Positions 1-64,000 of a stretch of 64,000 nucleotides of DNA are shown in pieces. The notes under the pieces were generated by a model. That model saw nothing but the letters and a program-made list of their open reading frames with translations, was not told the DNA's origin and ran no database searches. Location: NCBI RefSeq assembly GCF_000183725.1, contig NC_014762.1, positions 1,798,001 through 1,862,000 on the forward strand. The letters are read 5' to 3'. A program made the position numbers and the translations under genes. This DNA is from Sulfuricurvum kujiense DSM 16994 (GTDB lineage: Bacteria; Campylobacterota; Campylobacteria; Campylobacterales; Sulfurimonadaceae). Numbering within the stretch: position 1 is the stretch's first letter; each line of letters starts with the position of its first letter.

Positions 1-1
1 G

Positions 2-1795
2 GCGATTCTCATTCACCATCTGCTGTTCAACTGGATGCAATCTCTCCACGTTATACTCGGCAATGAGCCGGTGATGATATTCAGTTACGGGTGCGGGACA
101 GAATATGTTATTTTACACGGGGTAATGGTCATTGCAGAAACGGTTCTCCTGACCTATATCATCAAAAATTCAGCCCAACAATTTATCGAAGTGATCCGAG
201 CGCAAGAAGCGCTTGATATATCCAATCAACAGCTAAGCCGATTCAATATCACACTCGAAGAGCAAGTACGTTTGCGTACGCAGGAGCTTGAATCTGCCCT
301 TCAAAAGCACATCGGGATGGCCGAAGATTTAAAAATGGCCAAAGAAGAAGCCGTCTCGGCAAACCAGCTTAAATCTGAATTTTTGGCTAATATGAGCCAT
401 GAAATCCGCACGCCCCTTAATTCGGTGATCGGATTTTCGGATTTGCTGGAACAAGAGGTCAAGGAGCCGAAGCAGGTACAGTATCTGCATGCCATCAAAA
501 ACGGGGGAAAAGCCCTCCTTTCGTTGATCAATAATATTTTGGATCTCTCCAAAATCGAATCGGGACATATGAAAGTGGAATTGCATCCGCTCCATTTCAA
601 ACCGTTTCTTCGAGAAATCATGAATATGTTTATCGAGCCCGGAAAGAAAAAAGGGCTTGAAGTCACCTATGAAATAGAAAAGAATCTCCCCGAATGGATT
701 ATTGCCGATGAAATCCGTATTCGACAGATATTATTCAATCTCATCTCCAATGCCATCAAATTCACCGAAAAAGGTTCCGTTCGCCTCAGTGTATTGTCTA
801 CCCCTTCCAAAAACGAAGGCTTTGTTGATCTCATTTTCTCGATCAAAGATACGGGAATCGGTATTTCGCCGAAAAATCAAATAAAAATATTTGATGCTTT
901 CATCCAAAATGACGGACAAGACAGCCGACAATTCGGCGGAACCGGTTTAGGGCTTGCCATCTGCCGCAAACTGGCACAGCTTATGAAAGGGGATATTACC
1001 ATTGAGAGCCAACTGGGCCAAGGGAGCGAATTTACGTTCACAATAGCAAATATCGAAATTTCGGAAGCATTGTTCGCGGAGGCAGAAGAAGCACCGACGA
1101 AAAACACCATCACCTTCTCATCCTCCAAAATCCTGATTGTCGACGATATTGAAGAAAACCGGATATTGCTTCATGAATTTTTGAACGAATTCGGATTCGA
1201 GATCGAAGAAGCGGTAGACGGGCTGGAGGCAACCGAGCTCATCCGTGAACACGCCTATGATCTCGTATTGACCGATATTCGTATGCCGCGTATGGACGGA
1301 TGGGAGGCTATCCGCTTTATTAGAGATGAATTAAGCAATCATACCCTCCCCGTAGTCGCAGTCACCGCATCGGTGATGAAAGAAGATTATGAACACCTGA
1401 TGAAAGTCTTTGACGGAATTATCGAAAAACCGGTCAATAAATCATTACTGATCTCAACACTTCAACGCTTTTTACCTTACACGCAAAATATACCTCTGCC
1501 GGAGGAAGAGAGTTCTTTTGCCATTTCAGGACTTACCCCCGATGAGCAGGAGCGGTTAAAAAACAGCCTTTCCGATTGCGCTAAAGAGGTAGATGCCATT
1601 TTGGAATCCGGGGATATCGAATTAGCCGAAGGATTCGCCGATAAGCTGTTTAATATAGGAAACGAATTCGAAACAAAAGCCATTATAAAGTATGCGTCAT
1701 TACTTAAAGAAAATTGCGAAAGCTTCAACATAGAAAGCGTCGAAAGCTTGCTAAAAGAGTATCAAAAGAACCAAAAACTATGGAGCATTTCATGA
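2..1795 (+). CDS. hybrid sensor histidine kinase, 5' end outside window
   Basis: The reading frame is open from base 2, so the N-terminus lies outside the window; the first ATG at 35 is internal. A His-rich hydrophobic stretch (HHLLFNW at the edge, then roughly bases 95-170) looks like the end of a membrane sensor domain. After it come a coiled coil, a HisKA dimerisation domain (NMSHEIRTPL, His codon 398-400), a HATPase domain (NLISNAIKF, DTGIGI, GGTGLGLA) and a receiver domain (VDD; phospho-acceptor Asp codon 1274-1276 in LTDIRMPRMDG; Lys in EKPV). The last ~90 residues are helical and Hpt-like in length, but I see no phosphotransfer His. The stop overlaps the next gene (ATGA), so the two are probably co-translated and form one signalling route. 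The signal is unknown. Confidence 0.93.
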   Translation, partial: AILIHHLLFNWMQSLHVILGNEPVMIFSYGCGTEYVILHGVMVIAETVLLTYIIKNSAQQFIEVIRAQEALDISNQQLSRFNITLEEQVRLRTQELESALQKHIGMAEDLKMAKEEAVSANQLKSEFLANMSHEIRTPLNSVIGFSDLLEQEVKEPKQVQYLHAIKNGGKALLSLINNILDLSKIESGHMKVELHPLHFKPFLREIMNMFIEPGKKKGLEVTYEIEKNLPEWIIADEIRIRQILFNLISNAIKFTEKGSVRLSVLSTPSKNEGFVDLIFSIKDTGIGISPKNQIKIFDAFIQNDGQDSRQFGGTGLGLAICRKLAQLMKGDITIESQLGQGSEFTFTIANIEISEALFAEAEEAPTKNTITFSSSKILIVDDIEENRILLHEFLNEFGFEIEEAVDGLEATELIREHAYDLVLTDIRMPRMDGWEAIRFIRDELSNHTLPVVAVTASVMKEDYEHLMKVFDGIIEKPVNKSLLISTLQRFLPYTQNIPLPEEESSFAISGLTPDEQERLKNSLSDCAKEVDAILESGDIELAEGFADKLFNIGNEFETKAIIKYASLLKENCESFNIESVESLLKEYQKNQKLWSIS

Positions 1796-3195
1796 TAAGT
1801 TCATCCGTACCGACCATCTTAGTCGTCGATGACGAACCGCGTAATATTCAAGTCGTATCTAACGTCCTAAAAGAGATAAATGAATGCCATATAATCTATG
1901 CAGTCAACGGTGAGCAGGCATTACAGCGGGTCGAAAAAAACGAGATCGATCTTATCTTGCTTGATATGATGATGCCGCTTCTAGACGGGCTTGAAACCTG
2001 TAAACGTCTAAAAGCCGATTCACGCTACAGCTCCATACCTATCGTATTTCTCACTGCAAAAAACGATGAAGAGAGCCTTATAAAAGGATTTGAAGCGGGA
2101 GCGGTAGATTACATTTCAAAACCGTTTTTGCGGCGTGAACTTATTGCCCGTGTCACTACCCATCTCAATCTCCGATCGGCACAAAAAACGCTCTCTTTTG
2201 AACTCTCCGAAAACAAAGAACTGCTCAAACAGTATAAAGAGATCGTCGACATAAGCTCAATCGTCACCAAAAGCGATCCAAGCGGCCGCATTACCTATGC
2301 GAACGATAATTTTTGCACTATCAGCGGCTATTCGCATGGCGAGCTTCTCGGAAAATCCCATAGCATCGTTCGGCATCCCGAAGTTCCATCATCTTTTTAC
2401 AAAGAGATGTGGGATACGATTCGTGAAAAACGCCCATGGCAAGGAATCGTCAAAAATCTTACCAAAGAGGGAAAAGTCTATATTGTCGATGCCGTTGTCA
2501 GCCCTATTCTAAACAGCAAAGACGAAATCGTCGAATATATCAGCCTTCGTAAAGACATCACTCCGCTTGTTGAACTAAAAGAGGAGATCGAAGCAACCCA
2601 AAAAGAGTTGATTTTGATGTTGGGTAATGTAGGAGAAAACCGTTCCAAGGAGACGGCGGCACATGTCCGACGTGTCGCCGAATACGCGAAAATTCTTGCC
2701 GCCGCCTATGGATTAAGCCCCTCCGAATGCGAAACCCTATGGTCTACCGCAACGATGCACGACATCGGCAAAGTAGGAATCCCTGACCATATCTTGAACA
2801 AACCCGGCAAATTGACCGATGAAGAGTTTGAGATTATGAAAACGCATGCCGAAACCGGCTATTCGTTTTTCAAAAACTCTTCCCGTCCTTTGCTTCAGGC
2901 GGCAGCCATCGTTGCCCACGAACATCATGAACGTTGGGACGGTCTGGGATACCCCCGAGGACTCAGCGGAGAAAATATCCATATATTCGGACGAATTACG
3001 GCAATCGCCGACGTATTCGATGCATTGGGAACCAAAAGAGTTTACAAACGGGGATGGGAAATCGATGAAATTTTAGAGTATTTCCGTCAACAAAGCGGAA
3101 AGCAGTTTGAACCGAAGTTAGTAGAATTGCTTTTGGCTAACGTAGATCAGTTTTTACTCATAATCGATACCTATCAGGATCTTCCCGCCTCTTAA
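1792..3195 (+). CDS. response regulator with PAS and HD-GYP domains, putative c-di-GMP phosphodiesterase
   Basis: A 467-residue protein. The start is taken at the ATGA overlap with the upstream kinase; an in-frame ATG at 1780 is possible. Domain order is receiver (VDDEPRN; Asp in LLDMMMPLLDG; Lys in SKPF), PAS (ITYANDNFCTISGY, with HPEVPSSFYKEMW typical of Aer-like PAS folds), then HD-GYP (HDIGKVGIPD, HEHHERWDGLGYP). The HD and GYP signatures are intact. The family hydrolyses cyclic-di-GMP, so this is probably the output of the hybrid kinase just upstream. That link is inferred from overlap; the enzymatic class rests on motifs. Soluble, cytoplasmic. Confidence 0.92.
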   Translation: MISSSVPTILVVDDEPRNIQVVSNVLKEINECHIIYAVNGEQALQRVEKNEIDLILLDMMMPLLDGLETCKRLKADSRYSSIPIVFLTAKNDEESLIKGFEAGAVDYISKPFLRRELIARVTTHLNLRSAQKTLSFELSENKELLKQYKEIVDISSIVTKSDPSGRITYANDNFCTISGYSHGELLGKSHSIVRHPEVPSSFYKEMWDTIREKRPWQGIVKNLTKEGKVYIVDAVVSPILNSKDEIVEYISLRKDITPLVELKEEIEATQKELILMLGNVGENRSKETAAHVRRVAEYAKILAAAYGLSPSECETLWSTATMHDIGKVGIPDHILNKPGKLTDEEFEIMKTHAETGYSFFKNSSRPLLQAAAIVAHEHHERWDGLGYPRGLSGENIHIFGRITAIADVFDALGTKRVYKRGWEIDEILEYFRQQSGKQFEPKLVELLLANVDQFLLIIDTYQDLPAS

Positions 3196-3254
3196 AACAA
3201 CGATGTCACATTTTGAATGCGATCTTCATTGCCTGTTTACGGGCAAAAGCGGCT

Positions 3255-3608
3255 TTAGCCTTTTTGCTGTGTACAGGCGATGAGTATATTTTTATCCCGC
3301 GCATACTCTACGCCCCAATCGATCATCATCTCCAAAATAGGACGAATCGCCTCTCCGTGCGGGGTCAGAGAGTATTCCACTTTCGGCGGAACCTGCTCGT
3401 AGACGACACGTCGGATCAGACCGTTTTCCTCCATCTCGCGCAGCTGCTGTGTCAGCATCTTTTGAGTGATGCGGGGCATGAGACGAAGCATCTCTCCGTT
3501 TCGCAACACTTTTTTATCGTGCAGATGCCATAATATAAGCCCTTTCCATTTTCCGCCGATCAGTTCGAGGGTAAGTTCAAAGTGGCAATTAAAAGGGGAG
3601 TTGATCAT
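3255..3608 (-). CDS. HxlR-family transcriptional regulator
   Basis: A 117-residue winged-helix protein matching the HxlR family along its length (LIGGKWKGLILWHL, the RITQKMLTQQLREMEENGLI recognition region, KVEYSLTPHG). Members such as YodB and HypR sense quinones, aldehydes or disulfide stress. There is one Cys near the N-terminus (FNCHFEL), where the redox-active Cys of YodB-type members sits, and one near the C-terminus. It diverges from the mdaB / nitroreductase / alcohol dehydrogenase operon, whose products consume quinones and carbonyls, so local repression of that operon is the likely role. An AAGG-type ribosome site precedes the ATG. About 60 bases between the upstream HD-GYP gene and this stop hold nothing recognisable. 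Confidence 0.92.
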   Translation of the reverse strand: MINSPFNCHFELTLELIGGKWKGLILWHLHDKKVLRNGEMLRLMPRITQKMLTQQLREMEENGLIRRVVYEQVPPKVEYSLTPHGEAIRPILEMMIDWGVEYARDKNILIACTQQKG

Positions 3609-3628
3609 CTATAGTTACCTTTTAGTAT

Positions 3629-3637
3629 GTACAGTAC
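3629..3637. promoter_or_regulatory. candidate HxlR operator, proximal copy
   Basis: GTACAGTAC is a 9-bp palindrome around a central A. It also sits inside AGTA-N7-TACT (3624-3638). It lies 21 bp upstream of the HxlR start codon in the divergent intergenic region and resembles the second palindrome centred 33 bp away. Operator function is inferred from symmetry, position and repetition. Confidence 0.5.
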
Positions 3638-3661
3638 TTTTTAGTGCGTTCTTGACTAAAT

Positions 3662-3670
3662 ATACTGTAT
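3662..3670. promoter_or_regulatory. candidate HxlR operator, distal copy
   Basis: ATACTGTAT is a 9-bp palindrome of the same NTAC-W-GTAN form as the one at 3629-3637. The centres are 33 bp apart, about three helical turns, so two dimers would sit on the same DNA face. It lies about 40 bp before the mdaB start, where a repressor could block the promoter. Confidence 0.5.
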
Positions 3671-3710
3671 TCTATAAAATCTCACCTGATACAACCTTGA
3701 AGGAACTGTT

Positions 3711-4298
3711 TTGAAACATGTATTACTATTGAACCTGCACCAAAAATACGAAGGATTCGCCAATGGGAATTTGACGAGAGATCTTCTCAAAGAGGCGAAA
3801 ACATTTTTTCTCAATCACGGATATGAAGTCCGGGAGACAACTATCGAAGAGGGATACGATGTCGCCGAAGAGTTGGAAAAATTCCAATGGGCCGATCTCT
3901 TTTTCGTCCAATCTCCGGTCTATTGGATGGGATTGCCGTGGCTGGGCAAAAAATACATCGACGATATTTTCTCCGGCGGAGCCAATACGGTTACCTACAC
4001 CAGCGACGGACGGAGCCGAAACGATCCGTCAAAAACTTACGGAAGCGGCGGGCTGATGGGAGGAAAGCACTATATGCTGAGCTTCACCTACAACTGTCCC
4101 GAGAGCGAGTTTAACAATCCCCAAGGATTTTTCGAGGGAATGAGTGTCGATGAAGCCAATATCGCCCTCCATAAAACCTTCCAGTTCTGCGGCGTAACAC
4201 CGTACCCGAGCTATGCGGTACACGATATCTATAAATCCGATTTTGACATCAACGGTGCCCTAAACGGATTGCAAGACCATTTAAAAAACACCCTCTAA
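3711..4298 (+). CDS. mdaB: NAD(P)H quinone reductase, MdaB type
   Basis: A 195-residue flavodoxin-fold protein resembling MdaB throughout (WADLFFVQSPVYWMG, KKYIDDIF, YTSDGRSRNDPSKTYGSGGL). MdaB reduces quinones by two electrons and protects against oxidative and quinone stress. The start is TTG, chosen because AAGGA lies 6 nt upstream and the family begins MKxVLLLN there. It is first of a three-gene operon with a nitroreductase (10-nt gap) and an iron alcohol dehydrogenase (12-nt gap), divergent from an HxlR regulator. The context indicates electrophile detoxification in the cytoplasm. Confidence 0.93.
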   Translation: MKHVLLLNLHQKYEGFANGNLTRDLLKEAKTFFLNHGYEVRETTIEEGYDVAEELEKFQWADLFFVQSPVYWMGLPWLGKKYIDDIFSGGANTVTYTSDGRSRNDPSKTYGSGGLMGGKHYMLSFTYNCPESEFNNPQGFFEGMSVDEANIALHKTFQFCGVTPYPSYAVHDIYKSDFDINGALNGLQDHLKNTL

Positions 4299-4308
4299 GG
4301 AGAACCCT

Positions 4309-4914
4309 ATGCGAAACGATTTTGAAAAAGCGATGCACTTCCGCCACGCGTGCAAACTGTTCGATGCAACCAAACCGATGAGTAACGAAGATTTAACATT
4401 TATCCTCGAAGCGGGACGCCTCAGCCCCAGTTCGTTCGGAATGGAGCAATGGCAATTTTTCGTAATCCGCGATACCGAAATGAAAGAAGAAATCCGAACC
4501 GTCGCATGGAATCAGCCTCAGATTACGACCGCGTCCGAACTGATCGCGATCGGATACAAAAAAAAGGTCCGAAGCACTGATGGCTATATCCAAAGCCAAT
4601 TCAACCAATTTCACTTTCCCGAACCTCTCCGTCAGCTTTACGCCAGCTTTATGGACCCGCGAAGTGATGAAGCGCTTGAGTGCTGGTCATCCAGACAGGT
4701 CTACATCGCGGCTGCCAACATGATGAGCGCCGCCGCATCCATCGGTATCGATTCGTGTCCGATCGAAGGATTTGACCGGGACGCGGTGGAAAAAATCATG
4801 GGGATAGATACCGATACCTACGGTATCCCTTTGCTGATCCCGTTCGGATACCGCGTCAAAGAGCAGCAAAGCCGCCATCGCAGTGAACTTTCCGAGCTTA
4901 TTACCTATCTATAA
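4309..4914 (+). CDS. nitroreductase family NAD(P)H flavin oxidoreductase
   Basis: A 201-residue FMN-dependent nitroreductase-family protein (FRHACKLFD near the N-terminus, the FMN-contacting LSPSSFGMEQWQF segment, and a C-terminal PIEGFDRDAVEKIMG region as in NfsB/RdxA-like enzymes). Family members reduce nitroaromatics, quinones or flavins. Length is normal. AAGGAG precedes the ATG. It is second in the mdaB operon, which fits a role in reducing toxic quinone or nitro compounds. The natural substrate cannot be told from sequence. Confidence 0.92.
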   Translation: MRNDFEKAMHFRHACKLFDATKPMSNEDLTFILEAGRLSPSSFGMEQWQFFVIRDTEMKEEIRTVAWNQPQITTASELIAIGYKKKVRSTDGYIQSQFNQFHFPEPLRQLYASFMDPRSDEALECWSSRQVYIAAANMMSAAASIGIDSCPIEGFDRDAVEKIMGIDTDTYGIPLLIPFGYRVKEQQSRHRSELSELITYL

Positions 4915-4926
4915 ACAAGGAATATT

Positions 4927-6072
4927 ATGAATACATTTACCTACTATAATCCGACCCGTATCGAATTTGGACGCGGCAAAGAAAACAATATCGGAGAAAT
5001 GATCGCCGAACTGGGAATAAAACGTCTTCTTCTCGTTTACGGAACCGGTTCGATCAAAAAAAACGGCTTGTACGACAGAGTCATTCAAAGTCTCACAACA
5101 GCGGGAATCGCTTTTGAAGAGCTGGGCGGCGTCGTAAGCAATCCCCTCCTCTCCCGTGTCCATGACGGCATCAAAATGGTAAAATCGCATGATCTCCAGG
5201 CCGTTCTCGGAGTCGGCGGAGGCTCAGTCGTCGATTCGGCAAAAGCGATCGCGGCAGGAGCTCTGTACGAAGGAGACGTATGGGATTTTTTCATCCAAAA
5301 AGCCTCTATTACAGCTGCTCTTCCCGTCTATGCCGTTATGACGCTCGCGGCAACCGCCAGCGAGATGAACGGAAACTCCGTGGTCATGAACGACGCCACT
5401 AAGCAAAAATACTCTATCAGTTCCGTACTGGTCAATCCGAAAATATCCATCATCAATCCCGAACTGATGATGAGCGTAACCCCCGAATACCTCGCCTATT
5501 CGGCAACCGATATCATCGCCCATACGATCGAAGTCTATTTTACCGCCACCGAGCATCCCCGTTTTCAATCCCGTCTCGTCGAATCTATCATCAAAACTGT
5601 TATCGAAACGACCGAAATTCTCCTGAAAGATCCGCTCAATTACGACGCACGCGCCGAGTTTGCATGGGCATCCACCCAAGCGCTCAACGGGTTGACGAAC
5701 TCCGGAACGGGCGGCGGAAGTTTTCCTAACCACATGATCGAGCACGCCCTCTCCGCACTCTTTAATATTGCCCACGGCGCAGGTTTGGCTATCGTCATTC
5801 CGGCATGGATGAAATGGTATAAAGGGCAAAATCCGGCTCAGTTTGAACGCTTTGCCCAAGAGGTTTTCGGCCTGAAGACCGCAGATGAGGGAATCGCTGC
5901 ATTGGAACACTGGTTTGACTCTATCGGCGCACCGGTGACCCTCTCAGCGGCAAATATTTCTCGTGAGCGTATCGGCGACATTGCCGAGAATGCGCATGGA
6001 TTAGCACTATTGTGGGGAATGGGCGAAGACTACTCCGCTGCAACCATCGCAGAGATACTCCAAAATGCTTAA
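4927..6072 (+). CDS. iron-containing alcohol dehydrogenase, YqhD/butanol dehydrogenase type
   Basis: A 381-residue group III alcohol dehydrogenase (N-terminal YYNPTRIEFGRG; NAD(P)-binding GVGGGSVVDSAKAIA; metal-site segments TDIIAHTIE, NHMIEHALSA and NIAHGAGLAI supplying Asp and His ligands). YqhD-like enzymes reduce toxic aldehydes with NADPH. AAGGAATATT leads to the ATG. It is last in the mdaB / nitroreductase operon beside an HxlR regulator, which supports aldehyde detoxification over fermentation. The exact aldehyde is unknown. Confidence 0.93.
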   Translation: MNTFTYYNPTRIEFGRGKENNIGEMIAELGIKRLLLVYGTGSIKKNGLYDRVIQSLTTAGIAFEELGGVVSNPLLSRVHDGIKMVKSHDLQAVLGVGGGSVVDSAKAIAAGALYEGDVWDFFIQKASITAALPVYAVMTLAATASEMNGNSVVMNDATKQKYSISSVLVNPKISIINPELMMSVTPEYLAYSATDIIAHTIEVYFTATEHPRFQSRLVESIIKTVIETTEILLKDPLNYDARAEFAWASTQALNGLTNSGTGGGSFPNHMIEHALSALFNIAHGAGLAIVIPAWMKWYKGQNPAQFERFAQEVFGLKTADEGIAALEHWFDSIGAPVTLSAANISRERIGDIAENAHGLALLWGMGEDYSAATIAEILQNA

Positions 6073-6131
6073 TTAAATTTTTATCTTCTCTCCGAACCCT
6101 TTACAAAACGTACCTCTAAATCTCTCCGTCT

Positions 6132-6176
6132 CTGTGACTTTCGTCACAGAATTTGCTTGCCCCTCTACTCTACAAT
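6132..6176 (+). promoter_or_regulatory. Crp/Fnr-type box plus -10 upstream of the dsrE-like gene
   Basis: CTGTGAC-TTTC-GTCACAG (6132-6149) is a perfect inverted repeat that contains TGTGA-N6-TCACA. Its centre (6140.5) lies 30.5 bp before TACAAT (6171-6176). Transcription would start about 6183, placing the box near -42, the class II activator position. The same arrangement recurs before the DoxX gene. A Crp/Fnr regulator is encoded between the two. Confidence 0.75.
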
Positions 6177-6218
6177 TCAACTGCATTAAAAATGCTAATT
6201 TAAATCAGGAGGGGTATT

Positions 6219-6656
6219 ATGAACCTCAAAACGTTAGTGGCGGGAATGTTGGGAATGATGTTGGCGATTTCAAGCGCCGAAGCAGGCGAGTGCAATACCG
6301 AAGCATCCAAAAGCATCGTAATCACGATTACGGAAGGTTCCATCGTCAAAGCCGGATTCGCTCTTGCAGTGGCCAATGCAATGCAAGATGCGGGAGTGCA
6401 AAGCACCGTTTTCATCGCAGCCGACGCTGTTAATTTCGCACTCAATAAAGGAGATCAGCCGAAATTTGCCGGATCAACCCCCAAAGAGTTGATGGGCGGA
6501 CTGATCCGTAAAGGGGGACACGTCAAAATCTGCGAAGGATTCGTCAAACTAGGCAACATCAAACAATCCGACATCATTGAGGGGATCGAGATCGCGGCTC
6601 CGGCCGATCTTGCAGGTGCTTTATACGCACCGAATGCGCAATCAATGACATTTTAA
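6219..6656 (+). CDS. exported DsrE-family protein
   Basis: A 145-residue protein with a cleavable signal peptide (about residues 1-22, ending SSAEA) followed by a DsrE/DsrF-like fold. A conserved Cys lies in KICEGFVKL near the C-terminus, where DsrE-family sulfur carriers hold their persulfide Cys; another Cys sits just after the signal peptide. A strong AGGAGGGG ribosome site precedes the ATG. The gene has its own Crp-type promoter and lies just before the Crp/Fnr regulator. A periplasmic sulfur-handling or redox role is inferred from family and location; no substrate can be named. Confidence 0.85.
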   Translation: MNLKTLVAGMLGMMLAISSAEAGECNTEASKSIVITITEGSIVKAGFALAVANAMQDAGVQSTVFIAADAVNFALNKGDQPKFAGSTPKELMGGLIRKGGHVKICEGFVKLGNIKQSDIIEGIEIAAPADLAGALYAPNAQSMTF

Positions 6657-6697
6657 TCGCACTCAGCTATACTTTTTCAAAAGAAAAGGGAGTTTTC

Positions 6698-7324
6698 ATG
6701 GAATTGGATCACTACCGGTTTTTTCAATCATTGGAACCTGAATCGCTTGAGAAAGTACGTTCAGAAGCCAAAAAAGTCTCTCTTGGCGTCGGAACCTTTC
6801 TATATTATCAAGGGGACGTCAATCAAGGCATTCTTTTTCTGACCAAAGGGTGTGTGAAAGTCTTCCTACATGCCGAAGATATCGGCAAAGGGGAGATCAC
6901 CCTTTACTATATCACTCCGGGCGAGCAGTGTCTTGTCAACACCCTCAGTACCGTTTCCCAAACTCCGGCTACCGCTACCGCTATCGTCGATGAAAGTATC
7001 GAAGGATGGCTTGTTCCCGCCGAAACGATCCGTTGGCTCATCGACAACTCTCCCGCATACCGCAATTTCAAAATTTCATTTTGTGCGGAAAGATTATCGC
7101 AAATCATGCATCTCGTCGAAGAGCTTCGTTTCAAACGGATGGATCAGCGCCTCCTAAACTGGCTTTTTGTCCAAGGACGCGATACCATTCTCACCACCCA
7201 TGAACAAATCGCCCAAATCCTCGGCACTTCCCGCGAAGTGATCAGCCGTATCCTTAAAAATCTCGAAAAAGAGGGAATTATTTCCCTCGGACGCGGTTCG
7301 ATCAAAATTATCGAACCGATCTAG
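6698..7324 (+). CDS. Crp/Fnr-family transcriptional regulator
   Basis: A 208-residue protein with an N-terminal cyclic-nucleotide-binding-like barrel and a C-terminal winged helix (THEQIAQILGTSREVISRILKNLEKEGI). It lacks the N-terminal Cys cluster of FNR, so an Fe-S sensor of that kind is unlikely. A Cys in ITPGEQCLVNTL occupies the effector-pocket strand where several Crp/Fnr subfamilies keep a conserved Cys. AAGGGAG precedes the ATG. It is flanked by two promoters carrying identical TGTGAC-N4-GTCACA boxes, so it is the likely binder. I see no box before its own start, so it may rely on read-through from dsrE. Confidence 0.92.
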   Translation: MELDHYRFFQSLEPESLEKVRSEAKKVSLGVGTFLYYQGDVNQGILFLTKGCVKVFLHAEDIGKGEITLYYITPGEQCLVNTLSTVSQTPATATAIVDESIEGWLVPAETIRWLIDNSPAYRNFKISFCAERLSQIMHLVEELRFKRMDQRLLNWLFVQGRDTILTTHEQIAQILGTSREVISRILKNLEKEGIISLGRGSIKIIEPI

Positions 7325-7329
7325 CTTTT

Positions 7330-7374
7330 ATGTGACTTTGGTCACATACCCCGATCATCCTGTTTTTCTACAAT
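7330..7374 (+). promoter_or_regulatory. Crp/Fnr-type box plus -10 upstream of the DoxX-peroxidase operon
   Basis: ATGTGAC-TTTG-GTCACAT (7330-7347) is a perfect inverted repeat containing TGTGA-N6-TCACA. TACAAT lies at 7369-7374, 30.5 bp from the box centre (7338.5), exactly as at 6132-6176. This is a class II activator geometry starting 9 bp after the regulator's final codon. Confidence 0.75.
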
Positions 7375-7395
7375 AGTCTCTAAAAAGGAGACAAC

Positions 7396-7809
7396 ATGAA
7401 AATAGAAAAATCCGTGAATTTGATCCGTATTTTTTTAGGGGTCAATTTCTTTTGGTTCGGGATGTTGAAATTTTTCCCAGGGGTCAGTCCCGCTGAAACT
7501 TTGGCGGCATTGACCATACAAAAATTGACTCTGGGACTTATTCTTCCGCCATTATCCGTCAAACTGCTTGCGATATGGGAAGTACTGATCGGAATCGGTT
7601 TTTTAAGCGGCCGTTTTATCCCGTTTTTCGTGCGGATATTTATGCTGCACATGGTACTGACCTTTACCCCTTTGTTTTTATTTCCCGACATCTGTTTTAC
7701 CGAACCGCCGTTTACACTTACGATTGTCGGACAATACATCATCAAAAACATCGTCTTTATCGCATCGGGAATTGCCGTATGCATCGTTCATAAGGAGAAA
7801 CAATTATGA
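7396..7809 (+). CDS. DoxX-like integral membrane protein
   Basis: A 137-residue protein with about four transmembrane helices and a DoxX-like layout (N-terminal IRIFLGVNFFWFGMLKFFPG; mid-helix AIWEVLIGIGFLSGRF). DoxX-family proteins are associated with thiosulfate:quinone oxidoreductase or with membrane redox partners of peroxidases. AAGGAG precedes the ATG. It overlaps the cytochrome c peroxidase gene by 4 nt (ATGA), so the pair is translationally coupled and probably works together in the envelope. Whether it binds quinone cannot be seen here. Confidence 0.8.
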   Translation: MKIEKSVNLIRIFLGVNFFWFGMLKFFPGVSPAETLAALTIQKLTLGLILPPLSVKLLAIWEVLIGIGFLSGRFIPFFVRIFMLHMVLTFTPLFLFPDICFTEPPFTLTIVGQYIIKNIVFIASGIAVCIVHKEKQL

Positions 7810-9020
7810 AAGCTATTGTGATACTTACAGGACTTTTTTCACTAACGCTGCTTCATGCAAACGAAGCCCTGCATCAGACGGCGCTAAAACACGGTCTCAA
7901 ACCGATACCCTACAGCTACACCGTCGCAGCAGAGCAAAATAAGAGAGCCGAGTTGGGCAAAAAGCTTTTTTTTGACAAACGGTTATCGCTGAATGGTGAT
8001 ATCAGCTGTGCAAGCTGCCACAGTACCAAACACGGCGGTGCGGACGGACGCCCTACCGCCATCGGAGATAAAGGGCAAAGCAATCCCCATCATCTCAATA
8101 CCCCTACGGTATTAAACACGACATTTTCAAAACACTATTTTTGGGACGGACGAAGTGCGAGTCTCGCCGATCAGGCAAAAGGGCCGCTTCAAGCCCCGTT
8201 TGAAATGGCATCCAACCCAAAACTTATCGAAAAAAGGCTCTCCAAGATACCCGCATATGCTCATGAATTTAAAAAAGTGTTCGGCGATTCTTCTATCACA
8301 TTTGATCGAACCGTCGAAGCGATCAGCGCCTACGAAGATACACTGGTGACCCACGGACGCTATGACCGTTTTTTAGAAGGAAATCTGAGTGCGTTGAATG
8401 AAAATGAACAAGCGGGTCTCAATCTATTCATTCAAAAAGGGTGTATCGGCTGTCATAACGGAATCGGGTTAGGCGGTCAGGAGATTCGTAAATTTCCTCT
8501 GCTGCACCATCCGATCTGGAGTATGGCAAAGCAGAAAAAAATCAATGCGCTCCGCGAAAAATATCTCGCCTTTTTATCCGCTCCGCCATCCGGCGCACTC
8601 AACCGTTATGACGCCTTGATCCAAACCATGGGGAATGACGATACGGAGCTGCTTCGTCTAGGGTATTTCGAACATTACAATCAAAAAGAGAGCAGCCGTA
8701 TCATGAGCGCCAATGGGTGCTTCGAGTGCCATCTGGATAAAACGTTCAAAGTCGAAAATGCCATCTTAAAGCGGACGGCATTTGCCTTTGAAAACAAAGG
8801 GGGATTTTTGGGGAAAGAGAAGCCGAGCCGTTATTTTCGCGTCCCGCTGCTGCGAAACGTTGTCCGAACCGCTCCGTATTTTCATAACGGCAACGTCGCG
8901 ACACTGAAAGAAGCGGTGCAGATCATGGTCAAATACCAAAGCCGTTCATCCGTTACACCGCAACAACTCGATCAACTGATCGCATTTTTAAAAGCGGTAG
9001 ACGCACCGATAGCAAAGTAA
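7806..9020 (+). CDS. cytochrome c peroxidase / MauG-family protein with three CxxCH haem sites
   Basis: A 404-residue exported protein (signal peptide about residues 1-18). Haem-binding motifs are CASCH (C68-H72), CIGCH (C213-H217) and an extra CFECH (C305-H309). Classical di-haem peroxidases have only the first two. The third lies in a roughly 90-residue stretch between the second haem site and the conserved C-terminal VPLLRNVVRTAPYFHNG segment. The enzyme would reduce peroxide in the periplasm with electrons from c-type cytochromes. ATGA overlap with the DoxX gene and the Crp-type box upstream make this a regulated two-gene unit. Confidence 0.92.
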   Translation: MKAIVILTGLFSLTLLHANEALHQTALKHGLKPIPYSYTVAAEQNKRAELGKKLFFDKRLSLNGDISCASCHSTKHGGADGRPTAIGDKGQSNPHHLNTPTVLNTTFSKHYFWDGRSASLADQAKGPLQAPFEMASNPKLIEKRLSKIPAYAHEFKKVFGDSSITFDRTVEAISAYEDTLVTHGRYDRFLEGNLSALNENEQAGLNLFIQKGCIGCHNGIGLGGQEIRKFPLLHHPIWSMAKQKKINALREKYLAFLSAPPSGALNRYDALIQTMGNDDTELLRLGYFEHYNQKESSRIMSANGCFECHLDKTFKVENAILKRTAFAFENKGGFLGKEKPSRYFRVPLLRNVVRTAPYFHNGNVATLKEAVQIMVKYQSRSSVTPQQLDQLIAFLKAVDAPIAK

Positions 9021-9021
9021 T

Positions 9022-9324
9022 TTATTTTTCTACTCTTCCGCTTCCGTAGCGCCGTTTGCGCTCAGGCGTGTAGTCCCACCAGACACGCGCTTCTCCCCCG
9101 TCCATAAAGTCGGTCACCGACATCAGCACATCCAGCATGCACGGGTCTTGCAACTCTGCGAACGCTTCGCAAAACCGTATGTACAGATCGTAAGGGTCTT
9201 GATTTTTGAGCTGATCGGGTGACGTGATGCCGATACGCGCAAAATCGTTTGCCACCGTCTTGCCGATATTGGGGAGGTCGGTCAGTTTTTCGACTTTTTC
9301 TCGGATAACTTTAGCGGGATTCAT
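9022..9324 (-). CDS. helix-hairpin-helix protein, Cdd1 (pathogenicity locus) family
   Basis: A 100-residue protein with an N-terminal helix-hairpin-helix (LTDLPNIGKTVANDFARIGI) and a C-terminal half with DPYDLYIRFCEAFAELQDPCMLDVLM, typical of the small Cdd1 family. The HhH suggests nucleic-acid contact, but the function of the family is not known. It ends one base after the peroxidase stop on the other strand, and its start lies 10 nt downstream of the ABC ATPase stop, so it is the third gene of a tag - ABC - HhH run. AAGGAG precedes the ATG. Confidence 0.82.
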   Translation of the reverse strand: MNPAKVIREKVEKLTDLPNIGKTVANDFARIGITSPDQLKNQDPYDLYIRFCEAFAELQDPCMLDVLMSVTDFMDGGEARVWWDYTPERKRRYGSGRVEK

Positions 9325-9334
9325 CTATTCTCCT

Positions 9335-10132
9335 TTATCTCACAGGATGGATCGAATAACGCCCTTGCAGCTTTTGGACGTCGAGCGGCGTATTAAAGAT
9401 TTCGGATAGATTGGCGCTGCTTAACACCGCCTCTTTTTCCCCCGCCGCATAGATCGTCCCCTCTTTGATGAGCACGGCCGTTTTTATCTCCTCGAAGACC
9501 TCTTCGATATGATGGGTGACCAGAATCACCGTCGTTCCGCTGCGTGCTAGGGAACGCATCATCTCGATAAAATCAAGCTGCGCTTTGATATCCAGTCCTA
9601 CCGTCGGTTCATCCAGCAAAATCGCTTTGACCGGATGGACGAGTGCGCGCGCCACGATACATTTGCGCAGCTCTCCCGTCGACATCTCGCACAAACGCTT
9701 ATCCCTCAAATGCTCAATCCCCAACCGTTTTAGAGCGCCCTCAGCCGCTTCGATCTGTTCCTGAGTCACCTCTAAATGATCAAACAATCCGAGCGTCCCG
9801 TTAAAACCGCTCAGCACCGTCTCAAAACCGCTGAGATATCCTCCGTCCAACGCAAACCTCGTATGCAGATCGTTCGTTACGACTCCGAGGTGTTTGCGCA
9901 GTTCGGATACGACCCACCGCTCATTGCCCAATATCTCCCGTTTAAACGTCTCGTCTTTGTAGGAAGGGTAGAGCTCGCAGTTGATCAGCTTGATCAATGT
10001 CGATTTCCCCGAACCGTTCGCCCCCAAAATGACGCAATGTTCACCCGCTTCAATCTGCAGTGAGATATTTTTTAATACGGCACTTGTCTCATATCGAAGT
10101 TCGACATTTTCGAAAAAAACTATTCGGTTCAT
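9335..10132 (-). CDS. ABC transporter ATP-binding protein, ModF/YlmA-like
   Basis: A 265-residue single nucleotide-binding domain: Walker A GANGSGKST, signature MSTGELRK (variant of LSGGQ), Walker B AILLDEPTVGLD, switch His in VILVTHH. The start is taken at the ATGA overlap with tag; a start 18 nt upstream is also open. No permease is encoded nearby. The nearest relatives by motif are stand-alone cytoplasmic ATPases of the YlmA/ModF kind, so it may not be a transporter component. Substrate unknown. Confidence 0.87.
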   Translation of the reverse strand: MNRIVFFENVELRYETSAVLKNISLQIEAGEHCVILGANGSGKSTLIKLINCELYPSYKDETFKREILGNERWVVSELRKHLGVVTNDLHTRFALDGGYLSGFETVLSGFNGTLGLFDHLEVTQEQIEAAEGALKRLGIEHLRDKRLCEMSTGELRKCIVARALVHPVKAILLDEPTVGLDIKAQLDFIEMMRSLARSGTTVILVTHHIEEVFEEIKTAVLIKEGTIYAAGEKEAVLSSANLSEIFNTPLDVQKLQGRYSIHPVR

Positions 10133-10692
10133 CGGTTTTTGCATATACATCCGTTCTCATGATCGTTTACCATCCCGCACGCCTGCATAAATGCGTAAAT
10201 CGTTGTTGATCCTATAAATTTAAATCCGCGCTTTTTGAGCCCTTTGGTAATCGTATCGGAAATTTCAGAGGTACATGCCGCCTTTTTGTAATCAGGTATA
10301 TCATTGACGATCGCTTTTGCGCCTACTTTTCCCCAAAAATAGTTGTCTATCGAGCCGAATTCCTTTTGAATCTCTAAAAACCCCTGTGCATTACCGATAA
10401 TTGCCTCGATTTTCGGACGGCTTTTGACCACCAGTCCGCTGTTGAGAATACGCTCAATATCTGCCTCGCCGTAATGGGCGACTTTATACAGATCAAACCC
10501 CTCGAACGCTTCGCGATACCCTTCGCATTTTTTGAGGATCGTCAGCCAGCTAAGCCCCGCCGATTGGGTCTCCAAAGAAAAAAGTTCGAAGAGTTTACGA
10601 TCATCGTGCAACGTTCTCCCCCACTCTTCATCGTGGTATGCCACATACACCGGATCACTCAGTTTGACCCATCCGCATCGTGAAACAGACAT
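10129..10692 (-). CDS. tag: DNA-3-methyladenine glycosylase I
   Basis: 187 residues with Tag hallmarks: N-terminal RCGWV, YHDEEWGRTLHDDRKLFELFSLE, AGLSWLTILKKCEGYR and C-terminal GFKFIGSTTIYAFMQACG ... NDHENGCIC with zinc-binding Cys/His residues. The enzyme removes 3-methyladenine from alkylated DNA. The start at 10692 was chosen because GGAG lies just upstream and the family begins there; an ATG 33 nt upstream is also open. ogt (alkyl-DNA repair) is divergent about 120 bp away, so the locus pairs two alkylation-repair enzymes. Confidence 0.95.
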   Translation of the reverse strand: MSVSRCGWVKLSDPVYVAYHDEEWGRTLHDDRKLFELFSLETQSAGLSWLTILKKCEGYREAFEGFDLYKVAHYGEADIERILNSGLVVKSRPKIEAIIGNAQGFLEIQKEFGSIDNYFWGKVGAKAIVNDIPDYKKAACTSEISDTITKGLKKRGFKFIGSTTIYAFMQACGMVNDHENGCICKNR

Positions 10693-10797
10693 AATTATCT
10701 CCACCCCTTTATTTATAAATATCATAGCATAAGAGATTCAACCGATCATTTGTATGACACTATGACATGAATCGGATCAACGTCTTTAAAAAATCAC

Positions 10798-10803
10798 TAT
10801 AAT
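10798..10803 (+). promoter_or_regulatory. -10 box of ogt, predicting a leaderless transcript
   Basis: TATAAT lies only 6 bp before the ogt ATG at 10810. Starting 7 bp downstream would begin the mRNA at or next to the start codon. No Shine-Dalgarno is visible in the bases before the ATG. TATGACAC/TATGACAT, repeated 9 bp apart at about 10753-10769, is flanked by near-inverted CCGATCAT/ATGAATCGG and could be an operator. Confidence 0.5.
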
Positions 10804-10809
10804 TAAATT

Positions 10810-11280
10810 ATGAAACCATCTAAATGCTTTATCAAAACGCCGATTGCTACTGTGCTCGCCATTACGGACGGAAATGCGATCACCTCTGTGGATTTTGTAG
10901 ATGATGATCCTACAATCGAGCCCATTGAGCATCCTCTGCTGCGTCAGCTCTTAAAAGAGCTGGCAGAGTATTTCGCAGGAGAGAGGGATCATTTTACCCT
11001 CCCGCTTAATCCAGAGGGCACTGAGTTTCAAAAAGAAGTTTGGAAAACCCTCCTGAGTATTCCCTACGGAAAAACGATCTCCTATGCCGAGGAAGCGCAA
11101 AAATTCGGAAATCCCAAAGCGATCCGCGCCGTCGCCAATGCCAACGGCCGCAATCCCATCGCTATTTTGATCCCCTGCCACCGCGTTATCGCTACGGGCG
11201 GAGGGCTCGGCGGCTACAGAGGGGGAATAGAGAAAAAAGAGTTTTTATTGCGGTTAGAGAGCGACCAAAGCTCTCGCTAG
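10810..11280 (+). CDS. ogt: methylated-DNA--[protein]-cysteine S-methyltransferase
   Basis: 156 residues with the catalytic signature IPCHRVIATGGGLGGYRGG (acceptor Cys in PCHR) and the upstream wing FQKEVWKTLLSIPYGKTISYAE. The protein transfers alkyl groups from O6-alkylguanine to its own Cys. Length fits Ogt without an Ada domain. It is divergent from tag, so both main routes of alkyl repair sit at one locus. The very short distance from -10 to ATG suggests a leaderless mRNA. Confidence 0.95.
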   Translation: MKPSKCFIKTPIATVLAITDGNAITSVDFVDDDPTIEPIEHPLLRQLLKELAEYFAGERDHFTLPLNPEGTEFQKEVWKTLLSIPYGKTISYAEEAQKFGNPKAIRAVANANGRNPIAILIPCHRVIATGGGLGGYRGGIEKKEFLLRLESDQSSR

Positions 11281-11282
11281 GG

Positions 11283-11813
11283 CTATTGCCCCAGAGCGAA
11301 GACGTTGGAGAGGGTATTGATGTAGTTGAAATAGCCGGTAATTGCTACCGCTTCGACGATCTGAACGTCGGTGTATCCCAGCGCTTTGAGTTCATCGATC
11401 TCCTCTTTGAGGATTTTGTAGTTATCTTTTTTAGAGGCTTTGATACAAAAGTTCAAAAGCGCTTTTTCCGCATCGCTTGTGCTAATGGCATCAACCCCTT
11501 GCAGTATCTCTTCGATCCGCTGTTCAGTAAGCCCGAGCATTTTGGCGATTCCTTTGTGGACGTCAACGCACATTTTGCAGCCGTTCTCTTTTGAAATCAA
11601 AAGGGCAATCGCCTCTTTGATATCGTAAGAGAGGTGTGTTGGATTGAGCAAGAACCCCTGAACCATCCCGTCCGTTGCGAAATAGATATTTTCATCCAAT
11701 GCCAACAGTTTGAAAATTTCACCGAGTTTCCCCGTTTTTTCCAAAATAGGACGTGCTTTCTCCGCAATTGCGGGAGACATCTCTTCAAATTCGGGTAATG
11801 CTATATGTGCCAT
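11283..11813 (-). CDS. carboxymuconolactone decarboxylase / AhpD-like protein
   Basis: A 176-residue helical protein with the AhpD-type active site E-x-GCKMCVDVHK (CxxC plus His). AhpD-like members act as thiol peroxidases or disulfide reductases; the decarboxylase branch lacks this CxxC. It is monocistronic and convergent with ogt (2-nt gap). A role in peroxide or disulfide metabolism is inferred from the motif alone. I see no partner reductase here. Confidence 0.88.
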   Translation of the reverse strand: MAHIALPEFEEMSPAIAEKARPILEKTGKLGEIFKLLALDENIYFATDGMVQGFLLNPTHLSYDIKEAIALLISKENGCKMCVDVHKGIAKMLGLTEQRIEEILQGVDAISTSDAEKALLNFCIKASKKDNYKILKEEIDELKALGYTDVQIVEAVAITGYFNYINTLSNVFALGQ

Positions 11814-11892
11814 TAAAGTCCTTTGCTTCGTAAAAATTTTAAGGCTATATTATAGGCTACCAATCTTAGGTATTCTTTCATAAACAGCAATC

Positions 11893-12402
11893 TTAAAACG
11901 TCGGCTGAAAGGATGAGAACAGGTAATCATCCGAAGCGACTGAAGAATGACAGGCGACACATTCCGCGGAGCCGTTCGCATAGGGTACATAAGTGTCGCC
12001 CTTTTTGACAAATCGTGCATATCCCCAGTGATCGCCGTTTTGATCAAAATGCTTGGAGTCTTTGACCATGTATTCGATCCGCTGAAGTTTATCCGCTTCA
12101 AGAGCGAGCGGAAAAGCACCCATCGGCTTGACGCTCCATCCGATCTTAACCATGATGCTCCCCTCAGGCATAGGGAGTTTCTTGGCTTTGATGGCATCAT
12201 AGGCAATCGGATTGGCAAGAACATAGCGAAGCTCTTTTTTATCCGTGCGCCAGTGGGTTGCAACGATTCGATAGTCCTCATACCCCTCGATTTTTTGAAA
12301 CGGCAACCCCGTATCGGCCATTTTGATATCCGGGAGCGATGCGGCAGAAAGTGTCGAGATAAACAAAAAAGCCGCGGAGAATGTCATGATACGCTGAAAC
12401 AT
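11893..12402 (-). CDS. cytochrome P460-family c-type haem protein
   Basis: 169 residues with a signal peptide (about 1-20, ending LSAAS) and a single C-terminal haem site CVACH. The body (EGYEDYRIVATHWRTDKKELRYVLANPIAYDA ... NGDHWGYARFV) matches the cytochrome P460 / cytochrome c'-beta fold. Family members oxidise hydroxylamine or bind NO, and many have no assigned job. Periplasmic. AAGGAG precedes the ATG. A YciI protein lies about 60 bp upstream on the same strand; I see no functional link. Confidence 0.88.
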   Translation of the reverse strand: MFQRIMTFSAAFLFISTLSAASLPDIKMADTGLPFQKIEGYEDYRIVATHWRTDKKELRYVLANPIAYDAIKAKKLPMPEGSIMVKIGWSVKPMGAFPLALEADKLQRIEYMVKDSKHFDQNGDHWGYARFVKKGDTYVPYANGSAECVACHSSVASDDYLFSSFQPTF

Positions 12403-12464
12403 ATGAACTCCTTTTATAGTCTGTCAAATCGTATACAAGAAGTATCAATTTAACGTAAAAACTT

Positions 12465-12752
12465 TTACTCTTTCAAACAGGCCAATTCATCCGCGGTCAT
12501 CGTCGGATTGAATTCGGTGATTTCATAGGAGGCGATTTGATGGCGATAAAACGGATCGAGGGTGATAATCGTCTCGATCTCTTCGCGGGAAACGGCGCGT
12601 GCTAAAATTATCCCTCCATCACGGGGAACTTTTCGCCCCGATGCGAGAAAATTTCCGAGTCTATACTGTTCTTTGAGATATTCGACGTGATCTTCAAGCA
12701 GGCTATCCACCTCCTCAAGCGATTTTATATAGTTTAATGAGATAATAAACAT
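12465..12752 (-). CDS. YciI-family protein
   Basis: A 95-residue ferredoxin-like protein of the YciI family (DHVEYLKEQYRLGNFLASG, GGIILARAVSREE, DPFYRHQIASYEITEF). The His in DHVEYL corresponds to the conserved YciI His. Small YciI proteins are cytoplasmic; a few act as dehydrochlorinases or hydrolases, and most have no known function. AGGAGT precedes the ATG. Confidence 0.85.
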   Translation of the reverse strand: MFIISLNYIKSLEEVDSLLEDHVEYLKEQYRLGNFLASGRKVPRDGGIILARAVSREEIETIITLDPFYRHQIASYEITEFNPTMTADELACLKE

Positions 12753-12843
12753 ATTGACTCCTAAAATAATCAGTTGTATTGAGTAGTATTGTCTCTCTTT
12801 TTTTCATAGATTGCAAATTTATTTCGTAACCTTTCTAGTATAC

Positions 12844-13467
12844 TCATTCTCTTTTCATCGCCATCATCAAAAATCCGGTAAATCCCGCGTTATCTTCGCC
12901 GATCATTGGACTGACATGCGATTTCATCTCTCCCAGTACCTGTGTATATCTATCATAAAACTCGTACGTCGGACGGGGTTTGTACGTCAGTCCGTCGATC
13001 TCGAAAAATTTGATGATGTCTTTTGTGGTAGTCGGTTTAATAAAAAAGTTCTTTTCTCGGTCGTAATAGTACGGGATCAGCGTCACGATCGACCATTTTG
13101 CCAGAGTGTAGATCGCGAGAACTTCGACGATCATCTCAAATCCCTTTTCTTGTTTGCCGTGCAGCAGTTCATACAGAGCGATAGAGAGCATATCGCGCTG
13201 ATCCATCCTCATCTGCTTGATCATATCGCGTACTTTCGGTTTTTCAAACAGCGAAATGAGGGACGATTTGGAAACGATTTTCGCAAAACTCTCGCATATC
13301 TCGTCAGGATTTCGGAACTTCTCCTGTGCAAAAAGTTCCCGCACACTTTTGCCTATCCCCTCGGTATTGTGCCGTTTGATGATCGGTAGCAGTGCTTCAT
13401 CTTCAAACCCTTTGGGATAAAAGGCGAAAAAATTGGCTTCGGCCTCTTTGAGTTTTTTCAGATTCAT
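12844..13467 (-). CDS. hypothetical protein, 207 aa
   Basis: I do not recognise a family. The protein is soluble and mostly helical, with no signal peptide and one hydrophobic segment (VEVLAIYTLAKWSIVTLIPYYY) that could be buried or interfacial. Charged, Lys-rich termini suggest a cytoplasmic protein. Its base composition matches the core genes around it, unlike the AT-rich cassette upstream. A weak purine-rich site (AAGAAGAA) precedes the ATG. It is last on this strand before YciI, with about 90 bp between. Confidence 0.75.
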   Translation of the reverse strand: MNLKKLKEAEANFFAFYPKGFEDEALLPIIKRHNTEGIGKSVRELFAQEKFRNPDEICESFAKIVSKSSLISLFEKPKVRDMIKQMRMDQRDMLSIALYELLHGKQEKGFEMIVEVLAIYTLAKWSIVTLIPYYYDREKNFFIKPTTTKDIIKFFEIDGLTYKPRPTYEFYDRYTQVLGEMKSHVSPMIGEDNAGFTGFLMMAMKRE

Positions 13468-13505
13468 CGTATTCTTCTTCTTATTTTTCTATTCCTGATC
13501 AAGAT

Positions 13506-13723
13506 TCATAAACCGTTGCCATATTTCATTCGGTTCCATGACGGAAGTATCGCTTTTTGTGCTTCCGTAGAGTTAAGACCTCGTGATTTACGTAAATAAT
13601 GATACAAAAAAGCCGATGCTCTGTAGTTTTTTACACAATGTACCCAAACTTTCACGCATTAGGCTGTCCCGATGATGCTATGTTCTCCGTAACCTGCATA
13701 TAGTTTAAAATATTCTCTAACAT
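13506..13723 (-). pseudogene. remnant of a DUF442 / protein-tyrosine-phosphatase-like gene
   Basis: On the minus strand an ATG at 13723 encodes MLENILNYMQVTENIASSGQP and then hits TGA. In another frame directly after, VKVWVHCVKNYRASAFLYHYL continues to a stop at 13508-13506. These are the N-terminus and the catalytic HCxxNxRxS plus C-terminus of the DUF442 phosphatase-like family, with the middle missing. One internal deletion with a frame change explains it. It lies in a short degraded zone next to a ybaK fragment. Confidence 0.75.
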
Positions 13724-13748
13724 GGTTTCAATATCCTATATATCTTTA

Positions 13749-13938
13749 TCAACACAACGATGCAAATTCCCCATCAATAAGCTTTGCGAGATCATTCGCC
13801 CTTAGCTCGATTTCCAATCCTCTGCGCCCTGCACTCACATAAATCGTCGGGAAATTTTCCGCTGAGCTATCGATAAATGTTTTGAGCCTCTTTTTTTGTC
13901 CCAGAGGGCTGACTCCGCCGAGGATATTTCCATTCTAT
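13749..13938 (-). pseudogene. 3' fragment of a second ybaK-like gene
   Basis: The minus strand encodes about 60 residues ending at TGA (13751-13749), beginning [19 protein letters not shown] and including [19 protein letters not shown]. This is the C-terminal third of a YbaK-type deacylase. It is nearly identical at DNA level to the intact ybaK at 15643-16110 over about 100 bp, then diverges before the stop (LRANDLAKL here, LSPEDLKTV there). There is no start; the 5' side ends where AT-rich DNA begins. Confidence 0.8.
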
Positions 13939-13976
13939 ATAACTTTTTTTGTATATGTTAAATCTGAATCAACGTT

Positions 13977-14702
13977 TCAAAATTTATAACTACATGCAAT
14001 AAAAGCTTTGAGTATTTCTTTGTCTTTTACAATTGGACTGTTGTATATCGACTCATCTAATTTTGTGTATGATGCCACACTTATAAGCTCCATATCTTTT
14101 GATATAGTGTATATATGCCTGATGCCTATTTCTGTGTTTATAGCCCCATTAGTCGAATATTCCGGGCGTTGTAGCGTTTCTTCCGATTTTTTTATACCGT
14201 AGTAGTAGTCGGTTAGCTTTTTACTCTCTTTTTTCAGCGATATAAACGGGATCAATATCGATTTTTCATAGGTGTACCTTCTTGAGTACTCTATACCAAG
14301 TTCATATCCATAATAAGTACCTGAAATATCATTCAGCACAAAAGCCGATATTTTGCCTATTTTATCTTTCTCAAATGTAACTTTTGCACCTACATCAACG
14401 GCATATTTTCTCTCTTGCATTCCATTTAGATAATCGGAATCTGAGCTTTTGTAGCCATCTAGCCTGCCTTTTGTAAATGCACCTACGCTAAAATAGTCAT
14501 CTATTTTTTGCTCATATCCAGCTTCTATTCCTCTTAAATAGAATCCATTATATTTCACTTCAAGGTACGGAATCGCTAATACTTTACTTTTTGTTTCCTT
14601 GTAAGGTTGTTGCATATATGCAATACCTAATCCTACTTTTGTGTAATCTTGTGCAAAAACACAAACAACTGCTGCAAGTGATACTAAAACGATTTTCTTC
14701 AA
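13977..14702 (-). CDS. MipA/OmpV-family outer-membrane protein
   Basis: 241 residues: signal peptide (about 1-17, ending VCVFA), then a beta-barrel sequence with family marks (GLGIAYMQQPY, FYLRGIEAGYE, LNGMQERKYAVDVGAK, LNDISGTYYGYELGIEY, DYYYGIKKSEE) and a C-terminal Phe (ACSYKF). OmpV/MipA barrels act as scaffold or uptake proteins. It follows the TetR gene by 3 nt and is probably co-transcribed. Both are clearly richer in A+T than neighbours, which suggests recent acquisition. Confidence 0.87.
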   Translation of the reverse strand: MKKIVLVSLAAVVCVFAQDYTKVGLGIAYMQQPYKETKSKVLAIPYLEVKYNGFYLRGIEAGYEQKIDDYFSVGAFTKGRLDGYKSSDSDYLNGMQERKYAVDVGAKVTFEKDKIGKISAFVLNDISGTYYGYELGIEYSRRYTYEKSILIPFISLKKESKKLTDYYYGIKKSEETLQRPEYSTNGAINTEIGIRHIYTISKDMELISVASYTKLDESIYNSPIVKDKEILKAFIACSYKF

Positions 14703-14705
14703 CTC

Positions 14706-15302
14706 TTATCCTTCAAATATTTTTACTATGTAGTTTAGATAGTTTTCAAACTCATTTTTAACATCATAATCCCTTAGAATTAGTGACTGTAAGTACATCC
14801 CATCTGATACAGCCATGGCTATTCTGGCATGTTTTTTGTATTCTTGCGGTAACCCCTTTTTTATAATTTCATCTTCAAAAATTTTGTCGATTATCTCAAA
14901 CATAACGGCATAAATCTCTTCGTTAAATTTTCTTATCTGAGGGTTTGTAGTATTAAGATACATATGCAATACATCGTTGATAATTTTGTTACACATTTGA
15001 TGTGCCTGACCCACATCATCGATGTGGCGTGTAAAAAACTTAAATAGTTTATCTCTAAAGCTAGTTTGCTTTGCTATTTCATCTTTCGCATGCTCTATTA
15101 GTTTGTAACTTTTGCGTTTTACTACTTCAAACACCAAATCCTCTTTTGTATTAAAGTAATAGTAAAATTGTCCTTTGGACATTTTGAGAGACGAAATAAA
15201 ACTATTTAATGAAAAGTTTTTAACACCTACCTCTATAAATGTGAAATATGCTAAATCGCATATTTCTTCAATTCTCTTTTCGAAATCAACTATTTTTGGC
15301 AT
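14706..15302 (-). CDS. TetR-family transcriptional regulator
   Basis: A 198-residue protein with an N-terminal TetR helix-turn-helix (ICDLAYFTFIEVGVKNF, LKMSKGQFYYYFNTKEDL) and a helical ligand domain. It is first in a tetR-ompV pair, AT-rich relative to its surroundings. Two 17-bp copies of a TTAGAC-like palindrome lie just upstream, consistent with autoregulation and control of ompV. The ligand is unknown. Confidence 0.9.
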   Translation of the reverse strand: MPKIVDFEKRIEEICDLAYFTFIEVGVKNFSLNSFISSLKMSKGQFYYYFNTKEDLVFEVVKRKSYKLIEHAKDEIAKQTSFRDKLFKFFTRHIDDVGQAHQMCNKIINDVLHMYLNTTNPQIRKFNEEIYAVMFEIIDKIFEDEIIKKGLPQEYKKHARIAMAVSDGMYLQSLILRDYDVKNEFENYLNYIVKIFEG

Positions 15303-15313
15303 TCCAAACCTTT

Positions 15314-15330
15314 TTAGACTAGTGGTCTAA
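15314..15330. promoter_or_regulatory. TetR operator candidate, copy 1
   Basis: TTAGAC-TAGTG-GTCTAA is a perfect inverted repeat with 6-bp arms and a 5-bp spacer. It lies 12 bp before the tetR start codon. A second copy matching 14 of 17 positions lies 45 bp further upstream. Confidence 0.65.
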
Positions 15331-15358
15331 TATTAAGTAAATAAGCCTTAATTATTAT

Positions 15359-15375
15359 TTAAACTATTGGTCTAT
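15359..15375. promoter_or_regulatory. TetR operator candidate, copy 2
   Basis: TTAAACTATTGGTCTAT matches the copy at 15314-15330 at 14 of 17 positions. The pair brackets the likely tetR promoter, a common TetR autoregulation layout. The stretch 15376-15463 is AT-rich and holds nothing else I can name. Confidence 0.55.
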
Positions 15376-15463
15376 TTAAATTATAGTTTATTTTTAAGAT
15401 GATTTTGGTGAAATAAAATCCTTAAGAATTTTTTCATTCCATAGACCTAGATTGTCTTAAAAA

Positions 15464-15636
15464 TCAATCTAACAATGGGAATGAATAATGCGCCGCTGCT
15501 TTCACCACTTTACCGTTCCCATCGAAAAAGAAAACCTCCACCGCCTTTTTATCCAATACCGACGTATACGTGATCGCAACGGAATCCGCCCCGACCAATA
15601 CACTATTAAATACGAAATGCAAAGACTTTTAACTTT
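15464..15636 (-). pseudogene. 3' fragment of a SnoaL-like (NTF2-fold) gene
   Basis: On the minus strand about 55 residues run to TGA at 15466-15464: FNSVLVGADSVAITYTS, then KKAVEVFFFDGNGKVVKAAAHY. This is the C-terminal part of the SnoaL-like NTF2-fold family. No start or N-terminal part remains; the 5' side abuts the ybaK stop at 15643. Base composition is normal for the window, so it marks the right edge of the AT-rich insertion. Confidence 0.65.
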
Positions 15637-15642
15637 TCTCTT

Positions 15643-16110
15643 TCAAGCCTTCAAATCGTAAAACTCTGCCGAACACACCGTTTTTAAATCCTCAGGCGAT
15701 AACTCTATTTCCAATCCTCTGCGCCCTGCACTCACATAAATCGTCGGGAAATTTTCCGCCGAGCTATCGATAAATGTCCTGAGTCTCTTTTTCTGCCCCA
15801 ACGGACTCACCCCACCGAGGATATATCCGCTGGAGCGTTCAACATCCGCTCCCGCAGCCATCTCCGCTTTTTTGCCCCCTGCGGCTTTGGCGATTTGTTT
15901 CATCGAGAGCATAGATGATACGGGGATAATAGCCACAACCAGCTCTCTGGTATCAACCGTCACGATGAGTGTTTTAAACACTCTCTCAGGCTCAAGTCCC
16001 AACTTCTCTGAAGCCTCCAGACCGTACGACTGGTTTGAGGGATCGTGCGTATACGAATGGATTTGAAAAGCGATTTTTGCTTTTTTGGCGATATTGATGG
16101 CGGGGGTCAT
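15643..16110 (-). CDS. ybaK: Cys-tRNA(Pro)/Cys-tRNA(Cys) deacylase, YbaK family
   Basis: 155 residues matching YbaK/EbsC (SYTHDPSNQSYGLEASEKLG, the catalytic-Lys region with [24 protein letters not shown]). The enzyme hydrolyses mischarged Cys-tRNA(Pro) in trans. Its start overlaps the nat stop by 4 nt, so it follows nat in an operon. A near-identical fragment of its 3' half lies 1.7 kb downstream (13749-13938), across an AT-rich insertion. Confidence 0.93.
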   Translation of the reverse strand: MTPAINIAKKAKIAFQIHSYTHDPSNQSYGLEASEKLGLEPERVFKTLIVTVDTRELVVAIIPVSSMLSMKQIAKAAGGKKAEMAAGADVERSSGYILGGVSPLGQKKRLRTFIDSSAENFPTIYVSAGRRGLEIELSPEDLKTVCSAEFYDLKA

Positions 16111-16868
16111 ATTTTAAATACTTCCAATCCAAAATACACTTTGAGTGCGTCTGCATACTCAACTTCGCGTTTTTCGAGCTTGCCGTTCTCGATCAGCTTT
16201 AGCTCATTATCCACGAGGATTTTACGCCCTTGCGGGGTTTGCATGATAGCGAGCTTTTTCTGCGTGAAAACCGTATCGGGGCTTGTAGCGTTGAAATAGT
16301 TCGCGAGGCTAAACTCGATCCATTCCTGCGGCTGTAATGCAAAGCCGTACAGACGCTGCCACTCTCCCTGCACCATCGCACCGAGGACGTACTCGCCATC
16401 GAGTATTTCGAGCCGAAAACGATCACCGTCCTGAACGGCCTCGCCCTCTTCGATCACCATCGGTGCGCGCAGGGCGTATCCGCCGAATCCGGTGTCGCAG
16501 AGGTAGTCTCTTCCCTCGACACGGACGATCAAAACCATGTGCGTTTTGGGACGGCGGGTCGGATAGAGCATCGAGCGCGCCCCCGCGAAATACCACTCGA
16601 ACCCGATAGCCGTGAGCGCCATCGCAAACACGCCGTTGATCTCGTAGCAGTACCCGCCGCGACGATTGATAATCACTTTTTTCACGATATCTTCAGGTAC
16701 TAGTGAGGGAATTCTCCCCGCCTGCACCTCGGTGTTTTCGAATACGATTGCTCGGAGCTGACACTGCATCAGCTTTGTCAATGTCGCGAGATCGGCACGC
16801 ACTTCCCCCTCATAGCCGATGCGGGAGAGGTAGTCGGAGAGGTTAAAGTTTTCGGCTGTCATTTTCAT
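16107..16868 (-). CDS. nat: arylamine N-acetyltransferase
   Basis: 253 residues of the NAT family. Catalytic triad segments are visible: Cys in RRGGYCYEINGVFA, His in RPKTHMVLIV, Asp in YLCDTGFGGY. NAT transfers acetyl from acetyl-CoA to arylamines or hydrazines. Length is close to the family's usual 250-280. ATG at 16868 is used; a second in-frame ATG two codons later is equally possible and neither has a strong ribosome site. ybaK overlaps its end. Confidence 0.94.
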   Translation of the reverse strand: MKMTAENFNLSDYLSRIGYEGEVRADLATLTKLMQCQLRAIVFENTEVQAGRIPSLVPEDIVKKVIINRRGGYCYEINGVFAMALTAIGFEWYFAGARSMLYPTRRPKTHMVLIVRVEGRDYLCDTGFGGYALRAPMVIEEGEAVQDGDRFRLEILDGEYVLGAMVQGEWQRLYGFALQPQEWIEFSLANYFNATSPDTVFTQKKLAIMQTPQGRKILVDNELKLIENGKLEKREVEYADALKVYFGLEVFKI

Positions 16869-17082
16869 TTTTTTGGGGGTTCCTGTATCTAACTAATGGG
16901 GAAATTGTCCTCTTTTTTCGCTTTGGCTCGTGTTAAAGGGGTTGCGGAGATAATTTTAAGAATAACAACGTAAAATGTTTAAAAATATGTCAATTTGTAA
17001 GATACTGATTGATTTATCTAGGATAATGGTATATTTTGAAACAAATATAAAGTTACATATCATTACAAACAGGAAAGACTCA

Positions 17083-17364
17083 ATGAACCCTGAGAAATAC
17101 AATAGAAGTGTAAAGATGTTATGCCCCACATGTGGGTGTTCTGATTTTTCATACTATGATGGTGTAGATGAAACGATCCAGATAATGACCTGTTCCTCAT
17201 GCGAAAGAGAGTTCAATAAAGATGAACTAATCCGCGAGAATAGTGAAAATATTGATGAACATCTTTCTGAAATGAAGGAAGAAGTTACAAAAGATATAGC
17301 TGATAAACTTCGGAAGTCTTTGATAAAGGCATTTTCTGGTAGCAAAAATATTAGGATCAAATGA
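17083..17364 (+). CDS. small zinc-ribbon protein
   Basis: A 93-residue protein starting at ATG 17083 (AGGAAAG just upstream); the frame stays open 108 nt further but without a better start. Two CxxC knuckles, CPTCGC and CSSCERE, about 30 residues apart form a zinc ribbon at the N-terminus, followed by a charged helical tail. It is AT-rich compared with flanking genes. It overlaps the next gene by ATGA, so the two are coupled. I know no function; the layout suggests a transferred two-gene unit. Confidence 0.75.
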   Translation: MNPEKYNRSVKMLCPTCGCSDFSYYDGVDETIQIMTCSSCEREFNKDELIRENSENIDEHLSEMKEEVTKDIADKLRKSLIKAFSGSKNIRIK

Positions 17365-17837
17365 TGCCAGCAATAATTGATGCTGGGGATATAATAGCTG
17401 GTTTTGCATTTTTGTTATCTGGCTATGCAACTTGGCAAACGGTCAGTTTTAATAAAAAGCAGAAGTCACTCATTGAAAGCCAAGAGAAGCTGAATTATCT
17501 TCTGATGGAAAAAGAAAACGAGGATTCATTAAAAGAAAAAAGAGCTGATCTCGGAGCATCTTTTATAAAAATAGGTAGTACTAAATATCGGCTAAAGATA
17601 TGGAACAAAGGTGCATCGACCGCTAGAAACGTAAGAATTGAGTTTCCTGACGGAAACGATGTGGTAATTGATTCAGAAGTGGCAGATAAATTCCCAATGG
17701 AAAGCTTGGAAAGGCACCAGTCTGTCGAGCTCATAGCTACAGTGCATCTGCAAACAAAACGAAAACATGTTGTTCGACTACTTTGGGAAGATGATGCTCA
17801 ATCTCACAACGAGAAACTGTCCTATCCAACACTATGA
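17361..17837 (+). CDS. hypothetical membrane-anchored protein
   Basis: 158 residues: one N-terminal transmembrane helix (about 8-27, IIAGFAFLLSGYATW), a coiled-coil stretch (about 32-60) and a C-terminal beta-rich domain (YRLKIWNKGASTARNVRIEFPDG) resembling an Ig-like fold facing the cytoplasm or periplasm. It is coupled by ATGA overlap to the zinc-ribbon gene and shares its AT-richness. No family recognised beyond this layout. Confidence 0.75.
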   Translation: MMPAIIDAGDIIAGFAFLLSGYATWQTVSFNKKQKSLIESQEKLNYLLMEKENEDSLKEKRADLGASFIKIGSTKYRLKIWNKGASTARNVRIEFPDGNDVVIDSEVADKFPMESLERHQSVELIATVHLQTKRKHVVRLLWEDDAQSHNEKLSYPTL

Positions 17838-17865
17838 ACAAAAAAATAGATTATGTATTCATTTG

Positions 17866-17893
17866 ATGTTGTTTAATTGTAAACCCAACATCA
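17866..17893. terminator. hairpin between convergent genes
   Basis: GATGTT-GTTTA, loop ATTG, TAAAC-CC-AACATC gives 11 paired bases with a two-base bulge. It lies between convergent genes ending at 17837 and 17929, where a shared terminator is expected. Neither side has a strong T-run, so this is a weak call. Confidence 0.4.
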
Positions 17894-17928
17894 CATCATA
17901 AATTTCCGAAATCTTCTCTGTGCATATC

Positions 17929-18342
17929 CTACGCGTATGCCGAAAATAAATATTGCGATCGAATCTCGGCAATCATGTCCGATGGGTTATGCGTTTTCAA
18001 GACAAGATTTTTATTATTTTTGAGCTCATCTTTGATGTTCGCGATGCTCTCTAACGCCGATTTTTTGTCTTGTTTGTTGAGGGTATCGGAGAGTGTATCC
18101 ATCTGGCTTTTGAGTTCCTCTTGCTGTTGACTTATCTTGGTGCTTCTTTTTCGGGTAGTGTTCGATTCTACCAATTTGGAAGCTTCTTCCAATAACGACT
18201 GTGCGGTGTCAAAATCACCTTTTTCAATCGCTTTTTTCATTTTGTCCATATAGGTATTCAATTGATCTTTATCTTGTTGATAGGAATTGGTTGCTACATT
18301 AGCAGTATTGGCAGTATTGTAAGAGTTATAGACGGCTCGCAT
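17929..18342 (-). CDS. helical coiled-coil orphan with a sigma-54-type promoter
   Basis: 137 residues from ATG 18342, chosen because AAGGAG lies immediately upstream; an in-frame ATG at 18369 would overlap the promoter. The protein is Gln/Lys/Asp-rich, has no signal peptide or membrane segment, and is predicted as long helices (KKAIEKGDFDTAQSLLEEA; QQEELKSQMDTLSDTLNKQ). Upstream GGAA-N6-TTGCTT fits the Campylobacter-type RpoN promoter, which mostly drives flagellar genes. A flagellar or motility-linked role is therefore possible. No family recognised. Confidence 0.75.
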   Translation of the reverse strand: MRAVYNSYNTANTANVATNSYQQDKDQLNTYMDKMKKAIEKGDFDTAQSLLEEASKLVESNTTRKRSTKISQQQEELKSQMDTLSDTLNKQDKKSALESIANIKDELKNNKNLVLKTHNPSDMIAEIRSQYLFSAYA

Positions 18343-18368
18343 TCTTTCTCCTTGGTATTCATTATCCA

Positions 18369-18384
18369 AAGCAAATCACATTCC
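18369..18384 (-). promoter_or_regulatory. sigma-54 promoter of the 17929-18342 gene
   Basis: Read on the minus strand, GGAATGTGATTTGCTT gives GGAA-N6-TTGCTT, with GG and GC exactly 10 bases apart. The predicted start is about 18 bp before ATG 18342, and AAGGAG fits within the leader. Confidence 0.6.
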
Positions 18385-18421
18385 TACAATCGACAATCCT
18401 TATATGCTATAATCCCCGGCA

Positions 18422-18721
18422 ATGAAAGCTTTCGTTCTTCTTTTTTTACTTTTTAATCTCTTTACGTTTTTTGTATTTGGGTATGACAAATATCTGGCAC
18501 GGTCCAACCGTCGGCGGGTGAGTGAAAAAACGCTTTTGAATCTCGCTCTTTGCGGGGGGAGTGTGGGAGCTGTTTTCGCCCAAAAAATCTTTCGTCACAA
18601 ATCAACAAAATACCGTTATACATTCTGGACCATACTAACAATTCAATTTATCCTCTTTGAAACGATCTGGTTTTTTGCCTCCGACATTTCCCACACGCTG
18701 CAAAATTTTTCACTTACGTAA
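18422..18721 (+). CDS. DUF1294 membrane protein
   Basis: 99 residues with three hydrophobic segments and the DUF1294 pattern: FFVFGYDKYLARSNRRRVSEKTLL, a Gly-rich GGSVGAVFAQKIFRHKS turn, then a final helix. The family is a small inner-membrane protein of unknown function. A TATAAT-like box (TATGCTATAAT) lies about 20 bp before the ATG and there is no clear ribosome site. Confidence 0.85.
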   Translation: MKAFVLLFLLFNLFTFFVFGYDKYLARSNRRRVSEKTLLNLALCGGSVGAVFAQKIFRHKSTKYRYTFWTILTIQFILFETIWFFASDISHTLQNFSLT

Positions 18722-18731
18722 TACTCTTTCC

Positions 18732-19139
18732 TTAAAAATCTTTTTCATCTCTGATCGAAAAGTTCGCAAATGCACCTTCGACACTCATCGTATTTTTATA
18801 CTTTGTTGCCGTTAATCTCACCGCTTTTGTCTCCAGATTACAAACCGCGATACGAAAATTCGATCCCATAAAAGGTTCCACAATACAGACAATATTCCCC
18901 TCTACTTCGCGTGTCGCGTGTATTATCCCCTGCAAATTATGAAAAAAATACTTAGGATAGCTCAGAGGAGTGATTTCGACGACCTCAGAATACCTTTTCT
19001 TATCCAATGTACTCGCAATGGTGGCAGCATCCTCAAAATTATCAAACTGTACGCACCAATCATCAAAAACTTTATTAAAATGGTTCAGATCTTCATCTAA
19101 AAATCCGCCTGCCGGCGATTGCAAAGCATAAATACTCAC
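18732..19139 (-). CDS. hypothetical protein, 135 aa
   Basis: Not a family I recognise. The protein is soluble with mixed alpha/beta character and no signal peptide. Its start overlaps the end of the EamA transporter gene by ATGA, so it is translationally coupled to it and probably co-expressed. Base composition is slightly more AT-rich than the transporter. No catalytic motif is evident. Confidence 0.72.
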   Translation of the reverse strand: MSIYALQSPAGGFLDEDLNHFNKVFDDWCVQFDNFEDAATIASTLDKKRYSEVVEITPLSYPKYFFHNLQGIIHATREVEGNIVCIVEPFMGSNFRIAVCNLETKAVRLTATKYKNTMSVEGAFANFSIRDEKDF

Positions 19140-20029
19140 ATAGCTCCTTTCGCTTTTTTCATATTAAACAAGATCACCGCCGCAAACGCCATCAGACATC
19201 CGATAAGCGTCGTCATCTCCAATGCCTCGCCGTACACAACCCAGCTCGATACAATCGCCCCTACGGGGACGATAAACATGAATACCCCTGTCCGATGCGC
19301 ACCGATTTTTCCCGCCGATACAAAATAAAGCGCCGTGCTAAACGTCCCCGGAAGCACCCCGATCAAAAATATAGTGATCCAGAATGTCTCATCGTAGGCT
19401 TTGAAATCAAAAGGGCGATACGGCATAGCAAACAGCATATTGATCAACGCGGTGATACCGAATACGACCAGCGTATAAAACATCAGATGCGCCCGCTTGG
19501 CCGCCTTTTGAGCGATTACGGTAACCAATGCCCAGACGAACGCACACCCGAGAAAATAGGAGCTGTCGATATTTAAAAATCCGAATCCCTCAAACGGAAC
19601 ACGCAGCAAAATCAACGCTCCAAAAATTCCGATAAAAAGCGCTCCGATTTGACGCGACGATACCGCGGTTCCTAGAAATGAGATCGAGAGTATATAGGTG
19701 ATGATCGGAGCGAGCGAGGTAACCATCGTACCGCCGTACCCCGCTTGGCCGTGGGCAAGCCCGGCAAAAAACAGATAATTAAAGAGTGAGGTTAACGCAC
19801 CCGCCCCGAGCATATACAAAAATCCGATCCGATCCGTTTTAAGAGGCGTCTTTAAGAACCAAATAACGGGAATGATGCTGATAAAAGAGATCGCATAGCG
19901 CCAAAAAGCGGCAACGTGCGCATTGGAGTGTTCCGCGGCAACCTTGCCCGCCGTCCACGCAAACCCCCAAAAGAGCATCGCGATGATCATCCATAGGATG
20001 TATTTCGTCGTGTTTTTCGTATTATCCAT
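19136..20029 (-). CDS. EamA/DMT-family transporter
   Basis: 297 residues with about ten transmembrane helices in two EamA halves (WMIIAMLFWGFAWTAGKVAAEHS at the start; FVWALVTVIAQKAAKRAH in the second half). Members export amino acids or metabolites from the cytoplasm. ATG 20029 is used; an upstream in-frame GTG at 20047 is possible. A divergent GNAT gene starts 66 bp away. A similar EamA gene sits at 29288-30160, so the window holds two paralogues. Confidence 0.9.
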   Translation of the reverse strand: MDNTKNTTKYILWMIIAMLFWGFAWTAGKVAAEHSNAHVAAFWRYAISFISIIPVIWFLKTPLKTDRIGFLYMLGAGALTSLFNYLFFAGLAHGQAGYGGTMVTSLAPIITYILSISFLGTAVSSRQIGALFIGIFGALILLRVPFEGFGFLNIDSSYFLGCAFVWALVTVIAQKAAKRAHLMFYTLVVFGITALINMLFAMPYRPFDFKAYDETFWITIFLIGVLPGTFSTALYFVSAGKIGAHRTGVFMFIVPVGAIVSSWVVYGEALEMTTLIGCLMAFAAVILFNMKKAKGAM

Positions 20030-20095
20030 GTTCGGTTTCAATCTCACTTATCCGATACGCAAAATCAGCCGTATCAATTGTGATAGAATAATATC

Positions 20096-20614
20096 ATGAT
20101 TTATGAAAACGCAGAGATAGAAGATATACCCGCTATTACGTCTCTTCTTAACCGTTCTTACCGCGGTGAGAGTTCCCGCGCGGGATGGACGACCGAAGCC
20201 GATCTTCTCAGCGGTAAGCGGATCGATGAGACAGGGCTGCTTCAACTGCTGAATGACCCTGATTCTCTGATTTTGATCGCCCGATCCGACGAAACGATTA
20301 CAGCTACACTCCATGCCCATCGTGAAGCTGATAGCGTCCATTTCGGGCTGTTCGCCGTTGAGCCGACACAACAAGGCAACGGAATCGGAAAAGTGCTTTT
20401 ATCCTATGCAGAGACTGAGGCCCATAAGCGCTGGGGAATCGATACCGCCGTTATGGAAGTGATTACCCACCGTACGGAATTAATCGAGTATTATGAACGA
20501 AGAGGCTACCGGAAAACCGGGGAAATAATCCCGTTTCCCGAATCCGATTTGTGGGAGAAACAAGTAGACAAATTGGCGCTCGTCGTTATGCGCAAACATC
20601 TCGCTTCCGTTTAA
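20096..20614 (+). CDS. GNAT-family N-acetyltransferase
   Basis: 172 residues with the acetyl-CoA site FAVEPTQQGNGIGKVLL (motif A, Q/RxxGxG/A) and C-terminal YYERRGYRKTGE (motif B). Single GNAT domain of normal size. A -10-like TATCAT overlaps the ATG region and no strong ribosome site is visible. It is divergent from the EamA transporter and convergent with the MCP. The acceptor substrate is unknown. Confidence 0.9.
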   Translation: MIYENAEIEDIPAITSLLNRSYRGESSRAGWTTEADLLSGKRIDETGLLQLLNDPDSLILIARSDETITATLHAHREADSVHFGLFAVEPTQQGNGIGKVLLSYAETEAHKRWGIDTAVMEVITHRTELIEYYERRGYRKTGEIIPFPESDLWEKQVDKLALVVMRKHLASV

Positions 20615-20615
20615 A

Positions 20616-22229
20616 CTACGATTTAAACTGGTTAAGCTTACCGTTTAATCCCTCTGTCAACTGATACAAATGCTCCGCCGCGGAAGCGATCTCTTCAACA
20701 CTACGGACATTTTGATTGGTCAAATCATTGATATTAGAGACCATCTCCATAATTTTTTCGGTATCATCGGAAATTTTTAGTGCATTGACGGCACTCACGG
20801 ATACCGCTTCAACACTTGAGTTCATGATAATACTGGTATCGAGTATTGTCTCTTCCACATTCGCAGACACCTCTACCAAACGTAAAATATTTTCGGCATT
20901 TTTTCCCATTTGTTCGGCCGAATCGATAATGGATTGCACAATGATGTTAATCGTTGCATTGATTTCAAATAGAGACTTTTGAGTCCGTTCCGCCAGTTTT
21001 CGTACTTCATCGGCGACAACGGCAAATCCGCGTCCGTGTTCACCCGCACGTGCCGCTTCGATTGCCGCATTAAGCGCCAGCAGGTTGGTCTGATCGGCAA
21101 TATCTGAGATAACCGTCAAAATCTGCTTAACCTGTTCGGCATCCCGGCTCATCTCTTCGAGTTTATGCGCCAATGCCGATTCTGCTTCACTAGCCGAATT
21201 TACCTCTCCGCGGAGCGTAATAATTTCATTCTTGGAGCGTTCGAGCTTTTCTCCGGCAGATACGATCTCTTTTTTCGTCTCTTCGGACATTTCCGCCGTC
21301 TGCTGTACGAATGCTTTGATAGAACTCATATCATCTATCGTCTTATTGACGATTTTGGCACTCTCTTCCGCATTTTTCCCGATATGCAGACTGGTACTGC
21401 TGAGTTCCTGTGAAACGGACGCATTTTCATTGGAAGACTGTTTTGCGTCATCAATCATCGCTTTTAGTGTTTCGACCAATTCATTGAAACTGTTTACGAT
21501 ATCTTTGATCTCATTATTCTGGTCGTACTTGATTCTAAAGGTCAGCTCTTTATCCTGAACAAACAGTTTTATACCGTCATGAATAGTATTTACACCGTTT
21601 AGAATACTTTTCACAATCGAAATACTCAAAAATAAAGTGAAGACAATCACAATCAGACTGATAGCGATCATCGTCGCATCGGCGCTCTTTTTATCTTCTT
21701 CCGCATGTTTGGCTTCATTTTTTGCCAACTCTGCATTAAATTCCACATGCTTTTTTATAGCATCATTCAGTGTGGCTACCGTCTCTTTATGTTTTTTTAG
21801 CAATAAAGCTTTGGCCTCTTCTTCTTGGCCGCTTTTGCTCAAATTCATAATCTCGGTCAACAAAGCCATATACTCTTTTGCCGCTTCTCTGTCGGCTTGC
21901 AGCATCGCTTTGTCTTTTTCTCCCGCAACTAAGGGTTCATAGGTTTTAAACGCCTTTTCCAAATCAGCCTGTGCGGTGAACAGTCTCTCTTCGTTTTTCT
22001 TTTTTTGTTCGGGATTGGTCTCAACATGGTATTTATAGGCAATTACACGCATTGCGGCAATTTGATCAACCGCTTCGTTTAATGCCGATAATGAGGGGAT
22101 CGAATTAACATTACCGAAATTGGTCTCTTCAAAGACAGAATCGAGTTTAACGATCGCCAATACTGAAACGCCGATCAGCCCGATTAACGCAACACTCACC
22201 AATACGACTAACTGTTTATAAATATTCAT
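20616..22229 (-). CDS. methyl-accepting chemotaxis protein with 4HB sensor
   Basis: 537 residues from ATG 22229, chosen because GGTGGAGG lies 5 nt upstream; an in-frame GTG at 22241 overlaps that site. Order: TM1 (about 6-28), a periplasmic four-helix-bundle sensor (about 30-185, Lys/Glu-rich), TM2, HAMP, then the signalling coiled coil with hairpin tip ([33 protein letters not shown]). It would signal to CheA/CheW. The ligand is unknown. There is no C-terminal CheR/CheB pentapeptide. Confidence 0.95.
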
Positions 22230-22322
22230 AAGCCCCTCCACCTTTTTTACTCAACAAAGCGAGTTTGGCTTACATAGTAGTATTCTATTTCTTAATACAT
22301 CATAAACATAAAAAAACTTATA

Positions 22323-22868
22323 CTAATTAATGATGTCGGATCTTTTTCGGGTATCAGAATGATTGGGATTTAACATCTGCTCCAAAAACCCTATCGTATT
22401 CTGAGCCGACTTTTTGTCATCGCTTTTAACATTTTTGATATTCTCGAGAATATCGCTGCTCGTCAATGTCGCAGCCTGATTATTTTTATCCTGCTGCTCG
22501 GCTTTTTGCGCTTCCATCATCTCTTTGAGGAGCTGCTTTCTAAAATCGCTCACCATTTGGTTAATATCCATCGGCTGATCGGGATTGCTCTCTTTTTCTT
22601 TGAGCAGTTTTTGCCGATACTCTTCGACCAATGCGTCAATTTTTTCCTCATTCAGATCTTTGAGGAAAATCGCCGCCCCTTTTGTGATCAAATCGTCTTT
22701 GAACTTTTGAAGTTCGGTATCATCGGAACTGATCTCATCCCGGCTTTTATACTCTTCAACATTATAAAACTGGGCAATGAGTGCCGCATAATTTTGATCG
22801 ACACTCTCGTCTTTCGTCGCAGAAAACGGCGTTGTCGCTGTATGTGAGGAAACAGAGGCTACATTCAT
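22323..22868 (-). CDS. helical orphan protein with a sigma-54-type promoter
   Basis: 181 residues, no signal peptide or membrane segment, Asp/Lys/Gln-rich and mostly helical (IDALVEEYRQKLLKEKE; MVSDFRKQLLKEMMEAQKAEQQ). AGGAG precedes the ATG. Upstream AGAA-N6-TTGCTT differs by one base from the Campylobacter-type RpoN consensus. It lies upstream of the MCP on the same strand. It resembles the orphan at 17929-18342 in composition and promoter, not in sequence. A motility role is plausible but unproven. Confidence 0.75.
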   Translation of the reverse strand: MNVASVSSHTATTPFSATKDESVDQNYAALIAQFYNVEEYKSRDEISSDDTELQKFKDDLITKGAAIFLKDLNEEKIDALVEEYRQKLLKEKESNPDQPMDINQMVSDFRKQLLKEMMEAQKAEQQDKNNQAATLTSSDILENIKNVKSDDKKSAQNTIGFLEQMLNPNHSDTRKRSDIIN

Positions 22869-22902
22869 ACTAAGCTCCTACAGTAAATTTAATGCTATAG
22901 AC

Positions 22903-22918
22903 AAGCAAAAATCGTTCT
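22903..22918 (-). promoter_or_regulatory. sigma-54-like promoter of the 22323-22868 gene
   Basis: Minus strand AGAACGATTTTTGCTT matches GGAA-N6-TTGCTT except for the first G. The spacing of the -24 and -12 elements is exact. The leader to ATG 22868 is about 25-30 nt and contains AGGAG. Confidence 0.5.
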
Positions 22919-22988
22919 CTTATATAATATTTTATTTAGAGGCGATTAAAAAATGATACAATCATCTCACTCATTTCAAGGAGCCGAT

Positions 22989-23531
22989 ATGCGTTTACCA
23001 CTTCTTCTTTCTCCTCTGATGATTTTAGGAGCACTATCTCTTAACGCCGGAGAATTCACCCTGCACAGCAACGACCTCTCCGGTCAACTCACTAAAACAC
23101 AGGAGTTTTCGGGATTCGGATGCGACGGAAAAAACATCTCTCCCGAACTGCATTGGAGTGATGCACCCAAAGGAACCAAAAGTTTTGCGCTCAGCGTCTA
23201 CGATCCGGATGCTCCGACGGGAAGCGGATGGTGGCACTGGATCGTCTTTAACATCCCCGCTTCTACCGTGTCGCTTCCATCAGGTTTCGGCGATACCGCC
23301 CAAAAACACCTCATACAAGCCACCCAAAGTATCACCGATTACGGCAAAGCCGGTTTCGGAGGGGCATGCCCTCCCAAAGGTGATCGTCCTCACCGCTATA
23401 TGTTTACCGTCCATGCGCTGAATGTCGCTCACATCGATCTGGATGAAAAGGCTTCCCCTGCCCTCGTCGGGTATATGATCAATGCCCATTCGATTGCAAA
23501 AGCGACCATTGTCTCCTATTACGGGAGATGA
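22989..23531 (+). CDS. YbhB/YbcL-family (PEBP / Raf kinase inhibitor-like) exported protein
   Basis: 180 residues from ATG 22989 (AAGGAG upstream), which exposes a signal peptide (about 1-20, ending LNAG); the frame runs further upstream without a ribosome site. PEBP-fold marks: DGKNISPELHWSDAPKGTKSFAL, DPDAPTGSGWWHWIVFNIP, GFGGACPPKGDRPHRYMFTVHAL. Bacterial members are periplasmic or cytoplasmic with unclear ligands. Free-standing gene. Confidence 0.92.
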   Translation: MRLPLLLSPLMILGALSLNAGEFTLHSNDLSGQLTKTQEFSGFGCDGKNISPELHWSDAPKGTKSFALSVYDPDAPTGSGWWHWIVFNIPASTVSLPSGFGDTAQKHLIQATQSITDYGKAGFGGACPPKGDRPHRYMFTVHALNVAHIDLDEKASPALVGYMINAHSIAKATIVSYYGR

Positions 23532-23632
23532 TTTTTACCGATAAGTCTCTGGCTTTATCTCTGAGGCGTAACTTTGTTAGATTAAAACATGTTATACTTT
23601 GTCATAAAATGTAGAAGATAAGGCTCGATTCA

Positions 23633-25792
23633 ATGCCTCAAAAAATTTCTTTAACCCAATTTGATTCGCCGATCGTTTTGATCCAACCGTTAGAATATCC
23701 GAAAATCGGTCTTGTTACGCAAAACAATACGGTGTATACCTACGATCTCGAAAGCGGAGAATCGACCAAAGTATTTCACCTCAACATCGCTGAGAGGACT
23801 ACCCTTATCTGCGCTTTTGATTCGCACAACAATCGTCTCCTTTTCGGGAGCGATAAAGCCTCAGCCCTCAATCTGATCGATTTGAATCAAAAAAAAGTTA
23901 TCAACCAATATGATCTCGACCAACAGACGCCGACCTTTATCTCTTTTTCTCCCGACGGCCAGTATTTCGTCTGCGGAACCGATCAGGGGCGGGTTCTGCT
24001 ATGGCGCTGCGATTCTAATACCCTGATTTCGAGACTTCACTCTTTTCCCGAATACACCAGTGCCTATACGAAACCGAAAACGAATTATGTCTCGGCATTG
24101 ACGTTTGATGGGATGACGTTGGCCACGACCGGATACGGCGGAAGCATTGTGGTCACCGATTACCGTACCCAAACGTTTTTAAAGCGCTACTCTCCGGGCT
24201 ATTTAAAAAATACGGCTCTGCTGATTTATAACGCCAATACCATCATCACCGGAAATCAGGAAGGGACGTTAATCAAAATCGATCAAAAAGGGAGTATTCC
24301 GAATCAACGACTCGGAACATCCCATAAAAATATCCGATTTTTGAAACGGATAGGGCCGGAACCGTATATGATCGTCGCTTCCGATTTGCCGTATGTCACC
24401 CTCATAAACGGGGATACTTTTAAAGTTATTCAGGAACGTTATCTTGAGCTGGACGGACCGTTGAGCGCTTTATGCGTACTCGACCGCGACAATACTCTAA
24501 TCGCCGCGAACCAAAACAATGAACTCCTGAAATTCGACCTTCAGCCGTTTGAGCATCTTGAAAAACTGATTCAAGATCATGAGTACGCCGAGGCTTATCT
24601 TTATTGCACGAATGAGCCGCTGCTGCTGCAAAGCGACCTGTATAAAGAACTCGAGTCGATTTATGACGAACATTTAAAAAAAGCGAAAGAGTATCTGACC
24701 CAAAAATTGATCGCGGACGCCAAACTCGTTTTGGAACCGTTCAAAACCGCAAAGGCGAAAGAGATAGCCGAGGTATTTCAAGTCTACTCGTTTATGGACC
24801 GATTTACCAATCTTTTTGAGCAAAACAAATTAGCGGCCTTTTACGGCCATGCCGAACAATACCCTCTTTTGCAAGAGACTCCGGTTTATCAGCGAGCGGA
24901 AAAACTGTGGGCTGAAAAATTTATGAATGCCCAAAGACTGATGTTTCTTAATAAAGAGAGGGAGATTCAAGAGGAACTTCACCTGTTTACGACGGTCAGT
25001 TCCAAACGGCCGTTTATTCTCCTGCTTCTTCAGAATTCCGCCGTTCTTAAAATCTATTCCAAAGCGATTCAAACCAAAAATTATTACCAATTGCGCAACC
25101 TGACGGTAAGTTTTCCTCTGCTTCGAAAATTCCCCTCCTACCAAAATTTCATCAAAGAGACCGGAGAGATCGTGGGTGCCACGATCAAGGCACTCAATGA
25201 ACGCTCATTTGAACAGGCGGAACTGTTGTTGAACGAACTGAAAGATGTCGTCCAATACGAATCCGAATATCTTCAGCTCAAAAAACTCTATTCATTAGCC
25301 AAAAATCTGCATCGGGCCCTTACCCACGAGCAGTTGCGTTCCGCTTATCACTTAATCGATAACCACCACGAACTTTTGATGCTCCCGTGGGGCGAAGAGC
25401 TCAATACACAATGGAATGAAAAACTCTCATTAGCCGAACAATACGCTATTAAGGGAGATATTTCCTACATCAAAAACGAGCTGGGCGATCTTTTTGATCT
25501 CCCGCATCGATACGGACGGATAGGAGACATCTTGCGAACGGCCTATCACGTGCAGCTCAAAAAACTCCTCAAAACGGATAGCGAAGCTTTCTGTGCCGGT
25601 ATCATCACCTACTGCGAACTGTTCGGCATCGACACGGAACTGCGCAATTTGCTCAAAAAAGCCAAACAAAAAGAGGTTGTTCCCGATCTCTCCCAATCGC
25701 ATTTGACCCCAAAAAACAGAGACTTTTGGCTTTCGCATATCCCCCTGCTTCCGAATAAAATCGCTTCAAGCAACACTGCAGCCACCGCATAA
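23633..25792 (+). CDS. beta-propeller plus alpha-solenoid protein (coat-protein-like architecture)
   Basis: A 719-residue cytoplasmic protein. Residues about 1-305 are WD40-like strands (FISFSPDGQYFVCGTDQGRVLLW; MTLATTGYGGSIVVTDYRT; ANTIITGNQEGTLIKID) consistent with a six- or seven-bladed propeller. Residues about 319-649 are four degenerate helical repeats of 80-84 residues (starts at 319, 399, 483, 567), three of them with a PLL or ELL turn followed by Tyr or Trp. Propeller-then-solenoid is the layout of membrane-coat proteins. It overlaps the next gene (TAATG). Function unknown; the domain call is from pattern reading, not from a profile search. Confidence 0.85.
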   Translation: MPQKISLTQFDSPIVLIQPLEYPKIGLVTQNNTVYTYDLESGESTKVFHLNIAERTTLICAFDSHNNRLLFGSDKASALNLIDLNQKKVINQYDLDQQTPTFISFSPDGQYFVCGTDQGRVLLWRCDSNTLISRLHSFPEYTSAYTKPKTNYVSALTFDGMTLATTGYGGSIVVTDYRTQTFLKRYSPGYLKNTALLIYNANTIITGNQEGTLIKIDQKGSIPNQRLGTSHKNIRFLKRIGPEPYMIVASDLPYVTLINGDTFKVIQERYLELDGPLSALCVLDRDNTLIAANQNNELLKFDLQPFEHLEKLIQDHEYAEAYLYCTNEPLLLQSDLYKELESIYDEHLKKAKEYLTQKLIADAKLVLEPFKTAKAKEIAEVFQVYSFMDRFTNLFEQNKLAAFYGHAEQYPLLQETPVYQRAEKLWAEKFMNAQRLMFLNKEREIQEELHLFTTVSSKRPFILLLLQNSAVLKIYSKAIQTKNYYQLRNLTVSFPLLRKFPSYQNFIKETGEIVGATIKALNERSFEQAELLLNELKDVVQYESEYLQLKKLYSLAKNLHRALTHEQLRSAYHLIDNHHELLMLPWGEELNTQWNEKLSLAEQYAIKGDISYIKNELGDLFDLPHRYGRIGDILRTAYHVQLKKLLKTDSEAFCAGIITYCELFGIDTELRNLLKKAKQKEVVPDLSQSHLTPKNRDFWLSHIPLLPNKIASSNTAATA

Positions 25793-26718
25793 TGAAACTT
25801 TTTTCGAGTGACGCTATGGTCGATATCTTCTCCTGGGCGCAGGAGTCGCTCAAGCATTCCGACAAGATCACCTTCGAAGTTCTCAATCCGGATATTCGGC
25901 AAGGGTGGTACGCGGGAGAAAAGATTACTCTCGACGGCATCACCTACCTCTACCGCAGCTATAAAGCCCTCAGTGATCTCGGAGAACTCCTGTTTTGCCG
26001 AATGTTGACCCCAAAACCTCTCAGCGAGCATACCGTTGCGATCACTTATGAGAAACTTGACCTCAGCGACTCATTTCATCATGCTGTTTTGAGCGAAGAA
26101 AAATACGGTACCGATTCGTCCTTTGCACGAGTACATAAAAACGAAGAACCCGCATTTTTAAGTGCTTATCTGCGCGCACTGAAAAGTGTCCGTGTCGGCG
26201 AGCGTTTACGGATTCTCAATCTGGGGATCAATACGGGGGAAGAGTTCGACCTGATCCGCCGTATCCTTCCGCATGATCAGTATATGAACCTCTCCCTTGT
26301 CGGCATCGATCATTCGCACAGCGCCATCAGCGTTGCCCGCGAACAGTTTAAGGAAGGAAATGCAACCTTTTACGTCCATGACATTAACGATCTCGTATCG
26401 CTCTCATTAGGCCGTTTCGACCTCATCATCACGATCGGAACGCTCCAGAGCAGCACTCTGGAATTCAAACCTCTTTTTATGTCTTTAGTCCAAGAATACC
26501 TGACCAAAGAGGGATCGCTCATTTTAGGATTTCCAAACTGCCGCTGGATGGACGGAGAGATGATCTACGGAGCCAAAGCACCCAACTATCCCTACTCGGA
26601 GATGTCAATTCTCATCAAAGATATCTACTACTGCAAAAAATATTTGCAGCAAAAGAAATTTCGGGTCACGGTAACCGGAAAAGAGTACCTGTTTTTAACC
26701 GCGACTAAAATACAATAA
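25792..26718 (+). CDS. SAM-dependent methyltransferase-like protein
   Basis: 308 residues. The C-terminal two thirds look like a class I Rossmann methyltransferase: motif I ILNLGINTGEE (loose; the usual GxGxG is not intact), an acidic residue ending strand 2 (VGIDHSH), then DLIITIGTLQ and a late LILGFPN strand. The N-terminal 130 residues are unusual. The start overlaps the propeller-solenoid stop (TAATG), so the pair is coupled. The weak motif I makes SAM binding uncertain. Confidence 0.78.
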   Translation: MKLFSSDAMVDIFSWAQESLKHSDKITFEVLNPDIRQGWYAGEKITLDGITYLYRSYKALSDLGELLFCRMLTPKPLSEHTVAITYEKLDLSDSFHHAVLSEEKYGTDSSFARVHKNEEPAFLSAYLRALKSVRVGERLRILNLGINTGEEFDLIRRILPHDQYMNLSLVGIDHSHSAISVAREQFKEGNATFYVHDINDLVSLSLGRFDLIITIGTLQSSTLEFKPLFMSLVQEYLTKEGSLILGFPNCRWMDGEMIYGAKAPNYPYSEMSILIKDIYYCKKYLQQKKFRVTVTGKEYLFLTATKIQ

Positions 26719-26727
26719 TCAATATAC

Positions 26728-26733
26728 TATAAT
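26728..26733 (+). promoter_or_regulatory. -10 box before the 26762 gene
   Basis: TATAAT inside an AT-rich stretch, 28 bp before the ATG, followed by AAAAGGA as the ribosome site. No -35 element is evident, as is usual in this phylum. Confidence 0.5.
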
Positions 26734-26761
26734 AATTTATAAAGTTCCAAAAGGAAAAATA

Positions 26762-27136
26762 ATGAAGAAACTTATCCTTATCCCGCTAATGTTCGCAACA
26801 ATGCTTACGGCCAATGAGAGTTTCAACAGTGAAATAAGCCATTTCGGCGGAGGTGTTGTTATTGCCGGTGCGTTGACAGCGGTGGGAGATCGCTACTATC
26901 CCGAAAATCGTGCAATGTTCGGTTTCGGGGTAAGCAGTGTCGGATTTGCCATCGAAGAGATAGTCGTGACGGCTAAACACGGAAATTTATGGGGCAACCT
27001 ACTAGATGTTGCCGCGCATACCGCCGGATCGGCACTTGGCGCTGTCATTACGGATAAATACTTGCTGACGCCTGTCATAAGCCAAAATGGGATGAACGGG
27101 AATTTTGTCGGTTTGTATACCCGGATCCCTTTTTAA
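26762..27136 (+). CDS. small exported or envelope protein, YfiM/DUF2279-like
   Basis: 124 residues: signal peptide (about 1-18, ending MLTAN) and hydrophobic Gly/Ala-rich segments (HFGGGVVIAGALTAVGDRYY; VGFAIEEIVVTAKHGNLWGNLLDVAAHTAGSALGA). The order HF ... E ... G ... D ... A-H-T-A-G recalls the YfiM/DUF2279 small envelope proteins, but I would not assert this. It lies 14 nt before a lytic transglycosylase and is probably co-transcribed. Confidence 0.7.
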   Translation: MKKLILIPLMFATMLTANESFNSEISHFGGGVVIAGALTAVGDRYYPENRAMFGFGVSSVGFAIEEIVVTAKHGNLWGNLLDVAAHTAGSALGAVITDKYLLTPVISQNGMNGNFVGLYTRIPF

Positions 27137-27150
27137 CCGTCTTTAGTCTG

Positions 27151-27810
27151 ATGAAATTTTCTTTCTTAATTTCCATTCTGTTTTGTTCACTCATCCTATA
27201 CGGGCGCAGCGATGTCGAAGCCATCAATCTCTCTCTCCTATCGCTCCAAAGCGAGGAGACCCTTCTGGATACGTCCGTATTGGACAATACGCTCGATAAC
27301 TATCGCGGAACCATATCCCCTTTGTATAAACGCTATCTGGCGACGACCGAAGAGTATCAACGCATCGAAGCCAAATTTGAAAAAGAGGGAATTCCCCGGT
27401 TCTTTGCCCTGATTCCTTATTCCGAATCCAAATTTAATCCATCTTCCCGCGGCTACGGCACAGCCGGCTTATGGCAGTTCAGTAAACAAAGTGCCCGAAA
27501 TTTCGGGCTGTGTGTAACCAAAAACAATGATGAGAGGCTCGATGCCGACCGTTCAACCGATGCGGCGATACGGTATATCAAAAGTTTGAAACAACAATTC
27601 GGAAGCTGGTATTTGGCAGATTTTGCCTATGCGATGGGAGAAGGGACACTGCGCCGCCTTATTCAGCGAAACGGAAGCAAGAAAATATCGGTACTCCTCA
27701 AAGATCCCCATTTCCCGTCAGGGACAAAAGCCCATTTTGCCAAAACGCTGCTGCTGGACGCTAAAATCCATTATGCAAAACCCGCAGGAAACGAAAAAGC
27801 GGCTGAGTGA
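27151..27810 (+). CDS. lytic transglycosylase, SLT family
   Basis: 219 residues with a signal peptide (about 1-20) and an SLT domain: catalytic Glu in FALIPYSESKFNPSSRG, then GTAGLWQFSKQSARNFGL, DERLDADRSTDAAIRYIK and an AYAMGEG motif near the end of the domain. The enzyme cleaves peptidoglycan glycan strands to 1,6-anhydro products. No LysM domain. It follows a small envelope protein and ends just before a hairpin. Confidence 0.92.
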   Translation: MKFSFLISILFCSLILYGRSDVEAINLSLLSLQSEETLLDTSVLDNTLDNYRGTISPLYKRYLATTEEYQRIEAKFEKEGIPRFFALIPYSESKFNPSSRGYGTAGLWQFSKQSARNFGLCVTKNNDERLDADRSTDAAIRYIKSLKQQFGSWYLADFAYAMGEGTLRRLIQRNGSKKISVLLKDPHFPSGTKAHFAKTLLLDAKIHYAKPAGNEKAAE

Positions 27811-27812
27811 TT

Positions 27813-27833
27813 CTCTCCCACGGAAAGGGAGAG
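27813..27833 (+). terminator. rho-independent-like hairpin after the transglycosylase gene
   Basis: CTCTCCC, a 7-nt loop, then GGGAGAG form a 7-bp GC-rich stem directly after the stop, between convergent genes. There is no U-run, so the call is moderate. Confidence 0.5.
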
Positions 27834-27846
27834 TATTAGGAAGTCT

Positions 27847-28410
27847 TTAGAATCGGTATCCGATTTTAACTTGTGCACGATAGTTATCCAGGTCTTCTTT
27901 GTAACCGGTAGACAGATCCGCTTTTTGCGTCCATTGATACCGGACATCCGCACCCGTATACACGCTCTTGCTGATGTTGTATTTTAAACCGGTTCCGGCT
28001 TGCAGGGTAAATACCGTATCGTCTTTCCGCGCATCCGAAAAAATAACTCCGAACCCGGGACCGAATCCCCACTCCACATTGTTGTCCAATGTAATAAGAT
28101 AATAAGGGTTAAACTCGAGATTCGTCATCTCTACGCCGTCGCTGTTAAAATGATTTAACATGATTTGCTGTCTAAGATTATCCCACGGAAGGGTAAAAAC
28201 GGGACAATCCAGTGAAATTTCAATCCCTTCCGTCATACCTGCCGCACTGATATTTTTCAGGTTCATATACCCCATTGATACCCCGACTTGAATATTCGGA
28301 CAAAAGTTTTTATCCAAAATCGGAAGCATTTTAAACTCTTTTGCACTTGCGGCAGAACCGATCAGCGCACATGCCAAAAGGGCCGCTTTAGCGGACGGTA
28401 AAAATCTCAT
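27847..28410 (-). CDS. outer-membrane beta-barrel protein
   Basis: 187 residues: signal peptide (about 1-23, ending SAASA), then alternating amphipathic strands (WGFGPGFGVIFSD; VFTLQAGTGLKYNISKSVYTGADVRYQWT) and a final YRAQVKIGYRF with C-terminal Phe, as in OmpA/OmpW-size barrels. Two Cys residues (NFCPNI, LDCPVF) could form a periplasmic or external disulfide. No family name can be given. Free-standing, convergent with the transglycosylase. Confidence 0.8.
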   Translation of the reverse strand: MRFLPSAKAALLACALIGSAASAKEFKMLPILDKNFCPNIQVGVSMGYMNLKNISAAGMTEGIEISLDCPVFTLPWDNLRQQIMLNHFNSDGVEMTNLEFNPYYLITLDNNVEWGFGPGFGVIFSDARKDDTVFTLQAGTGLKYNISKSVYTGADVRYQWTQKADLSTGYKEDLDNYRAQVKIGYRF

Positions 28411-28520
28411 TCTTTCTCCTCTTCAATAACTATTACATAATAAGTATAGCAAAAGATATTACAATTTGTGATAATGATGTGACATTTAAGGGGGATCCCC
28501 GAGGGGAGAAAAGAGGAGTT

Positions 28521-29228
28521 TTAACCGATGTTGGTATAAACGGCTTGGACGTCATCGTCCTCTTCGATACGATCGATCAGTTTTTCGATATCGACCATCT
28601 GTTCGTCGGTAAACTCTACCGTCGTATTCGGAATACGCTCCAGCGCCGCTTTGCCCGGGACGATCCCTAACTCTTCGAGGGCAGTCGAGAGGGTACCGAA
28701 TGCGGTGTAATCACCGTATACCGTCACTTCCCCCTCTTCTTCTTCGAGTGTCTCCAGCCCTGCGTCGATCAATGCGAATTCAAGCTCTTCGAGATCCATT
28801 TCCGGTGTCGGGAAACTGAATACCGCTTTGCGGCTGAACATAAATTCCAAAGAGCCGTTGTTGAGCATCTCACCTTTGGCTTTTCCGAAATAACTGCGGA
28901 TATTCGCAACGGTACGGGTATTATTATCAGTCGCGCATTCAACGAAGATCAATGCACCGTGAGGAGCTTTCCCTTCGATATTGACTTCGGTGAGGGTAAT
29001 CGCATCTTTTCCGGTCGCCCGTTTGATTGCCGCGTCGATATTGTCTTTGGGCATATTCTGCGCTTTAGCGGTCAAAATCGCCGTACGGAGTTTCGGGTTC
29101 ATATCGGGATCTGATCCGCCCTCTTTTGCCGCCATTGTGATGATTTTACCCAGTTTAGGAAATACTCTCGACATATTTCCCCAGCGCTTCATTTTTGCCG
29201 CTTTACGATATTCAAACGCTCTTCCCAT
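28521..29228 (-). CDS. yebC: YebC/PmpR-family DNA-binding or translation regulator
   Basis: 235 residues matching YebC throughout ([77 protein letters not shown]). Family proteins were described as regulators and more recently as factors that help ribosomes through proline stretches. Cytoplasmic. It is downstream of an EamA transporter on the same strand, 60 bp apart. Confidence 0.95.
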
Positions 29229-29287
29229 ACGGTATGCTCCTCTGCCTTAACTCAAAAAAATTAGCGAATTATACCTGTTTTAGGGGA

Positions 29288-30160
29288 TTAAGACAAATCC
29301 CTTTTGAGCGGATTGTTGATGAGATAAACAGCAGCAATACTGATAAGCCCTCCTAAAATCAACGTCAATGAGGGTATTTCGCCCAATAACAGATAACTCG
29401 TCCCCAGAGCACTGACCGGTACTAAGAACATATACGAACTCGCTTTCGATGATCCCATTGCCCCCGAAGCGATAAAATAGATACTCGAAGCGACCGTTTG
29501 GCCCAATACCGCCAGATACAGCAATGCGCCCCAGAATCGGAGGTCTTGGTTAAAGACGCTTCCGATTCCTAGAGGATAGGCTATAAAAAACATAAAAACG
29601 GTAGCGATAAGCCCCAGAAAAAAGGTATAGTGGATCGGATCGAGATGCAGATGGGAACGCTGAGCGGAGAGGGTCAAAACGGCCCATACCAACGCACTCA
29701 AAAGAAAAATAAGGTTCCCCCCGTGAAAAAGCAGATCGCTGTTAGTGATTTGAAGCATAACCGCCCCGCCGACCAATCCGATCATTAAGCCCGTAACATG
29801 GCGCTGTGAGGGTTTAAAGCCCAAAAATGCCACGGCGATTCCTACCGTGATGACCGGACTGAGCGTCGTGATAATCACCCCTCCCGCTCCGGCAGTCCCA
29901 GCCGCTACTCCCCAAAAAGAGAGGGCCATGAAAACGGCATTTAAAAGTCCGCTGAGAGTGACCCATCCTAAAGCATGTAAAGAGACGCGAAGAGGTTTTT
30001 TGTGCCACCACAGTACGGGGAGAAATGCAATACTCATCAGCGCAAAGCGCCAAAATGTCGCCACTTCCCACGATACGCTTTCGGTGAGGATTTTAAGGGC
30101 GGGCCATCCCCCTCCCCAGAGCATCATCGCAAGGATCATTAAAAAAGGGAGGGGAATCAA
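29288..30160 (-). CDS. EamA/DMT-family transporter
   Basis: 290 residues, about ten transmembrane helices in two EamA repeats (MILAMMLWGGGWPALKILTESVSWEVATFWRFAL at the start; LSALVWAVLTLSAQRSH in the second half). It is a paralogue of the gene at 19136-20029, sharing that WxxxWxxxK pattern. Presumed exporter in the inner membrane with unknown substrate. It starts 10 nt after the stop of the P-loop ATPase gene and is probably co-transcribed with it. Confidence 0.9.
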   Translation of the reverse strand: MIPLPFLMILAMMLWGGGWPALKILTESVSWEVATFWRFALMSIAFLPVLWWHKKPLRVSLHALGWVTLSGLLNAVFMALSFWGVAAGTAGAGGVIITTLSPVITVGIAVAFLGFKPSQRHVTGLMIGLVGGAVMLQITNSDLLFHGGNLIFLLSALVWAVLTLSAQRSHLHLDPIHYTFFLGLIATVFMFFIAYPLGIGSVFNQDLRFWGALLYLAVLGQTVASSIYFIASGAMGSSKASSYMFLVPVSALGTSYLLLGEIPSLTLILGGLISIAAVYLINNPLKRDLS

Positions 30161-30169
30161 GGCAGAGGT

Positions 30170-30892
30170 TTAATCGTCGATAAAAACGATATCGCTTTGG
30201 ATGTTGTTAAAGAGGAGCGAGCGGTTATCTACCCGGTGCTGATATAAGAACGTATTCGGCTCCATAGAACGCAAAACAGTCGTATTGTAATAATAGGCGT
30301 TCGAACAGCGCCCGATAAAGAGGAATGAAAAGAGCAGTTTGATACGCGGATTTTCAAACATCTCATGCGGCTGCGCCAAAAAGGTAAGGCCGAATTTTTT
30401 GAGATTGACAAGGTCGAAGATGTAGAACATAAAGTCTTCGAATTTGGTATAGAACCCTTCCAAACTCGCGATTTCCTGCATGATGTAATAGTAATTTTCC
30501 AAGAGTTCGCGCTTTTGCATCATTTTTGAGAGATTACTTTTAATCTCCCGTTTGCTGGCAAAAAACGAAGGGCTGACCGCCATGTAAATGTTCTGGCGCT
30601 GTGCGATCGCTTCATCCAAAGCGGTGTTGAACGCTTCACTCTCCTCAAAACACATGTAGTGAAAATCGCTCCCTTTTTTGAATTTTTCCTCTACCTCGTC
30701 CGGGGTAGGATTTGAGAAATCAAGATACAGGGTCGGAATACCGGCTGCGATGACAAATTCGCGGATTTTATTGGCCAAATGGGTCTTTCCTGAACCCGGC
30801 TCTGCCAGAATAAGGGTATTTTCGCGTAATACACGGTCTTGAAGTTCGAGGGTAGCGATAGAGCTTTTAAATTTTCCGATTTTTCGTTTCAT
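30170..30892 (-). CDS. orphan P-loop ATPase
   Basis: 240 residues with Walker A in LILAEPGSGKTHLANKI near residue 30 and a candidate Walker B (HYMCFEESEAF). The following IYMAVSPSFFASKREIKSNL and a phenotype of aromatic residues (ENYYYIMQEI, FEDFMFYIF) are not typical of AAA+ initiators. It resembles small VirD4/HerA-like or ORC-like ATPases only in the P-loop. It lies upstream of an EamA transporter. The partner and substrate are unknown. Confidence 0.72.
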   Translation of the reverse strand: MKRKIGKFKSSIATLELQDRVLRENTLILAEPGSGKTHLANKIREFVIAAGIPTLYLDFSNPTPDEVEEKFKKGSDFHYMCFEESEAFNTALDEAIAQRQNIYMAVSPSFFASKREIKSNLSKMMQKRELLENYYYIMQEIASLEGFYTKFEDFMFYIFDLVNLKKFGLTFLAQPHEMFENPRIKLLFSFLFIGRCSNAYYYNTTVLRSMEPNTFLYQHRVDNRSLLFNNIQSDIVFIDD

Positions 30893-30988
30893 AGGTTTAT
30901 CCGTTAAGGGAGATAATAGTGAGATAGTATAGCCAAAGGTAACAGATTTAGAGATAAAGCTCTAACCTGTGTGAAGAATAGTGACGTA

Positions 30989-31516
30989 TTATTGCCACTC
31001 TTCTTGCATTATCGTAACATCTCCCGAGTCGCCGTGAAAACTGAGTTCACCGTCGCTGATGTTGCACTGAAGCCGCATGGAGCGCTCGCACAGTGTCTCT
31101 ATCCCCTCGGCATGCAGATGGATAACGCGAAGGTTTTTAAACCGTGCAAACGTGGAGCCGTACTGTTTCCACCATGCAACGGCACTTTTATAGTTGTAGG
31201 TGTAGACGATTACCTGTTCACTGCGTCCGCACGCCTTGCGCAGCCGTTTCTCGTCCACCTGTCCCAGATCGATCCACAGCTCGATCTCTCCGCCGTAGTT
31301 TTTCTCCCACAGTTCGGGTTCGTCGTCTCCCCCGATCCCTTTGGTAATAATCAGGCGATCACTGGCGTTCAGGGCAAAAGCAGCGAGACGGATCATAAGA
31401 CGCTGATCGGTTTCCGAGGGGTGCTGGGCTATCGTAATCTCATGGGTTTCGTAGTAGTTGCGATCCATATCGGAAATACTGAGCTGTGCTTTGTAGATCG
31501 TGGAACCTGCGGCCAT
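30989..31516 (-). CDS. yaeQ: YaeQ-family protein
   Basis: 175 residues with the YaeQ pattern: YKAQLSISDMDRNYYETHEITIAQHPSETDQRLMIRLAAFAL at the start and GGDDEPELWEKN followed by IELWIDLGQ in the middle. YaeQ adopts a PD-(D/E)XK nuclease-like fold; its job is not settled. AAGGGAG precedes the ATG. Cytoplasmic, free-standing. Confidence 0.9.
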   Translation of the reverse strand: MAAGSTIYKAQLSISDMDRNYYETHEITIAQHPSETDQRLMIRLAAFALNASDRLIITKGIGGDDEPELWEKNYGGEIELWIDLGQVDEKRLRKACGRSEQVIVYTYNYKSAVAWWKQYGSTFARFKNLRVIHLHAEGIETLCERSMRLQCNISDGELSFHGDSGDVTIMQEEWQ

Positions 31517-31557
31517 AAGAACTCCCTTGTAAATGTCGAATTATGGCATAAGGGGGC

Positions 31558-31833
31558 TTAGAACCTTTCTTTGTTAAATTCTTCTTCTTTATGCTTTATT
31601 CGTAATAACAACCAAGCAGAAAAAACAATCGCTGGTATCCATAAAAGCTGGCACCAAAAAAGTCCAAATCCTAAATAAGGCATAATATCAACCGTTCCAA
31701 CATAACAATGTTGAAGATTTTTCAATCCCCCTTGACAACCAAAATAGTGATATGCCCAGTCAGATAATTTCCAACCACCGAAGAGTAAAAATGGAGGAAG
31801 CGCTGCAAAAAAATATTTATATTTCCATTTCAC
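31558..31833 (-). CDS. small membrane protein, 91 aa
   Basis: Two transmembrane helices (about 8-28, FAALPPFLLFGGW; and about 52-78, LGFGLFWCQLLWIPAIVFSAWLLL) around a loop holding two Cys residues (YFGCQGG, LQHCYVG), then a Lys/Glu-rich tail. AT-richer than its neighbours. It sits 16 bp downstream of a toxin-antitoxin pair and may be accessory. No family recognised. Confidence 0.65.
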   Translation of the reverse strand: MKWKYKYFFAALPPFLLFGGWKLSDWAYHYFGCQGGLKNLQHCYVGTVDIMPYLGFGLFWCQLLWIPAIVFSAWLLLRIKHKEEEFNKERF

Positions 31834-31849
31834 AATCGTACCTTAAACT

Positions 31850-32095
31850 TTATTCATAACTCTCTTGCCGATGCAACACACGACCGATAAAAATCGTATC
31901 CTCAACTACATCGAACAAAACCCGATAATCCCCTACTCGCATACGATACGCAGGTTCGAAATTGGTCAGTTTTTTAATATTGGAAACATCAGGGAAATTT
32001 TTGAGAGAGATGATTTTTTCGTGGAGTTTACTTTTGAAAGGTTCGTTTATTTTTTGGAGGTCTTTGATCGCACTTTTGCGAATCTCAATGCGCAT
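31850..32095 (-). CDS. RelE/ParE-superfamily toxin
   Basis: 81 residues with the RelE/ParE fold: MRIEIRKSAIKDLQKINEP, then LKNFPDVSNIKKL and the C-terminal YRMRVGDYRVLFDVVEDTIFIGRVLHRQ. The basic and His residues near the C-terminus fit RelE-type mRNA cleavage, although ParE-type gyrase poisons look similar. It overlaps its antitoxin gene by 11 nt, downstream of it, the usual antitoxin-first order. Confidence 0.88.
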   Translation of the reverse strand: MRIEIRKSAIKDLQKINEPFKSKLHEKIISLKNFPDVSNIKKLTNFEPAYRMRVGDYRVLFDVVEDTIFIGRVLHRQESYE

Positions 32096-32273
32096 CTTTT
32101 AAATATTCCTCAAACGGGATACTCTCTTCCTCACGTGTTTTTGACAATGCTTTTAAATCTTCGATATCGTCTTTGGAAACGACTTCTACACCGTCTTTTT
32201 TAAAGTGCTCTAACAGCCATAAAAATTTGTCAAATATTTGCGGGTTTTGAAAATTAATCGTTAATGATTGCAT
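32085..32273 (-). CDS. antitoxin of the RelE-type pair
   Basis: 62 residues. The N-terminal QSLTINFQNPQIFDKFLWLLEHF and the C-terminal SIPFEEYLKDAH match small RelB/Phd-like antitoxins, with acidic, probably flexible C-terminus that would wrap the toxin. It lies directly upstream of and overlapping the toxin. It would also bind the operon's promoter, though no clear palindrome is seen upstream. Confidence 0.8.
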   Translation of the reverse strand: MQSLTINFQNPQIFDKFLWLLEHFKKDGVEVVSKDDIEDLKALSKTREEESIPFEEYLKDAH

Positions 32274-32350
32274 TCTATGACTCCTCTATCGATAGAGAAT
32301 TATAGCATGTCAGAAGAAAATAGTTTTTAAGAAAAATAATGGGAGTGGAT

Positions 32351-32366
32351 TCCCGCCGAAGCGGGA
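32351..32366 (-). terminator. UUCG-loop hairpin after acs
   Basis: On the minus strand TCCCGC-TTCG-GCGGGA forms a 6-bp stem with a UUCG tetraloop, 16 nt after the acs stop. A T-rich stretch follows only after about 12 nt, so it may be a terminator or an RNA 3'-end stabiliser. Confidence 0.55.
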
Positions 32367-32381
32367 GGGAGAAAGAAGCTA

Positions 32382-34340
32382 TTAGCCTTTGACTTTCGCT
32401 TCGATAGTAGCAACGATCGACGGATCTTCGAGAGTCGAGATATCCTGAGTAATCGCATCGCCTTTCGCAATTGAGCGGAGGATACGGCGCATGATTTTTC
32501 CTGAACGTGTTTTCGGCAAGCCCGGAACGAAAACGATGTCATCACAGATAGCGATGTTACCGATCTCTTTCATGATCACTTTGTTGATCTCTTTGACCAT
32601 CTCCATCTCTTCACCGACGGTATCTTCGCTTTTGAGAACGATGTAGGCGAAGATCCCCTCACCTTTGATATCGTGCGGTTTACCGACAACGGCTACTTCA
32701 GCAACGTTAGGGTGTTTTTTACATGCCGCTTCAACTTCGGCAGTTCCCATACGGTGACCGGATACGTTGATAACGTCATCGGTACGTCCTGTAATCGTGA
32801 TGTAGCCCTCTTCGTCGTAGATTGCGCCGTCACCGGTGAAGTAGACCGGCTGACCGTCTTTTTTAACATCGCCGAAGTACGATTTCACGAAACGCTCAGG
32901 ATCGCCCCAGATGCCGCGGATCATTGACGGCCAAGGACGGGTTACACACATATAACCGCCCTCGCCCGCCGGTACTTTGACACCGGTTTGCGGATCAAGG
33001 ATCTCAGCGATGATCCCCGGAAGCGGGAATGTCGCACACGCAGGTTTGATCGGAGTTGCCCCCGGAAGCGGAGAAACGATGTGTCCCCCCGTCTCGGTTT
33101 GCCAGTAGGTATCGACGATCGCACATTTGCTTCCGCCGACCGCTTCATAGTACCATTTCCATGCCGGAGGGTCGATCGGCTCACCGACGGTTCCGAGGAC
33201 TTTCAGGCTGCTGAGATCGTATTTAGAGGGCTCATCTTCACCCGTTTTGTGCAATACGCGGATTGCCGTCGGAGCAGTGTAGAATTGGTTGATTTTGTAC
33301 TCTTCGACCATTTTCCACGGACGTCCCGCATCCGGATAGGTCGGAACTCCTTCGAACATGACCGTCGTCGCACCCATTGCAAGCGGTCCGTAAACGATGT
33401 AGGTGTGTCCGGTAATCCAGCCGACGTCGGCAGTACACCAGTAAGTGTCGTTTTCTTTGACGTCGAATACCCATTCCATCGTCATTTGAGCCCAAAGGAT
33501 ATACCCCGCAGAGTTGTGTTGTACCCCTTTCGGTTTTCCGGTAGAACCTGACGTATAGAGGAGGAACAACGGATCTTCCGCATCCATCTCTTCGGCTTCA
33601 CAAATGCTTGATTGAGATTTGATCAATTCGTTGTACGAGTAATCGCGTCCCGCTACCCAGGTAACGTCTTCGTTGTTACGCTCGACCACGAGAACTTTTT
33701 CCACCGGAGAATTGGCATCGATCGCTTGGTCAACGACCGGTTTGAGCATGTACGGTTTGTCTTTGCGGTATGCACCGTCTGCAGTGATTACCAATTTAGC
33801 CTGCGCATCTTCGATACGGTCTTTCAGCGCTTCGGATGAGAATCCGCCGAAAACGATCGAGTGGATCGCTCCGATACGGGCACACGCAAGCATCGCATAC
33901 GCCGCTTCCGGGATCATCGGCATATAGATTACAACACGGTCGCCTTTTTTGACATGGAACTCGTTTTTAAGGAGGTTTGCGAACTTATTGACGTTGTAAT
34001 AAAGTTCAAGATAGGTAATAATTTGTTTGTCACCGCGGTCGCCTTCGAAAATGATCGCCGCTTTGTTTTTGCGTGAAGTGAGGTGACGGTCGATACATTG
34101 GTGAGCAACGTTAAGTTTTCCGTTCACGAACCATTTGTAAAACGGTGCGTTACTCTCATCGAGAACTTGAGTATACGGTTTAAACCAGTCAATTTTTTCA
34201 TTGGCAAAATGGGCCCAGAATCCTTCATAATCTTCCTCTGCCCACGCTTGTAAATCGTGGTATTCGCACATGTTTTTAATGCGTGCATTTTTAGCAAACT
34301 CTCGGTTTGGATGAAAAGTCGGTTTGACGATATCGCTCAT
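32382..34340 (-). CDS. acs: acetyl-CoA synthetase
   Basis: 652 residues, full length for Acs. Key segments: [14 protein letters not shown] (ATP/AMP loop), [49 protein letters not shown], and the C-terminal [13 protein letters not shown] with the Lys that is acetylated by Pat-type enzymes in other bacteria. Acs activates acetate to acetyl-CoA through acetyl-AMP. It ends a run of acetate-related genes on this strand beginning with a two-component system; only 12 nt separate it from the exonuclease gene. Confidence 0.97.
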
Positions 34341-34352
34341 AAGTAAGGCTCC

Positions 34353-34967
34353 TTAATGTAGTTTAGTAATGTGTTGTAATTTTATATAGACCATTGCGGT
34401 CATGATCGCGTCATTCAACGCGTTGTGCTGTCCCATCCGAGGGATGTTTAAATCACGTAAAATTGTATCAAAACGTAGATCAATATTTCCTTGCGGGATA
34501 AGCTCAATTTTCTTATCAAAATAGAGTCCTGAGACTTCGATTTGACGATTCGGCAAATTGACCCCGATCCAGGGTTTTATGAGGCGATTCATCATCGCCA
34601 TATCAAACTCCAAATAATACCCTATCAACGGGCGATTTCCCACAAATTCGAGAAACTTTTTCGCCCCTTCGACGGGTTCGATCGCGTTCTCAAGATCACA
34701 CGGACGGATATGGTGAATCTTGATACTTTCGACACTGATTTCGCGTGAAGGTTTCAAGAAGAGTTCAAAACTCTCCGACGTAAGGATTTTATCCCCTTTT
34801 ATCTTGACGGCACCGATGCTGAGGACTTCGTCTTTTTTGGTATTCAATCCCGTCGTTTCGGTATCAAATACGACCGCTTCGTCTCCTTCATAGGGCTCAA
34901 AAAGCCATGCATACGACTCATCTTTGAGTGAACGCCGACACCATGAACGTTTGAAGTTCTCAAACAT
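34353..34967 (-). CDS. DnaQ-like 3'-5' exonuclease (DEDDh)
   Basis: 204 residues with ExoI VFDTETTGL, ExoII IGYYLEFDMAMMNRL and ExoIII HNALNDAIMTA, i.e. a DEDDh exonuclease. Size and context match the DnaQ-like proteins that sit beside DUF294 nucleotidyltransferases in acetate and cNMP/CBS gene clusters of many proteobacteria. Start and the DUF294 stop overlap (TGATG). Its substrate is not known; a nucleotide-based signalling or repair role has been suggested only by association. Confidence 0.9.
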   Translation of the reverse strand: MFENFKRSWCRRSLKDESYAWLFEPYEGDEAVVFDTETTGLNTKKDEVLSIGAVKIKGDKILTSESFELFLKPSREISVESIKIHHIRPCDLENAIEPVEGAKKFLEFVGNRPLIGYYLEFDMAMMNRLIKPWIGVNLPNRQIEVSGLYFDKKIELIPQGNIDLRFDTILRDLNIPRMGQHNALNDAIMTAMVYIKLQHITKLH

Positions 34968-36790
34968 CAGACCACCATCCCCAAATGGAAATGATAGGTC
35001 AGAAATTTTTTGAACGTATTGACGATTTTAAACGCATCTTTGAGCAAATCGCGATCAGCCTTGGCAAGAAGTTTCGGGTTGACGTAATTTTGAATATCGG
35101 TGATCTGTTTTTGCGAGAGCAGCACCCGCAAACGGATACTAAGCAGTGTATCATACGCTTCTATCAGCTCGCTCGCAAACCGTTTATCAAACAAACCGAT
35201 GTTGTTAAGCTCTTTGATCCGTTCGGTAGTATTGGTTGAGCTGATTTTATGTTCCAGCGCCAACACACGGATACCGTGTACGATCGCAAAAATCCCCCCC
35301 TTTTTGATGTCAAGTTCACTGCCGTGTTCCGCTCTTCCGAAGACGAAACCTCCGATAAGGCTTAGCGGCGTTTCAAATGCCAGCGTCACTTTTGCCAAAT
35401 GGGCCATAATGTCGCTTCTCCCTTCAAAGTGCTCATACAGATATTCACGGCACTCATCCAGCAGCGATTTATCTCCTGCGACGCATTGCGCATCCAGGAA
35501 AATCGACAAGCCCATCAGGCTCTCTTCATTGAACGTCTCGATCCATTCTGAGATCAATTTTTTATAATCCGCTACGCTGCGGCGCCAATACGGGTTGGAA
35601 ACCATAACGTTTCCGCTGCATTCGGGAAATCCGAGTTGCAGCAGTTGACGGTTTAACTCCATCATATACGGGGCAAACTGTTCTTCATCTTCTCCGTCAC
35701 GGAAAATGAGACCGTTGTCCTGATCGGTACGAAGAACCTGTTCTCCGCGCCCCTCGCTTCCCATGACGATCAGCGCACATTTATTTTGCATCGATGCCGG
35801 TACGACCATCTCAAAAACTTTGTGATACAGCTTTGCATTCAGCTCACTGACCAGTTTAGAAACATATCGTACACGCACCCCTTTGTTCGTTAGTGAGCGA
35901 ACCAAGTGCGTCAACGAACGCTGAGCACTGTGAAGCTCGTCAATGCTGTTTGCACGTTCAATCGATGCGGCAATCAGATGGGTATGGTTGGCAAAATGGC
36001 TTAATAGGTCAATCTGCTCCAAAATACCGACAATTGCATCCCCTTCCGTTACCACAAGCCGCTTGATACCGTATTTGGTGAAAAGAAGCAATGCGTTAAA
36101 GAGAAAATCGCTCCGCTCAATCGTCAAAAGACCGTAAGTCGCAATATCTCCGATCGGCTCTGCGGTACTTTTTCCTGCCAAAAGAACACGTTCGCGAAGA
36201 TTGGTATCGGTGACGATTCCATCCTCTTCCCCCCGACGGACCAAAATAACCTTTGCCCCCTGCTCGCTCATTTTTCGCAATGAAGCATTGATGCTCAACG
36301 ACGCATCTACGAAACAGGGAGTATGCAGATAGATTTCATCGACACGGGAAACCATAAAAGGGGTAAGCTCGTTTTGGTGCTGACGCTCTTTAAGATTTTG
36401 GTGTTTGGTAATGAAATCTTGCATAAAGTAGTTTTGGAACGGTTCGACATCTTGAAGAAGGTTGAGAAAAGTTTCTTTGGGGAGTTCGTAGCAGATCAGA
36501 TCTTCGGCAACGATAAAGGTGCTTTGGGTATTTCCGTATATCAGGGAGTTCGCGTCAAAGCTGTCGCGCTCCCCGTATACGTTTTGGAGTTCACCCTCGA
36601 TGGTTTCGTTGACAACGCCTTTGATGATGATGTACAGTGATTCCGCCCGTACCCTCGGAGCGATCAAGACCGTCTCTTTAGGGTAATAGGCGATATCCAT
36701 CTGGGTCATCAGTTTTTCGATCATCCTCTCCCCTAGCAAGTCAAAGGGATGGATCGACATCAATAGTGCTTTTTGGTCAAAAAGACTCAA
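34967..36790 (-). CDS. cNMP-binding / CBS / DUF294 nucleotidyltransferase-like signalling protein
   Basis: 607 residues. Order: cNMP-binding-like barrel (about 15-130), two CBS domains (about 150-270, with VDASLSINASLRKMSEQGAKVILV), DUF294 nucleotidyltransferase domain (about 300-430, CALIVMGSEGRGEQVLRTDQDNGLIF with the GS-x-G-R and DxD motif), then a DUF294 C-terminal helical domain. The start is TTG, set by AGGAG 5 nt upstream. It is coupled to the exonuclease, and a structured leader separates it from actP. It is probably a regulator sensing adenine nucleotides; its reaction is unproven. Confidence 0.9.
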   Translation of the reverse strand: MSLFDQKALLMSIHPFDLLGERMIEKLMTQMDIAYYPKETVLIAPRVRAESLYIIIKGVVNETIEGELQNVYGERDSFDANSLIYGNTQSTFIVAEDLICYELPKETFLNLLQDVEPFQNYFMQDFITKHQNLKERQHQNELTPFMVSRVDEIYLHTPCFVDASLSINASLRKMSEQGAKVILVRRGEEDGIVTDTNLRERVLLAGKSTAEPIGDIATYGLLTIERSDFLFNALLLFTKYGIKRLVVTEGDAIVGILEQIDLLSHFANHTHLIAASIERANSIDELHSAQRSLTHLVRSLTNKGVRVRYVSKLVSELNAKLYHKVFEMVVPASMQNKCALIVMGSEGRGEQVLRTDQDNGLIFRDGEDEEQFAPYMMELNRQLLQLGFPECSGNVMVSNPYWRRSVADYKKLISEWIETFNEESLMGLSIFLDAQCVAGDKSLLDECREYLYEHFEGRSDIMAHLAKVTLAFETPLSLIGGFVFGRAEHGSELDIKKGGIFAIVHGIRVLALEHKISSTNTTERIKELNNIGLFDKRFASELIEAYDTLLSIRLRVLLSQKQITDIQNYVNPKLLAKADRDLLKDAFKIVNTFKKFLTYHFHLGMVV

Positions 36791-36810
36791 GTCTACTCCT
36801 ATTTAAAACG

Positions 36811-36895
36811 CCAAAGGAGCAAACCCCCTTTGACTACGCTAGCCGCTGTGGCACTGAAGCTTGCCTCATTCGAGGCTGATATCTTCAGACACGGC
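36811..36895 (-). promoter_or_regulatory. structured leader / possible attenuator between actP and the DUF294 gene
   Basis: On the minus strand the 111-nt gap can form a long irregular hairpin (36895-36842: GCCG/CGGC, CTGAAG/CTTCAG, GCCTC/GAGGC around a GAAT loop), then a second stem CAAAGG/CCTTTG (36831-36811), then GCGTTTTAAA and the AGGAG site. The second stem and T-run could terminate some transcripts or hide the ribosome site. Inferred by eye; no known riboswitch recognised. Confidence 0.45.
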
Positions 36896-36901
36896 AACTT
36901 A

Positions 36902-38560
36902 TCAATGCTCAACAGCACCTTCAGCACCGATACCGGTTTGGCTTCGGATGTATTGCGCTTCATACGCCTCTTTCTCTTTTTCAGAGTTTTCACTCTTATC
37001 GGTAATCGAGAAGAACCAGATTCCGATAAATGCCGCACTCACAGAGAAAAGAGCCGGATATTTGTAAGGGAAAATCGCTTCCGCGTTTTTCAATACGTCT
37101 ACCCATACGGTCGGTCCGAGAACTACCAGTACTCCGGCTGTCAAAAGACCCAATGATCCGCCGAGCAATGCACCGCGAGTCGTGAGTTTTGACCAGAACA
37201 TTGAAAGGAACAAGATCGGGAAGTTCGCACTCGCAGCGATTGCAAACGCCAATCCGACCATGAACGCGATGTTTTGATCTTCAAATGCAATACCGAGATA
37301 GATCGCAACGATACCCAAAACAACCGTAGAGATTTTAGAAACTTTCATCTCCATCATCCCGTCCGCACGTCCTGCACGAAGAACACTCGCATACAAGTCA
37401 TGTGAAATAGCCGAAGCACCCGCCAAGGTAAGACCCGATACAACCGCAAGGATGGTTGCAAACGCTACCGCAGACATAAATCCGAGGAAGAAGTCTCCAC
37501 CCACCGCATGGCTCAAGTGAATTGCCGCCATATTGTCGCCGCCGAGAATCGGAGCACCGCCGTCTACCGCTTGTTTCGCAAGGTCAAGATATTGCGGGTT
37601 TTGGAAAACCATAACGATCGCACCGAAACCGATAATGAACGTCAAGATATAGAAGTACCCGATAAATCCTGTCGCATAGAAAACCGATTTGCGTGCCTCT
37701 TTCGCATCGCTGACGGTGAAAAAGCGCATAAGAATATGCGGAAGACCCGCCGTACCGAACATCAATGCAATACCGAGTGAAATTGCCGAGATCGGATCGC
37801 TGACCAATTTACCCGGAGCCATAATGGACTGATCTTTCATACTTACAGCCGTTGCAAACAACGATTCGAAGTTAAAGTTATAGTGTGCCATAACCGCAAC
37901 CGCCATAAATGTCGCACCCGAGAGCAACAAGAATGCTTTGATGATTTGAACCCACGTTGTCGCAAGCATCCCACCGAATGTTACGTAGAGAATCATCAAT
38001 ACACCGACCAAAATAACCGCGATCTCATAATCCAAACCGAAAAGAAGCTGAATCAATTTTCCAGCCCCTACCATTTGAGCGATCAAATACAAAACAACCG
38101 TCAAAATAGACCCGAATGCCGCCAATGTGCGGATAGGCGTTTGACGCAAACGATACGACGCAACGTCCGCAAACGTATATTTACCGAGGTTACGAAGCTG
38201 TTCAGCTACCATAAACAAGATAATCGGCCAACCGACCAAGAATCCGATAGAGTAGATCAAACCGTCATACCCTTTTGCATAAACAAGAGCAGAAATCCCG
38301 AGGAATGATGCTGCTGACATATAGTCACCCGCGATCGCCATACCGTTTTGGAATCCTGTGATTCCGCCGCCGGCTGTATAGAAATCTTTTGCCGTTTTGG
38401 TGCGTTTTGCCGCCCAATAGGTGATCCCGAGAGTTGCCCCAACGAAGATCAAGAACATGATAATAGCCGACATATTAAGCGGTTGTTTCTCTACCGCACC
38501 GCTGAGTGCCTCACCGGCAAACGCAGCGACGGAGAAAAGAGCTAAGAATAACGCTTTCAT
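36902..38560 (-). CDS. actP: cation/acetate symporter
   Basis: 552 residues of the sodium:solute symporter family, collinear with E. coli ActP ([73 protein letters not shown]-like segment, C-terminal [10 protein letters not shown]). It has a signal-like first helix and about 13 transmembrane segments, and takes up acetate. ATG 38560 matches the family start; a GTG one codon upstream is possible. The start overlaps the yjcH stop. Confidence 0.96.
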
Positions 38561-38874
38561 CACTCTCCCTTTGCTTTATTTTTGATTCTTGCGGTCAATT
38601 CATCGAATTCACCGTTTGCGCGACGGACATAAATCCCCGTCAATACGAATGCGATGACGATAACGCCGACACCGACCGGAATTCCGACGGTAGTAACCGA
38701 TCCGGCAGACAACGGAGTCCCCAAGATCGACGGGTCAAATGCGATTGTCAAAACGAATCCGAAGTAAATAACCAACATAACGATCGTTAATGTCCATGCA
38801 AATTTACTGCGTGTTTTGACAAGATGAATAAAATCAGGATCGTTCTTAATACGATCAACCATCTCTTGTTTCAT
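38560..38874 (-). CDS. yjcH: DUF485 membrane protein, YjcH family
   Basis: 104 residues with two transmembrane helices and the DUF485 pattern ([65 protein letters not shown]). YjcH is the constant companion of ActP, encoded directly before it, here with an overlap. Its role in acetate uptake is not established. AAGGAGG is the ribosome site. It starts 12 nt after the porin stop, so porin, yjcH and actP form one operon. Confidence 0.94.
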
Positions 38875-38886
38875 AATAAACCTCCT

Positions 38887-40233
38887 TTAAAAGTTGTAGT
38901 TGAGGATGAAACGATATTCGTCCCAGCTAACTGAACCGGTTGTAACATCATAAAAATCGTCTGTATAGTTTGCACGGAGGCGAAGCTGAAGATTTTTAAT
39001 GGTTTCCGGATTGAAAATGACATCAAACCCTTTTTCTTTCGCCGTCCATGCATGGTTTGCCGCATAACCGTTTAATTTGTCCATATCAAATTCAGCGTAG
39101 TAAACACTTGTATTCAATTTAACTCCGAAATTTTTCCAGTCATAGCTCGCTGCCGCTTTCCAAGCATCGGTTCCCGCCATAAACTGATGACGCGTTACCA
39201 TTCCTTGAGTATATGCCGGCATTCCGCCCCATGGAGAAATAGTTCCGCCGTGTGTCCCGTTATCAGAAGCAGAGTCTTTACTGTTATGTGAGACAGCAGC
39301 GTAAACATCGAAGTTTGCTACTTTTACCCCTATTTTTCCCGCAACGAAATCACTTTCAACTTTATTAAGTGCCGCTACGTTATTGGAACCGACATCTCTT
39401 TCGTTGATCCATTGTGCCGCTACGTACGGTGCTACACCGTTACCCATAGAAAAACCGTAATTTGCTTCGGCATATACAGCGTTCAAGATATCGTGCGCGT
39501 AATAGTCCCAAAGTTGGAGTTTAAGCCCCGGGATACCGCTGTAGATCGCTGCGGCAACACTTACACCGTCTGTTTTTTCGCCGATAGCGTATTCACCCAT
39601 ATTGGTAAAATCACCGGTTTGTCCGCGAGCATCAACCAAAGAGTATCCGGAAGTCGCACTGAGAATTCCGCTTGTGTAAGCACGTCCGAACGTACCTTGC
39701 GCAAATTTAGTTACATGAGCCGCAACCAATGTCGTATCTTTGACATCCGTATTGGTCAATACATACGCTTCAAAAAGGTTCGGAAGCATACGTGCATCAT
39801 CGCTGCCCACCATCGGAGTATCAAGTTTTTGGCGTCCCGCTTTAAAGGTAGTATTCCCGTTTTTGTATTGGAGATACGCTTCGCCTAAGTAAAAATCGTT
39901 TTGGTTGTCTTTGCTTAGCAACGTCGGGTCAACGTCGTTTACATTGCTGCGGTTCCCCAAATGGACACCGATTGTTCCGTATACGGCAGCACCGAGGCTC
40001 AAGCCATTCCATGCGCCGGTTTCGTATTTAAGATAACCGCCGATCGTATTTGCTTTACGCGTATAATCGTTGTTTGCAGCCGGACGGGTATCGTCTACTT
40101 CTCTGCTGATTGAAAATTCACGGAATTGTCCGCTTACTTTTCCCTCATTAAACATTCCGATTACATCATCCGCTCCAAAAGCGTTGACTACCAAAGCCGA
40201 CGCTAAAAGCGATAGAGATACTGTACCTCTCAT
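38887..40233 (-). CDS. OprD-family outer-membrane porin
   Basis: 448 residues: signal peptide (about 1-20, ending NAFGA) and an OprD-like barrel (GKVSGQFREFSISREV, NTIGGYLKYETGAWNGLSLGAAVY, FKAGRQKLDTPMVGSDDARMLPNLFEAY), ending in a C-terminal Phe (RFILNYNF). OprD channels pass small carboxylates and amino acids. First of the porin-yjcH-actP unit, so a role in acetate entry is inferred. Its promoter has two direct repeats with 11-bp period, next to the regulator gene. AAGGAG precedes the ATG. Confidence 0.9.
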   Translation of the reverse strand: MRGTVSLSLLASALVVNAFGADDVIGMFNEGKVSGQFREFSISREVDDTRPAANNDYTRKANTIGGYLKYETGAWNGLSLGAAVYGTIGVHLGNRSNVNDVDPTLLSKDNQNDFYLGEAYLQYKNGNTTFKAGRQKLDTPMVGSDDARMLPNLFEAYVLTNTDVKDTTLVAAHVTKFAQGTFGRAYTSGILSATSGYSLVDARGQTGDFTNMGEYAIGEKTDGVSVAAAIYSGIPGLKLQLWDYYAHDILNAVYAEANYGFSMGNGVAPYVAAQWINERDVGSNNVAALNKVESDFVAGKIGVKVANFDVYAAVSHNSKDSASDNGTHGGTISPWGGMPAYTQGMVTRHQFMAGTDAWKAAASYDWKNFGVKLNTSVYYAEFDMDKLNGYAANHAWTAKEKGFDVIFNPETIKNLQLRLRANYTDDFYDVTTGSVSWDEYRFILNYNF

Positions 40234-40266
40234 GCTGACTCCTTGAACTAATTTTTCGTCACTGTC

Positions 40267-40298
40267 ATTATGAAAACGAAACGTAGCATGAACGTAGC
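40267..40298 (-). promoter_or_regulatory. direct repeats and -10 in the acetate porin promoter
   Basis: AACGTAGC occurs at 40280-40287 and 40291-40298 on the plus strand, that is, repeated with an 11-bp period. On the minus strand CATAAT (40272-40267) lies 7 bp after the nearer repeat, so the repeats cover the -35 region. OmpR-family regulators bind tandem sites with about one helical turn between them. The adjacent gene encodes such a regulator. Confidence 0.6.
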
Positions 40299-40367
40299 AA
40301 TTGTTAAATTAGAAAAAATTATCGTCAGAAAGTGAAAAGAAAAGAGAGAGATGTGTAAAAAAGTAAC

Positions 40368-41033
40368 TTACTGAGTACGTGGAATATCGATCATGTAACC
40401 TAATGCGCGGATATTTTGGATGAAATCTTCTTTGAGAGATTTTTTAAATCGGCTCACTTCAGCCCGTATAGTCGCGTTATCTACGTATTCTTCGTCCCAT
40501 ACATAGGCACGAAACTGGTCGAAATCGACCACTCTGCCTCGATTGCGCGCTAAAAGATCAATAATCTGAAGCTGCCGCTTAGTAAGGGTTTGTGTTACGT
40601 TATCACACATCAAGGTCGATGTCGATGCGTCGTAACCGTAACTTTTTGAAAGACGGAGATGATTTTGGGGAATAGCACAGCTTTGCATCACTTTATCGAT
40701 ACGGAGTGCGAGCTCTTTAAGATGAAACGGTTTTTTAAGATAATCGTAGCACCCTAGGTCATACGCTCGACTGATCCCTTCGATATCGACCAATGCACTG
40801 ATATAGATGGCTGGAGGACGTATTTTTAGTGCATGCAGCTGTTCAAGTAAATCCAATCCGTCGATACCAGGAACGTTAATATCAAGTATCAGCAGATCGA
40901 ACGTCTCTTTTTTCAGCGCATCCAATGCTTCTGCACCGTCAAAAAACAGCTCGACACGATGACCCAGCGACAACAGATATTCATGTATCGCTTCGCTGAG
41001 CATCTGTTCGTCTTCAAGCAGAAGTATTTTCAC
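40368..41033 (-). CDS. OmpR-family response regulator
   Basis: 221 residues: receiver (LLLEDEQ; Asp in LLILDINVPGIDG; Lys in LKKPFHLKEL) and winged-helix effector (LTKRQLQIIDLLARNRGRVV, TIRAEVSRFKKSLKEDFIQNIRALGYM). It overlaps the kinase gene by 20 nt and is downstream of it. It is followed about 135 bp later by the porin gene, and the intergenic direct repeats are a likely target. Activation of the acetate genes is inferred. Confidence 0.94.
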   Translation of the reverse strand: MKILLLEDEQMLSEAIHEYLLSLGHRVELFFDGAEALDALKKETFDLLILDINVPGIDGLDLLEQLHALKIRPPAIYISALVDIEGISRAYDLGCYDYLKKPFHLKELALRIDKVMQSCAIPQNHLRLSKSYGYDASTSTLMCDNVTQTLTKRQLQIIDLLARNRGRVVDFDQFRAYVWDEEYVDNATIRAEVSRFKKSLKEDFIQNIRALGYMIDIPRTQ

Positions 41034-42249
41034 CGTTCCCCTTTATAAAATGATATTCAAAACGTGTCGACAAATTGTCCGAACTGATTTTGATTTCCAC
41101 TCCGTCTTCATCGCAAATCGATTTCACCAGACTCAGCCCCAACCCGAAACCGTCTGTTTTTTTCCGTTCCCGATAGTATGCCTCAAAAATCTTTTGCTCG
41201 TCATGAATTTTTTGCGACCTGCTCTCGACCCAAAAAAGGCACTTTTGTGTATCGCATTCCACTCCGACATGGATCACTTCGCCGCTTTTGGTATATTTGA
41301 TCGCATTCGTGATGTTATTATCGATCACACGCTGCAGCTTCGTCTCGTTAAACATGATCCATGCAGGAAACTCCGGTTTGGCAAAGTCGAAACTGAGATT
41401 CGAAAACTGGGCTACCTCATCAAAAAATTCAAGCCGCTTTTCGACATATTCTCCCATATCGATAGGGCGCTGCGGATACTCGATCTGATCTTTTTTGACC
41501 AGATAGCTCAAATCATCATATATACTGAAAATATTTTTGACCGCCGCTTCGATCTTGGCAAGATAGCGGTTACGCCCCTCATTCATCGAAAAAAGTTCGA
41601 TATTGGCCATAATCACCGAGAGGGGCGTATGGGTCTCATGAATGGCATAGCGGATAAACTGTTTATGTGATTCGAGAAGCTCCTGTGAAAATTTCTGCTC
41701 TTTTTCCAGAGCGTCATTTTTGATTTGAAGCGCCTGTGTTTTGTAGCGCACCCTCTCTTCAAGACTTGCATTGAGCTGCTGCAGCGACTCTTTTTGCTCT
41801 TCGAGCGTTAGCGCCATCTCATTGGCATATCCGGCCATCCGCCGAAATTCACCGAAATAGAGTTCATCCATCTCAATCGGTTTTGTCTTATCATGCAGCG
41901 ATTCAAAAAATTTCAGAAACCTCTCGATATCCTGAGCGATCATACTGTTGACAATCTTAGAGATTCCGACGATAAATCCGAATAATATCAACGCCAATGT
42001 CGAAATTTCCAAGACGATTTTAATCAATCGTCCCTTCATCGCATCATGGCTCAACGCCGCCGGCTTGCTTACATTGATATCGTCATTCACCAATATTTCA
42101 AGATGAACCGTTTTCTCAAATCCCTTATACTCGTCAAATATCAGCAAAGAGGCAAAAACGACCGTAAAAAGCAAAATAAAAACAATCGTATAAAAATTGA
42201 CTTGATTCAGACTGATTTGTGACCATCTGCGACTAAACCAATCTCCCAT
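41014..42249 (-). CDS. sensor histidine kinase of the acetate locus
   Basis: 411 residues: TM1 (about 20-40), a short periplasmic loop of roughly 40 residues (KTVHLEILVNDDINVSKPAALSHDA), TM2 (about 80-98), a HAMP-like linker with coiled coil (about 140-190), HisKA (AIHETHTPLSVI, acceptor His with HET rather than HEI/HEL) and HATPase (NNITNAIKYTKSG, TDGFGLGLSLVKS). The DxG G1 box is not evident, as in some divergent kinases. The signal is unknown; a periplasmic carboxylate is a guess from neighbours. Confidence 0.92.
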   Translation of the reverse strand: MGDWFSRRWSQISLNQVNFYTIVFILLFTVVFASLLIFDEYKGFEKTVHLEILVNDDINVSKPAALSHDAMKGRLIKIVLEISTLALILFGFIVGISKIVNSMIAQDIERFLKFFESLHDKTKPIEMDELYFGEFRRMAGYANEMALTLEEQKESLQQLNASLEERVRYKTQALQIKNDALEKEQKFSQELLESHKQFIRYAIHETHTPLSVIMANIELFSMNEGRNRYLAKIEAAVKNIFSIYDDLSYLVKKDQIEYPQRPIDMGEYVEKRLEFFDEVAQFSNLSFDFAKPEFPAWIMFNETKLQRVIDNNITNAIKYTKSGEVIHVGVECDTQKCLFWVESRSQKIHDEQKIFEAYYRERKKTDGFGLGLSLVKSICDEDGVEIKISSDNLSTRFEYHFIKGNGENTSA

Positions 42250-42358
42250 GCTCTTCCCGCTTTACATAAATTAATTGCGTGCATTATAACAAGTTCATCC
42301 AAGCCTCTTAAGATAAATCCACTATAATTTCAAAAAATTCCCTCAAGGATTCACAAAC

Positions 42359-42865
42359 ATGTTCGGACGAAAAGAACTTAAAACCTACACCCCTACTGCC
42401 GAAGAGATGGCAAGCTACCAATGGGCGAAAATGACAACCGCTAAAGGGGTTATGTGGATTAAACTGTATAACGATGAAACCCCAAATACCGTAGCCAACT
42501 TCGCTGCACTCGTAAACGACGGATACTACAACGGCCTTAACTTCCACCGCGTTATTCCGGGATTCATGGCTCAGGGCGGGTGTCCTCACGGTACAGGTAC
42601 CGGCGGACCGGGTTGGGCGATTCCGTGTGAAACGGCACTCAATACCCACCGTCACGTTAAAGGAGCTCTCTCTATGGCGCATGCCGGCCCTAACACAGGT
42701 GGAAGCCAATTCTTTATCTGTTTCGTAAGCTGTCCTCACCTTGACGGCGTTCATACTGTATTCGGCGGTATCGAAGCGGATGATGCTGAGTCAATGGCGG
42801 TTCTTGATTCTATCGCTATGCGCGACACTATCGAATCTGTTGAAATCTTAGCTTCAAGAGATTAA
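42359..42865 (+). CDS. ppiB: peptidyl-prolyl cis-trans isomerase, cyclophilin type
   Basis: 168 residues of the cyclophilin family, without signal peptide, so cytoplasmic like PpiB (TPNTVANFAALVNDGYYNGLNFHRVIPGFMAQGG, GTGGPGWAIPCE, GALSMAHAGPNTGGSQFFICF, HLDGVHTVFG). The catalytic Arg of NFHRVIPGF and the peptide-binding FF are present. It is free-standing; about 117 bp of spacer with small dyads lie before queH, in which I recognise no element. Confidence 0.94.
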   Translation: MFGRKELKTYTPTAEEMASYQWAKMTTAKGVMWIKLYNDETPNTVANFAALVNDGYYNGLNFHRVIPGFMAQGGCPHGTGTGGPGWAIPCETALNTHRHVKGALSMAHAGPNTGGSQFFICFVSCPHLDGVHTVFGGIEADDAESMAVLDSIAMRDTIESVEILASRD

Positions 42866-42982
42866 TAAAACACGGCAAATGAGCAAAGCCCATTAGCCTG
42901 CGTTAACACTGTGTTCTCCTCGGCGGAGAGCCCACGTGCAGTGAACCGCACTTCTAAAATACCTAAATCAAAGGCTTTTACC

Positions 42983-44065
42983 ATGTTGGTACACATCTGC
43001 TGCAGCGTCGATTCCCATTTCTTTATGGAGAAACTGCAGCAGGAATTCCCCGACGAAAAACTCGTCGGGTTCTTCTATGATCCCAATATCCACCCTTACA
43101 GCGAATACCGATTGCGCCTTTTAGACGTGGAACGCAGCTGCAAAAAACTGGGCATTGAGCTGATAGAAGGGCCTTATGATTTCGAAAACTGGATGGATGC
43201 CGTCCGCGGATTAGAGAAGGAGCCGGAAAAAGGGTCGCGCTGCGAGGTGTGTTTCGACAAACGTTTCGAAGTGAGTGCGCATAAAGCACTCGAACTGGGC
43301 GAGAAATCGATGACAACGACATTACTCGTCAGCCCTCTCAAATCGCAAGAGCAGCTCAAAAAAAGCGGCGATGCGTTTCACGCCTCCCACGGCGTCGAAT
43401 TTATCGCGTTTGATTACCGTAAAAACGGCGGAACCGCCGATCAGGCCCGTGTGAGCAAAGAACAGCAGCTCTACCGTCAGGACTACTGCGGCTGTATTTA
43501 CGGCCTCTCCATGCAGCGTGACCAGCAACACCGATTGATGGATGAGATGTTCTCCCCCCTCTCCCGCCAAATTCTCCCCGCTTCCATCGAAGAGCGTTTA
43601 GAACTCTACCATCTGCGCAATACGCTGGAAGAATCAAATACGCCCTACCGTATTGTCAAAGAGCGTTTTTTAAACTACCGTTTAATGCGCTCATTGCTCA
43701 AAGCCGGCGATACTATCATCCCCTCTTATCCCCTTTTCTACTCGACGACCAATCGTACGCAGACACAGGGGTCTATCGAATTTTGCATCGGAGAGCAACA
43801 TTTTCTCAACCGTGACGAGGTACGCTTTATCACACTGGATACATTTAATACCCTCACCTCATCATCGTATAAAAATGTAAAAGAGCTGATGTTTAATCCT
43901 ATTTCCGTCGGCTCCGAGATATCGCTGCGTGCCCGTTTCACGGGATCAGCGTTTAACACGTCGGCGATTATCGTCGTAGATGAAATACCGACCGCAAAAA
44001 TTACCCTTCTGTTAGAAACCAAAACCTACGACGATACCAAAGAACAGCTCATAATTTCAGAATAA
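42983..44065 (+). CDS. queH: epoxyqueuosine reductase QueH
   Basis: 360 residues from ATG 42983. QueH (DUF208) signatures: HICCSVDSHF near the start, FFYDPNIHPYSEYRLRL, KGSRCEVCFDKRF, and DYCGCIYGL, together giving the Cys pairs that hold the Fe-S cluster and metal. QueH does the last step of queuosine synthesis in bacteria lacking QueG. The C-terminal 150 residues (STTNRTQTQGSIEFC...) extend the family core and look like a beta-rich extra domain, common in this phylum. An upstream in-frame extension to 42911 lacks a ribosome site. Confidence 0.9.
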   Translation: MLVHICCSVDSHFFMEKLQQEFPDEKLVGFFYDPNIHPYSEYRLRLLDVERSCKKLGIELIEGPYDFENWMDAVRGLEKEPEKGSRCEVCFDKRFEVSAHKALELGEKSMTTTLLVSPLKSQEQLKKSGDAFHASHGVEFIAFDYRKNGGTADQARVSKEQQLYRQDYCGCIYGLSMQRDQQHRLMDEMFSPLSRQILPASIEERLELYHLRNTLEESNTPYRIVKERFLNYRLMRSLLKAGDTIIPSYPLFYSTTNRTQTQGSIEFCIGEQHFLNRDEVRFITLDTFNTLTSSSYKNVKELMFNPISVGSEISLRARFTGSAFNTSAIIVVDEIPTAKITLLLETKTYDDTKEQLIISE

Positions 44066-44095
44066 CTCTCTTACCGCCTACTTTTTAACCACCCT

Positions 44096-44118
44096 TGGCA
44101 CAGACCTTGCACTATAAT
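44096..44118 (+). promoter_or_regulatory. sigma-54-type promoter (overlapping a TATAAT) before the antiporter gene
   Basis: TGGCAC-AGACC-TTGCA (44096-44111) matches the sigma-54 -24/-12 consensus exactly, with GG and GC 10 bases apart. TATAAT lies at 44113-44118 and could instead serve sigma-70. Either start site falls within a few bases of ATG 44126, so the transcript may be nearly leaderless. One promoter may dominate. Confidence 0.55.
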
Positions 44119-44125
44119 GTCTAGT

Positions 44126-45724
44126 ATGGAAAACTTATTATTATCAATCTTTTTGACCGTTGCCATCGCCACGGTACTCAACATCATCCTAAAGCGGTTC
44201 GGCGTCTCGCATATATTGGGTTACATTGCGACCGGAACCATCATCAGCTACCTTTTCGGGTTTAACGGAGCGGGGATCGACTCGCTCAACCTTATCGGCG
44301 AATTCGGTATCGTATTTTTGATGTTCACCATCGGGCTAGAACTGAGTCTGGAGAAAATCAAAAAGATGAAAGAGATTCTCCTCACCAACGGAGCTTTGCA
44401 GGTTCTCTTCAGCGTCGTGGTGATCTTTATCCTATCCTATTATCTTTTCGCTCTTGACTTTAACACCTCGTTGATTATCTCGCTGGCGTTTTCCCTCTCA
44501 TCGACGGCGATCGTCCTCACCTATCTCAAAGATTCCAAAGACATCCATACCCCGTACGGGCAAAAATCGATGGGGATTTTGATCTTTCAAGACCTTGCCG
44601 TCATCCCGATTCTCCTCTTAATCACCTTTTTATCCAACGACAGCGCTTCGATCGGCGAAATCCTTTTAAAAACCTTTCTTTCCGCTATTTTTGTCGTCGT
44701 GTTTATGTTTACCATCGGGGAAAAAATCGTCAATGCCCTATTGCAGTTTTCGGCAAAAACGGAACTTGAAGAGCTCTTTTTAGGCTCGGTCTTTTCCATT
44801 TTGATCGGTGCTTCGCTCCTTGCCCACTCGATGGGTTTTACCTACTCTTTGGGGGCGTTTATCGCGGGGATGATCATCGCCGACACCCGCTACAACGTCA
44901 AAGTCGAATCTGATATTTCGTCCTATAAAGACCTTTTGCTGGGGACCTTTTTCTTCGGGGTAGGGACAAAAATCGATATGCTATTTTTTGCCCAGAATAT
45001 CCATATTATCACCTTTGTATTTATCTTTGCGATGCTTTTCAAAGCGGTGGTCATCTATGCGATCATCCGACGCAATTCCGATAAAAACACCTCGGCGAAA
45101 ACGGCCCTCTCCCTTGCACAGATCGGAGAGTTCTCGTTTGCCGTTTTTGCTTTGGCGGGGGCGCAGAAACTGATCAGCGAAGAGATGGCAAGCTTTTTGA
45201 TTCTCGTCAGCGTCATTTCGATGATTCTTACCCCCTTTATCATCGGAAACATCTATAAACTCTCCTCTTATTTTGAAAAAGAGTTTTATGAATCAGACGT
45301 CATTACCCCTATCGAGCGAAAAGACCATATTATTGTCGCGGGGTTTGCGATGCTCGGCAAAATCGTCGCCGCTTCATTGCAGTCGCAGGGGGCAAACTTC
45401 ATTATCATCTCCGATAACCTAAAACACGTTTTGCACGCCAGAAAACTCGGCTATATGGCCTACTTCGGCCACTTAAACAAACTCCCCGTTTTAGAGTCCT
45501 TGATGGTCAAAGAGGCCAAAGCGATCGTCATTACGATGAGCAGCGAACAAAACCGACGCCTCATCAGCGAGGCGGTACTCAACTATGACCACAACGCCAA
45601 CATCATTGTCAAAATCGACAGTGTCGAAGAGCGAAAAAATATGAGGGATTTGCCGGAACTGGAGTTTGTCGATGCCAGTTTCGAAGTCGCCAATCTGCTG
45701 GTAAAACATGCACTCAAAACCTAG
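44126..45724 (+). CDS. monovalent cation:proton antiporter, KefB/CPA2 type
   Basis: 532 residues from ATG 44126 (44117 would lie inside the -10 box). About twelve transmembrane helices of the Na+/H+ exchanger fold (FGVSHILGYIATG, LIGEFGIVFLMFTIGLELS, LAFSLSSTAIVLTYLKD, FQDLAVIPILLL) and a C-terminal TrkA-N nucleotide-binding domain (HIIVAGFAMLGKIVAASL, ANIIVKIDSVEER). KefB/C exchange K+ for H+, and some are gated by glutathione adducts. No TrkA-C domain is seen. It follows queH by about 60 bp and may have its own sigma-54 promoter. Confidence 0.92.
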   Translation: MENLLLSIFLTVAIATVLNIILKRFGVSHILGYIATGTIISYLFGFNGAGIDSLNLIGEFGIVFLMFTIGLELSLEKIKKMKEILLTNGALQVLFSVVVIFILSYYLFALDFNTSLIISLAFSLSSTAIVLTYLKDSKDIHTPYGQKSMGILIFQDLAVIPILLLITFLSNDSASIGEILLKTFLSAIFVVVFMFTIGEKIVNALLQFSAKTELEELFLGSVFSILIGASLLAHSMGFTYSLGAFIAGMIIADTRYNVKVESDISSYKDLLLGTFFFGVGTKIDMLFFAQNIHIITFVFIFAMLFKAVVIYAIIRRNSDKNTSAKTALSLAQIGEFSFAVFALAGAQKLISEEMASFLILVSVISMILTPFIIGNIYKLSSYFEKEFYESDVITPIERKDHIIVAGFAMLGKIVAASLQSQGANFIIISDNLKHVLHARKLGYMAYFGHLNKLPVLESLMVKEAKAIVITMSSEQNRRLISEAVLNYDHNANIIVKIDSVEERKNMRDLPELEFVDASFEVANLLVKHALKT

Positions 45725-45812
45725 TATTTAACACCGTAAAAAAACTCATTATCAATAATTAACAATTTTTGCGGTAAAATTGGGCGATTTTTTACCCAAG
45801 GTGCTAAACAGT

Positions 45813-46256
45813 ATGATTGATGTCGTTCAAATTCAAAAAATTTTACCTCACAGATTCCCGTTTTTACTCGTTGACCGTGTCACTTCCCTCACTCCGAACG
45901 AATCACTTGTCGGATTCAAAAACGTTACCATCGGCGAACAGATTTTTGAGGGCCATTTCCCGGGCCATCCGATCTATCCGGGTGTAATGATCTTAGAGGG
46001 AATGGCGCAAGCCGGCGGTATCTTGGCATTTCAGAGTATGGACATGACCGAAGAAGAAGCGGCTCATAAAGTCGTTTATTTTATGAGTATCGACGGGGCC
46101 AAATTCCGCGCTCCCGTCCGCCCCGGGGATCGCCTTGAATACCGAATGAATGTGGTCAAACACAAAGGGTCGATTTGGGTGCTAGAGGGAAAAGCGTATG
46201 TTGATGATGTCCTTGTCAGTGAAGCCGAACTTAAAGCCATGATCGTGGACAAGTAG
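45813..46256 (+). CDS. fabZ: 3-hydroxyacyl-ACP dehydratase FabZ
   Basis: 147 residues from ATG 45813 (AAGGTG upstream); an in-frame ATG at 45780 has no ribosome site and the family begins near [23 protein letters not shown]. The catalytic His in PHRFPF and Glu in [20 protein letters not shown] are present. FabZ dehydrates hydroxyacyl-ACP in fatty acid synthesis. It leads a lipid A / envelope run with lpxA 5 nt downstream, then clpX, mreB and mreC. Confidence 0.95.
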
Positions 46257-46261
46257 GTCGT

Positions 46262-47047
46262 ATGAGCTTGATTTCACCACACGCTATCATCGAAGAAGGT
46301 GCCATCATCGGTCCCGACGTCGAAATCGGAGCGTTTTGCTTTATCTCAGGTAAGGCGAAAATCGGAAAAGGGACAAAAATCGCGCAGGGCACGTGTATTT
46401 ACGGCAATACGACGATCGGCGAATACAATGATATTTTTTCGCATGCCGTACTCGGTTCGGTGCCGCAGGATCTGAAATACGCCGGTGAAGAGGTCGAACT
46501 GATCATCGGAGACCGTAATAAAATCCGGGAATTCACCCTTTTTAATCCGGGAACGGCCGGCGGCGGCGGTAAAACCGTCGTCGGGAACGACAATCTTTTC
46601 ATGGGATACGTTCATCTCGGACACGACGTTATTATCGGAAACAACTGTATCCTTGCCAACGCAGCGACATTGGCGGGACATGTCGAGATGGGGAACCATG
46701 CCGTTATCGGCGGCATGACTCCGGTACATCAGTTCGTCAAAATCGGCGATTTCGCTATGATCGCAGGGGCTTCGGCACTCTCTCAGGATGTTCCGCCGTA
46801 TTGTTTGGCGGAGGGGAACCGTGCGGTACTTCGCGGACTCAATCTCAACGGATTGCGCCGTCATCTGGATCGAAGCGATATCGATGCGCTCCGTTCGGCC
46901 TACCGCGATCTTTTCGAATCGGGCAAGCCTCTCCAAGAGCAGGCGAGCGCTTTGCTTGAAGAGACAACGAGCGATTTTGTTAAAAATCTTTGCACCTTTA
47001 TTGTCAATACCAAACGGGGTATCCCGTATGAAAGGAATCAATCATGA
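46262..47047 (+). CDS. lpxA: UDP-N-acetylglucosamine acyltransferase LpxA
   Basis: 261 residues: N-terminal left-handed beta-helix of hexapeptide repeats ([38 protein letters not shown] with the catalytic His nearby in HLGHDV) and a C-terminal helical domain ([27 protein letters not shown]). It adds the first acyl chain in lipid A synthesis. Spaced 5 nt after fabZ, and overlapping clpX by 4 nt. The lipid-A gene pair fabZ-lpxA is conserved in Gram-negative bacteria. Confidence 0.96.
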
Positions 47048-48276
47048 TTCATCGTCATTGCAGCTTCTGCGACGCTCAGGAAAGCGATCACAATCCGCTT
47101 ATTGCCGGCACAAATGTCTATATTTGTAAAAACTGTGTCTTCTCCGCCTACAAAATCATGTTCGGCGATTCGGAAGGGGAAGGGACGGCTGCCGTTGAAC
47201 ACAAAAATGCCGAACTTTTAACCCCTAAAGAGCTGAACACCTTTTTGGGACAATACATTATCGGACAAGACCGGGCTCGCAAACTCCTCTCCGTTGCGGT
47301 TTATAATCACTACAAACGTATTTTTAAACACACCGTCGTCGAAGATGAAACCGAAATCGCCAAATCAAACGTGCTCCTTATCGGACCGACCGGAAGCGGT
47401 AAAACGCTTATGGCTCAAACCATTGCCCGGGTATTGAACGTCCCTATCGCGATCGCCGATGCGACCAGCCTCACCGAAGCGGGATACGTCGGCGAAGATG
47501 TCGAAAACATCCTGACAAAACTCCTCCAAGCGGCGGACGGAGATGTCGAGCGGGCGCAGCAGGGGATCGTTTTTATCGATGAAATCGATAAAATCTCCCG
47601 TATGAGCGAAAACCGCTCTATCACCCGTGACGTATCGGGTGAAGGGGTACAGCAGGCATTGCTTAAAATCATCGAAGGGGCTGTCGTCAATATCCCTCCA
47701 AAAGGGGGGCGCAAGCACCCTAACCAAGACTTCATCCAAATCGATACCTCCGGTATCCTCTTTATCTGCGGCGGTGCGTTTGACGGTCTCGGACAGATTT
47801 TAGAGCGTAAAAAAGGTTCCAACGTCATGGGCTTCGGGCATGATAAACGAAGCAGCAGCGATATCGATGACAGCTTTGAAAACGTCGAACCGGACGATTT
47901 GGTCAGCTACGGTTTAATACCTGAGCTGATCGGACGTTTGCCGATCATCGCATCGTTGAATAAAATCAGCGAAGAGGAGATGGTCCGTATCCTTACCGAG
48001 CCGAAAAATTCTCTCGTTAAACAGTATACGAAACTTTTTGCCATCGATGACGTCGAGCTCACATTTGACAAAGAGGCACTGAATGCGATTGCCGCCAAAG
48101 CGCTGGCACGTAAAACGGGAGCACGCGGACTTCGCGCCATCATGGAAGAGACCATGGGAGATACGATGTATGAGCTGCCGGAATACAGCGGCTATGAAGT
48201 ACTCATTACCAAAGAGGTAGTCGAGGACAACGTTCCGCCCGTCTATATTAAAAAATCAACTAAGAAAAGCGCATAG
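47044..48276 (+). CDS. clpX: ATP-dependent Clp protease ATP-binding subunit ClpX
   Basis: 410 residues: an N-terminal C4 zinc finger (HCSFCDA and CKNCV pairs), AAA+ domain with Walker A GPTGSGKT, pore loop GYVGEDVE and Walker [11 protein letters not shown], then sensor 2 ([13 protein letters not shown]). ClpX unfolds tagged proteins for ClpP. Overlaps lpxA by ATGA; mreB follows 8 nt later, an order seen in many Campylobacterota. Confidence 0.97.
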
Positions 48277-48284
48277 GAGAGTCA

Positions 48285-49322
48285 ATGCTATTTAATAAAC
48301 TTATCGGAATGTTCTCAAACGATCTCTCTATCGATTTAGGGACAGCTAATACCCTTGTCATTTCAAAAGGGAAAGGGATCATCATTAATGAGCCTTCCGT
48401 AGTTGCCGTTAAAACAGAAAAATACGGTCAGCAGCGCGTTCTTGCCGTAGGCCGCGAAGCTAAAGAGATGGTCGGAAAAACACCGGGCAATATTAAAGCG
48501 ATCCGCCCGATGAGAGACGGAGTTATCGCCGATTTCGATATGACCGAAAAAATGATCCGAAAATTTATTGAAAAAGCGCACGGCCGTACGTCACTTATCA
48601 GCCCTCGTATCATTATCTGTATCCCGTACGGATTGACACAGGTTGAGCGTAAAGCGGTCCGTGAATCGGCTATGAGTGCCGGAGCACGCGAAGTGTATCT
48701 GATCGATGAGCCGATGGCGGCGGCAATCGGAGCGGGAATCGATATCCGCGAACCGAAAGGAAATATCATTGTCGATATCGGAGGGGGTACCACCGAAATC
48801 GGTGTTATTTCACTCGGAGGACTCGTTCTTTGCCGCTCCATCCGTGTTGCGGGAGATAAAATCGACCGTGCCATCATGGATTACATCAAACGCAAATACA
48901 ACCTTTTGATCGGTGAGCGCATCGCCGAAGATATCAAAATCAATATCGGTACGGCAATGCCGTTGGCGCAAGAGCTGAAAATGATCATTAACGGGCGTGA
49001 CCAGGTCGAAGGTCTTCTCACGTCTATCGAACTCACCAGCGAAGATGCCCGCGAAGCGATGCGCGAACCGCTAAAAGAGATTCTCGAAGCGCTCCGTGAC
49101 GTCCTTGAAAACATGCCGCCGGATTTGGCAGGGGACATCGTCAATAACGGTGTAATCCTTACCGGAGGGGGAGCACTCATCCGTCAACTTGACAAATACC
49201 TCTCTGAAATCATCAAAATTCCGGTTTACGTCGCCGATGAGCCGCTATTGTGTGTTGCACGCGGAACCGGCCGTGCACTAGAAGAGATCGATCAACTCCA
49301 CGAACTCTTCGATAATGAATAA
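48285..49322 (+). CDS. mreB: rod-shape-determining protein MreB
   Basis: 345 residues of the bacterial actin MreB (DLSIDLGTANTLVI nucleotide-binding start, NIIVDIGGGTTEIGVI phosphate 2 loop, GVILTGGGALIRQLD, VARGTGRALEEI end). It directs cell-wall growth with MreC on the inner membrane, so the cell is probably rod-shaped or curved. AGGAGAG precedes the ATG. It overlaps mreC by 8 nt. Confidence 0.97.
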   Translation: MLFNKLIGMFSNDLSIDLGTANTLVISKGKGIIINEPSVVAVKTEKYGQQRVLAVGREAKEMVGKTPGNIKAIRPMRDGVIADFDMTEKMIRKFIEKAHGRTSLISPRIIICIPYGLTQVERKAVRESAMSAGAREVYLIDEPMAAAIGAGIDIREPKGNIIVDIGGGTTEIGVISLGGLVLCRSIRVAGDKIDRAIMDYIKRKYNLLIGERIAEDIKINIGTAMPLAQELKMIINGRDQVEGLLTSIELTSEDAREAMREPLKEILEALRDVLENMPPDLAGDIVNNGVILTGGGALIRQLDKYLSEIIKIPVYVADEPLLCVARGTGRALEEIDQLHELFDNE

Positions 49323-50076
49323 ACAATCTTTAACCGTTGCTGCACTGCTTACCCTTTTGGTAGGCGGAGCACTCTATTTTACCAACTTCTTGCAATCACC
49401 TATCATATGGCTTACCCATTCGATAAAATCATCGTATCTTAACAGCGTCGAACACATTCAGCATGCCATTGATGAACACTTCTACCAACAGGCTATGATC
49501 ATCGATCTGCGCGACAAAAACCGCTATTACGAAAAAGAGTTGTTAAATCTTCATCAGGTTGCCGATGAATATCAAAAACTTCTGCTCGAGTACAACAGCA
49601 CGTTTAAAACGATGCCGGATACTGCTCTGGTCCGTACCCTCTCTTACGTCCGTTTCGGCGACCCCCATCGTGTGTGGATCGAAATGGAGAATTTTGACCC
49701 TAAAAAGGTATACGGACTTTTGTACCGAGGTTATGCGGCAGGCATTGTCGTCTCTAAAAACAACCATCCTTTAGCGCTTCTAAACGGAGACGTCAAAAGC
49801 TCATACGCCGTCAATATCGGAGCCTCTATGGCACCGGGAATCGTTCGGGGAAATAACGGACGCCAATTGATCGTTGAGTTTATTCCGACATGGATTCCGA
49901 TTGCCGTGGGAGATGAAGTACAGACATCCGGACTTGACCGTATCTTTATGTCGGGTCTTAAAGTCGGAAAAGTCGTTTCGTTCACAAAAGCCAGCGGCTA
50001 TCAAAGTGCCGTCATCGAACCTTATTTTTACGGCAAAAACCCCGCCTATTTTCATGTTATAACGAAGGTGAGATAA
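49315..50076 (+). CDS. mreC: rod-shape-determining protein MreC
   Basis: 253 residues: one N-terminal transmembrane helix (about 7-26), a periplasmic coiled coil (about 50-95, YYEKELLNLHQVADEYQKLL) and two beta-barrels of the MreC fold (ALVRTLSYVRFGDPHRVWIEMEN; IAVGDEVQTSGLDRIFMSGLKVGKVV). MreC links MreB to the cell-wall machinery. No mreD is seen directly after; carB follows about 65 bp later with its own -10. Confidence 0.93.
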   Translation: MNKQSLTVAALLTLLVGGALYFTNFLQSPIIWLTHSIKSSYLNSVEHIQHAIDEHFYQQAMIIDLRDKNRYYEKELLNLHQVADEYQKLLLEYNSTFKTMPDTALVRTLSYVRFGDPHRVWIEMENFDPKKVYGLLYRGYAAGIVVSKNNHPLALLNGDVKSSYAVNIGASMAPGIVRGNNGRQLIVEFIPTWIPIAVGDEVQTSGLDRIFMSGLKVGKVVSFTKASGYQSAVIEPYFYGKNPAYFHVITKVR

Positions 50077-50108
50077 ACGTTGTAATCGGATTTTAAGTGC
50101 TTCTCGTC

Positions 50109-50114
50109 TATAAT
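50109..50114 (+). promoter_or_regulatory. -10 box of carB
   Basis: TATAAT at 50109-50114, followed by AT-rich DNA, a GAGG ribosome site and the carB ATG at 50143. No matching -35 at normal spacing. Confidence 0.55.
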
Positions 50115-50142
50115 AATAAAATTTTTATGACGAGGGGTCTCA

Positions 50143-53100
50143 ATGCCAAAACGCGACGACATCAAAACGATATTACTCATCGGATCAGGCCCGATCGTCA
50201 TCGGTCAAGCCTGTGAATTTGACTACTCAGGAACACAAGCGGTTAAAACGCTCAAAGAGCTTGGCTACCGTGTAGTTTTGATTAACTCGAATCCGGCAAC
50301 GATTATGACCGACCCCGAATTTGCCGATCGAACCTACATCGAACCGATCAAGCCCGAAATCATCGCCGAAATCATCAAAAAAGAGAAAGTAGACGCCATC
50401 TTGCCTACTATGGGGGGACAAACCGCCCTTAACGCCGCGATGAAAATGCATGAACTCGGAATGCTCGAGGGGATTGAATTTCTCGGTGCCAATCCGAGTG
50501 CCATTAAAAAAGGGGAAGACCGTCAGGCTTTCAAAGAGTGTATGGTTAAAATCGGAATGGACCTTCCGATCTCCCGTTACGCTTATAATATGGATGAAGC
50601 GATGGCAGCGGCCGAAGCGATCGGATTCCCGATCATCATCCGTGCATCGTATACCCTTGCCGGAGGAGGAAGCGGTGTCGCTTACAATATCGATGAGTTC
50701 AAACTTCTCGCTCAACGCGGGCTTGACGAATCTCCGATTACCGAAATCCTGATCGAAGAGTCGCTTCTGGGATGGAAAGAGTACGAGATGGAGGTCATCC
50801 GTGATAGAAACGATAACTGTATCATCGTCTGCTCCATCGAAAACTTCGATCCTATGGGTGTCCATACGGGAGATTCTATCACCGTTGCCCCTGCCCTCAC
50901 CCTCACAGACAAAGAGTATCAACGTATGCGTGACGCATCGTTTGCAATCTTGCGAGAAATCGGCGTCGATACCGGAGGATCAAACGTACAGTTTTCCGTC
51001 AATCCGAAAACAGGACGTATGATCGTTATCGAGATGAACCCGCGAGTATCGCGTTCATCGGCATTGGCTTCCAAAGCGACCGGCTACCCGATCGCCAAAG
51101 TGGCAACGTTGCTTGCGGTAGGTTTTACCCTCGATGAAATCACCAACGACATTACCGGAACTCCTGCGGCGTTTGAACCGGTTATCGACTACATCGTGAC
51201 CAAAGTGCCGCGCTTTACGTTTGAAAAATTCCCGGAAGCGGAATCAACCCTCACCACCAGCATGAAATCGGTCGGTGAAGCGATGGCGATCGGAAGAACG
51301 TTCAAAGAGTCCGTTCAAAAAGCGCTCTGTTCACTCGAAACAGGACTCAGCGGTTTTGACCCGATCGACGGCGATCTCGAATTCGTCAAACATGAAATTC
51401 GCCGTCCGAATGCGGAACGCATCCTCTACGTCGGACAAGGTTTCCGTATGGGTCTTTCGAAAGAGGAGATTTTCGAACTCTCTAAAATCGATCCGTGGTT
51501 CCTGACCCAAATCGAAGAGATTATCGCTCAGGAAAAAACGATCACTCTCGCGACACTCAGTGACGAAGCACAGCTTCGCCGCCTTAAAACCGAAGGGTTC
51601 TCCGATAAAAATATCGCCCGTCTGATCGGCGGCAACACAAAAGAAAACGATGTCTATAATGCCCGAAAAGCTCTCGGAATCGCATTCGAGTACAACGAAG
51701 TCGATACCTGTGCGGCAGAGTTCGGTTCTCTTACTCCGTATCTTTACTCAACAACCAATATCAGCCGCCTCGGACTTCAAGCACCGCGCCTTAGCGATAA
51801 GAAAAAAGTGATGATTCTCGGCGGCGGACCAAACCGTATCGGTCAGGGGATCGAGTTTGACTACTGCTGTGTTCACGCTTCATTCGCACTCAAAGAGATG
51901 GGAATCGAGACGATCATGGTCAACTGTAACCCGGAAACGGTCTCTACCGACTACGATACCTCTGACGTCCTTTATTTCGAACCGATCGATTTCGAACACG
52001 TCCGCTCCATCGTCGAAGCGGAACAGCCTGATGGGATCATCGTACACTTCGGGGGACAAACCCCTCTTAAACTGGCAAACGGCCTTCATGCCATCGGTGC
52101 TAAAATCGCAGGAACCTCGGCAGAAGTGATCGACTTGGCCGAAAACCGTGAAAAATTCTCGGCTTTCGTCATAGAACAAGGGTTGAAACAGCCTGAAAAC
52201 GGTCTTTCAATGACCAAAGAGGGTGCATTCGAGATCGCAGAAAAGCTCGGTTATCCCGTACTAGTCCGCCCGTCATACGTTTTGGGCGGACGTGCAATGC
52301 GTATCGTTTATAACGAAGACGAACTTCGCACCTATATGGACGTTGCCGTATCGGTGAGCAACGACTCTCCGGTTCTTGTCGACAAATTCCTCGATCAAGC
52401 GGTTGAGCTCGATGTCGATGCGATATCGGACGGCAAAGAGGTTTACATCGGTTCGGTTATGCAGCATATCGAAGAGGCGGGAATCCACTCGGGTGACAGT
52501 GCGTGTTCGCTCCCTCCGGTAAGTCTCAGTGCCGAGATTCAAGCCCAAGTAGAGCAGCAAACGAAAAAAATCGCTTTGGGTCTCGGTGTTATCGGGCTCT
52601 TGAATATCCAATACGCAATCTACCAAAACGAAGTTTATTTGATCGAAGTCAACCCTCGCGCATCCCGTACCGTACCGTTTGTTTCTAAAGCAACCGGTAT
52701 GCCGCTGGCCAAAGTCGCTACCCGCGTTATGCTCGGAGACAGCCTGCGAAGCGCACTTGCCTTCTATGATAACTACAATATCGTTATGGAAGCAGACGGA
52801 CTATTGAAACCGCGTCTCAAAGGGCACGTTGCGATCAAAGAGGCGGTATTCCCGTTCAATAAACTCTACGGTGCCGATTTGGTTCTCTCTCCTGAGATGA
52901 AATCGACCGGTGAAGTTATGGGTATCAGCCAAAACTTCGGTGTCAGCTTCGCTAAAAGCCAGTTGGCTGCGGGGAATAAAATCCCGACATCGGGAACCTG
53001 CTTCCTCTCGTTCATCGAGATGGACAAAGTTCATGCTCCGGAAATCGCACGCGGATTGCATAATCACGGATTTAAACTCGTTGCGACGCGCGGCACCCAA

Positions 53101-53391
53101 AAAGTGATCGAAGATGCAGGAATCCCGTGTGAAGCGGTACTCAAAATTTCAGAGGGTCGTCCAAACATCGAAGACGTCATGAAAAACGGCGAGATATCGT
53201 TGGCGATCAATACCTCCGATAACAAAACATCGAAAAAAGACGCCGAACAGATCCGCCAAATCGTATTGCGTATGGGAACTCCGTATTTCACTACGCTCAG
53301 TGCGGCTCGCGCGGCAATCGAAGCGATGGGGCATATGCACGATGACAGTTGGATGGAACCTCACGCTCTTCAAGACTACCTGATTTCCTAA
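50143..53391 (+). CDS. carB: carbamoyl-phosphate synthase large subunit
   Basis: 1082 residues, full length. Two ATP-grasp halves: [60 protein letters not shown] in the first; [21 protein letters not shown] and [16 protein letters not shown] in the second; then an MGS-like regulatory end. It makes carbamoyl phosphate from bicarbonate, ATP and ammonia supplied by CarA. CarA is not in the window. Start agrees with the family. Confidence 0.97.
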
Positions 53392-53395
53392 GCGG

Positions 53396-53827
53396 ATGGA
53401 ACAAGTCATCCTCGCACAAACCGACACTACCGTCGGTTTTCTCTCGCAGAGTCCGCAGCGGCTACAGCAGATCAAAATGCGGGACACCGCTAAACCTTTC
53501 TTAAAAGTCTATGCCGATTTCAAAATGCTTCGCAAGGACATCCGTATCCCGCCGATTCACAAACGTCGTGTACGCTACGCCCGAAAAACGACCTTTATCG
53601 TCAAAGATCAGGCATTCCGTTATGTGGATGAGCCGAATCACTCACGATTGATCAAAAAGTACGGTTGGCTTTATTCTACCTCTGCCAATGAGAGCGGAAA
53701 AAACTACGATGAAACCTTTTGCCAAGCATTCAGCGATCTGATTATTGAAGATTACCGAGGATTGAGCGAAAAAAGCGCCTCAAAAATATTTCGCTTAACA
53801 CCCTCAAAAATAAAACAATTACGATAG
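53396..53827 (+). CDS. Sua5/YciO/YrdC-domain protein, short
   Basis: 143 residues, shorter than the usual ~200 of YrdC or YciO. N-terminal QTDTTVGFLSQ, a Lys/Arg-rich RVRYARKTTFIVKDQAFR and LYSTSANESGKNYDE are the nucleotide- and RNA-binding segments of the family, which makes threonylcarbamoyl-AMP for tRNA t6A or has unknown roles. It follows carB by 4 nt. The shortness may mean a degraded or specialised relative; another full-length tsaC may exist elsewhere. Confidence 0.85.
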   Translation: MEQVILAQTDTTVGFLSQSPQRLQQIKMRDTAKPFLKVYADFKMLRKDIRIPPIHKRRVRYARKTTFIVKDQAFRYVDEPNHSRLIKKYGWLYSTSANESGKNYDETFCQAFSDLIIEDYRGLSEKSASKIFRLTPSKIKQLR

Positions 53828-53837
53828 GAGCCAATCT

Positions 53838-54425
53838 ATGAAACATTTTATCTCAGCAAAACAAATTATGGTAGGAACAATGGGTCTTGCGGTACTGAGC
53901 GCCCTCAGCGGATGCCAAAGTGCCCCCGAAGAAAAACCGGCAGAACAAGCCGAAGGGCAAAATAAATTTCTGGTCGTTGAACAGCTCAGCAACGGAAAAT
54001 ACGTTATTGTTGAAGAGATGCCAACATCTGGGCCAAGCCGTGCGATTATCAAAGAGACAGATGAAAACGGTACGGTAACTGAGCGGGTAATGAGCGAAGC
54101 GGAGATGAAAGCACTCGCCGACCAAGAGTATAAAAAAATGGAAGAAGGAAAATCTGAACTCAACGCCGAACCTCAAGGTGAGGGGATGGGATTGGCCGGT
54201 ACGATCCTCGCTGCAGCTGGGGGAGCATTGCTAGGCAATATGATCGGAAATGCGTTAATGAACAACAAAAATGTTCAAAGACACCAAGATACCTCTAATC
54301 GCTCAGCCTATCATCGTTCGGCTTCAGGGGGAAGCAACTCGGCGACTTCAAATAGCCAAAAGAAAAGTTTCTTCGGAAATTCCGCCTCTAAAAGTACAAG
54401 TTCTAGCAGCAGTTACGGAGGATGA
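53838..54425 (+). CDS. UPF0323-family lipoprotein ending in Gly-Gly
   Basis: 195 residues: lipobox LSALSGC (Cys about 26), then a soluble region with YxxE-rich segments, a Gly/Ala-rich segment (GMGLAGTILAAAGGALLGNMIGNAL) and a Ser/Asn-rich disordered tail ending SYGG. It resembles the UPF0323 lipoproteins of Campylobacter and Helicobacter (e.g. Cj0371). Its last two codons, GGA GGA, carry the ribosome site of the next gene, a GspS-like ligase, so the pair is coupled. Its role is unknown. Confidence 0.88.
   Translation: MKHFISAKQIMVGTMGLAVLSALSGCQSAPEEKPAEQAEGQNKFLVVEQLSNGKYVIVEEMPTSGPSRAIIKETDENGTVTERVMSEAEMKALADQEYKKMEEGKSELNAEPQGEGMGLAGTILAAAGGALLGNMIGNALMNNKNVQRHQDTSNRSAYHRSASGGSNSATSNSQKKSFFGNSASKSTSSSSSYGG
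54417..54421 (+). promoter_or_regulatory. ribosome site inside Gly-Gly codons
   Basis: GGAGG is formed by the final GGA GGA of the lipoprotein gene and lies 6 nt before ATG 54428. It decides the ligase start (54428) against the ATG at 54422 that directly abuts the site. Confidence 0.7.
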
Positions 54426-54427
54426 AT

Positions 54428-55606
54428 ATGGTATCGCTTCAACCTATCAAACCTATCGATGACAAAACGCTGGAGCAATTCGGTTTTGCCTGGCATACCG
54501 ACAACGATCAAAGCAAGTACATCGCCGACGAATTGGTCATCGTCAGTGACGCTGAAGCCGAAGCTTACTACGAAGCGGTCAATGAACTCTACGATATGTA
54601 CGCAACGGCAGCACAGCATGTCATCGATAACAATCTTTTTTTCGATCTCGGCATTCCGTTTAATCTTATAGAACCGATCAAAAAAAGCTGGGAAAACGAC
54701 GTTCACTGGCACCTTTACGGACGGTTTGATCTCGCAGGCGGAATCGGCGGTGCTCCGATCAAACTGATCGAATTTAATGCCGATACCCCGACGGCTCTTT
54801 TCGAAACCGCTATTTTGCAATGGGCATTATTAAAACATAACGGTATGGACGAAGAGCGCCAATTCAACACGGTTTATGAAGCGATCAGCGAAAACTTTCG
54901 CCGTCTCATTACCCTCTTTGACGATACGGAGAAATTCGAATCGCTCTATGAGGGGTGGAAAATACTGTTCAGTTCAATCAGCGGAAACATCGAAGAGGAA
55001 CAAACGGTAAGACTTCTTCAGCAAATGGCGATCGATGCGGGATTTGAAACGGGATTTGAACCGCTCGGAGGGGTTAAGTTCGATGAAGAGGGGATTTATG
55101 ACTCCAAGGACACACCGTATGAGTATTGGTTCAAACTCTTTCCGTGGGAAGATATCGCCATCGAAGAGCCTGAACTCTCTACCATGCTGACGAGTATTAT
55201 GGAAAATCAGCGTGCGATTATACTCAATCCCGCCTATACCCTCCTCTTTCAATCCAAGGGGATGATGAAAATCCTCTGCGACCTTTTCCCGGATTCACCG
55301 TATCTGCTAAAAACCTCGTATGAACCACTCCAAGGGATCCAGCAGGTCGAGAAACGGATGTTCGGACGCGAAGGTGCCAATGTCCGTATTCTTGATGCTT
55401 CAGGCAATACTGTCGAAGCTAATGACGGCCCGTACGGCAACTTCAAACCTATTTATCAAGAATACGTCGAATTTCCGAAAGACACACACGGCAACAGCTA
55501 TCAGGCGGGTGTTTTCTTCGCCTACGAAGCCTGCGGCTTAGGATTTAGACGCGGTGGCAAGATTCTGGGGAATATGTCCAAATTTGTCGGACACCTATTG
55601 CGATAA
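54428..55606 (+). CDS. glutathionylspermidine synthase-like ATP-grasp ligase
   Basis: 392 residues of the GspS carboxyligase family (IKLIEFNADTPTALFETAILQW, KLFPWEDIAIEEP, LLFQSKGMMKILCDLFPDSPYLLKTSYEP, KRMFGREGANVRI), with an ATP-grasp fold and C-terminal GKILGNMSKFVGHLL. It has no amidase domain. The family ligates an amine to a glycine carboxylate or to peptides. It is coupled to a lipoprotein ending in Gly-Gly, and the same kind of pairing occurs in the E. coli YgiB/YgiC genes. The acceptor is unknown. Confidence 0.88.
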   Translation: MVSLQPIKPIDDKTLEQFGFAWHTDNDQSKYIADELVIVSDAEAEAYYEAVNELYDMYATAAQHVIDNNLFFDLGIPFNLIEPIKKSWENDVHWHLYGRFDLAGGIGGAPIKLIEFNADTPTALFETAILQWALLKHNGMDEERQFNTVYEAISENFRRLITLFDDTEKFESLYEGWKILFSSISGNIEEEQTVRLLQQMAIDAGFETGFEPLGGVKFDEEGIYDSKDTPYEYWFKLFPWEDIAIEEPELSTMLTSIMENQRAIILNPAYTLLFQSKGMMKILCDLFPDSPYLLKTSYEPLQGIQQVEKRMFGREGANVRILDASGNTVEANDGPYGNFKPIYQEYVEFPKDTHGNSYQAGVFFAYEACGLGFRRGGKILGNMSKFVGHLLR

Positions 55607-55630
55607 TCTGTGCTAAATCCCTTTCTAACC

Positions 55631-55659
55631 GAATCTTTTCCTCATTTGAGGAAAGATTC
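55631..55659. other. intergenic dyad symmetry upstream of galU
   Basis: GAATCTT-T-TCCTCA, loop TT, TGAGGA-AAGATTC forms a 13-bp stem with one unpaired T. There is no T-run on either side, so a terminator is doubtful. It lies 25 bp after the ligase stop and about 100 bp before galU. Confidence 0.5.
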
Positions 55660-55719
55660 CATGCTAACTCCGTCATATTCTTTCTTCGAACATTGGATGG
55701 AAGCATCCCGACAAACAAT

Positions 55720-55730
55720 TGTGATAAAAT
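55720..55730 (+). promoter_or_regulatory. extended -10 promoter of galU
   Basis: TTGTGATAAAAT contains TGA-TAAAAT, an extended -10 with TG one base before the hexamer. AAGGAG follows, about 10 bp before ATG 55755. Confidence 0.45.
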
Positions 55731-55754
55731 ATCGTTCATTATCAAGGAGTCTCA

Positions 55755-56582
55755 ATGATCAAAAAGTGTCTTTTCCCTGCTGCCGGGTACGGTACCCGCT
55801 TTTTACCGGCAACCAAAGCGATGCCTAAAGAGATGCTCCCGGTCCTCACCAAGCCTTTAATCCAATACGGCGTTGAAGAGGCTGTAGAAGCGGGAATGCA
55901 CACGATGGCCATCGTTACGGGACGGGGGAAAAGAGCATTGGAAGATCATTTTGATGTCAGTTACGAACTTGAACATCAGATCAAAGGTTCCGACAAAGAG
56001 CATTATCTCACCGAAATCCGTTCCCTTATCGATCAATGTACGTTTTCGTACACGCGCCAAAACGAAATGAAAGGGCTTGGTCATGCGATATTGACCGGAG
56101 AGACATTAATCGGAAATGAACCTTTTGCCGTTATTTTGGCCGATGATTTGTGCGACGGAAACAGTGACGGAGGGGTTCTTTCCCAAATGGTCGAACTATT
56201 TAACAAATACAAATGCTCGATCGTCGCCATAGAAGAGATTGATCCGAGCCATACAAACCGCTACGGCATTATCGAAGGAAAAGAGATCGAAGACGGTGTC
56301 TACATGATTTCAAATATGGTTGAGAAGCCTGATCCGGCCAATGCACCGAGTAATCTCGCCATCATCGGGCGCTATATCCTCACACCCGATATTTTCGGGA
56401 TTATCGAAAATACCCCTGCCGGTAAAGGGGGAGAGATACAAATTACCGATGCGCTGATGACACAGGCTCAAAAAGGGATGGTCTTAGCTTATAAGTTCAA
56501 AGGAAAACGATTTGACTGCGGAAGCGTCGAAGGGTTCGTCGAAGCCACCAACTATTTCTACGAAAAAAGCACCGAACAATAA
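55755..56582 (+). CDS. galU: UTP--glucose-1-phosphate uridylyltransferase
   Basis: 275 residues of the GalU family (FPAAGYGTRFLPATKAMPKEMLPVL nucleotide-binding start, GLGHAILTGE, KGGEIQITDAL, FKGKRFDCGS). It makes UDP-glucose for surface glycans. AAGGAG lies just before the ATG. Free-standing, convergent with amiC, 9 bp apart. Confidence 0.96.
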   Translation: MIKKCLFPAAGYGTRFLPATKAMPKEMLPVLTKPLIQYGVEEAVEAGMHTMAIVTGRGKRALEDHFDVSYELEHQIKGSDKEHYLTEIRSLIDQCTFSYTRQNEMKGLGHAILTGETLIGNEPFAVILADDLCDGNSDGGVLSQMVELFNKYKCSIVAIEEIDPSHTNRYGIIEGKEIEDGVYMISNMVEKPDPANAPSNLAIIGRYILTPDIFGIIENTPAGKGGEIQITDALMTQAQKGMVLAYKFKGKRFDCGSVEGFVEATNYFYEKSTEQ

Positions 56583-56591
56583 AATATCAAT

Positions 56592-58166
56592 TTATAGATT
56601 ATTGATAAAATAGTGGCTGACCCCGTCAACTAAGCCATCAACCATCCAGCGTTGATATTTCTCATCGGCGATACGAGCCGATTCTTCCGGATGACTGATA
56701 TATCCCACTTCTAATAAAACCGCCGGCATTTGAGCCCCGACAAGAACCCAGAACGGAGCTTCGCGAACACCGTTATCATGAACATTCGGAAACTGTTTAC
56801 GCAAATTCCCCAACATCCCTTTTTGCAAGTCGATCCCCAGTTTATTGGAAGCGATGATCTTCTCTTTATTCAAAAAGCTCAAAAAGCTGAGTTTACCGTA
56901 TTGTCCCATCTCACCCATATCTTCGGAATTCTCCAATGCGGCAATGCGCATAGAGCGCTCACTCCGTGTCGGAGAGAGAAAATAGGTCTCTAATCCCTGT
57001 GCTCCTAACGGGTCGGAAGTTTTCGGGATAGAATTAGCGTGAACTGAGATAAAAAGATCCGCCTCTTTGTCGTTGGCATATTTGGTGCGGTCTTTTAACT
57101 CGATAAACGTATCGTTGCTTCGTGTCATATAGACGGTATAGCCTTGTGAACGAAGTTTATCGGCAAGCTGAGTCCCGATCTGCAATACGATGTCTTTCTC
57201 CATATAGCCGTTGCCGACCGCACCGCTGTCTTTCCCTCCGTGTCCCGGATCGATAACAATAATTTTTTTGCTTCGGTCTCGCGGAGTTACGGTAATCAAA
57301 GGAGGAAGCGCCGCAACCAGCGGAGGTTCTTGTATAGTCGGCGCCGATGGCAGCGGAGCGGTCGTTTTCGGCGGTTCCAATGAGAGATCGATATAGAGGG
57401 AAGAATCTTTCGGTGTCGTTTTGATCGCAATAGCACGATCGTGTTCAAAGACGAGGCGGAGTGTTTTGGCATTGTATTGAGCAATTTGGATACGGTTAAT
57501 GTTTTGATGCTCTAACGTCTGGCTTTTAGAGAGGGTTGAGGAATCGATATCGATAATGTAGCGAAACCGCTTTTTATCGGCTTCGATAATTTTTGACATT
57601 CGAATTTCAGAGGGCTGAATCGGTGTATCAAAAAGAAGTTCCAGCCCTTTCTCTTTCCACTGAGCATTCATAAGCCGATGGCGCATACTCAGCGATATTT
57701 CATCAAAACGCTTTACCGGTTCCGTTTTAACCATTTTTTCGGGGTCGGGGGTATTAAATTTATCGGGAATATTTAGTTTGTTGGCGACCAATGCCGGTTT
57801 AAATGTCTTGTCATAGATAACTGATGGCACGGCCGCATCGGAAGAAGTTAAAGCCGTTTTTGCCGCCGATTCTGTTTTTTTGGCGATCCCTTTGGATTTT
57901 GCTAAATCGGCTTGATATTTTTTGACATCGATCCCAAGTTTTTCACCTCCGAGAACGATCCCTTCCAGAGCATCTGCGGCCAAAGTTTTATTTTTATCCA
58001 GCATAGCCCGCAGATAGAGTGTTTTATACTCGTTATAGCCGCGGAACTGTTCGATTTCGTCACTGCTATCCAATGCTTTTTTGGCTGAATCCAAACGTTC
58101 AGACAAATTTGCGCCCATAAGGGTAGAGAAAAGCAAAATAGAGGTAAAGAGGATACGAATCAGCAC
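56592..58166 (-). CDS. N-acetylmuramoyl-L-alanine amidase, AmiC-like
   Basis: 524 residues: signal peptide (about 1-19, ending LMGAN), a long N-terminal part that includes an AMIN-like domain (SLSMRHRLMNAQWKEKGLELLFDTPIQ...) for septal targeting, a proline-rich linker, and a C-terminal amidase_3 catalytic domain (VIDPGHGGKDSGAVGNGYMEKDIVL; SVHANSI; Glu in LLEVGYIS). It cleaves stem peptides from peptidoglycan in cell separation. Periplasmic. The next gene upstream lies 7 nt away. Confidence 0.93.
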   Translation of the reverse strand: MLIRILFTSILLFSTLMGANLSERLDSAKKALDSSDEIEQFRGYNEYKTLYLRAMLDKNKTLAADALEGIVLGGEKLGIDVKKYQADLAKSKGIAKKTESAAKTALTSSDAAVPSVIYDKTFKPALVANKLNIPDKFNTPDPEKMVKTEPVKRFDEISLSMRHRLMNAQWKEKGLELLFDTPIQPSEIRMSKIIEADKKRFRYIIDIDSSTLSKSQTLEHQNINRIQIAQYNAKTLRLVFEHDRAIAIKTTPKDSSLYIDLSLEPPKTTAPLPSAPTIQEPPLVAALPPLITVTPRDRSKKIIVIDPGHGGKDSGAVGNGYMEKDIVLQIGTQLADKLRSQGYTVYMTRSNDTFIELKDRTKYANDKEADLFISVHANSIPKTSDPLGAQGLETYFLSPTRSERSMRIAALENSEDMGEMGQYGKLSFLSFLNKEKIIASNKLGIDLQKGMLGNLRKQFPNVHDNGVREAPFWVLVGAQMPAVLLEVGYISHPEESARIADEKYQRWMVDGLVDGVSHYFINNL

Positions 58167-58173
58167 GCTGATG

Positions 58174-59265
58174 CTACTCCCCTTGCGTTAATTTTTCCAT
58201 CAACTCTTTGACGGAGATAATTTTATCGATACGGTATCCGTTGCTTCCTGAAAAGAATAAACCAAGTTCTTTATCCCCAAGATAGGCATCGCTGAGACGG
58301 TCGGCGATACAAAAGCCGACCTCTTTGGCTTCCACGCCGCGGTTACACGGAGCGACACAGTTTGAGATACATTTGATCGAAGGACCCGTTCGGGTATCGA
58401 TCAAATCGCGTAGTTTGGTTCGGACTCCGCGTGCCGGATATCCGACCGGAGATTTCATCAATGTGATATCTTCTTCTTTGGCATCAATAAGAACCTGTTT
58501 GAAATTTTCATGCGCGTCGCATTCATGGGTTCCGATAAATCGTGTCCCCATTTGTACACCGCTTGCACCCAATGCCATCATCGCATCGATATCGTTTTTA
58601 TCCCAGATTCCCCCTGCCGCAATAACGGGGATATTTCCCCATAACGCCGCTTCTTCCACAACCGGACGGACGAGATTTTCAAGCTGAAACTCTTCCATAG
58701 TACACTGCTCATACGTAAAGCCCTGATGACCTCCGCTAAGAGGCCCTTCTAATACGACCGCATCGGGAAGACGGTTGTACCGTTTCTGCCACCGTTTACA
58801 GATAATCGAAAGTGCTTTCGGCGATGATACGATCGGTACCAGTGCGACATCGGGATAATCGGCGGTAAATTCGGGCATATTGGTCGGAAGCCCCGCTCCT
58901 GTGATGATAATATCAATTCCCGCTTCGCACGCGTCGGTTACGACACGTCCGTAATCGTTGATTGCGTACAAAATATTACATGCAAGCGGAGCATCACCGC
59001 AAATTTTTCGGGCATTCTTGACAATCGCATCCAGCCCTTTTTTCGAGTAAAAGTTTTCGGCATCCAACGGGCGGTTGGCAATGAGTTTATCCGCATAAAT
59101 TTTATTTTCGTAATACCCTGTCCCGACGGAACTGATGACACCAAGTCCACCTTCCAAGGAGACATTTCCCGCCAGTTTATCCCAGCTGATTCCGACCCCC
59201 ATTCCCCCTTGAACGATAGGAATTTTAATGGTGTGCTTGCCGATTTGAATTGGTTTTAAGCTCAT
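58174..59265 (-). CDS. nitronate monooxygenase / 2-nitropropane dioxygenase-like flavoenzyme
   Basis: 363 residues, FMN-dependent NMO-type TIM barrel ([78 protein letters not shown]). This family contains nitronate monooxygenases and FabK-like enoyl reductases; several conserved Cys residues ([12 protein letters not shown]) near the C-terminus are unusual for both. Start overlaps the tyrS stop (ATGA), and the pair is conserved in this phylum. Substrate uncertain. Confidence 0.88.
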
Positions 59266-60464
59266 TGGGTTACCTTTAATCGCGCAAATTTTCGTTTTCC
59301 CACTTGAAGGATGTATTCACCCGCTTCAAGCTGATATTGTTCATCGCTTAGTTTATTTTGATCGATTTTAACAGAGCCTTGCTTAATCTCGCGACGGGCT
59401 TGAGAAGTTGACGGACTTAGAGAACAGTCTACCAATGCTTTGGCAATCCATATCGGACCTTCTAAGCTAAACTCGTCCATTTCGCTCGGAATTTCACTCT
59501 GAGCATGAACTCTCTCAAATTCAGCATGTGCCCCTTCTGCCGCTTCGGCGGAGTGAAAGCGTGCCGTAATCTCGATAGCTAAAGCCTCTTTTACCTTCTT
59601 CGGATGGAGTGTTCCGTTTTCGACACCTGTTTTCAATACATCGATCTCATCGAGAGATTTGGCACTAAGAAGTTCATAATAACGCCACATCAACGTATCG
59701 CTGATACTGAGGACTTTCCCGTACATATCGTTTGGTGCTTCTACGACACCGATGTAGTTACCGAGCGATTTGGACATTTTCTGTACGCCGTCAAGACCTT
59801 CGAGGATCGGCATCATCAGTACCGCCTGCTCTTTGCCGATCTCGTAGACCCGCTGCAAATGGCGTCCCATCAAAAGATTAAACTTCTGGTCAGTTCCGCC
59901 GATCTCGATATCGCTTTTGAGATGGACGCTGTCGTACCCTTGAAGAAGCGGGTACAAAAATTCGCTGATGGAGATCGAGATTCCCCCTTTATAGCGTTTG
60001 TCGAAATCGTCACGTTCCAACATCCGGGCTACGTTATACGTCGTGGTCAGCTCAAGCATCCCTGCGGCACCGAGAGGATTGATCCACTCGGAGTTAAAAA
60101 CGACGGTTGTTTTTTCCGGATCGAGGATCTTGAAAACCTGATCTTTATAACTTTGGGCATTCTCCAGCACCTGAGCGGGAAGCAATTTTTTACGGGTTTC
60201 GCTTTTGCCGGTCGGATCACCGATCTGTGCGGTAAAGTCACCGATCAAAAACTGAATATGCGCTCCAAATTTTTGGAAAACCGAGAGTTTTTGAAGCAAT
60301 ACGGTGTGTCCCAAATGCAGATCGGGAGCGGTCGGGTCAAATCCGGCTTTAACCGTATAGTTTTCCCCTTTTTCAAAATAGTTTTTGAGCAGCGTTTCAA
60401 TGCGTGCTTCATCGATAATTTCGGCGGTTCCCCGTTTAATTTCACGTAATGCATTTTGTATCAT
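59262..60464 (-). CDS. tyrS: tyrosyl-tRNA synthetase
   Basis: 400 residues: class I catalytic domain with the HIGH-like HLGHT ([14 protein letters not shown]) and KMSKS in [13 protein letters not shown], plus a C-terminal S4 RNA-binding domain ([19 protein letters not shown]). It charges tRNA-Tyr. The start is 3 nt from the spoT stop, so spoT-tyrS-NMO form an operon. Confidence 0.96.
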
Positions 60465-60467
60465 TGT

Positions 60468-62627
60468 TTATCCTTGGCTTCGGTACGCATCATCCGTCCG
60501 AAAAAATTGTATGATTTTCCCTTTTTTCTCCAGTTTGGAGCGAAGACGATTGATATCGGCTTCAAGAGTTTGAAATTCCATTTCACAATACTGTGTATGT
60601 TCGCTTTTCTCTTTACCGAGTTCGATACTGTTAATGTCGGCACCCATTTTTGCCATATAGGTGAGCAGATCGGCGAGTGAGCCCTGCGCACTTTGCATAC
60701 TGATAATGAGATGGTATCTAAAATAGTGCTGCGCTCTCCAGCGGACAAATACCATCGGCTCTCTGCGGTCAATCAGTCCTGCGGCGTTTTTACACATTTT
60801 ATGGTGAACGTGGGCTTTCCCGTTTTGTAAAAAGGCTACGATTTCATCCCCGGTTTTAGGATGGCAGCAGTAATCAAATACGGCGTCGCCGACACTGTTG
60901 TTGGCATAAATTTCCAGCGATGCGAATACATACGGTTTGAGCCGAAAACGGTTTCGGGAAAGAAACACGCTGAAACGTTTACTTTCTCCCAGCTCCAGAG
61001 TAAACCGGTTAACCGTCTCTTTGAGCAGATCAAGTTCGCTCGGAATACGGTGACGCTGTTCTTCAAGATGGGTCTGAGCGAATAATTGATCGACACGGGC
61101 CGGATCGAAATTAAAAATTGTGCTCAAAATGCTGATACCTGTTTCGGTATCGATCGCTTTGATCCGTTGATTGCAGTTTGCCCGCATACTTGCTTTAGCG
61201 CGGGAGGTTTTTACTGCATCGATCCAGCTGCATCGGTTGATTTTTTTCGGTCCCGTCGTAATTTTAACGATATCGCCGTTGTGCAGTTCGCTTAGAAGCG
61301 ACGCTTTTTCTTTGTTTATCAGACACCCTTCGGCACTGTCGCCGATTTCGGTATGGACCGCGTAGGCAAAATCAAGAGCCACCGCTCCTCGAGGAAGGGT
61401 GAAGGGTTTTCCTTTCGGAGAAAAGACGCTGATATCTTCGCTGAAAAGATCATTTTTGATCAATTCGTAAAACGCCTCGACCGATTCGTTTTGATACTGA
61501 AGATTATGGAGCCAATCGAGGCTGATCGGATTGTTGCCGCCGCTTTTGTATTTCCAGTGTGCCGCGACACCGAGTTCGGCTGTTTTGTGCATCTCATAGG
61601 TACGGATCTGTACTTCAAAAATAGCCGTTGAATCAAAAACCGACGTGTGAAGGGTCTGATATCCGTTCTCTTTGGGAATCGAGATATAGTCTTTAAACCG
61701 GGATGAAAGGGGCTGAAAATTCAGATGTACCAGCCCTAAAACACGATAGCAGTCAATCGGTTTTTTGACCAGTATGCGTACCGCCAAGAGATCCAGAATC
61801 TCATCGATACTGATCCCTTTGCGCTGCATTTTGAGATAAATGGAGTAGTGGTGCTTAACACGGCTGAGAATTTCGAAATCTTCCTCATTAAACCCGTTTT
61901 CAAGCATCATTTTGGTCAATTTCTCGCAAAAATCGCTCAGCCGTGCATTGATGGAGCGAAAGTTCTCTTCCATATACATATCGATGGCTTGCTTCTCTTC
62001 GGTAAAGAGGTATTGAAAACTCAAATCTTCCAAAAGATTTTTCAAAAACGAGATCCCCAAACGGCTAGCAATCGGGGCATATACGACGAGCGTCTCTTCA
62101 GCGATACGGTGCTGTTTTGCGGGAGCCAATGCCCCGAGAGTGAGCATGTTATGGAGACGGTCGCACAGTTTGACGACCAATACCCGCACATCTTCGATCG
62201 AAGCGATCAGCATTTTTCGAAACGAAAGTGCCGAAACGACCAGTTTTTCATCCGAATTCGAAGGGATCAGCTGCGCATCGCGGATCGTATCAATCTTCGT
62301 CAGCCCCTCAACTAAATGGGCAACGTCATCCCCGTACTCACGGGCAATCTCTTCTATTGTCGTGTGGGTATCTTCTACTACATCGTGAAGAAGCGCGGCG
62401 ATGACCATTGCCTCATCACCGGTAATAGTTGCAACAATCGATGCGACTAAAATAGGATGAACGACATACGGTTCGCCGCTTTTTCGAAATTGGTTTTGAT
62501 GTGCTTGCTGAGAAAAATTGAGGGCAGTTTGTGTGGCGGCAGAAAGGGGAATCTGTTTGTAAAGGTGCTCTATGGCACCCTCAACATCATTGATTCCGGC
62601 TACTTTTTCTATATCGATGGTATTCAA
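60468..62627 (-). CDS. spoT: bifunctional (p)ppGpp synthetase/hydrolase
   Basis: 719 residues. HD hydrolase domain (ALLHDVVEDTHTTIEEIA), synthetase domain (RVKHHYSIYLKMQRKG; RFKDYISIPKENGYQTLHTSVF; EVQIRTYEMHKTAELGVAAHWKYK), TGS (ISVFSPKGKPFTLPRGAVALDFAYAVHTEIG), then C-terminal zinc-finger-like and ACT domains. Both active sites look intact, so it is the bifunctional type. rpoZ and pyrH precede it in the same direction. Confidence 0.95.
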   Translation of the reverse strand: MNTIDIEKVAGINDVEGAIEHLYKQIPLSAATQTALNFSQQAHQNQFRKSGEPYVVHPILVASIVATITGDEAMVIAALLHDVVEDTHTTIEEIAREYGDDVAHLVEGLTKIDTIRDAQLIPSNSDEKLVVSALSFRKMLIASIEDVRVLVVKLCDRLHNMLTLGALAPAKQHRIAEETLVVYAPIASRLGISFLKNLLEDLSFQYLFTEEKQAIDMYMEENFRSINARLSDFCEKLTKMMLENGFNEEDFEILSRVKHHYSIYLKMQRKGISIDEILDLLAVRILVKKPIDCYRVLGLVHLNFQPLSSRFKDYISIPKENGYQTLHTSVFDSTAIFEVQIRTYEMHKTAELGVAAHWKYKSGGNNPISLDWLHNLQYQNESVEAFYELIKNDLFSEDISVFSPKGKPFTLPRGAVALDFAYAVHTEIGDSAEGCLINKEKASLLSELHNGDIVKITTGPKKINRCSWIDAVKTSRAKASMRANCNQRIKAIDTETGISILSTIFNFDPARVDQLFAQTHLEEQRHRIPSELDLLKETVNRFTLELGESKRFSVFLSRNRFRLKPYVFASLEIYANNSVGDAVFDYCCHPKTGDEIVAFLQNGKAHVHHKMCKNAAGLIDRREPMVFVRWRAQHYFRYHLIISMQSAQGSLADLLTYMAKMGADINSIELGKEKSEHTQYCEMEFQTLEADINRLRSKLEKKGKIIQFFRTDDAYRSQG

Positions 62628-62649
62628 TGATGCAGCTTTGTATTGACGA

Positions 62650-62865
62650 TTAGTCTCGGTTTACAAACCCTTTGACCGTGATATGCCCTTCGGCAATCTC
62701 CATCAAAGCGATATCAGCCGTTTTAGCTTTTTTTACATCAACGTTCAGTTTCGTTGTTGCTCCGTTTAGAAGCTCTTCAGAGCGTTTTGCGACAGCGATA
62801 GCCAATTGATAGCGATCGATATTGGCAGTTTCAAGTGCTTTTGCGGTGAGTTGTTCAAGTCTCAT
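62650..62865 (-). CDS. rpoZ: DNA-directed RNA polymerase subunit omega
   Basis: 71 residues matching the omega subunit (MRLEQLTAKALETANIDRYQLAIAVAKRSEELLNGAT). It helps assemble RNA polymerase and in some bacteria contributes to ppGpp binding, which fits its position directly upstream of spoT (22-nt gap). AAGGGAAAAAA precedes the ATG. Confidence 0.93.
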   Translation of the reverse strand: MRLEQLTAKALETANIDRYQLAIAVAKRSEELLNGATTKLNVDVKKAKTADIALMEIAEGHITVKGFVNRD

Positions 62866-62886
62866 TTTTTTCCCTTAATTTTGGAT

Positions 62887-63636
<750 letters not shown>

Positions 63637-63716
63637 TTACGCGTATTATACTTTATTGTCGCTTTAAGGTTGCTTTGATTACACTAAGCAAATCATAAGA
63701 GAAGGAAAAAACAGGG

Positions 63717-64000
63717 GTGAAACTGTTCGATACGATTAAAGACTGGTTTGTACCTCAGCCGATGCACCGTGCACCGCTATACGGAAGAGGGATTCATGCG
63801 CTGCCCAATCCCGATGAAAAAGAGCTGTTTGACCGTGCTTCCGAAGCTTTTGTCAGCGGCGATATACTCAGCGGGTACGAATGTTTTTTGTCCTCGATCG
63901 TCCATCAGGGAAACGGCATTTCGACACCGCATTTGAGTATCGTACGTTCTCATGATTCGCTTACGTTTACCCTTTATCAGGGGTATGCCCTTATCAAAGG
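63717..64000 (+). CDS. hypothetical protein, 3' end outside window
   Basis: Starts with GTG at 63717 (MKLFDTIKDWF), with AGAAGGAAAAAACAGG upstream as a plausible site; frame remains open to the window edge (94 codons). The N-terminus contains aromatic and basic residues (PQPMHRAPLYGRGIHALPN) and no signal peptide. I recognise no family from this part. Divergent from pyrH. Confidence 0.6.
   Translation, partial: MKLFDTIKDWFVPQPMHRAPLYGRGIHALPNPDEKELFDRASEAFVSGDILSGYECFLSSIVHQGNGISTPHLSIVRSHDSLTFTLYQGYALIK

Follow-up and report, generated by a model that had tools for sequence, protein, structure and literature searches.

In the window, a stretch of 64,000 nucleotides from the 2.8-Mb genome of Sulfuricurvum kujiense, a gene for a lipoprotein with a Ser-rich C-terminal tail is followed directly by a gene for an ATP-grasp ligase of the YgiC/YjfC type, and we propose, with a probability of about 0.65, that this cytosolic ligase attaches a polyamine, most likely spermidine, to the C-terminus of the lipoprotein, its dedicated substrate, before export. 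The occurrence of the two genes as a pair is confirmed and conserved over great evolutionary distances, and ligase partners share a strong constraint on their C-termini. The recurrence of one tag beside one type of ligase suggests that a polyamine such as spermidine is attached to the protein end. We put at about even odds the broader proposal that exported proteins in many bacterial phyla and in phages are marked by a portable C-terminal tag, an (R/K)-x-G-F-G box and a short Gly/Ser tail with a G-G or G-S end, for polyamination before export by YgiC/YjfC-type ligases, in what would be a general bacterial system, with the window pair as the minimal two-gene form and with phages that carry either the whole system or the substrate alone.

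The lipoprotein and ligase genes of the window

The lipoprotein gene (53838–54425, forward strand, as for all features given below) was recognized as an open reading frame with a lipobox and encodes 195 amino acids. Its predicted signal peptide (53838–53915) carries the lipobox LSGC, with the codon of the lipidated Cys26 at 53913–53915. The C-terminus reads KKSFFGNSASKSTSSSSSYGG and is Ser-rich, with the final residues SSSSSYGG. KKSFFG (54360–54377), the local form of an (R/K)-x-G-F-G box and aligned with RGGFG in other partners, is the proposed recognition site of the ligase; it is followed by a Ser-rich linker, NSASKSTSSSSS (54378–54413), and by the terminal Tyr-Gly-Gly (54414–54422), the last Gly of which would provide the acceptor carboxylate. 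The protein matches NCBIfam NF003146 (PRK04081) at full length with 164.4 bits (E = 2.2e-48; curated cut-off 194 bits) and is, as judged by this match, a clear relative that falls short of the equivalog cut-off. A search for DUF1190 (Pfam PF06693) gave no match at E 1, and the matches to SARAF, Gly-zipper and DUF2076 were weak, below cut-offs, and were set aside.

The ligase frame was called at 54422–55606, with a start that overlaps the lipoprotein stop as ATGA. The ATG at 54428 (MVSLQP...) is the likelier start because the GGA-GGA Gly codons form GGAGG (54417–54421), the likely ribosome-binding site of the ligase, six bases upstream of it; the product then has 392 aa (54428–55606) rather than the 394 aa encoded from 54422, from which residues are numbered here. 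The first-pass annotation had described a lipoprotein with a Ser-rich end closing in SYGG and followed by a GspS-like ligase, a description borne out by the 195-aa frame and by a ligase match to Pfam GSP_synth (PF03738) at E = 6.7e-119 that covers residues 14–392 of 394 and nearly the whole model.

With the E. coli bifunctional glutathionylspermidine synthetase/amidase GspSA, which forms an amide on the C-terminal Gly carboxylate of glutathione, the ligase shares the ATP-grasp fold and the active-site residues R101, D103, E117, N119, E191, K279, K311, R316 and R376, the GspSA counterparts of which serve ATP, magnesium and substrate. It differs from GspSA in being a stand-alone GSP_synth ATP-grasp domain that lacks the N-terminal amidase domain, in carrying EGAN and NADTPT, as do YgiC and YjfC, where GspSA has CGSN and NADSAS, and in its far lower score: the nearest solved structures are E. 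coli YgiC (7uk8, 128 bits) and YjfC (7uk6, 116 bits), and GspSA reaches 51 bits. Identity to YgiC and YjfC is approximately 30%, and the best structural matches to an AlphaFold2 model of a relative (locus L104) are again YjfC and YgiC (TM by query 0.87 and 0.82). Both E. coli proteins bear the RefSeq name peptide--spermidine ligase, which reportedly goes back to a description of their peptide-spermidine ligase activity by Pederick and colleagues in 2023. By sequence, the window ligase belongs to the YgiC/YjfC branch and not to the glutathione-using GspSA type, with a correspondingly predicted activity. No tailed neighbour was found beside GspSA, the sole true glutathione enzyme examined.

The arrangement resembles the E. 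coli pairs in that the gene of an exported partner directly precedes a ligase of the same type. As the first-pass annotation had stated, YgiB adjoins YgiC and has a GG end, which reads SSRSMGG; YjfM, likewise, ends in RGHWGG and adjoins YjfC. Both E. coli lipoproteins (DUF1190) combine a box with a GG end (TRGGFG...RSMGG and SRGGYG...GHWGG), whereas the window lipoprotein falls outside DUF1190 and has the box KKSFFG, and its pair is without the DUF350, PspA and DUF2491 partners. DUF350 was not found anywhere in the window's genome. An operon linked to PspA/YjfI, in which an ATP-grasp ligase occurs with DUF350, DUF1190 and DUF2491 and for which polyamine genes are noted, is described in a part of Ravi et al. 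(2024, PMC11237479), a passage in which DUF1190 is classed as a metal-chelating lipoprotein and its C-terminus goes unmentioned. Ligase and lipoprotein share one operon there as in the window, which differs in having two genes only.

The pair lies downstream of carB and a 143-aa Sua5/YrdC-like frame and upstream of a galU-like frame, carB and galU being named from their translations. The Sua5/YrdC-like frame (53396–53827; PF01300, E = 2.1e-8) is short for its family and ends ten bases before the lipoprotein gene, so that both may lie on a common transcript. A scan for promoters and terminators gave no useful signal. A search of the same genome for further tail-bearing proteins, made with a synthetic 25-aa query that had no positive control, returned no matches.

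A box and a small-residue end in the ligase partners

Tail partners were defined as same-strand open reading frames of at least 70 aa, within 1.5 kb of the ligase, with a box in the last 40 residues and a G, S, A or E end. Such a frame is present on the same strand in 220 of 245 ligase loci and on the opposite strand in one of 245. The non-redundant set comprises 115 representatives at 70% ligase identity, a threshold on which the cluster counts depend. In this set, the (R/K)-x-G-F-G box occurs in 100 of 115 partners (1.0 ± 1.0 in shuffled tails), a penultimate Gly in 86 (25.4 ± 4.4) and a GG end in 52 (5.8 ± 2.4), the last being approximately nine times commoner than in shuffled tails. The distance from box to end has a median of 10–11 residues. 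The last position is Gly in 47% and Ser in 43% of the 115 partners, position −2 is Gly in 75% and position −4 is Ser in 65%; some partners end in Ala or Glu instead.

Because this selection uses the tail itself, partners were chosen a second time by N-terminal features and position only. The tail-blind choice recovered the box in 90 of 124 clusters (73%) and GG in 49 of 124, against 13% and 8%, respectively, in other lipobox frames of the same loci, some of these "control" frames being the true partner lying farther from the ligase. Three columns are conserved at 90% or more when 123 partners are aligned, namely the lipobox Cys, the box Phe (F179, 95%, in window lipoprotein numbering) and the box Gly (G180, 94%), and the box conservation is partly circular because partners were picked by that box. 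DUF1190 accounts for 31 of the 123 and PRK04081 for 18; most match no family, and the tail therefore goes with several kinds of body. In the window's phylum, partners end in FGG or YGG in many genera and in FGS in others, and one genus has lost the G-[GS] end (IS, AS or NS) and retained an SGFFG-like box. Ligases of plasmids, phages and chromosomes from beyond the phylum adjoin small exported proteins in which the box reads RGGFG, SGFG, RGGYG or RGGWG and the Gly/Ser end is short.

These counts modify the earlier picture of a lipoprotein ending in Gly-Gly. GG is strongly enriched over shuffled tails, but a strict GG is found in only 40–45% of non-redundant partners; with GG in under half of them, the first-pass annotation's own grounds for doubt, the absence of GG from most paired lipoproteins, narrowly hold. 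Its C-terminal glycine is the commonest last residue, with Ser nearly as frequent, and we rejected a glycine-only model; this position is better described as a small terminal residue preceded by a proposed recognition box. The box itself, which lies approximately ten residues before the end and is better conserved than GG, was absent from that annotation. On the ligase tree, Gly and Ser ends interchange at least 24 times (28–43 with shuffled labels), a second reason against the glycine-only model.

In the window, the two Gly codons coincide with the likely ribosome-binding site of the ligase. GG is nevertheless at least as frequent without an adjoining ligase start: it occurs in 12 of 20 partners with the ligase start at least 40 nt away or with the lipoprotein downstream of the ligase, mostly encoded by codons other than GGA-GGA, and in 38 of 89 partners with the ligase start directly after, only 13 of those 38 having GGAGG. 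An origin of GG as a ribosome-binding-site by-product was rejected on these counts, and one as a composition artefact on the comparison with shuffled tails.

Of the 25 loci that lack a formal tail match, many show a variant tail or one farther off, an unlinked partner, a stop within the frame or a contig edge; no tailed partner was found at loci L114 and L152. At L191, a stop codon interrupts the box (RG*FG) of the partner frame upstream of position 855, and the tail beyond it is otherwise normal. An AlphaFold2 model of a tail-ligase fusion, made from L104 by reading in frame through a single stop codon, gave a confident ligase, a disordered tail and no docking.

Distribution in genomes, plasmids and phages

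A scan of genome contigs yielded 80 loci, assigned by their record titles to members of Marinimicrobia, Pseudomonadota, Verrucomicrobiota, Bacteroidota, Actinomycetota, Planctomycetota, Nitrospirota, Hydrogenedentota, Acidobacteriota, Gemmatimonadota, "Deltaproteobacteria" and Fimbriimonadaceae, which together with the window's phylum and a Bacillota plasmid makes at least twelve phyla. Viral contigs yielded 80 more loci. In the window's phylum, the lipoprotein family is present in 273 and the ligase in 270 of 298 genomes; both occur in 270, neither in 25, the lipoprotein alone in three and the ligase alone in none (genomes not listed for a gene were assigned by elimination), so that the two genes are jointly present or absent in 295 of 298. 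The three exceptions are a weak match (G086), a fragment at a contig edge (G232) and a clear lipoprotein with a full tail (G212), in the genome of which no ligase was found. Joint absence was observed inside genera that otherwise have both genes (codes g2, g16, g20 and g49), including genomes assembled in one or two contigs. In G023 and G236, two genomes with widely separated genes, the tail is still present, as SFGS and SMGA.

Phages of Enterobacterales that lie outside the ligase matches listed encode orphan DUF1190 lipoproteins (L252–L257), all six of which have the tail, as RGGFG or RSGFG...GG. Their hosts belong to the group that has YgiC and YjfC, and these lipoproteins, with no adjoining ligase, look as if the host ligase were used. 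In Bacteroidota-like and some viral loci (L173, L176, L177, L181, L183, L187, L226 and others), a second small lipoprotein with an end like DYEIYITVK lies between or beside the pair. At Acinetobacter plasmid and phage loci, a transporter of the small multidrug-resistance family, to which the E. coli spermidine exporter MdtJI also belongs, directly precedes the tailed lipoprotein (L083 3305–3652; L088 3228–3569; L248, upstream).

Polyamine genes adjoin only a minority of pairs. Among 99 neighbours, DUF350 is the commonest (20), and we identified two spermidine-synthase-like proteins, one AdoMet decarboxylase, one Orn/Arg decarboxylase and one saccharopine-dehydrogenase-like protein. Achromobacter phage Motura encodes a homospermidine synthase, a tailed lipoprotein and a ligase in a row (L086 2656–5481). 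The window's genome contains nspC (E = 6.9e-163), and spermidine or norspermidine is therefore probably made.

The proposed modification and alternative readings

We infer that the lipoprotein is the substrate and the box its recognition site, and the amine, the modification before export and the envelope role are proposed on the same footing. The ligase would grip the unfolded tail of the pre-lipoprotein via the (R/K)-x-G-F-G box, here KKSFFG, and the small-residue end (-G-G or -G-S) would enter the enzyme. The terminal carboxylate would be phosphorylated with ATP, as in the acyl-phosphate route usual for ATP-grasp ligases, and would form an amide bond with a primary amine of the polyamine, most likely spermidine. 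By inspection, the ligase has no signal peptide, and since it needs ATP it should be cytosolic; acting on a pre-lipoprotein, it would therefore modify its substrate before export. The first-pass annotation had allowed for modification before or instead of export, and the former fits these predicted properties. Export, lipidation at Cys26 and anchoring in the envelope would follow and give the lipoprotein on the envelope a polycationic end, for which binding of anionic envelope polymers or shielding of the C-terminus from carboxypeptidases are guesses.

An amine other than spermidine, joined to the same substrate by the same chemistry, is unlikely overall and the first alternative to consider; homospermidine, norspermidine, another aminopropylated compound, a diamine or an amino acid might be used according to lineage. 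The homospermidine synthase beside the Motura ligase, the AdoMet and Orn/Arg decarboxylases beside other ligases, and nspC in the window's genome, a gene usable for either norspermidine or spermidine, point in this direction, whereas both E. coli enzymes carry spermidine in their name.

It is a good deal less probable that the product of the ligase is a small peptide-polyamine conjugate resembling glutathionylspermidine, with the lipoprotein as a binding partner or sensor and not as the substrate. The Pfam family and the common annotation favour this, and the Motura cluster was published in 2023 as one for possible glutathionylhomospermidine synthesis with a hypothetical gene between (PMC9992855). 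However, the ligase groups with YgiC/YjfC and not with GspSA, YgiC is described in a passage of PMC12506659, which cites Sui et al. (2012), as being without GspSA activity, and a small conjugate would not account for a disordered but conserved tail at the C-terminus of exported proteins that otherwise differ.

We consider it very improbable that the tail is joined to a larger partner, such as an amine of a protein or envelope polymer, with GG as a ubiquitin-like conjugation end. GG and GS ends do look like conjugation ends, and the GG end of SUMO/ubiquitin can be joined to spermidine in eukaryotes (+127.15 Da; PMC12270671), an analogy only, in that E1/E2 thioester chemistry and a folded ubiquitin-like protein are used there. 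No protein-acceptor module is known in the ligase, envelope polymers and ATP lie on opposite sides of the membrane, and the close relatives of the ligase use spermidine. Equally hard to credit is a tail that acts as a sorting or surface-interaction signal, with GG as a by-product of Gly/Ser composition or of the ligase ribosome-binding site: the window GGAGG is indeed well spaced from the ATG at 54428, but GG exceeds its shuffled frequency, occurs mostly in other codons where no ligase start follows, and also ends the orphan phage lipoproteins.

The literature searched names no native substrate of E. coli YgiC and YjfC and contains no description of the shared tag, an earlier mention of which is possible in Sui et al. 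(2012) or Pederick et al. (2023). The neighbours of these ligases share a tag across many phyla, and this points to the likely native substrate of the E. coli enzymes. If polyamination of the tagged lipoproteins is true, bacteria would add a polycation to the ends of envelope lipoproteins, a post-translational modification missed by standard proteome searches; phages would use this modification too, and phage genes annotated as "glutathionylspermidine synthase" would need a corrected reading.
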